Source: Verrucomicrobiota bacterium (GTDB taxonomy: Bacteria; Verrucomicrobiota; Verrucomicrobiia; Opitutales; UBA2995). From it: 36,749 nt of DNA. Under the pieces are notes generated by a model. That model searched no databases. It saw only the letters and a list, made by a program, of their open reading frames with translations, and was not told where the DNA came from. The translations under genes were made by a program, and so were the position numbers. How positions within the stretch are numbered: position 1 is the stretch's first letter; each line of letters starts with the position of its first letter. The stretch covers positions 1 through 36,749 of the forward strand of contig JAQBYJ010000055.1 in NCBI GenBank assembly GCA_027622555.1, read 5' to 3'. Positions 1-36,749 of the stretch are shown piece after piece.

Positions 1-188
1 CTCATTGTTCTCATTTTATGCATTGTTTAGCACAACATGTCTCCCATTTTTCGGGGCAGGCTCAAAGATGCTACAGATGTGGGATGCACATCGTCTGACC
101 ATTGACGGCAATATACTGGTTTAGGCATAACCAACGAAACTTGTTTGACCTAATAGACGGAAATGTGAAGACGCAATGCCGTCTGCCT

Positions 189-1118
189 TCACGCTTTAAC
201 AGCCGAAGCTAGTAAGGTTTCGAAAAATGGTTCTTCCTTCTCTTTGGCAACGATTGAAACATCTACCTGCTCAAATCCAACTTCTTTCATCCAGCGATAA
301 AGTTGGTTTTGAGAAAACCCCAGCCAATGGTCGTTGTATAGTTCACGTGCTTTCTCGAATTGATGTTCGAGAAGATCGAGAACGATAATTTGTCCGCCCG
401 GTTTTAAAATCCGGTGGGCTTCTTCGAGTGCTTGAAGCGGCTGCCTTGCGTGGTGAAGTGCCTGGCTCAATAGTGCCAGGTCAACCTCGTTGCTATCTAA
501 CGGAATTTTTTCAATATCTCCGAATTTGTACACCAGATTATTGAACCCATTCTTTGCCGCAAGCTCAGTGCCCACCTCTACCATGCGCTTCGAGTTGTCG
601 ATGCAGTAGACCGTTTCAGCTCTGCGTGCGAGTAGTTGAGAAATGACACCTTCTCCTGCGCCCAGGTCTGCGATTACAATTGCTGGTGTAAGCTTCAACA
701 AGAAATGACCTATCGCCTCCCAGGATCTTCCAGGGCAATGATATTTGCCTAAATTCTCAGCGACCGAATTGAAAAACTTTTCTGAAAGTTCTCGGCGTTG
801 GTCAAGAATTCGCTTCAGGTTGTGGGCGTCCGGCTCTTGATGATCTTCTTTGTCGAAAGCGTCGCAAACAACTTTGAGCAGTGTTTGGATTTCTGGGTCG
901 AGCGACCGGTTGATATGATAAAAGCTTTTTTTGCCATCTCTCCTATCTTCAACCAGCTCGCCTTGTTTTAATAGACCAAGGTGCGAGGAAATGCGGGACT
1001 GCCCCATATTGAGGATTTCCTGCAGTTCAGCAACCGAAAGCTCCTCTTCAGCTAATAGACGCAACAGTCTGAGACGTGTTGAATCGGATAACAGTTTTAG
1101 AGTGTCGGCCGTATCCAC
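189..1118 (-). CDS. ArsR-family regulator fused to a SAM-dependent methyltransferase
   Basis: 309 aa. Residues 1-90 are an ArsR/SmtB winged helix (LSDSTRLRLLRLL, then SVAELQEILNMGQSRISSHL). Residues 130-260 are a class I methyltransferase fold with SAM motif I at IADLGAGEGVISQLLA and a late motif ILKPGGQIIVLDLLEH. No Cys pair typical of metal-sensing ArsR proteins is seen in the helix-turn-helix part. The start is GTG at 1118, without a clear Shine-Dalgarno. It lies 23 bp after the GreA-like gene on the same strand, so co-transcription is likely. Related fusions in other bacteria are associated with methionine/SAM-cycle genes; no such gene is in view, so the target is unknown. Its ligand could be SAM or SAH through the methyltransferase domain (inference). 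Confidence 0.88.
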   Translation of the reverse strand: MDTADTLKLLSDSTRLRLLRLLAEEELSVAELQEILNMGQSRISSHLGLLKQGELVEDRRDGKKSFYHINRSLDPEIQTLLKVVCDAFDKEDHQEPDAHNLKRILDQRRELSEKFFNSVAENLGKYHCPGRSWEAIGHFLLKLTPAIVIADLGAGEGVISQLLARRAETVYCIDNSKRMVEVGTELAAKNGFNNLVYKFGDIEKIPLDSNEVDLALLSQALHHARQPLQALEEAHRILKPGGQIIVLDLLEHQFEKARELYNDHWLGFSQNQLYRWMKEVGFEQVDVSIVAKEKEEPFFETLLASAVKA

Positions 1119-1141
1119 TTGATAATCACGTGGTCGAAATT

Positions 1142-2992
1142 TTATTTCCGGTCAACGTAGCGCGAAATCGATTTTAGTTTCCAGGTTTGGGAATTTCCGG
1201 CTACTTCAACTTCCACGACAGCTTTGGCTTCCTTACCTAGCAGGATGTGTGCAAGTGGGGTTTTGTAGGAAAGAATATTATGTTCGGGATCGCTGTCCCA
1301 TGCTCCAAGAATATGATAAGTCACCTTTTCACCGGTATCTTTGCTTTCAATATCTACCGTGCTTCCGATTCCAACTACCTCAGTGGGTGCTTCAGAGAAA
1401 TCCGTGATTTGAGCAACTGCCAGGTCCTTCTCTAGTTTGCCTTTGCGCGCCATAAGTGTTGTTTGATCCTGACGAGCCATCTTGTACTCGGAGTTCTCTT
1501 TCAAATCTCCATGCTCACGAGCTACTGCGATCGCTTTTTTGTTCTCTGGAATTTTCTCTTTTACCAGAATGTCATATTCCTCCTTGCGGGTATCATAGCT
1601 GGCTTCTGAGACAAACAGAGTATCTCCCGTATTTGTGTCGCTGGTAGTATCAACCAAGCTTTGCACAGCTGGAAAGAGTTTAATAACCCGGGCCAAAATT
1701 GATTTTTTTGTCAACTCTTCGAACCCTTGATTCATCAACAATGAATTGGCCAAGTCTCGTGCAATCTCTGGATCCGCTTCTGCCATCAAATCTCCAATCA
1801 ACTCTCTGTCGTCAGACAAAAGATCTGCCAGCGGCACACGTCTCGTACCGGAGGATTGCAGGGCTTCATAATCTATCGCGTATAGAATCGACATGAACAA
1901 ACGTGGATTAATCAGATCATGAATGATGGTTGAGAATTTCCGTGAATTCCGGTTCTTGATGATCCAAATTAAAACGGGACCCTTCAAATTTTGTTCTACC
2001 AACCAGCGTTCGAGTGTAGATTTTATATCCTCAACCTGGGCTCTTGTGTAGAGATAATTAATGCTTTCAGTAGTAAACTTTCCGCGGCTATTTTTGAACA
2101 GGTCTAAAATAACTTTTGTCCAGGAATCCGGATGAGTACGTTCAACCAACTGCAGCAATTTTGACTGATAGGGTCCTGGTAATTCATTGGCGAGCTCATC
2201 GAGAACTGGAGCTTGAGCAACTAGTTCGTCAGGGAGTGGTCCAACATTTCTCTCCCGTCCTAGAATTATAAGTGCGTCATCACGAATAAAGGCTGCATGC
2301 AAACGCTCCAACAGATCCAACTGGTGAGTTTCAGCGATGAAACTGGAGAAATCGTCGATCAATTCAGACAAATGTTGTTTGACACCTTCATTAGAATCGT
2401 GAGCTGCAACCAATTCTTCAACCAATCGCAATTTCCGCCCAGCTGCATTTGTTTTAAAGTAGGCGTCGAATACTTCATCTTCGCGATTTACGGGCTCATC
2501 GCGGACAAAATAAGGGTCCAGTTTTCTTACGGGCATCCCAATACGCGAATCTTTCGCAACATGTTTTTTGGTAGCAGTCCACCATTTCTTTGCTTTAGCT
2601 TCACCGAGTAATAACTTGAGAATACGCTCGATGTCCTGGTTTGAACCCTTTTTGTCCGGCATCTTGTCCAGGATTTGAAAAATGATCTCAGCCTGTTGCT
2701 TGCTGATCAACAATTTCACTTCTTCTTCCTCAGTCCGCGAACGGGAAAGAATATGATCTTGAGCAAGTACTTCCATAGTATTGACACAAAAAGCAGGGTC
2801 CATCGAATGGCCTTCTTTATCATCAAAATCAATGTACAAGCGGTTTTCAGCTTCGTCATATGACTGGATCAAACCGAAGCCCCAGCTACGGTGGATGCAG
2901 TAAAAACCTGGCTCTAAAGCCAATAATTTATCTTTGTCCCGTTTTAATTTGGGATTTTTTTCGATGAGCGCTTGAACCGCTGCTTCGTTCAT
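1142..2992 (-). CDS. greA: Long GreA/GreB-family transcript cleavage factor with N-terminal extension
   Basis: 616 aa, against about 158 aa for ordinary GreA. Residues 465-616 are GreA: the coiled-coil tip reads GDLKENSEY, with D496 and E499 matching the two acidic residues (D41 and E44 in E. coli) that enter the RNA polymerase secondary channel to stimulate cleavage of backtracked RNA. A C-terminal FKBP-like domain follows. Residues 28-85 look like a small beta-barrel (WGFGLIQSYDE, IDFDDKEGHSMD), and about 85-460 is helical and resembles no domain I can name. Chlamydial GreA is similarly extended (about 715 aa), so this is a PVC-type form. The tip acids are intact, so cleavage-factor activity is likely; the role of the extension is unknown. 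It is divergent from rsmB across 64 bp. Confidence 0.88.
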   Translation of the reverse strand: MNEAAVQALIEKNPKLKRDKDKLLALEPGFYCIHRSWGFGLIQSYDEAENRLYIDFDDKEGHSMDPAFCVNTMEVLAQDHILSRSRTEEEEVKLLISKQQAEIIFQILDKMPDKKGSNQDIERILKLLLGEAKAKKWWTATKKHVAKDSRIGMPVRKLDPYFVRDEPVNREDEVFDAYFKTNAAGRKLRLVEELVAAHDSNEGVKQHLSELIDDFSSFIAETHQLDLLERLHAAFIRDDALIILGRERNVGPLPDELVAQAPVLDELANELPGPYQSKLLQLVERTHPDSWTKVILDLFKNSRGKFTTESINYLYTRAQVEDIKSTLERWLVEQNLKGPVLIWIIKNRNSRKFSTIIHDLINPRLFMSILYAIDYEALQSSGTRRVPLADLLSDDRELIGDLMAEADPEIARDLANSLLMNQGFEELTKKSILARVIKLFPAVQSLVDTTSDTNTGDTLFVSEASYDTRKEEYDILVKEKIPENKKAIAVAREHGDLKENSEYKMARQDQTTLMARKGKLEKDLAVAQITDFSEAPTEVVGIGSTVDIESKDTGEKVTYHILGAWDSDPEHNILSYKTPLAHILLGKEAKAVVEVEVAGNSQTWKLKSISRYVDRK

Positions 2993-3021
2993 ATTTTAAT
3001 GGGTTGTGTACAAGAATCCTA

Positions 3022-3045
3022 GTGTCAGAAATTAATTCCTGACAC
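3022..3045. repeat. 24-bp near-perfect palindrome between divergent greA and rsmB
   Basis: GTGTCAG at 3022-3028 and CTGACAC at 3039-3045 are perfect inverted arms. The centre AAATTAATTC continues the symmetry, with only one mismatched pair (A3029/C3038) across all 24 positions. It fills the middle of a 64-bp gap between two divergent starts, 12 bp from the rsmB ATG. It could be an operator for a dimeric repressor or a dispersed REP-type palindrome. No second copy was found in this window. Confidence 0.6.
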
Positions 3046-3056
3046 CAATTTGTTAA

Positions 3057-4337
3057 ATGTCAAAGATTGATAAATCACTCTCATCCCAGTCGTGGCAAGC
3101 TTCTGTTCTGGTCGTCGAAGACTTTCTTAAATCAAATCAGAAGCTTGATACACTCCTGGAGCACCATACCAAGAACTTGGAGAGTCGTGTTTCTAAACGT
3201 GCTCAATACCTATCGTACGGCGTTGTCAGGCATCTTGGTCGCCTTCGGGTATTACTACAATCTGCGGTAAAAAAACTTCCGAAAAAAAAGTTACAAGCCA
3301 TCATGCTCGTGTCTTTATTTGAGTGGTTGGAAGCTGATGAAGAGACGCGACCAAGGGTTGTGCACCATTCGGTTGAACGAGCCAAATCAATGCTCAGTAA
3401 GGCTGAATCTCGCTTTGCTAACGCGGTGTTAAGGAGAATGCCAGAGCTCAAAGGGGAGGATCCTTCGGATGCCACAACTGTGAATGCTTTTTCCAGTTTG
3501 TTCAGTCATCCACAATGGATGATTGATCGCTGGATTCAGAATTGGGGTGAGGCTGCGACAAAACAATTTCTTCAATGGAATCAAATGACACCAAGAGTCT
3601 TCGCTTACTGTGGAACCACTACGGTGGAGAAACCAGGCAAATGGAAAGGGACTGAATGGCCAAGTTTTTACGAGATCAATGAGGCTGATTGGGAGGAAAC
3701 CCGTACATGGCTTTCGGAGGGAAGAGCGTATATTCAGGATCCATCCACCCGGTTAGGTAGCGCACTGTTGGAAGGACAAACTTTTAAAACAGTCCTGGAT
3801 CTTTGTTCAGCTCCTGGAGGTAAAAGTGTCCAGCTTCTGCAACGGATAAGTGCTCCCGGTGGTTTATTGGTTTCCGTGGATATACCTGGTCCACGGTATC
3901 GGCGTTTGCAGGAAAATTTGGCAAGGTACAAACGACAGGATATCGAAAAAGTGCAAATGGCGGCTGATGTGTTGGAGTTAACATCTGAGCAACTTCCTGG
4001 AGCCGAATTCGATGTCGTTTATGTGGATGTGCCTTGCTCAAATACCGGAGTCATACAAAGGCGACCGGATGTTAAATGGAGACTTGAAGAGGACTCGATC
4101 GTCGAATTAACGGCGCTTCAAGGATCCCTACTTAAAAAAGCGGCCGAGTTTGTAGCGCCGGGCGGTGCATTGATTTACAGTACTTGCAGCGTAGAGGCCG
4201 AGGAGAATAGAGGCGTTATCGATGCTTTTTTGACCGATGCTGAGGACGCCTTTCAACTGGAAAAAGAATCGATCTCTTTGCCGTGGCAAAGCGGACACGA
4301 TGGAGCTGGAGCGTTTTTGTTGCGACGTGCTAAATAG
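3057..4337 (+). CDS. rsmB: 16S rRNA (cytosine-C5)-methyltransferase, RsmB/Sun family
   Basis: 426 aa, close to E. coli RsmB (429 aa), which makes m5C967 in 16S rRNA. Residues 1-140 are a NusB-like helical RNA-binding domain; the rest is the Rossmann methyltransferase. SAM motif I is LDLCSAPGGKSVQLLQ. Motif IV is DVPCSNTGVIQRRPDVKWR, with C327. Motif VI is YSTCSVEAEEN, with C377, the catalytic cysteine. All residues needed for activity are present. The start ATG at 3057 gives a normal N-terminus. The gene ends 8 bp inside the end of the opposing MFS gene, tail to tail. Confidence 0.93.
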   Translation: MSKIDKSLSSQSWQASVLVVEDFLKSNQKLDTLLEHHTKNLESRVSKRAQYLSYGVVRHLGRLRVLLQSAVKKLPKKKLQAIMLVSLFEWLEADEETRPRVVHHSVERAKSMLSKAESRFANAVLRRMPELKGEDPSDATTVNAFSSLFSHPQWMIDRWIQNWGEAATKQFLQWNQMTPRVFAYCGTTTVEKPGKWKGTEWPSFYEINEADWEETRTWLSEGRAYIQDPSTRLGSALLEGQTFKTVLDLCSAPGGKSVQLLQRISAPGGLLVSVDIPGPRYRRLQENLARYKRQDIEKVQMAADVLELTSEQLPGAEFDVVYVDVPCSNTGVIQRRPDVKWRLEEDSIVELTALQGSLLKKAAEFVAPGGALIYSTCSVEAEENRGVIDAFLTDAEDAFQLEKESISLPWQSGHDGAGAFLLRRAK

Positions 4338-5649
4338 GAGCTTCGTCCTTGTCGGGATTAGGAAGTACGAAAGAACGAATGAGAGGAATAACAATGACAA
4401 ACCCTGCAAATAGGTAGGCAGATGACGCTCCAAAATACCAATACAATCCTGCTGCGATAATAGGGCCTATCGCACGAGCGAGGGACCCGGCAGAACGAAA
4501 CAAACCTAAATGATATCCCTGTTTATCATCGGTAGAATATAGAGATACCAGACTGGTAAGACTTGGATTAACCAGCCCTCCAGCCAGTGCCATGAAGGTC
4601 AGGGAAACATAAAACAGAAGTTGGGTCTCGGACTTGCTCAATAGCAGAAATGCGATTACTCCAAATGCGAGGCCGGCAATTGCCATGCGTTTTTCTCCAA
4701 CTTTGGGTGAAAGTCTTCGGACGATTCCTCCTTGGATCAAAACCAGTAAAAATCCAACGTAGAGAAAGATATAACCATTCTGGGCCGGTGTATAAAAGAA
4801 ACGTTCAACCGCAAAAAATGTTAAAGTGAACTCCATTCCACTGAATGCCGTGATAAAAATAAGAAATAACCAGTTCACTTGGCGAATGCCGTCTTCTTTT
4901 AGGGATAGCATTTGGAGCACCGAGGACAATCCGCCTTTGGTTTCACTTTTATCGCGGTTTTCAGGAGCCAAAGATTCTTTGAAACGGGATTTGAGCCAAC
5001 CGTAATTCACCAGCGTTAGAATCAACGCAACCAGAGCCGGTACGGAAAAAGGATTAATTCCGATGGATTCGAGCGCCGGAAAATAATCTAAAATATTTAC
5101 CAAAGAGAGTAGTGCCCCGATGGCCGGCCCAATGATGAATCCCAGGCCAAAAGTAACTCCAACCAATGCCATGCCTTTTGAGCGATTTTGCTTTGTGGTC
5201 AAATCAGCCACCGCTGCCGTGGCCACAGAAATGTTACCTGCCATAACCCCTCCAAGCAAACGACCAAGGACGAGCAATTCAAATGAGCCGCTCAAAAGCC
5301 AGATCAAGTAGCTGAGTGCAGTTCCCAGAATGGTAATTTTTAAAACCGATTTGCGACCCAAGCGGTCTGAACGCCTGCCCCAAATGGGAGAAAACACAAA
5401 CTGCATGAGAGAATAAAGGCTTCCCAGTATACCTCCGAACAAGACAGTGGTTTTGAAGGGATCGCCGTCAGTAAGATCCGACAAGACGGGAATGGCCCAA
5501 CCCAGAATCCCGCTTTGTCCACTTGCATCGAAGTAATACTCCAGCATGCCGGGGAAAAGCGGAAAAATAATGGAGAACCCGACCAGGTCTAGAAATAGGG
5601 TCAGGAGTATCGCACCCAGGTTTTTTTTATCGGAAGGCAATTGAGACAT
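4330..5649 (-). CDS. MFS transporter, TetA-like drug:H+ antiporter family
   Basis: 439 aa with about 12 hydrophobic segments. The MFS motif A between TM2 and TM3 reads GRRSDRLGRKSVL (usual GxLaDrxGrkxxl), and motif C-like GVTFGLGFIIGPAIGALL lies in TM5, as in the 14- and 12-helix drug antiporters. The first periplasmic loop (about residues 35-75, YYFDASGQSGILGWAIP...) is longer than in plasmid TetA. An inner-membrane exporter is the likely role; the substrate cannot be told, and tetracycline resistance should not be assumed. Its start faces the DUF2085 gene across 97 bp that hold a short inverted repeat, and its end overlaps rsmB by 8 bp. Confidence 0.85.
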   Translation of the reverse strand: MSQLPSDKKNLGAILLTLFLDLVGFSIIFPLFPGMLEYYFDASGQSGILGWAIPVLSDLTDGDPFKTTVLFGGILGSLYSLMQFVFSPIWGRRSDRLGRKSVLKITILGTALSYLIWLLSGSFELLVLGRLLGGVMAGNISVATAAVADLTTKQNRSKGMALVGVTFGLGFIIGPAIGALLSLVNILDYFPALESIGINPFSVPALVALILTLVNYGWLKSRFKESLAPENRDKSETKGGLSSVLQMLSLKEDGIRQVNWLFLIFITAFSGMEFTLTFFAVERFFYTPAQNGYIFLYVGFLLVLIQGGIVRRLSPKVGEKRMAIAGLAFGVIAFLLLSKSETQLLFYVSLTFMALAGGLVNPSLTSLVSLYSTDDKQGYHLGLFRSAGSLARAIGPIIAAGLYWYFGASSAYLFAGFVIVIPLIRSFVLPNPDKDEAPI

Positions 5650-5715
5650 GAAGGCTGTTTCTTAAAGGTACTTTTGGCCCGGATGTCCATTGGAAAATCT
5701 TATTCGGTCTAGGAT

Positions 5716-5729
5716 CGGATCACGATCCG
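5716..5729. promoter_or_regulatory. Short inverted repeat in the MFS/DUF2085 divergent gap
   Basis: CGGATC and GATCCG are separated by 2 bases (AC). It sits between two divergent genes, where an operator would be expected. It is short and could be chance. Confidence 0.25.
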
Positions 5730-5746
5730 GGAAGAAATGTGTCTAA

Positions 5747-6292
5747 ATGACTTTCCATTCGGTTTTTGACATTGCAGATCTCCGGCCCTTGAAAAAGAGT
5801 TTTGTTATGAATGATAAGCGAGGTAAGTGGATCGGGTTTGCTGTTAGCGGCCTCTTCCTCGGGCTAATTGCTCTCGCTGTATTTATTACCTACGACGGCT
5901 TTCCGGTTTTAAGGGAATTCTTCAGTGAATTTTGTCATCAGTTCTCCGATCGGTGTTACCATATTCATGGAGTAGCTCTGCCCGTGTGTGTTCGATGTAT
6001 TTGGATCTATCTCGGACTGGCGGCTGGCCATGTCCTATTTATTTACTGGAAACCGGAAACAGTCAGAATAACCCGCGCACTTATCGGTGTAATAACTTTG
6101 ATGATTCTTGATGTGTTGCTGGAAAGGCTGGGATTCTATGAAAATTGGTTCTGGTCGCGCGCGGTAACAGGCGGTTTATTCGGCTTAATCGTATCCCATT
6201 TTACACTTCTCGGATTAAGAGAGCTTTATTGCGAATTCACTAACCCATTCACCTATGTCAGAACAAAATTCTTTTCAGGTAGAACACGCTGA
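5747..6292 (+). CDS. DUF2085 family membrane protein
   Basis: 181 aa from the first ATG. The DUF2085 signature is clear: FCHQFSDRCYHIHG followed by LPVCVRCIWIYLGLAAGH, i.e. conserved Cys-His plus a CxRC pair next to a membrane helix. There are about four TM segments. The conserved Cys/His could bind a metal or heme, but no function is established for the family. A second start at 5807 (MNDKRGKW, 20 residues in) has a better purine-rich stretch just upstream (aaaaagag) and places the first TM near the N-terminus; it may be the real start. The 3' end overlaps the next gene by 38 bp, so the two are probably translated together. Confidence 0.8.
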   Translation: MTFHSVFDIADLRPLKKSFVMNDKRGKWIGFAVSGLFLGLIALAVFITYDGFPVLREFFSEFCHQFSDRCYHIHGVALPVCVRCIWIYLGLAAGHVLFIYWKPETVRITRALIGVITLMILDVLLERLGFYENWFWSRAVTGGLFGLIVSHFTLLGLRELYCEFTNPFTYVRTKFFSGRTR

Positions 6293-6794
6293 AAAACCCG
6301 ATGATTTCCAAGCCATGCTTGTTGGAGCCTCCATCGTATTTTTCTTTGGAGTTTTTTCGTTTTTTATTCAATTTCCATGCTTTTGTTTACCGCAAATTTT
6401 AGGTGGATTGGTCGCGGTCTTTTGGTTTACGAAAAAGTATAAAGTGACAATTTCATCAGGTAAGGGAATTATCCTAGGTATATTGACGTGTTTGTTGGGT
6501 GGAGTTGCTGCCTTCATTGCCTCGGTTATTTTGCAGCAGTTTGGGATTCATACATTCGAAGAAACAATTGCTACTTTTTCTGAACAAATAAGGGCTTACA
6601 GTAACAAGTCTGGTGATTCTGAGCAGGTAGAGAAAATAATAGATTGGTTGAATTCAGACAGCGCAGAGATGGTTTTAACAGTAGCGACATTAGGAATTAC
6701 CTTGGTGGTTAATACCATTGGTGGCGTAATCGGAGGAGCTATCGGAGCCGCTGTATTCAAGAAAGCCCCTGTCGTGCCACCAGCAGCTGAATAG
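6255..6794 (+). CDS. Unknown membrane protein with glycine-rich C-terminal helix
   Basis: 179 aa. I do not recognise the family with certainty. Hydrophobic segments lie at about 22-62 (a Phe-rich stretch with PCFCLP), 70-97 and 138-172; the last ends in GGVIGGAIGAAVFKK, a pattern common in small bacterial membrane proteins. A soluble, charged stretch at about 100-135 separates the halves. The ATG at 6255 lies within the DUF2085 gene; the 38-bp overlap implies one operon and possibly one complex. A strong terminator follows the stop codon. Confidence 0.7.
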   Translation: MSEQNSFQVEHAEKPDDFQAMLVGASIVFFFGVFSFFIQFPCFCLPQILGGLVAVFWFTKKYKVTISSGKGIILGILTCLLGGVAAFIASVILQQFGIHTFEETIATFSEQIRAYSNKSGDSEQVEKIIDWLNSDSAEMVLTVATLGITLVVNTIGGVIGGAIGAAVFKKAPVVPPAAE

Positions 6795-6814
6795 AGATTT
6801 TAATTTTTAACAGA

Positions 6815-6844
6815 GGCGGGTTCTTCGGAGCCCGCCTTTTATTT
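6815..6844 (+). terminator. Rho-independent terminator with UUCG tetraloop
   Basis: A 9-bp stem (GGCGGGTTC / GGAGCCCGCC side, one G-U pair) is closed by a cUUCGg tetraloop at 6815-6836 and followed by TTTTATTT. It terminates the DUF2085 operon. It also lies just past the coaD stop and so may stop transcription from the opposite strand. Confidence 0.88.
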
Positions 6845-7333
6845 AGCCGGGCCTAGTTTCGGAAATTTCTCCCTTAACGCTTCGAATACATTGGGAGGTA
6901 CAAACTTTGAAATATCTCCCCCGTAAGCAGCTACTTGTTTGATAAGCCTTGAACTTATAAAAGTGTAAGCTTCATTAGGCATCAGAAACAGCGTTTCAAT
7001 AGAACCATCCAAATTACGGTTCATTTGAGCCATTTGCATTTCATACTCAAAGTCCGACACGGCTCGAACGCCACGAATCAAAGCGCATGCGTCCATTTCT
7101 TTGGCGAAGTCTATAACAAGTCCGTCAAATTGACTAATTTCGATATTCGTCGTGTCTAACAGATTTTCCTGGATCAACTCGGCCCGCTTATCAAATGAAA
7201 GCGTAGGCTCTTTAGCCTCATTGCGTGCAACAGCAATTATTACCCGGTCAAAAATTCGGCTAGCCCGGTGCAGGACATCGAGGTGTCCTAGCGTAACAGG
7301 ATCAAAAGTTCCCGGATAAATAGCGGTGCGCAT
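6839..7333 (-). CDS. coaD: Phosphopantetheine adenylyltransferase (CoaD)
   Basis: 164 aa (E. coli 159). It catalyses the fourth step of coenzyme A synthesis: 4'-phosphopantetheine plus ATP gives dephospho-CoA. The nucleotidyltransferase signature is complete: [19 protein letters not shown] at the N-terminus (T/HxGH motif, here TLGH with H18) and [16 protein letters not shown] near the C-terminus, plus the pantetheine-pocket [19 protein letters not shown]. The ATG at 7333 gives the standard N-terminus MRTAIYPG. It is convergent with the upstream plus-strand operon and shares its terminator hairpin. No CoaBC or CoaE gene is near. Confidence 0.96.
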
Positions 7334-7532
7334 GATAGATTAAAAAAGGAGAGCATGGGTTCATCTTTGATTTTCGCAACTTTGAATCGCGGCTGTTTAC
7401 AAAGGCAGAAATTGCAAGTTTGATTCAATGGGAAAGCGGAAAGTTGCTTGGCAAGATATTCACTATTGCCAGCCTTTACTTCTCGCCTGAAAGATAGTCA
7501 CTGTTCACACCTGAGCGTCTAAACATTCGATT

Positions 7533-8141
7533 ATGAATCTTCCGAATCTTCTAACTCTGTCCCGAGTCCCTTTCCTTTTTGTGATTTCGATACTGATATT
7601 TTGGGGGTTTCGTTATGCCAATTCCATCGCTTTTGTGGTTTTTGTGATTGCGGGATTGACTGACTGGTTAGATGGAAAAATTGCGCGGGACATGGGGATT
7701 ATTTCTGTATTCGGTCAATTGATGGATGCTTTGACAGACAAGGTCCTTACAGTGGGGTTGTTTGTATTATTCCTGAGTGTTCGAATTCTTCCAGATTGGA
7801 TGATGTTTATGGTGCTTCTTATTCTCGCGCGGGAATTTTTAATAACCGGTCTGCGCATGGTAGCAGCTGCCAAGAACGTGGTGTTGCCAGCCGAAAAGGC
7901 AGGGAAGATTAAAACAGTTTTTCAGATTATTTCCATCGGTGCGTTAATTGTCGCTAAGGCGCTTGAAGTGGATTGGCAGCCTTATTCGGATTTGAATATC
8001 GAGCCTGTTACAGTCTTTGGTTATTACTTCGGGTGGGTGCTCTTTTCGATTGCTACATTAATGACTGTGTATTCGGGGTCCGGTTACATGATTAAGTACT
8101 GGGGATTGTTCTCCGGGTCGAGTGATTCAATTTCTAAATAA
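7533..8141 (+). CDS. pgsA: CDP-diacylglycerol-glycerol-3-phosphate 3-phosphatidyltransferase
   Basis: 202 aa. It makes phosphatidylglycerophosphate, the committed step of phosphatidylglycerol and cardiolipin synthesis, in the inner membrane. The CDP-alcohol phosphotransferase signature DxxDGxxARxxxxxxxxGxxxDxxxD is intact: DWLDGKIARDMGI then GQLMDALTDKV. There are about five TM segments. The N-terminus MNLPNLLTLSRVPF is typical of PgsA. Its stop overlaps the pgpA start (TAATG), so the two consecutive pathway enzymes are translationally coupled. Confidence 0.95.
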   Translation: MNLPNLLTLSRVPFLFVISILIFWGFRYANSIAFVVFVIAGLTDWLDGKIARDMGIISVFGQLMDALTDKVLTVGLFVLFLSVRILPDWMMFMVLLILAREFLITGLRMVAAAKNVVLPAEKAGKIKTVFQIISIGALIVAKALEVDWQPYSDLNIEPVTVFGYYFGWVLFSIATLMTVYSGSGYMIKYWGLFSGSSDSISK

Positions 8142-8677
8142 TGAAACAACACATTTGGGTTAAAGCACTGCCGGACAATGTTGTTCTCACAATCGCCACG
8201 TTGGGTCCGATCGGTAATATCAAAAAGGCTCCCGGAACCTGGGGGACGTTCGCTGGAATAATTTGGTTTTCGTTGGTCTATTGGAATTTAGATCTACTGG
8301 GGATTCTTGTGTTTTCTTCCGTATCGATTTATCTGGCTATTCAAATTTGTTGGGAAGCGGAGATTCGTCTAAAAATGCGGGATCCCGGCAAGATTGTGCT
8401 CGATGAGTTTGTTGCGATTCCGTTGTGCTTTATAGGAACTCCCCGGTTACTTCATTCGGAAATCGCCTGGATTGTGGTTCTTCTGGTCTTTTTATTTTTC
8501 AGGCTGTTCGACATCTGGAAACCCTTTGGCATTAAAAAACTACAGAACTACCCAGGTGGAATTGGAGTTGTTGTCGATGACTTGGCCGCCGCGCTTTTAA
8601 CCGCTGCTGTTTTATACTTGTTAGCATCCTTTGCCGTATCCGCAGGTTATATCGGGTATATTGAAACTATTAAGTAG
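8141..8677 (+). CDS. pgpA: Phosphatidylglycerophosphatase A
   Basis: 178 aa. It dephosphorylates phosphatidylglycerophosphate to phosphatidylglycerol, the step directly after PgsA. Family motifs are present: IKKAPGTWGTFAG near the N-terminus, DPGKIVLDEFVAIPL in the middle, and FRLFDIWKPFGIKKLQ with GGIGVVVDDLAAAL in the C-terminal part. The conserved acidic residues (the LDE and VVDD pairs) that bind Mg2+ are kept. Three or four TM segments. The start codon overlaps the pgsA stop by one base. Confidence 0.93.
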   Translation: MKQHIWVKALPDNVVLTIATLGPIGNIKKAPGTWGTFAGIIWFSLVYWNLDLLGILVFSSVSIYLAIQICWEAEIRLKMRDPGKIVLDEFVAIPLCFIGTPRLLHSEIAWIVVLLVFLFFRLFDIWKPFGIKKLQNYPGGIGVVVDDLAAALLTAAVLYLLASFAVSAGYIGYIETIK

Positions 8678-8820
8678 TTGGAAGCTTCAGGAAACATCCC
8701 TTTACCGCTTCTGAATGTGAGGGTGTAATTACCGGTCTTGCTTTTGAATGGGTATTCCTGCGCACTTCATTGTCTTCCAAGAGTGGGTAGCTTCAATCTA
8801 CAGATCAGATAACGAAACTT

Positions 8821-9576
8821 CTAAAGTGGACAATCCGTACCAATAAATTCCCAATCGACTCCGTACTTTTCAGCGACTTCTTCCGCCAATGCGCACACGC
8901 CAAACGTTTCTGTGGCGTAGTGGCCACAGGCATAAAGGTTGAGTCCCGCTTCTTCTGCCTCGTTGAAGTGATTTTGCTTGAGCTCTCCGGTTATCAAGGT
9001 GTCGACACCATATTTTTGCAGTTCCGATACCGCGCTCGCTCCACTGCCAGTGAGGATAGCGATTTTCTCCGGTTGCTTACTCCCTTTTTCTATGGCTGTT
9101 ACTCCGCTAGGGAATAATGTGTCTAAGCGGTTCTTTAGTTCACTTCTTTCTAGGGATCCTTCGGTAATAAGGCCAATTGGATTTCCTTCAAATTCGAGGA
9201 ACCAATTGGAAACCTTCAGCTTCAACTTTTTAGCTAGAATGGCATTGTTACCAATCTCTTTGTGGCAATCCAATGGTAAGTGAGCTCCGTAAACAGCTAG
9301 ATTACTTTCCACACATAATTTGTATTTATCATATAGGGTACCCGTTACCGGGTAGGGTGGATTCCAAAACATACCGTGGTGAACGATCAGAAAATCTATA
9401 CCTGCTTCAGCTGCCTTTTTAAAAGGAACAAGTCCTGCGTCAACGGCGGCTCCGATCTTTCTCACTTCGCCGTTGTTTTCAAACTGCAGCCCATTTTCAG
9501 CTCCTGGAAAGTCGGGAATTGACGATCTGCTGAGGCGTTCATCGCAATAAATTACTACTTCCTTTAATCTAGGCAT
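8821..9576 (-). CDS. NIF3/DUF34 dinuclear metal-centre protein
   Basis: 251 aa, close to E. coli YbgI (247). All five metal ligands known from YbgI have counterparts: H66 and H67 in VHHGMFW, D103 in HLPLDCHKEIGNN, and H219 and E223 in GHYATETFG. The protein should form the toroidal hexamer with a two-metal site. Family members have been linked to metal homeostasis or damage control, and some to GTP cyclohydrolase-like annotation, but the substrate is unsettled. It stands alone on the minus strand between pgpA and a secreted protein gene. Confidence 0.92.
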   Translation of the reverse strand: MPRLKEVVIYCDERLSRSSIPDFPGAENGLQFENNGEVRKIGAAVDAGLVPFKKAAEAGIDFLIVHHGMFWNPPYPVTGTLYDKYKLCVESNLAVYGAHLPLDCHKEIGNNAILAKKLKLKVSNWFLEFEGNPIGLITEGSLERSELKNRLDTLFPSGVTAIEKGSKQPEKIAILTGSGASAVSELQKYGVDTLITGELKQNHFNEAEEAGLNLYACGHYATETFGVCALAEEVAEKYGVDWEFIGTDCPL

Positions 9577-9704
9577 TTGAAGCAGTCTTTTGTCGCGTAT
9601 TTCAAAGTCAAACTTGAAGCCTTCACCCTGATTGTAGAAAAAATTCGAATTTCGTTCTGTATTGTGGTCTTTACAAGCACAGGATTCGGCGCATCTCTCG
9701 AAGG

Positions 9705-11111
9705 GTGATTTATTGCTATCGAGCTACGATTTTAAGAGTTGGTTTGCTGTTGGGATTTATAATCCTCTCGAGCCAAGTTGGAGTTTTTGGACAATCTGAA
9801 CCGAACCAAGTCCATCTGATGTCTTATCTCCGAGTCCAGGATTCCCAGGCGTTACTCGAGAGTTCCACTTCTATTCCAACGGTTTTTCAGGATAATTCCT
9901 TTTCAATTTATCTGTTAATTTCCGCCAGTCCACCCTTGGAGTGGATCTTGTGTACCAAGGACGTTGATTCAGCAGCCTGGTCGGATATTTCCAATGAGAG
10001 AAATTGGACTTTCACAGACATTTCTGGATATCGATTATTTTTTAGCGAATTCAGTAATTTGAAAGCGGAGGTTTCGGTCATTGAATTTGTGAAAACGCAC
10101 CTCGGCACCGACCCTTCCACAAGCATTTCCGGTGGATTACTACCTGGTTGGAACGCCGGGCTTAAACTACTTTATGATGATGAGAAGGGCAGGACCCAAT
10201 TGTTTGAGCACTTGTTTCCACAAGCAGCTGAACATTCTCTTGAATACGCTGATTATCTTCAATGGTTTGCCCAGGAACTTATGTCATTAAACTCTCTGGA
10301 TTTGAGTATCGATACCATTGGGAATAAAAATATGACCTCGCTAAGAATAGCTACCATTCCAGGGACACGATTGTATAGGTTAGTGAGTCGAAAAGGTGAA
10401 GGAAGCCAATCTGCTTTGGATTTTGTCCCAGCGAATGCCGGGAATCTTGTCTACGGATCTATTGATGGATTATTTGCGGGGAGTTATTTTAATTACCATT
10501 TCCAGGCCACAGATATGATTGAGCATGATCTGATTCAAAATGTGCGATCTGGGCTTAATCGTTTGGATGCCGGTGTAATTGATCGTTGGGATGGAAGTTG
10601 GGTAAAATGGTCTACCCAAGGTTCTGAGGCATCGTTGTTGATCTTGGGCGGAGATTTTCAATCTTCGGATTTAGGTGAATTGTTCGATATGTTTTCAGGA
10701 GTTGATCTTTTTGAAACTCCTATCTCTATCCAACTTGATGAGGAAAACACCGTGGTCGGGTTCTCTCGAATTCGAAGTCTGGATATTTATGATTCTGAAA
10801 ATGAGGATTTCGAAAACTCGGAACGAATGCACCGGTTTTTCTTTTGTGTGGCTAACGGATTCTTGGTTATATCAGATTCCGATAGCGAGCTCATTGATTT
10901 GGTTTTTTCTTTAAATAGTAGGAGCGTACTCAAGAATTCTGCTCGAAAACTGATCCCACCAGACCAGATATTTGCCATAAGTAGTTTTGAAAGTGGAGAA
11001 AAGGTCGGTTCAGTTGGTATGAATGACGGAAGAATCTTTTACGAAAAGACAGGAGGCTTGGAACAGACTAATTCCCTTATTGTCCGAATTATTAATATTT
11101 TGAACTTATAA
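9705..11111 (+). CDS. Secreted protein of unknown function
   Basis: 468 aa; no family recognised. The N-terminus has a Sec-type signal peptide: a hydrophobic core at about 9-25 (ILRVGLLLGFIILSSQV) and a likely cleavage site near GVFG-Q at about 29-30. The mature part is a mixed alpha/beta protein with no Cys-rich, repeat or TM regions and no enzyme motif I can name; its tone recalls DUF3352-like proteins but the match is weak. The start is GTG at 9705, with AAGG directly before it, a poor ribosome site; it is chosen because it preserves the signal peptide. It is followed, after a hairpin, by the PEGA gene. Confidence 0.7.
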   Translation: MIYCYRATILRVGLLLGFIILSSQVGVFGQSEPNQVHLMSYLRVQDSQALLESSTSIPTVFQDNSFSIYLLISASPPLEWILCTKDVDSAAWSDISNERNWTFTDISGYRLFFSEFSNLKAEVSVIEFVKTHLGTDPSTSISGGLLPGWNAGLKLLYDDEKGRTQLFEHLFPQAAEHSLEYADYLQWFAQELMSLNSLDLSIDTIGNKNMTSLRIATIPGTRLYRLVSRKGEGSQSALDFVPANAGNLVYGSIDGLFAGSYFNYHFQATDMIEHDLIQNVRSGLNRLDAGVIDRWDGSWVKWSTQGSEASLLILGGDFQSSDLGELFDMFSGVDLFETPISIQLDEENTVVGFSRIRSLDIYDSENEDFENSERMHRFFFCVANGFLVISDSDSELIDLVFSLNSRSVLKNSARKLIPPDQIFAISSFESGEKVGSVGMNDGRIFYEKTGGLEQTNSLIVRIINILNL

Positions 11112-11115
11112 TTCG

Positions 11116-11140
11116 TGCCTTAAATTAAGGCAGGCTTTTT
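11116..11140 (+). terminator. Hairpin plus T-run between the secreted-protein gene and the PEGA gene
   Basis: TGCCTTA and TAAGGCA form a 7-bp stem with a 3-nt loop (11116-11132), followed by GGCTTTTT. The T-run ends at the base before the C preceding the PEGA ATG, so it may act as a partial terminator or occlude the ribosome site. Confidence 0.55.
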
Positions 11141-11141
11141 C

Positions 11142-11969
11142 ATGATGGACGAATCACACTTTGAACATACGGGAGCACGGGTTTTCAAGTACAGCTTCTT
11201 TGCGGTTGTGATTGCAATTACCTGTATAGGCCTATGGCAAAAGGAAGCTATTCTCGGCTACTTTTCATTTCGGGAACACGGAGAATCCCGCATAGTGATT
11301 TACGCTGAAGCTGGAACCAAGGTTAGCGTTGTCGAAACGGGAAATAAATTGCGCGAACTCGGTTTCGTTGGGCGTGATGGCAGATTTACACTCGTTGAGA
11401 AGGGAGAGATCAAAGGTGTTAGAATTAATCTGAATCACCCGCACTATTTTTCAGAAGACAGGCATTTCGATCTCGTTGAGAAAGGAGAGGTAGCGGTATT
11501 TCAATCTGCAATGGTTCCTCTCCTTGGATCACTGAGCGTCAGAACGTTCCCAACCGGTGCCAAGGTGCTGATTGATGGAAAGGATGAGGGACTTTCTCCT
11601 TTAAGGAAGCTGAACATACGAGACGGAAAACGATTCTTGGTTGAGGTACGTTTGAAAGGATATATTTCCCAAAACCGTGATGCTGTTATCGAAGGAGGAA
11701 AGACTGCCGAATTGGTATTTAGTTTAGTCTCGTCCCAGGCGACCATTTCCTTGGAAACGAATAAATCCGATTTCGACTTCAGTAAACTCCGCTTATTTAT
11801 GGGTGGGGAGTCATACGCTCTCGATGGACAGCTTTTAAGAAACGTTAAGCCAGGAAAGCATACGATTGAAGTTGTTGCCCATGATGGACTCAAACTCGAA
11901 AAGGTAATTAATATTAAACCTGGCCAAACGCTTCACATGCAATTGCCTGATTGGTTTGTCGAGGACTGA
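11142..11969 (+). CDS. Membrane-anchored PEGA-domain protein
   Basis: 275 aa. One TM helix at about 17-34 (FFAVVIAITCIGLW) anchors the protein, with the rest probably outside the cytoplasm. A PEGA domain spans about 125-195: GSLSVRTFPTGAKVLIDGKDEGLSPL, then the VEVRLKGY strand. The flanking segments at 45-115 (IVIYAEAGTKVSVV) and 197-270 (KPGKHTIEVVAHDGL) look like further beta-sandwich modules of similar size. PEGA domains are usually surface or envelope modules; no binding partner is known here. The start could be either of two adjacent ATG codons. Confidence 0.8.
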   Translation: MMDESHFEHTGARVFKYSFFAVVIAITCIGLWQKEAILGYFSFREHGESRIVIYAEAGTKVSVVETGNKLRELGFVGRDGRFTLVEKGEIKGVRINLNHPHYFSEDRHFDLVEKGEVAVFQSAMVPLLGSLSVRTFPTGAKVLIDGKDEGLSPLRKLNIRDGKRFLVEVRLKGYISQNRDAVIEGGKTAELVFSLVSSQATISLETNKSDFDFSKLRLFMGGESYALDGQLLRNVKPGKHTIEVVAHDGLKLEKVINIKPGQTLHMQLPDWFVED

Positions 11970-12014
11970 GGTTGACTTACTTCGATTTGGTGGCGAATGA
12001 ATATTGGATAAATT

Positions 12015-12506
12015 ATGTCCGATAGATCAGACGAAATGATTCCTCTCGGTCCGGTGGATGCTATTGCGGAGCTGATTGAGGCTTGGCACCACCGTTTGAC
12101 CTGGGATGAGTATTTTATGGCGACAACGTTCTTGATCGCCAGCCGTTCAACCTGCGAGCGACTTAACGTCGGTTGCGTAATCGTTTCCGGTGGAGAGGGT
12201 AAAAATCGACTAATTACTGCAGGTTATAATGGATATTTGCCTGGAGCTCCCCACACCTCACGGGTGCGGGACAACCATGAACAAGGAACGGTTCACGCCG
12301 AACAAAATGCGATCGCCGATGCAGCCCGGCGAGGTATCAGCCTGGCTGGTGCAACTGCCTATGTTACGCATTACCCATGTATCAATTGTGCAAAAGTCCT
12401 CGCTGCGGCTGGAATCAAAGTAATCAAATACCAAAAGGACTATAAGAATGATCCCTTGGTTTTTGAACTTCTCAATGAAGCAGGAGTCTCCATTCTAAAG
12501 AACTAA
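12015..12506 (+). CDS. dCMP deaminase (ComEB-like cytidine/deoxycytidylate deaminase)
   Basis: 163 aa. It should deaminate dCMP to dUMP, feeding thymidylate synthesis. The zinc site is complete: H94 and catalytic E96 in TVHAEQNAIADAA, and C122 and C125 in PCINCAKVLAAAG. The early WDEYFMATTFLIASRSTCERLNVGCVIV segment is characteristic of dCMP deaminases rather than of cytidine or tRNA adenosine deaminases. The next gene (YqgE family) begins at the base after its stop codon, so they form an operon. Confidence 0.92.
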   Translation: MSDRSDEMIPLGPVDAIAELIEAWHHRLTWDEYFMATTFLIASRSTCERLNVGCVIVSGGEGKNRLITAGYNGYLPGAPHTSRVRDNHEQGTVHAEQNAIADAARRGISLAGATAYVTHYPCINCAKVLAAAGIKVIKYQKDYKNDPLVFELLNEAGVSILKN

Positions 12507-13067
12507 ATGGAAAATATTGGGCATTTTTCTGAGAACTACTCTGGCACTTTGCTGGTTTCACATCCTGCATTGCTGGATCCAAATTTTAAAAGAACCGTTG
12601 TTATGTTATCTGCTCACTCCAAAGAAGATGGGGCGTTGGGAGTCATTTTAAACCGTCCCATGAAAAAGTGTTTGGGAGAGATTGAGGAAAAATTTGCCTT
12701 TGGTCCTCTTGCGCAGGTTCCCATTTACGAAGGTGGCCCGGTTGCTACCGATCAGATACTCTTGGTGGCGTGGAATTGGTCTGAGACGGAATCGGTTTTC
12801 AAACTGTTTTTTGGGATTGATCCCGATCGTGCTTCGGAGCTTATGGAATATTCAGGCGCTACCGTTCGTGCATTCCAGGGGTATTCGGGTTGGAGTGGCG
12901 GACAATTGGAAGGTGAAATGGAAATTCATTCCTGGATCCCGTCCCAAGTCAGAAATCGTTTTGTAGATGAGCTGGATGGTGATTCGCTTTGGAAGAAGTT
13001 CCTGCTCGAATTAGGTCCAAAATATCATCTGGATGCTATTGCTCCTGAAGATCCTTCGGTTAATTAG
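12507..13067 (+). CDS. YqgE/AlgH family protein (UPF0301)
   Basis: 186 aa, the usual length. The family N-terminus is present: SGTLLVSHPALLDPNFKRTVV, then GALGVILNRPM, and later the YEGGPV motif and a YSGWSGGQLEGE segment near residue 130. It is a soluble protein of unknown biochemical role; the AlgH name comes from an alginate-regulation phenotype in Pseudomonas and should not be carried over here. The ATG follows the dCMP deaminase stop codon without a gap. Confidence 0.93.
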   Translation: MENIGHFSENYSGTLLVSHPALLDPNFKRTVVMLSAHSKEDGALGVILNRPMKKCLGEIEEKFAFGPLAQVPIYEGGPVATDQILLVAWNWSETESVFKLFFGIDPDRASELMEYSGATVRAFQGYSGWSGGQLEGEMEIHSWIPSQVRNRFVDELDGDSLWKKFLLELGPKYHLDAIAPEDPSVN

Positions 13068-13128
13068 TGCAAATTGGAGCCACGCCTCATTAAATTCACT
13101 AAGCATAAGTTCATTTCCCCATTGACAA

Positions 13129-13150
13129 GGCCCCAAGTGGCCGGTTTTTT
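13129..13150 (+). terminator. Weak hairpin with T-run upstream of rpmJ
   Basis: GGCC-CCAAGT-GGCC (13129-13142) followed by GG and six T. The stem is only 4 GC pairs. It may end the dCMP deaminase-yqgE transcript or attenuate rpmJ-rpmE2. Confidence 0.4.
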
Positions 13151-13174
13151 CCTTCTCTTTTTCCAAATTTCACT

Positions 13175-13300
13175 ATGAAAGTAGCATCTTCCATCAAATC
13201 GCTCAAAACCCGGCACCCAGACTGCCAAGTGGTTCGTCGTAAAGGTCGTATTTATGTCCTTTGCAAAACCAATCCTCGCTTCAAAGCTCGCCAGGGTTAA
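13175..13300 (+). CDS. rpmJ: Ribosomal protein bL36, zinc-ligand-poor (YkgO-like) form
   Basis: 41 aa. The protein reads [18 protein letters not shown], then [12 protein letters not shown] and NPRFKARQG. It matches the E. coli YkgO-type L36 (RHPDCQ...KRKGRLYVIC...NPRFKA). The canonical C-x2-C-x12-C-x4-H zinc ribbon is broken: only C17 and C30 remain. It is a component of the 50S subunit. The start ATG has no Shine-Dalgarno; the upstream leader is pyrimidine-rich. rpmE2 follows 19 bp after the stop codon. Confidence 0.95.
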
Positions 13301-13319
13301 TTATAAAGGAACTAGAACC

Positions 13320-13571
13320 TTGAAAGCCGATACACATCCCAAATCTCATCCTGTTTGTTTCATTGACGTTTCTTCAGGTACGAAATTCTTAACCCGGTCC
13401 ACTGTTACTTCAAAGAAGACGGAAAAGATCGACGGCATTGAGTATCAAGTCATCGTTCAAGACGTTACTTCTGATTCTCACCCGGCTTACACCGGTGAAA
13501 AACGCTTTGTTGACAGCGCCGGTCGTGTTGAAAAATTCAACAACAAGTTTCGTCGGGTTCGCGGAAGCTAA
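13320..13571 (+). CDS. rpmE2: Ribosomal protein bL31 type B (zinc-independent form)
   Basis: 83 aa, starting at TTG. A longer open frame exists from 13254, but it overlaps rpmJ and adds residues with no L31 match. The TTG at 13320 gives the standard L31 N-terminus (MKADTHPKSHPVCFIDVSSG) and has AAAGGA 9 bases before it. Type B features are present: SKSHP-like SDSHPAYTGEKRFVDSAGRVEKFNNKFRR. The CxxC zinc knuckle of type A L31 is absent. With rpmJ it forms a zinc-free L36/L31 operon like E. coli ykgO/ykgM. I looked for a Zur-type palindrome upstream and did not see one. Confidence 0.93.
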   Translation: MKADTHPKSHPVCFIDVSSGTKFLTRSTVTSKKTEKIDGIEYQVIVQDVTSDSHPAYTGEKRFVDSAGRVEKFNNKFRRVRGS

Positions 13572-13602
13572 CTGTTACTGCTACGCAACGACATCCAATT
13601 TC

Positions 13603-13626
13603 AGCCCTCCTTGTGAGGGCTTTTTT
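13603..13626 (+). terminator. Rho-independent terminator of rpmJ-rpmE2
   Basis: AGCCCTC and GAGGGCT form a 7-bp stem with a 5-nt loop (13603-13621), followed by six T. It lies 31 bp after the rpmE2 stop. Confidence 0.9.
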
Positions 13627-13642
13627 ATGTACTTTAGCGATG

Positions 13643-13677
13643 GAGTAGGGCGAATACTCATTCGTCCTACTCGTTTT
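13643..13677 (+). terminator. Second strong hairpin between rpmE2 and the DUF1015 gene
   Basis: A 13-bp stem (one G-U pair) at 13643-13655 and 13660-13672 is closed by a 4-nt loop and followed by GTTTTTCTT. It can serve as a backup terminator for rpmE2. It is 18 bp from the stop of the convergent DUF1015 gene and may also act on that strand. The length and symmetry also fit a dispersed palindromic repeat. Confidence 0.65.
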
Positions 13678-13689
13678 TCTTAGATCCAA

Positions 13690-14907
13690 CTAAAATGTGT
13701 GGATGAACAATCCACTTCTCAATTTCGGTTCGAACCAGGTACTCTTGGGAGGCATGGTTGCTCCGGCATCAGCGATGTCCATCAATTGGTCGATTGTTAC
13801 GGGATACATGGAGAACGCTACTGGCCCGTCTCCTTGATTTACTCGTTTCTCTAATTCGGCTGTTCCACGAATTCCGCCAACAAAATCTATACGGTTACTT
13901 GTTCTTGGATCTTCAACACCAAGAATGGGGCAAAGAATACCATCTTGAAGACGGCTAATGTCTAGACGGTTAACAGGATCAAGAGAGTCATCTTGAGGGA
14001 ATTCGAGTCCATACCAGCGACCCTTGAAATACATACTCAGTTTACCTACCCTGCTCGGAGATGGATCTGCGTCTTCGGTGACCTCTGCGACTGCTTTTAC
14101 TTTCTCCAGAAAATCCTGGTCGGAGTGTCCATTGAGATCAAAAATGAGACGATTGTAAGGTAGAATCTTAAGCTGGCTTGCTGGAAAGTTCACTGCGAGG
14201 AACCAATTGTAGTCTTCCTCTCCTGTGTGGTCTGGGTTGGCTGCTTTGCGTTCTGCGCCCACGCGGGCAGCACTTGCACTTCGATGGTGCCCGTCCGCAA
14301 CATAGGAGGCAGGAATATCGCTAAACAGGGTCACTAACTCCTCTGTATTTTCGACTTTCCAAATGGTATGCTGAACACCATCAGGCGCTGTGAAATCAAT
14401 GAACGGCCTACCTTGGCATATCTGATCAACGATGGTGTTAACCGCATCGTTATCCCGGTAGGTGAGAAAAACAGGTCCTGGGTGGGCGCTTAACGTGGAA
14501 TTGAGCTTGGTACGGTCATCTTCTTTTTGAGGCCGCGTTTTCTCATGCTTTTTTATAAGATCATTCAGATAATCATCGATGTGGTAGATGCTAACCAATC
14601 CACGTTGTTTGTGATTATTCATTACCTGTTGGTACACATACAAGCTCGGAGCGGTTTCTCTTACCAGGGCTCCTGAATCTTGGAGCTTTTGTAAATTGTC
14701 CTTCGCCTTTGCATACACCGCGTCTGAATAAACATCGGTTCCGGCAGGTAAATCTATCTCAGCCCGAACAACGTGCAGAAAGCTATTTGGGTTTCCTTCA
14801 GCCAACTCAGCTGCTTCTTCCGTATTGACTACATCATAAGGTAAAGAGGCGACCGATGCTGCCAGTTGGGGATTGGGACGTAAGCCTTGAAACGCACGAA
14901 TTTTCAT
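13690..14907 (-). CDS. DUF1015 family protein
   Basis: 405 aa from the ATG at 14907, which gives the family N-terminus MKIRAFQGLRPNPQLAASVASLPYD-like; an upstream in-frame extension of 20 residues is not family-like. The hallmark YVADGHHRSASAARVG lies in the middle, preceded by a segment that resembles the DUF1015 conserved block (GPVFLTYRD), and the C-terminus carries VGGIRGTAELEKRV and MPPKSTWFEPKLRSGLF. The DGHHR motif recalls ParB/sulfiredoxin-fold enzymes such as archaeal SerK, but an activity for this family is not established to my knowledge. It is soluble. Single gene, minus strand, convergent with rpmE2. Confidence 0.88.
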   Translation of the reverse strand: MKIRAFQGLRPNPQLAASVASLPYDVVNTEEAAELAEGNPNSFLHVVRAEIDLPAGTDVYSDAVYAKAKDNLQKLQDSGALVRETAPSLYVYQQVMNNHKQRGLVSIYHIDDYLNDLIKKHEKTRPQKEDDRTKLNSTLSAHPGPVFLTYRDNDAVNTIVDQICQGRPFIDFTAPDGVQHTIWKVENTEELVTLFSDIPASYVADGHHRSASAARVGAERKAANPDHTGEEDYNWFLAVNFPASQLKILPYNRLIFDLNGHSDQDFLEKVKAVAEVTEDADPSPSRVGKLSMYFKGRWYGLEFPQDDSLDPVNRLDISRLQDGILCPILGVEDPRTSNRIDFVGGIRGTAELEKRVNQGDGPVAFSMYPVTIDQLMDIADAGATMPPKSTWFEPKLRSGLFIHTF

Positions 14908-15173
14908 AGGCAGGGAAGGCAACAAATGCCCCTTGCCATGGCAAGGAAAATTACCCGATTCCCCCACGAGTTTCGACTCCTATTAACGTCCGATTCATTG
15001 GACTTTGTGGGTTCTGGTAACACAATCCTGGTAAGAAGCCTGGTTCGTTACCGAAAATGGGAGTTAATTAATTGTAAAAAAGCTGTTTTTACTTGAAACC
15101 ATAGCGGATTCACGGGGCTTCTGCTCAATCTTCCCAGCATCTCTTTTTATTACTCAATAACCTGTTCCTCCTA

Positions 15174-17879
15174 ATGTTTTCTAAGTCTTCCAGGCTCAGT
15201 GCAAACAACGATATAGATCGAACCAAAGAAGAATTGGTTCGGTTGCATCGACGCTCGCATTTACTTGAGCAAAGGCTTAGGAACAACCAACAGGTATTTG
15301 TGGATTTTGAATCAATAGCTAAAGCAGTCAGCCATTTAATAAAGGCTCATAAGTCAGATCAAGCCGTTCTGGAGTCACTCGCTCTTGTCGGTGAAGGTTC
15401 GGGCTTGGATAGGATCTATCTGCTTAAAAATGAAACGGGTGATGAGCAAGGCGGGGTCATAGATCAAGTCTATACCTGGGTAAGCGAATCGGATGATATT
15501 CAAGTTCCCGAATTTCATTCACTTCCCTTTGAAGCTTTTTTCCCTTCCTGGTTAAACAAATGGAAAGCGGGTGAACCGCTTTGGGGGAACCTCGAAGACG
15601 TCCCCGATATTGAGCACTTAACTCTAGCCAAACAGGGAGTTGTTTCCTTTTTATGGATACCCGTTTTTTATGAAAATGTATGGTGGGGTGTTTTGGGATT
15701 TGATCAGATATCCACTACTCGAGTCTGGCATCCTAAGGAAATTTCTGGATATGAACTTTTGGCTACAAGCATCGTTGAATTTATGCGCCGCCAAAAGTTG
15801 GAGTCTGATCTTCTGCTTTTTCAGGAACGACATGAGAAGGCATCTCACGCCGAGCAGTTTGGTGTATGGGATTGGAACATAGAAAAGAACGAGCTCTTCC
15901 TGGATAGTTCTATAAAGCGTATGGCGGGCCGAAAAGCCAATGAGATCATTGAGGATTTGAATAGCTGGGAGGCATTGTTTATTCTTAGAGACCATGGAAA
16001 CTGGGTTGAAGCCTTGAATCTTAGAATTGCCGCTCAAGAAAAAGATTTTGAGCTGGAGCATCATTTGCGACACGCTGATGGTCGGTTGATAGAAGTTTAC
16101 TCACGCGGGATGATTGTTTACTCTGATTCAGGTAAACCGGTTCGCGTATTAGGAACGACAACTGATATCACTCACAGAAAGTCTATCCAAAACGATTTAA
16201 CCAAGGCGCGTGACTTAGCCGAAGAAGGAAGCCGATCGAAATCTGAGTTTATGGCCAAGATGAGCCACGAGATCCGTACTCCATTAAATGGAGTCATCGG
16301 ATTTGCCACTCTTTTGAAACACACAGAATTAAGTTCGGAACAATTGGATTACCTTACCAACTTGGAAACAAGTGGCCGCCTTTTACTTTCCATGGTTAAT
16401 AACATTCTTGATTTCTCCAAAATAGAGGCTGGCAAACTGGACCTTGAACAAAAGCCCTTCGACATCCGGGAAAGTGTAAAATCGATCCTCGGTGTATTTG
16501 GCGATGCAGTGATTAAGAAAGGTATCAAGATTGAATTTGTTGCCGAGGATGAGGTACCCGAAAGTGTCATTACAGATCCTCTTCGTATCCAACAAGTGAT
16601 TCTCAATTTGGTAGGAAACGCTGTCAAATTTACGGAAGAGGGTAGTATATTGGTTCATGCTTCATGGGTAGATGCGGAGGACGGAAAAGGACGTTTACAT
16701 TTTTCAGTCAAAGATTCGGGCATCGGTATTGAATCCGATCGTTTGGCTGCGATTTTTGAGCCATTTACTCAGGCAGATTCATCGATGACTCGTCGTTTTG
16801 GTGGATCAGGCTTGGGGCTTTCCATTTGCCAAAATATATTGCAGATAATGGGCTCAAAATTGGTGGTAACCAGTGATTTTGGAAGTGGCAGTGAGTTTTC
16901 TTTTGAGATTCTTGTTAAGGAATCTCCGGTTGAGGTTGTTGAGGAATTGAAGAAAGTTAGGGAGTCTGTATTGGAATCCACTTCGAAAACGATTTCACGA
17001 TCCAAAATGGATCTTCGAGCAAAAGCCAAGATTCTCCTCGCGGAAGACAATGCATTAAATCAACAGGTAATTTCAAAATTACTCAGTCGCTTGGGTTACA
17101 ACGCGGTTTTAGTTGAAAACGGCCAGGAGGCAATTGATGCACTCAAGCGTTGGAAGTTTGATTTGGTATTCATGGATCTCATGATGCCGGTTCTTGATGG
17201 TATTTCAGCTACTAAAGAAATACGTGAAACCATTCCACCGGCCAAACAGCCCATCATTGTTGCGCTGACGGCGAACTCTTCAGAAGATGACATCAACAAT
17301 TGTCTGGCGATTGGTATGAATGATTTTATAACCAAACCGGTGGAGCTTGATGTTCTCGAGAAAACATTGAATGAGCATTTGGATTTAAGAAGGTACGAGG
17401 TTGAATCTGCGGTGGTTGAATCAGAGATCAATACCATCGAATTTTCTGAGATCGAACTTGAGGAGAGCTTTGATGAGGATGCTGACGAATTGGTATTTGA
17501 ACATTTTGACCCAGCCTACATGCGCAAATTAATGGGAAGTAATTCAGAGCCGGAGGTACAGGATGAATTCTCTATTGATGCCATCGATATCTTTTTAGAA
17601 ACGATGCCGGAATTGGTTCTGTCTTTGAGTACTTTCGCCAGGGAAGAGAAGTGGAAAGAGTTTGAGCGTGAAGCGCACAATTTAAAAGGTACGGCTAAGA
17701 TGGTAGGCGCCCTGATTTTGGGAAACTTTGCATTGCAACTTGAGCTGTGGGTTCAGGAAGGACATGTTGGAAGTCGAAAAGACGAAATAGAACAAATAGC
17801 GGATGAGTTCGCAGCTTTGTCCAAAGAATTGGATCTATACCGCGAGTCACTAAAGAAAAAGCAGCGTCAAATCTCTTAG
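15174..17879 (+). CDS. Hybrid sensor histidine kinase with GAF, PAS, REC and HPt domains
   Basis: 901 aa, no TM helices, so a cytoplasmic sensor. Order: short coiled coil (10-45), GAF (about 45-205), PAS with a PAC-like end (about 215-345, HLRHADGRLIEV...TDITHRK), HisKA with phospho-acceptor H365 in MAKMSHEIRTPLNG, HATPase (NLVGNAVKFTEEG; DSGIGIESDRL; GGSGLGLSI), receiver with D668 in FMDLMMPVLDG, an acidic linker (about 735-800), and HPt with H835 in EAHNLKGTAKM. All phosphorelay residues are kept, so an internal His-Asp-His relay is likely. No response regulator or output gene adjoins it; the final target is encoded elsewhere. The signal is unknown. Confidence 0.95.
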   Translation: MFSKSSRLSANNDIDRTKEELVRLHRRSHLLEQRLRNNQQVFVDFESIAKAVSHLIKAHKSDQAVLESLALVGEGSGLDRIYLLKNETGDEQGGVIDQVYTWVSESDDIQVPEFHSLPFEAFFPSWLNKWKAGEPLWGNLEDVPDIEHLTLAKQGVVSFLWIPVFYENVWWGVLGFDQISTTRVWHPKEISGYELLATSIVEFMRRQKLESDLLLFQERHEKASHAEQFGVWDWNIEKNELFLDSSIKRMAGRKANEIIEDLNSWEALFILRDHGNWVEALNLRIAAQEKDFELEHHLRHADGRLIEVYSRGMIVYSDSGKPVRVLGTTTDITHRKSIQNDLTKARDLAEEGSRSKSEFMAKMSHEIRTPLNGVIGFATLLKHTELSSEQLDYLTNLETSGRLLLSMVNNILDFSKIEAGKLDLEQKPFDIRESVKSILGVFGDAVIKKGIKIEFVAEDEVPESVITDPLRIQQVILNLVGNAVKFTEEGSILVHASWVDAEDGKGRLHFSVKDSGIGIESDRLAAIFEPFTQADSSMTRRFGGSGLGLSICQNILQIMGSKLVVTSDFGSGSEFSFEILVKESPVEVVEELKKVRESVLESTSKTISRSKMDLRAKAKILLAEDNALNQQVISKLLSRLGYNAVLVENGQEAIDALKRWKFDLVFMDLMMPVLDGISATKEIRETIPPAKQPIIVALTANSSEDDINNCLAIGMNDFITKPVELDVLEKTLNEHLDLRRYEVESAVVESEINTIEFSEIELEESFDEDADELVFEHFDPAYMRKLMGSNSEPEVQDEFSIDAIDIFLETMPELVLSLSTFAREEKWKEFEREAHNLKGTAKMVGALILGNFALQLELWVQEGHVGSRKDEIEQIADEFAALSKELDLYRESLKKKQRQIS

Positions 17880-17991
17880 TGGGTTTAAGTTACAACTTTG
17901 AATCCTGCGATCCTGCTTTCTTGATCTTCCTGTCAAATTGCTACTAGCTGTTTATTTTTGGTCCACTCTACTCAGTTGAAACCGCCTTATT

Positions 17992-18372
17992 ATGGAAGAC
18001 AGTTCTAAATTTCGAAACACTGGAATCAAACGAATCATTTTGGCCGGAAAGTACTCGATGGATGGCCTTTGGTTTGCCTTCAGGAACGAAGCAGCGTTTC
18101 GGCAGGAAGCCCTTCTATCAATGGTTTTGATTCCTCTGGCGATATGGCTTCAACCTGGGTTCACCCCTTTCTGTCTTTTGGTCGGTAGTATTATGTTGGT
18201 GATGATTGTGGAATTGCTAAACACCGGCATTGAAACGGCAATCGATTACCAGTCTATGGATATCCATCCCCTGGCTAAGTTGGCCAAAGATCTTGGAAGT
18301 GCGGCTGTTTTTTTGAGTTTGCTAAATCTTGCAATTGTGTGGGGATTTTATTTGTGGGATCGCTTTGCATGA
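17992..18372 (+). CDS. dgkA: Diacylglycerol kinase, DgkA family
   Basis: 126 aa, the usual size. A small inner-membrane kinase with three TM helices that phosphorylates diacylglycerol or undecaprenol. Conserved elements: RNEAAFRQE (E33 and E39) and VELLNTGIETAID (E74, N77, E81), which bind Mg-ATP and lipid. In the family, the substrate preference (diacylglycerol versus undecaprenol) cannot be read from sequence with certainty. The next gene, a degenerate P-type ATPase, starts 19 bp downstream on the same strand. Confidence 0.93.
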   Translation: MEDSSKFRNTGIKRIILAGKYSMDGLWFAFRNEAAFRQEALLSMVLIPLAIWLQPGFTPFCLLVGSIMLVMIVELLNTGIETAIDYQSMDIHPLAKLAKDLGSAAVFLSLLNLAIVWGFYLWDRFA

Positions 18373-18391
18373 GTAGAGTCGAATTCCCAAA

Positions 18392-20443
18392 ATGTTAAAA
18401 ACAACTTCTTCGACCAAACTAATTTCATGGGTGGACTATTCTTTATTCCATTCCAGCGACTTTAATTGGATCAAAGGATGTGTTGCCATCGCTTTAGTCA
18501 TTCACGGCTTCGCATTGCGCGTGTTGGTTGAGTTTGCACCACCTAGCGACCTCCTTTACGTACTCGTGCATTGCGGGCTGGCAGTCGGAGCTCTCGTCTC
18601 GATAATCTTGCTGACTCCGTCGCTTTTCGTCGATACGATTCAAGCTTGGAAGGATAGGATTATTAGAGTCGAAACAGGATTATTGATCGGACTCTTGATT
18701 CTTTTCGCCGTATCGGTTGTTTCCTCTTTTCGTCTCAGTGAAGCGACCTATTACGAGGTCATTCCACTGGCCTTGGCTATCTACACATTAAGTCGTTATT
18801 GGTTGTCGCGAAAAAAGCGGATAATCGATGCGGCGTTGCCATCACTTTTTAGCCGTGTCGAACGATGCAACCGGGTAGAACCAAATGGTTCAGTTACCAG
18901 GATTTCATTAATTGATCTAAAAGTTGGAGAGGAAATCAAAATAACAACCGATCAAGTAGTCCCTGTTGACGGAGTGGTTATTACAGGCAACGGCTATGTC
19001 TCAGAAGCTTCATTGAATGGGTCCAATTTTCCAAAGCTCAAGCAAGCCGGTGATCCGATATACTCTGGAAGTGTTTCTGAGGATGGCGTGTTTACGATTA
19101 AATGTCTATCACCCTACATACCTAGAAAGATACAAGCTGTGATGAATCCATTGCTTGATCCTGTGAAATCCCACCCAATGTTTCGGTCGAGAAATTTGTT
19201 GATTGGTTTATTGGTTGTCGCAATGGCTGTTGCCGGAACAACAGTTGCGATTATAGTGATGAGTATCGCAGAAGCCTTGATCCTAACTTCTACGATTCTT
19301 ATCATGGGTACTTCCTTAACCTGGGTGGCGGGTATTCCTGTACATCATTGGACTGGATTGGTTCATCTTGGGAAACGGGGTCTCTACGGGAAAGGCCACG
19401 AAATGGTTGGAGATTTAGCTACTGTTAATGTCGGATATTTTGGAAAGACCGGAGTGATTTCCCGAGAAGAACTATCCATGGAGCGTTTTTTTGTCATGCC
19501 TGCATTTCAGGACCGGGAAGATTGGATCATGTCGATTATTTATCAGATTAGTCGCATGGTCCGTCACCCTTTGGTAAACTCACTTTCCAGTGTGGAAGCT
19601 TTAATCAAAGATCAACCTATTCGGGAAGACCTTCGTTATGAAATTGTTCCTGGAATGGGCGTCAAAGTATCATTAACCGACGGACTTGGTCATCAAATTG
19701 TGATGCGTATTGGTGAGTCGGAATTCGTCCTCGGTCCAGGCGGAGAGTCTCGTGTTTCTGCAATACTCGAGGAGCACGACCTTAAATTAGGACAACGAAT
19801 TTGGGTAAGCCTGGATAACCGACTTTGTGCGATTGCTACGCTCAAGGAATCGTGGACCGTTGCGCCTCAACCATTCTTTTCTCAACTTGAATTACTGGGA
19901 ATAAAACCTGGTGTTCTAACGGGCGATAGCGCGTTTATTAACTCACGACTGGATGGCTTGTCCTTGGTTAAAGGCCTCAGTTCCATGCAAAAGCAGGAGC
20001 ACGTTATAAAGGCTGCAGAAGAGGGGGGGAGGATTTTGTATGTTGGTGATGGATTGAACGATTTCCGGGCCATGTCCAGCTCACTCGTTTCTATCGCCAT
20101 GCGTCATTCGCCGGATCCTGTTCTTGCCTCGGCATCGGCAGTGTTAAAATCCGGCAGTTTAGCGACTGTGCTTTTTGCCATCCCTTATTGCAGGAAGTTA
20201 GTTCGGATCTCCATAAGAAATCTTTGGGTGCTTCCCAGTGCATTTACGGTTGCTAGCGTTATGGCCATCGCAGGTTGGATAACTCCCATCTCTGCTTCAC
20301 TTTATGTGATGGGCTGTTTTTCTTTGGTCTGGCTTCAATCCTTCCTTCTGGGAAGTTCTTCGCTTTCCAGAGTCGTAGAGAAAACGCGGTACCGAAAGAC
20401 GAGCAGGCAGGAGGCTCAAGGGCGTTACGTGCGGAATCGTTAG
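18392..20443 (+). CDS. Catalytically degenerate P1B-type ATPase homologue
   Basis: 683 aa, heavy-metal P-type ATPase layout without an N-terminal metal-binding domain: four TM segments (about 25-135), actuator domain (150-250), two TMs (268-310), P/N domains, two C-terminal TMs. Retained: HP in the N-domain (VRHPLVNSL), TGD (T510-G511-D512) and GDGLND (552-557). Lost: the phosphorylated Asp of DKTGT is Gly (FGKTGVIS, G351), the actuator TGE is N209-G210-S211, and the CPC metal motif is absent (MGTSLTWVAG). Ion pumping by phosphoenzyme is therefore not expected. The frame is intact over 2 kb with no stop codons, so it is not a fresh pseudogene. A regulatory or scaffolding role is inference. 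Likely co-transcribed with dgkA. Confidence 0.85.
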   Translation: MLKTTSSTKLISWVDYSLFHSSDFNWIKGCVAIALVIHGFALRVLVEFAPPSDLLYVLVHCGLAVGALVSIILLTPSLFVDTIQAWKDRIIRVETGLLIGLLILFAVSVVSSFRLSEATYYEVIPLALAIYTLSRYWLSRKKRIIDAALPSLFSRVERCNRVEPNGSVTRISLIDLKVGEEIKITTDQVVPVDGVVITGNGYVSEASLNGSNFPKLKQAGDPIYSGSVSEDGVFTIKCLSPYIPRKIQAVMNPLLDPVKSHPMFRSRNLLIGLLVVAMAVAGTTVAIIVMSIAEALILTSTILIMGTSLTWVAGIPVHHWTGLVHLGKRGLYGKGHEMVGDLATVNVGYFGKTGVISREELSMERFFVMPAFQDREDWIMSIIYQISRMVRHPLVNSLSSVEALIKDQPIREDLRYEIVPGMGVKVSLTDGLGHQIVMRIGESEFVLGPGGESRVSAILEEHDLKLGQRIWVSLDNRLCAIATLKESWTVAPQPFFSQLELLGIKPGVLTGDSAFINSRLDGLSLVKGLSSMQKQEHVIKAAEEGGRILYVGDGLNDFRAMSSSLVSIAMRHSPDPVLASASAVLKSGSLATVLFAIPYCRKLVRISIRNLWVLPSAFTVASVMAIAGWITPISASLYVMGCFSLVWLQSFLLGSSSLSRVVEKTRYRKTSRQEAQGRYVRNR

Positions 20444-20465
20444 AAGTCAGCCAGAAAGCTTTCAG

Positions 20466-21236
20466 CTAAAAAATCAGGTGCTTAACGGAGGCTTTACTTT
20501 CGGATAATTGCTTGAGTGCTTCGATCCCGATTTTTACATGGGTGCTGGTGAAATGTTGACTAACCATCTCATCACTTTCTTCCGTCTTGATGCCTTCCGG
20601 TATCATGGGTTCGTCTGATACCAGTAGCAGGGCTCCAGTCGGTATATGATTGTAAAACCCAACCGAGAAAATGGTTGCTGTCTCCATCTCGATGGCGTTG
20701 CAGCGGATTTTGGTAAGGTACTCCTTATATTCTTGATCATGTTCCCACACTCGTCGGTTGGTTGTGTAGACGACGCCAGTGTAATAATCCTTATTGTGAT
20801 CACGAATGGCTTCGGAAGTAGCCCGTTGTAGTTCGAATGCCGGCAATGCGGGAACTTCCGGGGGAAAATAATCGTTCGAAGTTCCTTCTCCACGAATAGC
20901 TGCTATCGGCAAAAGCAACGATCCCACTGGCATATCGGATTTCAAACTCCCACATTTTCCAAGAAAGAGTACACCCCTCGGCTTAATCGCTATGAGTAAG
21001 TCCATGATCGAAGCGGCATTTGCGCTTCCCATTCCGAAATTAATCATTGTAATGTTGTCGGATGTCGCCGACGGCATTGGCTTATCTTTTCCCGCTATTT
21101 TGACGCGATGCCAACGAGCAAATTTTTTCAAATAGTCGTCAAAGTTGGTTAGCAAAATATATTCCCCAAACTTAACAACAGGGACGCCCGTGTATCGAGG
21201 CAGCCAGTTATCAACTATACCTTTTTTGGTTACCAT
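20466..21236 (-). CDS. amn: AMP nucleosidase, short form
   Basis: 256 aa. It belongs to the PNP/UDP phosphorylase superfamily and should cleave AMP to adenine and ribose 5-phosphate. Seen: the nucleoside-binding GKCGSL segment after VLFLGK, the ribose-phosphate loop INFGMGSANAA, and NAIEMETATIFSVGF with the catalytic-type Glu. The long N-terminal regulatory domain of E. coli Amn (484 aa) is missing; this length matches the Bacteroidetes-type enzyme. Other nucleosidases of the superfamily cannot be fully excluded. It is convergent with the degenerate ATPase gene (22 bp gap). Confidence 0.85.
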   Translation of the reverse strand: MVTKKGIVDNWLPRYTGVPVVKFGEYILLTNFDDYLKKFARWHRVKIAGKDKPMPSATSDNITMINFGMGSANAASIMDLLIAIKPRGVLFLGKCGSLKSDMPVGSLLLPIAAIRGEGTSNDYFPPEVPALPAFELQRATSEAIRDHNKDYYTGVVYTTNRRVWEHDQEYKEYLTKIRCNAIEMETATIFSVGFYNHIPTGALLLVSDEPMIPEGIKTEESDEMVSQHFTSTHVKIGIEALKQLSESKASVKHLIF

Positions 21237-21583
21237 AGTCTAGATCTAGAGTGAACTTACTAAAGATCAATCCCGAAGCTCAGGGTGTGATTTTGAAAGA
21301 TGTCAAAACCTAAGCTACCGGACCCAAAGAATTCACACTGGCGAGTGGATGGTCCTATGGTCTTTCCGTACAGAATCTTTTGATCTGATTCACTACAGAA
21401 ATAGTCACCTCTCTCCATTTGTAAGCAACTTTAGTCGCGACTCGAAGGTTTTTGATTTACGAGTCGCGAATAAATTTGCTCCTACACTTTGGCCATCGTT
21501 TCGTTTCTGACGTCAATTGTACAGAGGTCATGACCGACAACGAAGTAAAGAACAATCACACCCCGAACCTCCTGTAGCTGGGG
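21237..21583. other. 347-bp gap between amn and lipA
   Basis: No gene or RNA was recognised here. The only clear structure is the inverted REP-like pair at 21420-21486. The segment at 21240-21400 has no repeat, tRNA or long open frame that looks coding. Because amn is transcribed leftwards, the region may hold the amn promoter, but no convincing -35/-10 pair is seen. Confidence 0.6.
21420..21486. repeat. REP-like inverted pair (BIME-type)
   Basis: Left unit (21420-21444) and right unit (21460-21486) are inverted copies. The inner arms TCGCGACTCG and CGAGTCGCGA are perfect. The outer parts match except for two substitutions and a 2-bp indel, and both units end in TGTA(GG)AGCAA-type sequence. 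A 15-bp spacer separates them. The form resembles the GTAGGAGC...TCGCGA repeats of Pseudomonas and other bacteria. No REP-associated transposase is in the window. Confidence 0.75.
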
Positions 21584-22459
21584 CTAAGCAGACCTCGCTG
21601 CAGAGGTTCTTGGCGCGTAACGGTCAGATTGTTCTTCCGCATGATATGAACTGCGTACGAGCGGTGCCGATTCCACCACTCCAAATCCAATCTCCAGGCC
21701 GAATGATTTCCAATGCTCAAACTCATCCGGTGTCACCCAGCGCTCCAAAGGCAAATGCTTCGGAGTAGGCTGTAGATATTGTCCAATGGTTATTATATCG
21801 ATACCGGCATTACGCATATCGCGCAGGCAGGTTTCGATTTCCTCCTTCGTCTCACCGAGCCCCAACATGATTCCGGATTTGGTTGTGAAGCTTTTTCCTT
21901 TGGCATGACGTAACACATTCAGGGACTGCTGGTAGTTTGCCGTTTTACGAACTGGTCGTTGGAGGCGTTCAACCGTTTCCACATTGTGATTCAGAATGTC
22001 CGGCTTGGCTTCTAGAACAATGTCAAGGTGCTGATTACTTCCCCGGAAATCGGGGATAAGAACTTCCACAGCCGTGTGTGGATTCCGGTGTCGGATTGCT
22101 CGAATCGTGGCTGCCCAGACGGATGCGCCTCCATCCTTTAAATCATCGCGTGCGACCGATGTAATGACCGCGTGTTTCAATCCCATTTTCGCCACCGCAT
22201 CGGCAACCCGTGCTGGTTCACCGATATCGAGCTCTGTTGGCCGACCTGTCTGGATAGCGCAGAAACCGCAGGATCGCGTGCAGATGTTACCCAGGATCAT
22301 CAATGTCGCAGTACCGCGTGTCCAACATTCACCCATGTTTGGGCATTGAGCACTTTTGCAAACGGTGTGCAACTTGTTGGTTTCAACCAGCTCGTTAACC
22401 GCCTGATACTCGGGACCGGCAGGCAATTTGGCTCTCAGCCATTTTGGCTTCTTTAACAT
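21584..22459 (-). CDS. lipA: Lipoyl synthase (radical SAM)
   Basis: 291 aa. It inserts two sulfurs into the protein-bound octanoyl group to give lipoate. Auxiliary 4Fe-4S cluster ligands are C34, C39 and C45 (CKSAQCPNMGEC). The radical SAM cluster ligands are C60, C64 and C67 (CTRSCGFC). The C-terminal RSSY motif that supplies the serine ligand is present (LVRSSYHAEE). It ends in a short non-conserved tail. It starts 4 bp after the lipB stop codon, so LipB-made octanoyl protein is passed to the adjacent gene product. It is the last gene of the long minus-strand run. Confidence 0.97.
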   Translation of the reverse strand: MLKKPKWLRAKLPAGPEYQAVNELVETNKLHTVCKSAQCPNMGECWTRGTATLMILGNICTRSCGFCAIQTGRPTELDIGEPARVADAVAKMGLKHAVITSVARDDLKDGGASVWAATIRAIRHRNPHTAVEVLIPDFRGSNQHLDIVLEAKPDILNHNVETVERLQRPVRKTANYQQSLNVLRHAKGKSFTTKSGIMLGLGETKEEIETCLRDMRNAGIDIITIGQYLQPTPKHLPLERWVTPDEFEHWKSFGLEIGFGVVESAPLVRSSYHAEEQSDRYAPRTSAARSA

Positions 22460-22463
22460 ACGA

Positions 22464-23159
22464 TTAAGTCAGGTAATTTTTAAAATTATCCAGGAAAACT
22501 TGGGACACTACGGCTTTCACATCATTCATATCAACGGGAAAACCGAGTTCTTTTTTAAGCGACGTCACCGTCCCGTCGACGATGCCACAAGGCACAATTC
22601 CGGAAAATGGGTCCAAATCGTTGTTCACGTTCAGGGCGAAGCCATGATAGGTCACCCAGGACTTTACCGCGACACCGATGGCAGCGATCTTGCGTTCTTC
22701 GATCCAGATCCCCGTCTTCCCTTCGCGGCGATCCGCTATGAGTCCGAAGTGTGAAACAATCTGAATCAGCATGTCTTCCATGATTCTAAGGTAGGCGTGC
22801 AGATCTCGGAGTTTTTCCAAGTGGATAACGGGATAGCAGGTCAATTGACCGGGACCATGGTAGGTGATGTCTCCTCCACGGTTTGACTTATAAACCGAAA
22901 TCCCTTTCTCGCTCAAAGCAGCTTCATCCCAGATTAAATGCGTTTCTGCCCCTCGCCTAAGGCCCATGGTGAAAACCGGCAGGTGCTCGGTGTATATGAG
23001 TGTGTCTTCGCGTTTCCCGTCTACGCGATCGCGCACATAAGCTTTCTGTTTTTCAAAAGCCGCTTCGTATTCGGTATTCCCCCAATCTTCTACCTGGAAA
23101 GGAAATAGTTGTTGCGCCTGTTCTGATTGCTGCATCGATCTTTGTTCAACAGGAGCCAA
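22464..23159 (-). CDS. lipB: Octanoyltransferase (lipoate biosynthesis)
   Basis: 231 aa. It transfers octanoyl from octanoyl-ACP to lipoyl domains. The signature RGGDITYHGPGQLTCYPVI is complete. Catalytic K157 (ERKIAAIG) and C191 (FSGIVPCGI) are present, along with VTYHGFALNVN. The first ATG at 23159 adds about 17 residues before the usual N-terminus; M9 is an alternative start. It lies 39 bp after the end of the third antiporter subunit and 4 bp before lipA, so it may be read through from the antiporter operon. Confidence 0.96.
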   Translation of the reverse strand: MAPVEQRSMQQSEQAQQLFPFQVEDWGNTEYEAAFEKQKAYVRDRVDGKREDTLIYTEHLPVFTMGLRRGAETHLIWDEAALSEKGISVYKSNRGGDITYHGPGQLTCYPVIHLEKLRDLHAYLRIMEDMLIQIVSHFGLIADRREGKTGIWIEERKIAAIGVAVKSWVTYHGFALNVNNDLDPFSGIVPCGIVDGTVTSLKKELGFPVDMNDVKAVVSQVFLDNFKNYLT

Positions 23160-23198
23160 TTTTTAGGCGATCGCAACTGCGAATCCGTAATCCGACTT

Positions 23199-24971
23199 CT
23201 AGAAGAAGAACAACAAAGCTAACACGATGACAGATAGGCAGGCGGTGATGCCAATTGGAAGAGCACCTTTTTCGATGTTCAACCTAACTGTATTTTTGAG
23301 TGCTTCCTGTTGTTCGGCGTTGTTGCCTTTGATAGTCCAATAAGGAGTGAGCAGACATATGAAAATTCTGGCTGGGCCTTCGGTGGCAAATCGACAAACA
23401 CTGTTCACTATTCCTCCCATAAACACTTTGTGTACTGCAGCGTTTACTCCATTGAGACTGCGATCACAAATTGTGTAGATCCATTTTCCGCCTTTGCGGT
23501 AGAACCAGTCGCTATCGATATTGATCGCCCGCATCTCCGCCGGGTAGAAGCCTCCTAACATAAGCAGGGCAAATGCGAGGCAGGCGAACAGGAGCAGCAA
23601 GCATTGTCCTATAACGTGGGCAAGGGTGAAAACTTCGTAGTGTGCGTCGAAAGGCAGTATTCTATAAAGGGTCTGTTCAGGGAAAAATCCAATTGCAAGA
23701 CATCCGACTGCGGCGAGACCCATAGCGATGCGCATGTTCATCGGGGCCTCTTCTACCTTTAGTCCGGAATCGTGGGAGAAGAATGCGAAGAAGGGAATCT
23801 TGATTCCGGCATGCTCGACCACGCCTGCTGATGCAAAAAGCAGGACCAGCCATACCCAGACGTAATGCTCACCGGCGGCCTCAGCCATGATCATTGATTT
23901 AGTGGCGAATCCACTAAAGAGAGGAACTGCGGAAATGGATGCCGCGCCAATGATGCAACAGATCGCCGTAAAAGGCATACTTTTGAAAAGTCCACCCAGC
24001 TCTGTACATTTTGATTTGCCGGTCCGGTATAAAACGGCGCCGACAGACATAAATAAGAGACCTTTAAATAAAATATCGGCGTAAACGTGGGCGGCTGATC
24101 CGTTCATCGAAAGATAGGTTCCGATCCCTATTCCGACCACCATAAATCCCACTTGGTTGATCATACTGTAGGCCAATACTCGGCGCAGGTCGTTTTCAAT
24201 TACCGCATAGAAAATGGGGAAAGCGGCCATTGCAGTTCCGATCCAGATCAGAACCTCTTCTCCTGGAAAACCTCTCATCAAGGCATACACCGCAGCCTTG
24301 GTGGTAAAGGTAGCCATGAAGACAATCCCGCCCACGGTCGATTCGGGATAGGTGTCCGTTATCCACGCGTGGATGATTGGCCAACCGCAATTTACTCCGA
24401 ATCCCAAAAAGATCAGGAAGCTCGCAGTATTGTCTAAACCAATTTCATTGAACGCGATGTTTGTGCTGCCCGTCTCCTTAATATACAATACAATACCAGC
24501 AAAGAGGATCAACCCGCCGACCACGTGAACGAGTAAGTACCGCATGGCTGCTCCAACGGATTTTGCAGTGCGCCGAACAAGCAAGAGAAAAGCCGCGCCA
24601 ACAGTGAGTAGTTCCCAAAAGATAAAAAAGGTAATCAGGTCGCCGGCCATGACGACTCCGACACCACTTCCGGCATACAGCAGGCCGGAAAAATGCTCCA
24701 TGGTACCCTTTTCATGGCTATTGTAAATGACCGCAATAAAGGTAGCGATTATGAAGATGTTTAGAAACATCAGGCTCATCGGATCCGCGCGAACCAGAGC
24801 CAGGTCAAAATCGAGGATCGAGTAAGTCCAGTAAATGCCTTCCTCCAGCTTCAGGTAACTGAAGAATGCCAATACCGGTAGCAATAGCATATACCCGGTC
24901 CTTAAACGGCCTTTGAAGAGCGGAATTAATAGCGCACCGATAAGGAAAATGAACTGCGGAGGTAGTATCAT
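23199..24971 (-). CDS. Third proton-translocating antiporter-type subunit (MrpD/NuoL-like)
   Basis: 590 aa, about 14-16 TM segments. The proton_antipo_M core is at about 100-390. Seen: the TM5 acidic site FFIFWELLTVG, the TM7-8 region GWPIIHAWITDTYPES, and TTKAAVYALMRGFPG with the TM8 lysine. The usual TM7 lysine position reads Asn (GFGVNCGWP), which differs from the two other antiporter subunits of this operon. A long C-terminal extension (about 470-590) ends in a hydrophobic helix. Its ATG begins 1 bp after the stop of the 84-aa gene. It most likely is a membrane subunit of the same Mrp-type complex. Confidence 0.88.
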   Translation of the reverse strand: MILPPQFIFLIGALLIPLFKGRLRTGYMLLLPVLAFFSYLKLEEGIYWTYSILDFDLALVRADPMSLMFLNIFIIATFIAVIYNSHEKGTMEHFSGLLYAGSGVGVVMAGDLITFFIFWELLTVGAAFLLLVRRTAKSVGAAMRYLLVHVVGGLILFAGIVLYIKETGSTNIAFNEIGLDNTASFLIFLGFGVNCGWPIIHAWITDTYPESTVGGIVFMATFTTKAAVYALMRGFPGEEVLIWIGTAMAAFPIFYAVIENDLRRVLAYSMINQVGFMVVGIGIGTYLSMNGSAAHVYADILFKGLLFMSVGAVLYRTGKSKCTELGGLFKSMPFTAICCIIGAASISAVPLFSGFATKSMIMAEAAGEHYVWVWLVLLFASAGVVEHAGIKIPFFAFFSHDSGLKVEEAPMNMRIAMGLAAVGCLAIGFFPEQTLYRILPFDAHYEVFTLAHVIGQCLLLLFACLAFALLMLGGFYPAEMRAINIDSDWFYRKGGKWIYTICDRSLNGVNAAVHKVFMGGIVNSVCRFATEGPARIFICLLTPYWTIKGNNAEQQEALKNTVRLNIEKGALPIGITACLSVIVLALLFFF

Positions 24972-24972
24972 A

Positions 24973-25227
24973 TTAATCGTAGTGGTCCTCTTTGCGTTTC
25001 ACGAGGGGACGCAGGATGAATTTGGATGCGAATACCAGGAGCGCGAAAGTTACGAAACTATAAACCCCGTAAAAGCCAGGCCAGTTTTCCCATTCAAAAA
25101 CGGCATGCTTATCGAAATTTTCTGATAAAAACAAAAAGTCCAAAAGGAAGACGACCACGCAAGCTACGATGAGTGAGCGGACAATGATCTTGGCCATTTT
25201 GGATGGGGGATGATGTGAATCACTCAT
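24973..25227 (-). CDS. Small membrane protein, two TM helices, in the antiporter operon
   Basis: 84 aa. Predicted helices at about 14-33 (IVRSLIVACVVVFLLDFLFL) and 53-73 (GVYSFVTFALLVFASKFIL), with a charged tail. The N-terminus MSDSHHPPSK has a small His pair. No family recognised with certainty. It is directly followed by the third antiporter subunit (1 bp) and preceded by the 48-aa gene (30 bp). Position and size suggest an accessory subunit of the antiporter. Confidence 0.8.
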   Translation of the reverse strand: MSDSHHPPSKMAKIIVRSLIVACVVVFLLDFLFLSENFDKHAVFEWENWPGFYGVYSFVTFALLVFASKFILRPLVKRKEDHYD

Positions 25228-25257
25228 GGGTCAATCTACGTTCGTGTTAAGCGCGAT

Positions 25258-25404
25258 TCAGTGGTGAAGATTGGCTGCTCCACCATCTGGAGAGGACAGC
25301 ATGATGAATATCAAGTAGATCGTCAGTAAGCTGAATACTACTATGAATGCTTTTTTAAAACCGGGCCAGGCTGCGTGTGATAATTCTTGAATTTCTTCTT
25401 TCAT
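25258..25404 (-). CDS. Very small membrane protein (48 aa) in the antiporter operon
   Basis: 48 aa: a charged N-terminus (MKEEIQELSHAAWPGFKKAF), one TM helix (about 20-37, FIVVFSLLTIYLIFIML), and a short tail ending in His-His. ATG at 25404, stop TGA at 25258. It lies 12 bp after the second antiporter subunit and 30 bp before the 84-aa gene, in the same direction and operon. It is easy to miss by length cut-off. The amphipathic start and tight spacing argue it is real; no homologue is recognised. Confidence 0.7.
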   Translation of the reverse strand: MKEEIQELSHAAWPGFKKAFIVVFSLLTIYLIFIMLSSPDGGAANLHH

Positions 25405-25416
25405 AACAAGTGCGGT

Positions 25417-26907
25417 TTAAAAGTTTAGAAACTCTTGCGCTGCGGCGTCGGCGAGCGAGAAAAATGGTTCAGGATAGACGAACAACACCATGGTCGCCAA
25501 TGCGGTTAGGGACAAAGCTATTACGGCACATGGGTGAGCTTCATCCACTTTGTCTTCGAACAGAGAATCGTCCGCTTTGCAGAAGAATGCCCTAAACGAG
25601 ATAGGGAAAAAGTAGGCCGCGTTGAGCAGTGAGCTTACGAGTAGAACGACCAACATAATATACTGTCCATCGGCTACCGTTCCTTGCAGCAGATAAAACT
25701 TACTCCAGAAGCCTCCGGCCAGCGGGATACCCACCACACTTAACGAACCGATGAAGAATGCCGCCATCGTTATCGGCATTCGTTTGCCGATTCCGACCAT
25801 CTGGCTGATGTATTTTTTGCCCGTTGCTTCGAAAATGGCTCCTGCACAGAAGAACAAAGTGATTTTTCCGAAAGCGTGCATGGCGATGTGCATCATACTT
25901 CCGGTCGCTCCGTTCCCATTGAGCAATGCCATGCCCAGAATGATGTAGGAAAGTTGACCAATCGTGGAAAATGCCAGGCGGCGTTTCAGGTTGTCCTGGG
26001 ATAGTGCGATCAGGGAGGAGGTGACGACTGTGAAGGCAGCGATCCAGGTGATGATTACCCCGAGATCCAGATCCGCCATGAAATCGAGTCCGAAAACTCC
26101 TGAGTAAACGCGAATGATACAAAAGACGCCCACCTTCACGACGGCAACGGCATGCAAGAGCGCACTCACCGGGGTAGGGGCCACCATCGCTCCAGGTAGC
26201 CAGGAGTGGAATGGCATGAGGCCTGCCTTTGCGAATCCAAAGGTTAGCAGAAGCACAAGAACAAGTCCTTCAGTTGCTCCTATGTGATCTCTAAGGAATC
26301 CGCCTCCGATGAAATCCATACCGCCGTCTGTTTTCAGGAAAATAAAAATCAGAGCGGGCAACACAAAACCAATCGATGTCGTCAGTAAATAGGTCAGATA
26401 AGTGCGACCGCCGGTCCTGGCTTCCTTATCCTGGTGGTGCGTTACCAGGGGATAGGTTGCGAGGGAAAGCATTTCGTAGAACAGATACAGTGTAAACAGG
26501 TTGGCCGAAAATGCTACGCCCAAGGTTGCGGATAGAGATACCGCAAAGAATGAGTAGAACCGGGTTTGTGAATGTTCCTTCAGCCCTCGCATGTAACCGA
26601 TCGCGTACAAGGAGGTGATTATCCAAAGCGAGGATGCCACCAGGGCAAAGAGCATCCCGAATTGATCTACCCGGAATGCAATCGAAAGCCGTGGCAGGAT
26701 TTGCCAAATCGTAAACTCAATCTTCGTTCCGGCAAGTATTGCCGGTAGCATCGAAACCACCAGGCCAAACTTAATAAACCCGGCGGCGAACGTGGCTCCT
26801 TCTCTAAGGTTTGGCTTTTTGCCGAGCAAAACAATAGGTATCACCGCCAGCAGGGAAACAAGGCATACCAGGACGGGTTTAAAACTGATGATGGTGTCGG
26901 GAGTCAT
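25417..26907 (-). CDS. Second antiporter-type subunit (MrpD/NuoN/NuoM-like)
   Basis: 496 aa, about 14 TM segments. Core motifs are intact: TM5 Glu in LYLFYEMLSLATYP, TM7 Lys in FGFAKAGLMPFHSWLPGAM, APTPVSALLHAVAVVKVGVF with the TM8 Lys, and a broken helix in the TM12 region with AGGFWSK. It should form a proton channel in the Mrp complex. Starts 4 bp after the stop of the first MrpD. Unlike a full-size MrpA (about 800 aa), it lacks a C-terminal MbhD/MbhE part, which is encoded separately upstream in this operon. Confidence 0.9.
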   Translation of the reverse strand: MTPDTIISFKPVLVCLVSLLAVIPIVLLGKKPNLREGATFAAGFIKFGLVVSMLPAILAGTKIEFTIWQILPRLSIAFRVDQFGMLFALVASSLWIITSLYAIGYMRGLKEHSQTRFYSFFAVSLSATLGVAFSANLFTLYLFYEMLSLATYPLVTHHQDKEARTGGRTYLTYLLTTSIGFVLPALIFIFLKTDGGMDFIGGGFLRDHIGATEGLVLVLLLTFGFAKAGLMPFHSWLPGAMVAPTPVSALLHAVAVVKVGVFCIIRVYSGVFGLDFMADLDLGVIITWIAAFTVVTSSLIALSQDNLKRRLAFSTIGQLSYIILGMALLNGNGATGSMMHIAMHAFGKITLFFCAGAIFEATGKKYISQMVGIGKRMPITMAAFFIGSLSVVGIPLAGGFWSKFYLLQGTVADGQYIMLVVLLVSSLLNAAYFFPISFRAFFCKADDSLFEDKVDEAHPCAVIALSLTALATMVLFVYPEPFFSLADAAAQEFLNF

Positions 26908-26911
26908 ACTG

Positions 26912-28426
26912 TCAAATTCCAGCTACCAGGTTAAATTGAGAAACAAAGTCCTGAATGATCGAAACAATTTCCTTATTGTAGATACCGATACTTAAAATGA
27001 TAGCCGCGGTGGCCAACAAGGGCAGGACCTGGGTCATTGAGCCTTCCGAGATTTTAGCGTGATGGTCTCCATGATGGGCGTCGTGTCCTTCGGCGGGTTT
27101 AACGCCAAAGTGAGCGACCTCAATAATCCGGAAGAAAAGAACCGCATTGACCAAACTGGAAAAAAGCAGAGCCACCACATACTCCCAGTTTCCGGAGTTG
27201 ATGCCGCCTTGAATCAAATACCATTTACTGAAAAAACCTGCAGTCGGAGGTATGCCTATCAGTGAAAAAGCACCTACCAGGAATCCGATCATGGTTAGGG
27301 GCATCTTCTTAAACAATCCATCCACCGCATTGATATCTCTCCGACCCGTCTTGGTGTAAATAATCCCTGCGAACAGGAATACGCACAGAGTCATGAATGC
27401 ATCGCTGATGATGTGAAAGATCGAACCGATCATACCGGTTTCATCCACGAGCCAAACACCGCCAACCATATAACCGACTTCGGCAATGATGAGAAATGTG
27501 AGCATCTTCCGAAGGTCTTTCTGAGCGAGTGCGCCGATAGAACCCGCAAGGATGGCTATGACTGCCAGCCAAACCACGACGTTGTCCCAATTGAGAACTT
27601 CAAAAGCGTAGTTTGGACCAAACACAGTCAGGACCATGCGGATCATCACGTAGATCATTACCTTGGTCACGAGCGGACCCATGATAGCACTGCTGGTCGT
27701 TGGTGCAAAAGAGTAGGCATTCGGTAACCATGCATGAAGGGGGAAAAATGCCATTTTAATCCACACGCCTACGGTGATGAGTATGAAAGCCACAAGAATG
27801 GTGGAGGAACCTTCCAGGTGGTTCACCACCAACTGCTCGTTGATGTCCACCATATTCAGGGACCCTGTTTTTATATACAGGTAGCCAACGCCCAATAAAT
27901 AGAACGACGCCCCAATCGTTCCCATGATTAAGTATTTATAAGCTGCTAAAGTGGCCCGGATATTGCCCATCGCCAACAGGGCATAGCTCGTCAAAGCGGA
28001 GATTTCCAACAATACGTAGAGATTGAACGCATCTCCTGTGATCACCATACCCAATAGCCCCGCTATGAGTAAAAGAAATAGCGTATAATACTGGGAAACC
28101 TTGTCCTTGTTTTCCGTGAGCACTGCGTCTCTGGAATAGATCGCTGCTAACAAGGCAACAATCGTTACGGTTACCGCGACCAGGGCATTCAGTCCGTCAA
28201 TGCGAAATTCAATGCCGAACGGTGGTTCCCAACCACCTAATTTATAACGAATGGTCCCTGATTCCAAGACACGAACCAAGGTCGATAGACTTGCCCAAAC
28301 CGAACTCGCCAGACTCAACAAGACGAGCGGCCAGCAAAGTGCCTTGATTCTAATCCCGACCAGCGCCACCACTATGGCGGTTAGAAAAGGAAACAGGAGA
28401 ATTAAAACAGGTGCTTGCTCAGTCAT
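26912..28426 (-). CDS. mrpD: Antiporter subunit D (MrpD/MnhD)
   Basis: 504 aa, about 14 TM segments. TM5 Glu in LYVLLEISALTSYA, TM7 Lys in GVWIKMAFFPLHAWLPNAY, FAPTTSSAIMGPLVTKVMIYV with the TM8 Lys, and PPTAGFFSKWYL later. It is the most canonical of the three antiporter-type subunits. Near the C-terminus, the loop before the last helix has a His-rich stretch (EGHDAHHGDHHAK). Overlaps mrpC by 4 bp, as in classical mrpC-mrpD pairs. Confidence 0.92.
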   Translation of the reverse strand: MTEQAPVLILLFPFLTAIVVALVGIRIKALCWPLVLLSLASSVWASLSTLVRVLESGTIRYKLGGWEPPFGIEFRIDGLNALVAVTVTIVALLAAIYSRDAVLTENKDKVSQYYTLFLLLIAGLLGMVITGDAFNLYVLLEISALTSYALLAMGNIRATLAAYKYLIMGTIGASFYLLGVGYLYIKTGSLNMVDINEQLVVNHLEGSSTILVAFILITVGVWIKMAFFPLHAWLPNAYSFAPTTSSAIMGPLVTKVMIYVMIRMVLTVFGPNYAFEVLNWDNVVVWLAVIAILAGSIGALAQKDLRKMLTFLIIAEVGYMVGGVWLVDETGMIGSIFHIISDAFMTLCVFLFAGIIYTKTGRRDINAVDGLFKKMPLTMIGFLVGAFSLIGIPPTAGFFSKWYLIQGGINSGNWEYVVALLFSSLVNAVLFFRIIEVAHFGVKPAEGHDAHHGDHHAKISEGSMTQVLPLLATAAIILSIGIYNKEIVSIIQDFVSQFNLVAGI

Positions 28427-28953
28427 TTTGCGGACTTGATCTGTTCAAGGATTTCGCTCTCTTCAAGTGAGCCGAATTCTCCATATAGTTTCTGAGTGAT
28501 GGCTAGTCCCACACCAAGAGTAGCTACTCCGACCACAATGGCGGTAAGCATGAGTACATGAACCAGGGGATTAATAAATTGGTCGGGGTCGATTTCCAGA
28601 CTGCCATGGTCGTCGTGACTGACGGCATGGTCACTGTGATCTGCTGCTGCGTGAATTTCTTCGGTAACTTCGCGAACTGCGTGTTCAGCGTCGTGGTGAG
28701 TATCCGTACCCTCCCCGGAGACCTCTTCATGGTGAGCTCCATGGACTTGATCGTGATACAAAATGGGGATGGTTGCGTGCTCCTTGTAGCCAATCGAGAC
28801 GTAAAACAAAATGATCGCTGTTTGAAAAATCGACATCCCGATCAGTTTTTTGATCAAGTTGTTTTTTGAGACCATGGCATACAAACCGATCATCATAATA
28901 ATGACGTATATCCAATAATTGAAACTGTCCGCAATTGCTTCTAGAAATTCCAT
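28423..28953 (-). CDS. mrpC: Antiporter subunit C (MrpC/NuoK-like) with histidine-rich insert
   Basis: 176 aa against about 113 aa for usual MrpC. The NuoK-like core is there: three TM helices at about 14-28, 37-55 and 128-150 (LIKKLIGMSIFQTAIILF; then DPDQFINPLVHVLMLTAIVVGVAT). Residues 59-116 form an extra hydrophilic stretch between TM2 and TM3 with 13 histidines and many acidic residues, e.g. HGAHHEEV, THHDAEH, HSDHAVSHDDHG. The insert lies where other MrpC proteins have a short loop. It could bind Zn, Ni, Cu or protons; that is inference. It starts 3 bp after mrpB. Confidence 0.9.
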   Translation of the reverse strand: MEFLEAIADSFNYWIYVIIMMIGLYAMVSKNNLIKKLIGMSIFQTAIILFYVSIGYKEHATIPILYHDQVHGAHHEEVSGEGTDTHHDAEHAVREVTEEIHAAADHSDHAVSHDDHGSLEIDPDQFINPLVHVLMLTAIVVGVATLGVGLAITQKLYGEFGSLEESEILEQIKSAK

Positions 28954-28956
28954 GGA

Positions 28957-29712
28957 TTAGATGCCCTCCTTCATTGTACCATTTGAGGACAAACTTGAGT
29001 AGATCGAAAACATGATCGCGGTTACCGTGAATGCCACGCCGATTTCTACACCGAGCATGCTATGGGAACGAGCATCTTCAACGCTGCCGGGGATTATTTT
29101 TGATAGAATCCCGTAATCGAGAAAGTTGGCTCCGAAGAGCAAAGCTACGACTCCGAATCCTGCGTATATAAAAATACCGATACCGGCCAGGTTGAGTATC
29201 CGATTCTCTGGCACCCATTCCTGAGCTGCTTGCAGGTTTCGTGCTAATGCCAATAATATAAAACTAGCCCCGAAGATGACTCCTCCTTGGAATCCGCCAC
29301 CTGGACTGTGGTGACCATGGGCGACCACGTAGAGCGCAAAAAGTTGAATGATAGGAAGTAACAGACGAGTGGTCGTTGCAATGATCAGGTCTGGCTTCTT
29401 GTCGGTTAGTTTTGGTTCTTTGTGCTGGTTCTGGCTGCTGGAACCGAATACACGCAGTATCCCGATAATAGCTATACCTGCGGTGAATATCACCACGGTT
29501 TCAAACAGGGTGTCGTAGCCCCGGTAGTCCGCCAGGACGGCCGTTACCATATTAGGAACTGTTGTTTCGGGAAAAGTTTGAGTGATGTAATGTTGAGACA
29601 AACGGTAGCTACTGGCTGGCGAATTTACATCTCCCCAATCAGGAAAATCTTTTTCCGCCTGTAAGAGTAATAGTCCCGTAATTATTACGGTAATGAATCC
29701 GAGTACTTTCAA
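28957..29712 (-). CDS. mrpB: MbhE-MrpB fusion subunit
   Basis: 251 aa. Residues 1-90 match the extreme C-terminal (MbhE-like) part of MrpA: DFPDWGDVNSPASSYRLSQHY, VPNMVTAVLADYRGYDTLFE. Residues 115-245 are MrpB (MnhB): LLLPIIQLFALYVVAHGHHSPGGGFQGGVIFGAS. About six TM helices. In classical mrp operons the first part belongs to the large mrpA product; here it is joined to MrpB. It starts with a 4-bp overlap (ATGA) after the DUF4040 gene. Confidence 0.92.
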   Translation of the reverse strand: MKVLGFITVIITGLLLLQAEKDFPDWGDVNSPASSYRLSQHYITQTFPETTVPNMVTAVLADYRGYDTLFETVVIFTAGIAIIGILRVFGSSSQNQHKEPKLTDKKPDLIIATTTRLLLPIIQLFALYVVAHGHHSPGGGFQGGVIFGASFILLALARNLQAAQEWVPENRILNLAGIGIFIYAGFGVVALLFGANFLDYGILSKIIPGSVEDARSHSMLGVEIGVAFTVTAIMFSIYSSLSSNGTMKEGI

Positions 29713-29954
29713 TCTGATGACCTCCTTGATGTGCGCAGCACGGTTGAAATCATAAATACAGCGCTAACTCCCGCACCGACGGCCGCCTCGGTAAAGGCGA
29801 CATCAACCGCACCCATACCAGCCCAAAGCAGACACATGAGAAAACTGTAAACTCCGAAAATCATCGCCGCACTGAGCAAGTCCTTCACCTGGAGTGCAAT
29901 GATCGAAGTGATCACCAGGAAAATCAGAATTATCAGGTCGAAAATCCAGATCAT
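29709..29954 (-). CDS. DUF4040/MbhD-like subunit (MrpA C-terminal piece)
   Basis: 81 aa from ATG 29954 (three TM helices). A longer frame starts at 29984, but the ATG at 29954 overlaps the mrpG stop as ATGA and follows a strong GGAGGAGGGG ribosome site, so it is preferred. The conserved VKDLLSAAMIFGVYSFLMCLLWAGMGAVDVAFTEAAVGAG matches the DUF4040 block found in the C-terminal half of MrpA and in MbhD of membrane-bound hydrogenases, including the VAFTEAAVG acidic site. Confidence 0.92.
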   Translation of the reverse strand: MIWIFDLIILIFLVITSIIALQVKDLLSAAMIFGVYSFLMCLLWAGMGAVDVAFTEAAVGAGVSAVFMISTVLRTSRRSSD

Positions 29955-30286
29955 TTCCCCTCCTCCTTTTTGCCGCGAGTCCACATTTTTATTCCTTCTT
30001 CAAACCCGGCTTTGATAAGAGCGTGAGTGCTGGTCGGTCCTGTCGACATGATAAACATAGCAATAAATATCATTTTACCAACGACCAGGAAATTTGCCAG
30101 GGAAGGAACATGCAGCTGATACAGCGCCATTCCTGCTAGGATGAGAAGCATGGAACAGGTGTCTCCTTTTCCAGCGGCATGCATACGTGTATAAAAGTCC
30201 GGGAATCTCAATATACCCACTGCGCCACCGATGAAAAATACCAGCCCGGTGCAAATAATAAAAATGCTTATGATGTTAATAATCAA
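29951..30286 (-). CDS. mrpG: Antiporter subunit G (MrpG/MnhG)
   Basis: 111 aa, three TM helices. The family signature GAVGILRFPDFYTRMHAAGKGDTCSMLLILAG is complete. The first helix begins at the N-terminus (IINIISIFIICTGLVFFIGG) and the tail is Lys/Glu-rich. The gene overlaps mrpF by 4 bp and the DUF4040 gene by 4 bp. The stop TGA at 29951-29953 and the next ATG share bases. Confidence 0.95.
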   Translation of the reverse strand: MIINIISIFIICTGLVFFIGGAVGILRFPDFYTRMHAAGKGDTCSMLLILAGMALYQLHVPSLANFLVVGKMIFIAMFIMSTGPTSTHALIKAGFEEGIKMWTRGKKEEGK

Positions 30287-30588
30287 TCTCCAGACTCCTC
30301 CGCTTTCATATCGGCAAACGACTTGGTTGGGTTTACCCGATCAAAGAAACGAGCCGCTGCGATCGATCCAATAAAGTTCAGAAGGGCATAGGTCAGGGCA
30401 AAATCAACAAACATTTCCACCCGTTGGAACAACATGCCGATGATGATTAGTAGGACCGTCGTTTTGGTCCCGATTACGTTGACGGCAACTATCCGGTCAA
30501 TCGCAGTGGGTCCTATGATCATTCGGTAAATGATCGGAACCATGAGAGCGAGGATGGCTATGCCGACCCATACGAAAAAATTCTCCAT
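30283..30588 (-). CDS. mrpF: Antiporter subunit F (MrpF/MnhF)
   Basis: 101 aa, three TM helices. The conserved IIGPTAIDRIVAVNVIGTK and FALTYALLNFIGSIAAARFF blocks identify MrpF. It starts 3 bp after mrpE ends and overlaps mrpG by 4 bp. In the family it is needed for stability of the membrane complex and Na+/H+ exchange; a specific catalytic role is not known. Confidence 0.95.
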   Translation of the reverse strand: MENFFVWVGIAILALMVPIIYRMIIGPTAIDRIVAVNVIGTKTTVLLIIIGMLFQRVEMFVDFALTYALLNFIGSIAAARFFDRVNPTKSFADMKAEESGD

Positions 30589-30591
30589 GAC

Positions 30592-31086
30592 CTAACTGTC
30601 CCCTCCTTCAAATACTTTAGAGATTTTTTGCTCCATCGTCTCACTCTCAACACCCGACTTGGTATGTCGCGAGATGGAGTGGATGAGTAGTTCATCTCCT
30701 TCGATGTCTATGGTGATGGTACCGGGAGTGAGTGTGATTGAATTGGCCAGTATGTATTTACCATAGTCGGTCTTAAGTTTTGTCTTAACACGGACCAGGG
30801 AAGGATCGAGGTCTTTGATCTCACCGGGTGTTAGCGCCAGCCTCAATATGTGGACATTGGAGAGAATAATCTCCCACAACAGCCAGAGTAAATAACCGGG
30901 TATTCTCGCTGTTTCAGCCAGGCGGTTGGCAAAACCTTTAGAACGGTTTGTAAAGTAAAAGCTCGAGGAGATAAGGGTTATAAACAGGCAGGAGAGAACA
31001 CCCAAGGTGATGTGGAAATAGTCAAATTGTCCGGATAATACAACCCAGCCGCCGAATAAGATCAGAAAAATGACAACGCGGTACAT
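30592..31086 (-). CDS. mrpE: Antiporter subunit E (MrpE/MnhE), first gene of the operon
   Basis: 164 aa. Two or three TM helices at the N-terminus (VVIFLILFGGWVVLSGQFDYFHITLGVLS...), then a soluble cytoplasmic part with TLTPGTITIDIEGDELLIHSISR, the family hallmark. It is the first gene of the minus-strand run that continues to lipA. The 266 bp upstream, shared with the divergent GYF_2 gene, should hold its promoter, but I could not identify one with confidence. No good Shine-Dalgarno is seen. Confidence 0.94.
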   Translation of the reverse strand: MYRVVIFLILFGGWVVLSGQFDYFHITLGVLSCLFITLISSSFYFTNRSKGFANRLAETARIPGYLLWLLWEIILSNVHILRLALTPGEIKDLDPSLVRVKTKLKTDYGKYILANSITLTPGTITIDIEGDELLIHSISRHTKSGVESETMEQKISKVFEGGDS

Positions 31087-31352
31087 GTAGGAGCTTTAGA
31101 GAATTTGCGATTGCGGAGTTGCTACTCGAGAAGAATTGGGTGAAGTAGAAACCAAAAAAAGGATCTCAGATCGCTTGCACAAGACTTTTCAGGTATTTTT
31201 TAGTCAATGACCTCGAATTGTTTTTTTGGTATCCTTGGTAGGTGCCCAAAGTGAAGCTTTTTCGACTTGCGGAATCGAATCATGATATTGAGTGTTCTGG
31301 CATCAGGTCTCTGGTAGTTGTTTCCGCTGTTCCACTTGTGCAATAAAGTTCT

Positions 31353-32276
31353 ATGATTTGGTTTTACACGATAAATGGTGAGCAAAAAGGTCCTGTTTCA
31401 GAAGATGAATTAAAGCAGCTTTTCGATTCTGGGTTGATCAAGCTGACCGACTTGGTGTGGAGGGAAGCAATGAGTGACTGGGCTTCGTATGGTTCAGTGT
31501 TTGAAGGAATTCAAGAAACGCCTACGCGGACTACCCAGGCAGGCCAGGCAAATAAAACTTCCCCGATACCTGTGGCTAGCGGTGCCAACGGTCGAACTCC
31601 CAACTATGAATTACGTGCTTCAGCCCGCCGAGCTTTATCGGGCCGGTGGAATCAGGCTGCGCTGTTTATCTTCCTGTTCATTTTGCTCATTTTTGCTTCT
31701 GGCCTGGTTCCATTTGGATGCTTTATCCTATTCGGACCCTTCATGCTGGGTGTTCACGAATATTTTCTCCGTCTATTTCGTAAGGAGGATCCACAGAACA
31801 ATCTCTTGTTTGCCGGGTTTTCCAACTTCGCGTTGGGGCTGGTTATTTATTTGCTGATCTTCGCCATCGGTATAGCCGTTCTTATGGTGGTCGGGATTCC
31901 GATTGGTTTGCTGGTTGCAAGCATTGCGGCAGTAGGAGACTCACAAGCCGGGGCATTGGTTCCAGTGATGATAATCATCATCGGATTTGGAACTGGGGTG
32001 ATTATGGTGAGTTCGATAGTGATCCAGGTAATATTTTCCATCGGCTACCTGATTGCATTGGAAGAACCGGAAATCGGTGGCGTAGAGGTTCTTCAAAAGT
32101 GCCCCCGGATTCTCAAGGGCTACAAGCTAAAGTTGTTTATGATGCATCTTGTATTTCTCGGTTGGTCCATTCTGACGATACCGACCTTATACATTGGGAT
32201 GCTTTGGGTGATGCCCTATTATTATACAAGTCTCGTGGCCTTTTATGACGACCTCAAAGCTCCTCCGTCTGTTTGA
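31353..32276 (+). CDS. GYF_2-DUF975 fusion membrane protein
   Basis: 307 aa. Residues 1-52 are a GYF_2 (DUF4339) domain: IWFYTINGEQKGPVSEDELKQ, then LVWREAMSDWASYGSV. A linker (about 53-82) leads to a DUF975-like membrane part: YELRASARRALSGRWNQAALF, four TM regions (105-137, 160-195, 205-240, 258-290) and a PYYYTSLVAFYDDL end. DUF975 proteins are multi-pass membrane proteins of unknown function; GYF_2 domains are thought to bind peptides or proteins. Divergent from mrpE. Confidence 0.82.
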   Translation: MIWFYTINGEQKGPVSEDELKQLFDSGLIKLTDLVWREAMSDWASYGSVFEGIQETPTRTTQAGQANKTSPIPVASGANGRTPNYELRASARRALSGRWNQAALFIFLFILLIFASGLVPFGCFILFGPFMLGVHEYFLRLFRKEDPQNNLLFAGFSNFALGLVIYLLIFAIGIAVLMVVGIPIGLLVASIAAVGDSQAGALVPVMIIIIGFGTGVIMVSSIVIQVIFSIGYLIALEEPEIGGVEVLQKCPRILKGYKLKLFMMHLVFLGWSILTIPTLYIGMLWVMPYYYTSLVAFYDDLKAPPSV

Positions 32277-32492
32277 ACTGATTCGAGGAAATCCGTGATA
32301 ATTGGATTTTGTAGAGCTGTCTGGTAGGCTAATAGCGGGTGGATTTTCTACAGTTAAAGTTGAGGTGTTTTGCCAAAACCGCCGCCCGTTTTTACTCGAA
32401 AATAGAATTACTCGGGCGCATATACCCAGACCTGATTTTCCGTTGCGCTTTCAAATAGCGCTGTTCATCGTTGCGCGTTTTTTATCACTATC

Positions 32493-34004
32493 ATGAGCAA
32501 TAATACTTCGGATAATTCCCATGACCTGTTTGCCGTACGTAAGGCAAAACTGGATAAGTTGCGCGAGGACGGAATCGACCCATTTCGTCAGAATTGGGAT
32601 CAGACTCATACCTCCACATCAGCGAAGGCATTGTATAAACCGGAGGTTGATGAACAGGAGCAGGAATCTGTTTCCGTCGCTGGACGCATCACGAATCTGA
32701 ACGTTATGGGCAAAGCCATGTTTGCCAAAATCCTCGATCGTGATGGAAAGATCCAGATATATGCCAAGCGCGATGAACTGGGTGAAGAAAAGTATTTCAA
32801 ACTTCGGAAGCATGATATTGGTGATATTATCGGAGTATCCGGTCCGGTCTTTGTAACCCAGACCGGAGAGATAACCGTCCGTGTTCTTGATTATGCTATC
32901 GTTTCAAAATCGATGAGGCCGTTGCCCGAAAAATGGGCAGGACTTACTGACAACGAGAAGGTATACCGCAACCGTCACCTGGATTTGATCGTCAATGACG
33001 AGAGCCGCGAACGCTTTAAAAAGCGAAGTGCGATTATCTCCTGCATTCGCCGCTACCTGGAGGCTCAGGACTTTATGGAAGTGGAAACGTCCACGCTGCA
33101 TCACATTGCAGGCGGTGCAGCAGCCAGGCCATTCGTAACGCATTTCAATGCGTTGGATTGCGATTTCTATTTACGTATCGCTCTCGAACTTCACTTGAAG
33201 CGTTTGCTGGTCGGCGGGTTCGATCGCATCTTCGAAATTGGTCGGGTATTTCGGAATGAAGGTCTTTCGCGGCGTCATAATCCCGAGTTCACCATGCTTG
33301 AAGTGTATCAGGCCTATTCGGACTTCCGTGGCATGATGACGTTGATCCATGGAATGATTCAAACCGTCTGTAAGGATGTGTTGGGTACTACGACGATTGC
33401 GAACTCTGACGGCATCGATATTGAGCTCGGAGGAGAGTGGAGGGAAGTTTCCTATAAAGATCTTGTTCTTGAGGCCACCAAGGATGATGACTGGTTTAGT
33501 CGATCCAAAGATGAAAAACTCGCAGCGACCCAGGAGTTGGGTATAAAAGTAAATCCGGATTTGGAGGATTACGAAATTACGAACAATGTTTTTGAGAAGC
33601 TTGTCGAACCTACGCTTATTCAACCAACCTTTGTTACGCATATTCCCAAAGAGCTGTGTCCTTTGGCAAAGTTGAATGAAAACGATCCAGGCGTCCTCGA
33701 CGTCTTTGAACTTTGCATCAACGGACAGGAAATTGCGCCGGCTTACTCAGAGCAGAACGACCCCTTTATCCAGAAGGAGATGTTTGAAGCCCAGCTCGGT
33801 GAGGAGACGCAGGATATTGATACGGAATTTCTCGCCGCGATGGAGCAGGGCATGCCTCCCGCAGGAGGAATGGGTGTAGGGATCGACCGGTTGATTATCC
33901 TGCTAACCGGTGCTGCCAATATACGTGATACGATTTTGTTCCCGGCTCTTCGGCCTGAGAAAAGGCAAACAAACGACGCCGAAGAGGGTAGTGCGGATGA
34001 GTAG
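32493..34004 (+). CDS. lysS: Lysyl-tRNA synthetase, class II
   Basis: 503 aa (E. coli 505). N-terminal OB-fold anticodon-binding domain (about 50-155, VSVAGRITNLNVMGKAMFAKI), then the class II core. Motif 2 is FEIGRVFRNEGLSRRHNPEFTMLE; motif 3 is GMGVGIDRLIILLTGAANIRDTILFP. GGAAARPFVTHFNALD and YLRIALELHLKRLL are typical of bacterial LysRS. Motif 1 reads VETSTL where VETPxL is usual, i.e. the motif 1 proline appears as serine. Single gene; a short leader with possible alternative hairpins precedes it. Confidence 0.97.
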   Translation: MSNNTSDNSHDLFAVRKAKLDKLREDGIDPFRQNWDQTHTSTSAKALYKPEVDEQEQESVSVAGRITNLNVMGKAMFAKILDRDGKIQIYAKRDELGEEKYFKLRKHDIGDIIGVSGPVFVTQTGEITVRVLDYAIVSKSMRPLPEKWAGLTDNEKVYRNRHLDLIVNDESRERFKKRSAIISCIRRYLEAQDFMEVETSTLHHIAGGAAARPFVTHFNALDCDFYLRIALELHLKRLLVGGFDRIFEIGRVFRNEGLSRRHNPEFTMLEVYQAYSDFRGMMTLIHGMIQTVCKDVLGTTTIANSDGIDIELGGEWREVSYKDLVLEATKDDDWFSRSKDEKLAATQELGIKVNPDLEDYEITNNVFEKLVEPTLIQPTFVTHIPKELCPLAKLNENDPGVLDVFELCINGQEIAPAYSEQNDPFIQKEMFEAQLGEETQDIDTEFLAAMEQGMPPAGGMGVGIDRLIILLTGAANIRDTILFPALRPEKRQTNDAEEGSADE

Positions 34005-34136
34005 CGGAACGCTTAACGAACGTTGATTGATCGAAAGAAACATCTTCCACGACAACAAGTCAGAGCATAGATTCAGCTGAACTGCGTTTAAGGCTAGCAT
34101 TCTAACTCCTGGCTTTTAGCTTCTATTGTTTTTCAC

Positions 34137-35405
34137 ATGCCTTGGTACTTTTATTTAGCCGTCAAACAACTTTTCCCCTCGGGACGATTTGCTTCGTTCT
34201 ATTTGGTTTTGTCGGTTTTGGGGGTTAGTTTGGGCGTGTGTGTCCTGGTGGTGGTTCTCACCGTCATGAACGGGTTCCAAAAAGAGATACGCGACAAAAT
34301 CGTGGAAACGTCCGGTGACATTCGAGTCGAGGCGGGTGCTGTCATTTATGAATACGAAGGCATCATGGACCTCATTCTTGATACGGAGTTCAGGTCCAGG
34401 AAAGTAATTCAAGCGGTTGCACCCTATGCCTACGGATTTGTGATGGTCCAAAACCGGAACGTTCCAGTGTTTCCTGCCATTCGCGGGGTTGACGTGAACC
34501 TGGAAGCGGAGGTTATTCCATTCGAACGGTTCATGAAAATTGGGAGTATCGATGATTTGGACGATGATTCCATTATCATTAGTTCCGGGCTTGCCCGGAA
34601 GATTGGTGCTTATCGGGGTGACATGTTAGAGGTGGTTTCCCCGCTTATTATTGAGAAGTTTAAGCAGGAGGAAATGATGCTTCCGCGTGAGCTTCGTGTA
34701 GCTGGTGTTCTTGAAACCGGATGGACGGTGATTGATGACAATACCCTGTTTTGCACGCTTTCTTTGATGCAGGAATTCTACGGACTTGAAGATGGCGTTC
34801 ATGGAATAACGGTCCGGCTGAAAGAAGCCTATGAAGATCAGGTCGACCTCATTACGAGTGAGATCAATGCAACGCTCCTGAGACGTGATGATCTTCCCTT
34901 GGGCTTGAAGGCATTCTCGTGGCTCGATCTCAATCGAGACTTTCTTTTTGTGCTGCAGTTAGAGAAGTCGGTTATGTTTTTTCTTCTTCTCTTTATTATC
35001 GTTGTATCCGCTTTTGCAATTACCAGTACCCTCTTGATCACGGTTGTTCGCAAAACGAAAGAAATCGGTTTGCTCGGTGCCATGGGTGCCAAGTCTTCAG
35101 GCTTGGTTGCCTGCTTTACGCTTCAGGGGTTTATCATCGGCTTGGCCGGTACGGTGATCGGTTTCTCTGGTGCGTTTCTGGCTTTGGCCTATCGCAACGA
35201 GATTGTGAAGTATGCTGCTGGTATATTTAATAAGGAGGAAACCCTTATCCGGTTTTATCAATTTACTAAAATCCCCGTCGACTACGAGCAATCCGACTTT
35301 GTTTTCATTTTTGTAAGTGCCATACTTATCAGCACCCTTGCGGGATTGATCCCCGCTTACCGCGCAAGCCGATTAAAGCCGGCATCTGCACTGCGGAGCG
35401 AGTAA
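34137..35405 (+). CDS. LolC/LolE-family lipoprotein-releasing ABC permease
   Basis: 422 aa. TM helix at about 20-45 (FYLVLSVLGVSLGVCVLVVVLTVMNGF), a large periplasmic domain (about 50-275), then three helices at about 280-302, 323-350 and 385-410 in the FtsX fold. LGAMGAKSSGLVACFTLQGFIIGLAG and IPAYRASRLKPASALRSE are family motifs. In other bacteria this permease works with the ATPase LolD to move lipoproteins to the carrier LolA. No LolD gene lies next to it here; the following gene is on the other strand, so the ATPase must be elsewhere. LolC and LolE cannot be told apart here. Confidence 0.9.
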   Translation: MPWYFYLAVKQLFPSGRFASFYLVLSVLGVSLGVCVLVVVLTVMNGFQKEIRDKIVETSGDIRVEAGAVIYEYEGIMDLILDTEFRSRKVIQAVAPYAYGFVMVQNRNVPVFPAIRGVDVNLEAEVIPFERFMKIGSIDDLDDDSIIISSGLARKIGAYRGDMLEVVSPLIIEKFKQEEMMLPRELRVAGVLETGWTVIDDNTLFCTLSLMQEFYGLEDGVHGITVRLKEAYEDQVDLITSEINATLLRRDDLPLGLKAFSWLDLNRDFLFVLQLEKSVMFFLLLFIIVVSAFAITSTLLITVVRKTKEIGLLGAMGAKSSGLVACFTLQGFIIGLAGTVIGFSGAFLALAYRNEIVKYAAGIFNKEETLIRFYQFTKIPVDYEQSDFVFIFVSAILISTLAGLIPAYRASRLKPASALRSE

Positions 35406-35409
35406 AACG

Positions 35410-36054
35410 CTACTCTTTCAACTGCTTCACGAACGCTTCCGCTTCAGCGATGGCCGCATTCATATCTTGGATAAGGTCTGCGACTTCTTCTTCCATCGCG
35501 GTGACTTCACTTTGAATCGAAGCGATAGCACGTGCGTTCAAATTGTGTTTTAGAAAAAGTACCTGATCGTTGAATACTACCAGAATGGGATTCATCTTCT
35601 CTTCCGCTTTGTTCATAGCAGTCAGGAGCTTCTCATACTCTTTTCGCGTTTGAGTAAGCTGGGCCTGACTTGACTCACGATACTTGTCAGATGAAAAATC
35701 AGCCAACTCCGTTTCCCATTCATCAAACAAGGCTTCGGCGACATTTTTAACTGCGGCGATCCGGCCACGCACATCGTTGGCCCTGCGGACCGAGAGGTCA
35801 TACTCTTTTTGTAACCGGTCGTAAGTTTCCTGGAGTTTGCTACCTTCGACCGTGACGGTCGCACGAAATGCTTCCAAAGCATCGGCAAATTGTTCTTTGG
35901 CGACTTCCTGGCTTTCTTGTGCCTCGGTGACTCGATCTACCAGTATCTCGCGTTTGTGAATCCCCATGCGTTCCATGGTATCGTAATAAACGGTTTGGCA
36001 ACCCCAGGTTAGTAATGAAACCAAAAACAAAAGAATAGATGACCAAAATCCCAT
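35410..36054 (-). CDS. DUF2959 family coiled-coil envelope protein
   Basis: 214 aa. The N-terminus MGFWSSILLFLVSLLTWGC is a signal-like helix with Cys19; the LTWGC site resembles a lipobox, though Trp before Gly is unusual. The mature part is charged coiled coil with the conserved YDTMERMGIHKREILVDRV start and LNARAIASIQSEVTAMEEEV end typical of DUF2959. Probably an exported or outer-membrane-associated protein; function unknown. It is tail to tail with the LolC/E gene (4 bp). Confidence 0.85.
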   Translation of the reverse strand: MGFWSSILLFLVSLLTWGCQTVYYDTMERMGIHKREILVDRVTEAQESQEVAKEQFADALEAFRATVTVEGSKLQETYDRLQKEYDLSVRRANDVRGRIAAVKNVAEALFDEWETELADFSSDKYRESSQAQLTQTRKEYEKLLTAMNKAEEKMNPILVVFNDQVLFLKHNLNARAIASIQSEVTAMEEEVADLIQDMNAAIAEAEAFVKQLKE

Positions 36055-36112
36055 AGGAGGCAGGCTAGTGGGTTTATTTCACAAAGGACAACCCCTTTAG
36101 GTAGCAGGCTGG

Positions 36113-36688
36113 TTATTTCCCCAGCTTATGTTTGATGACCCATTTGAGATGGTTAAACAACAAACCTGGATTAGTAAGTGACTGTTTGAGTTTTCTGCGC
36201 CGACGAAACTTGGGGTGTTCATAGATGTCGCCGTGTTTAGCGTGAAATTCAAAGACAATGTATTTGGCCATCGTATCGCTCGTGCATGTCAGGCCATGGG
36301 GCTCGCCGGCGGCATAATATATGAGAGCAGGCGCCTTTACTTTCTCTCCAAGCGTCTCGATTTCTCCTTCAAAAAGTAAGATCCCCACATCATATGCATC
36401 CTCGTGAGGCGCGTATCCGGCCTTCGGTTTCATTCGGGTGGCATGCACTTGGAGCTTCCTCAGGAAACTGGTTTTTCCTTCCAGGATTACCTCCATCTTT
36501 TGGTCCTCGGAAAATACATCACTGTTTGCCAGTTGCTCCGAGGCTTTCATGAATACTCGATCCAGCAAGTGCTCGGAGTGGTATTCGTCCGTAATCCATT
36601 TTAACATCAGGTAGACCACAGGAGCATCTGAGGGGTCAAAATAAAGGGTCAATCCAATACTTAATACTATTGCCCTCACTTGGTGCAT
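36113..36688 (-). CDS. Cupin-like protein of unknown function
   Basis: 191 aa from ATG 36688, which follows AAGGAGAG by 5 bases, the best ribosome site in the area; a 16-residue extension to a TTG at 36736 is unsupported. The central part (about 85-150) looks like a cupin: QVHATRMKPKAGYAPHEDAYD, LLFEGEIETLG, APALIYYAAGEPHGL, YIVFEFH. Motif 1 has one His instead of HxH. The C-terminus is very basic (FRRRRKLKQS). Such cupins occur beside sugar-modifying or surface-polysaccharide genes, but nothing here confirms that. No close family is recognised. Confidence 0.7.
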   Translation of the reverse strand: MHQVRAIVLSIGLTLYFDPSDAPVVYLMLKWITDEYHSEHLLDRVFMKASEQLANSDVFSEDQKMEVILEGKTSFLRKLQVHATRMKPKAGYAPHEDAYDVGILLFEGEIETLGEKVKAPALIYYAAGEPHGLTCTSDTMAKYIVFEFHAKHGDIYEHPKFRRRRKLKQSLTNPGLLFNHLKWVIKHKLGK

Positions 36689-36749
36689 AGATACTCTCCT
36701 TGTTTGATGGCCAGGAAAGTTAGATTTGAAGGTCAAAATAAAGGGTCAA
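36634..36749. repeat. 19-bp direct repeat at the window end
   Basis: The 19-bp sequence GGTCAAAATAAAGGGTCAA occurs at 36634-36652, inside the cupin-like gene, and at 36731-36749, the last bases of the window. The start-to-start distance is 97 bp. Further copies may lie outside the window. Confidence 0.7.

Follow-up and report, generated by a model that had tools for sequence, protein, structure and literature searches.

Pseudoenzymes are well known among kinases. A comparable case in the P-type ATPases is the guanylyl cyclase beta of Plasmodium, in which a degenerate P4-ATPase domain that has lost most of its signature residues lies inside a signaling protein (PMC6592433). The CbrA transceptor joins a transporter domain to a histidine kinase and couples a transporter fold to kinase signaling (PMC13022988). 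In the literature searched, most of it outside the subscription journals, we found no description of a stand-alone bacterial pseudo-P-type ATPase.

Here we describe such a protein, encoded at 18392-20443 (+ strand) of the window, the whole 36,749-nucleotide stretch of DNA that was analyzed. It resembles the Plasmodium domain in having a P-type fold stripped of most signature residues (PMC6592433) but is a stand-alone bacterial P1B protein rather than a eukaryotic P4 domain fused to a cyclase. CbrA may work alike without belonging to the same group, since it is a single polypeptide with an unrelated transporter fold (PMC13022988), whereas the pump-like protein and the kinase described here are products of separate genes whose coupling is putative. 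The closest systems by homology are the P1B-1 Cu+-ATPases, represented by the CopA structures 3j08 and 7r0g, and a short Cu+-ATPase of the Opitutales; these have the same fold and a similar length, and the profile match to them is full length. The window protein differs from both in lacking the DKTGT aspartate, the TGE glutamate, and the CPC, YN, and SS motifs, in lying at another locus, and in an inverted pattern of conservation.

A P1B-type fold without catalytic residues

The gene is a single open reading frame of 683 codons without interruption. Its product matches the E1-E2 ATPase domain of Pfam (PF00122, E 1.7e-14), and its top NCBIfam match is the heavy-metal P1B family TIGR01525 (E 8.9e-51, residues 103-651), under the curated cut-off. 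A profile built from the five orthologues of the genus matches the A. fulgidus CopA structures with an E value of 4e-36 over positions 74-652. By homology, the protein is a member of the P-type ATPase superfamily, as judged from similarity over the A, P, and N domains and the membrane helices and from the TGD and GDGxND motifs.

Alignment with intact pumps places Gly351 (19442-19444) at the position of the phosphorylated aspartate, and DKTGT is replaced by FGKTGV. All five orthologues carry this glycine within FGKTGV and have no replacement aspartate at the site, while the aspartate is conserved among the 52 intact sequences compared. In the A domain, TGE is replaced by N209-G210-S211 (19016-19024); the site reads NGS or KGT among the orthologues, the glutamate having become serine or threonine in five of five. 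T307-S308-L309 (19310-19318) occupies the M4 metal site where intact relatives have CPC, a motif absent from all five orthologues, which by this measure fall outside the P1B-1 pumps. Also missing are the metal ligands that P1B-1 pumps are expected to have in their last two membrane helices: YN is gone, and the SS position reads C, S, G, or A in the alignment.

Other motifs are kept in all five orthologues, namely, the HP of the N domain (codons 392-393, 19565-19570), TGD (codons 510-512, 19919-19927), and GDGxND, here GDGLND (codons 552-557, 20045-20062), which binds Mg2+ in active P-type pumps. The conserved lysine is present in the window protein as K534, and N-domain glycines G421 and G441 occur in five of five orthologues and G423 in four, one orthologue having lost one glycine. 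The majority of ATP- and Mg-binding residues are retained. The original prediction, made from the sequence of this stretch, had listed Gly351, N209-G210-S211, and the missing CPC as losses and GDGxND, TGD, and HP as retained, and the alignment bears out this description exactly. Its suggestion of nucleotide sensing is plausible, given the retention of HP, most N-domain glycines, TGD, the conserved lysine, and GDGxND; P-type ATPases that cannot be phosphorylated are known to bind ATP. An AlphaFold2 model computed from a four-row alignment reached a pLDDT of 38 and was useless.

Selection and inverted constraint

The pseudo-ATPase is encoded at the same locus in five of the six genomes of one uncultured Opitutales genus, the window's genome included. 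The four further orthologues are 55 to 62% identical to the window protein and share its catalytic losses; because the same losses are common to all five, they exceed what chance would produce. For the closest pair of orthologues (G064 and G032), dN/dS is 0.051 at a dS of 0.55; in the remaining pairs synonymous sites are saturated, and protein identity is still 53 to 62%. By segment, the ratio for the G064-G032 pair is 0 in P1, where there is no amino acid change, and 0.024 in P2; N has 0.06, and M3-M4 has the highest value, 0.10. With catalytic residues lost and the protein under strong purifying selection, mainly on its cytosolic domains, this is a pseudoenzyme by sequence criteria.

It had been anticipated that a dN/dS near 1, or close homologues with intact DKTGT and TGE motifs, would instead mark the gene as decaying or misassembled. 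None of the close homologues is intact, and the dN/dS of the closest pair is far from 1. Loss of the gene in one sister species (G048) would fit a pseudogene or an assembly error, but the frame is open in five separate assemblies (cut by a contig end in one), including the single-contig genome G032, and the substitutions are identical throughout the orthologues. The dN/dS value and the orthologues already refute this explanation, to which we give almost no weight.

Conservation within the protein has shifted. Conservation among the 52 intact pumps reaches 93% or more in 45 alignment columns, of which all five pseudo-ATPase orthologues keep 25: 6 of 7 in the A domain (where the glutamate is the sole loss), 8 of 10 in P2, 4 of 6 in N, and 2 of 9 in M3-M4. 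In intact families of the same clade, identity is highest in M3-M4 (0.61 to 0.77) and lowest in N (0.30 to 0.43), whereas in the pseudo-ATPase clade it is highest in A (0.71) and N (0.65) and lowest in M3-M4 (0.42) and M5-M6 (0.43). The ratio of N to M3-M4 identity is 1.54 [1.25-1.97] in the pseudo-ATPase clade; four intact families and CopA range from 0.49 to 0.56, and the P1B-4 type has 0.89. Such an inversion is what would be expected if ion movement had been abandoned and the cytosolic domains were used for binding; judged by these identities, the transport path is released from constraint. Together with the shared substitutions and the low dN/dS, it supports the earlier proposal of a pseudo-ATPase kept for another job.

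The same data bear on whether the protein might still be an active pump with altered chemistry, phosphorylated on another acidic residue or moving another substrate. The full-length fold and the several P-domain motifs kept are consistent with such a pump, but the residues for phosphorylation and dephosphorylation are both lost, no aspartate replaces the first at its site, and conservation is now lowest along the membrane path. We therefore consider residual pumping very improbable.

Intact relatives and a second degenerate ATPase

Full-length homologues with 24 to 30% identity are found in many families across the Opitutales, and the full-length relatives checked (41 core sequences) all have intact DKTGT, TGE, and CPC motifs. 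The nearest intact family is the short Cu+-ATPase, which in several other Opitutales families adjoins ActA-ActF of alternative complex III, with neighbors identified by domain as ActB (Fe-S), ActC (NrfD), and ActA (cytochrome). Genes beside some intact relatives were considered as oxidase subunits and rejected, as they encode MazG and YgjP-like proteins. Because a tree that includes the second pseudo-ATPase of the genus (see below) joins long branches, we did not trust it for placement and rebuilt the tree without that protein. In the rebuilt tree the pseudo-ATPase clade (support, 100) has a long stem of 2.67 and is nested within that of the Opitutales Cu-ATPases (support, 100).

ActB is present in all eight genomes of the bacterium's family. 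No intact member of the short Cu-ATPase subfamily was found in these eight genomes, nor any trace of one in the complex III loci examined in the family. In the window's genome (G000), contig C22 (L118) carries ActA-F and COX1 but lacks the Cu-ATPase that other families have there; shortly beyond ActA the contig breaks off. Of the family's other P-type ATPases, those included in the tree are either CopA-like or P1B-4-like. The intact paralogue that the original prediction had suggested looking for was thus not found within the subfamily, the intact ATPases of this genome belonging to the two others.

Another possible role for the pseudo-ATPase is that of a regulatory partner of an intact ATPase in the same cell, of the P1B-4 or CopA type, for example through hetero-oligomers or competition. 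All five genomes with the pseudo-ATPase do encode a P1B-4-type ATPase; however, so does G007, which has no pseudo-ATPase, and not all of the five have a CopA-like pump. Neither type is linked to the locus, and P-type pumps mostly act as monomers. A partnership of this kind seems distinctly unlikely.

A second degenerate P-type ATPase, of 655 amino acids, is encoded in the same genome as the window (G000 contig C32, 23471-25435, - strand; L039:7472-9436), approximately 48 nt upstream of a penicillin-amidase-like gene. It has LEKTG for DKTGT and GYGRND for GDGxND and lacks both HP and CPC; by its motifs it is more degenerate than the window's pseudo-ATPase. Its counterparts in G089 and G099 are 73 to 74% identical, the gene is broken into two frames in G064, and no counterpart was found in either G032 or G048. 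Its best matches beyond the genus are to the short Cu-ATPase family.

Locus, candidate partners, and proposed role

Upstream of the pseudo-ATPase gene, on the same strand, lie dgkA, encoding a diacylglycerol kinase of 126 amino acids (17992-18372, +) and ending 19 nt before it, and, upstream of dgkA, a gene for a soluble hybrid histidine kinase of 901 amino acids with GAF-PAS-HisKA-HATPase-REC-Hpt architecture (15174-17879, +) and intact catalytic motifs. Within the genus the locus is syntenic, in the order DUF1015, kinase, dgkA, pseudo-ATPase, AMP nucleosidase, lipA, lipB, and Mrp/MBH-type antiporter genes. The antiporter cluster (23199-31086, -), beside lipB and lipA, is syntenic in the family as well. 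Elsewhere in the window, a 468-aa protein with no Pfam match is encoded at 9705-11111 (+), upstream of a PEGA-domain protein; G032 and G048 have homologues of it in the corresponding position.

Proximity to dgkA had led to the suggestion of a lipid-related role, and the pseudo-ATPase could be a membrane regulator that binds either DgkA or lipid and adjusts how diacylglycerol is recycled, with both genes in a single transcription unit. DgkA looks catalytically intact by sequence, and dgkA ends 17 to 19 nt upstream of the pseudo-ATPase gene in the four genomes in which the junction is assembled. Because the block is syntenic, however, the genomes of the genus do not count as independent evidence of linkage, and an order-wide search found no dgkA adjoining this ATPase family outside this genus. 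In the sixth member of the genus, G048, dgkA was kept while the pseudo-ATPase was lost. We therefore consider the link to DgkA weak and a role in diacylglycerol recycling unlikely.

G048 is informative about the kinase as well. Its dgkA is intact, and the kinase and pseudo-ATPase genes persist only as remnants on its two sides (L110, 8706-9005 and 9438-9778). The kinase remnants are unconvincing by nucleotide alignment alone but convincing by protein search (tblastn E values of 4.5e-8 and 2.3e-4). The 5' remnant of the pseudo-ATPase gene aligns with a score of 27.5, against a maximum of 14 for shuffled sequences. Its 3' remnant is weaker, with a P value of <0.0005 against the window gene only and weak or absent similarity to the other orthologues; the C-terminal match has an E value of 2.7e-4. 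The remnants imply that the ancestor carried both the kinase and the pseudo-ATPase gene and that in G048 these two disappeared and dgkA stayed.

Close orthologues of the kinase occur in all of the genomes that encode the pseudo-ATPase (five of five) and in these alone. Both genes are absent from three of three others, G048 and, in the sister genus, G007 and G078, all three with dgkA in the same setting. This shared presence and absence, and the decay of both genes in a sister species that retains dgkA, single out the kinase as the best candidate partner and make a tie of the pseudo-ATPase to the kinase more probable than one to DgkA. The co-loss may also reflect general streamlining, since it is a single evolutionary event in a reduced genome of 3.1 Mb in which, at 94% completeness, no PF00122 P-type ATPase was found anywhere, unlike in its seven family members. 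That no known response regulator for the kinase was found here also counts against a kinase partnership.

We favor, tentatively and as a whole at slightly below an even chance, a model in which the pseudo-ATPase has been repurposed as a membrane sensor or scaffold, probably one that binds nucleotide, and works with the hybrid kinase. Sequence and selection show that an ancestral short Cu+-transporting P1B-ATPase lost the phosphorylated aspartate, the dephosphorylating glutamate, and the whole intramembrane metal site and was afterward fixed as a nontransporting membrane protein in one Opitutales genus. The fold, with membrane helices and A, P, and N domains, has most likely been kept. Nucleotide would be bound through HP, the N-domain glycines, TGD, the lysine, and GDGxND without being hydrolyzed, and the cytosolic domains would be positioned either by this binding or by a partner docking onto the A and N domains. 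A partner protein, for which the soluble hybrid histidine kinase upstream of dgkA is the best candidate, would read out this position. In this the module would resemble other sensors derived from transporters, which have given up transport and kept conformational signaling.

A more specific reading is possible but rather doubtful. In it, a copper pump associated with an oxidase gave rise to a stand-alone bacterial pseudo-P-type ATPase that would bind but not hydrolyze nucleotide and would be the membrane coreceptor of the soluble hybrid kinase, with a second pseudo-ATPase, independent or sister, in the genus. The protein is a natural experiment on what remains possible for a P-type fold once phosphorylation is gone. 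It carries a measurable signature of repurposing, in that constraint has moved off the ion path and onto the cytosolic domains, and it makes it possible to test clearly whether a dead pump can sense nucleotide.
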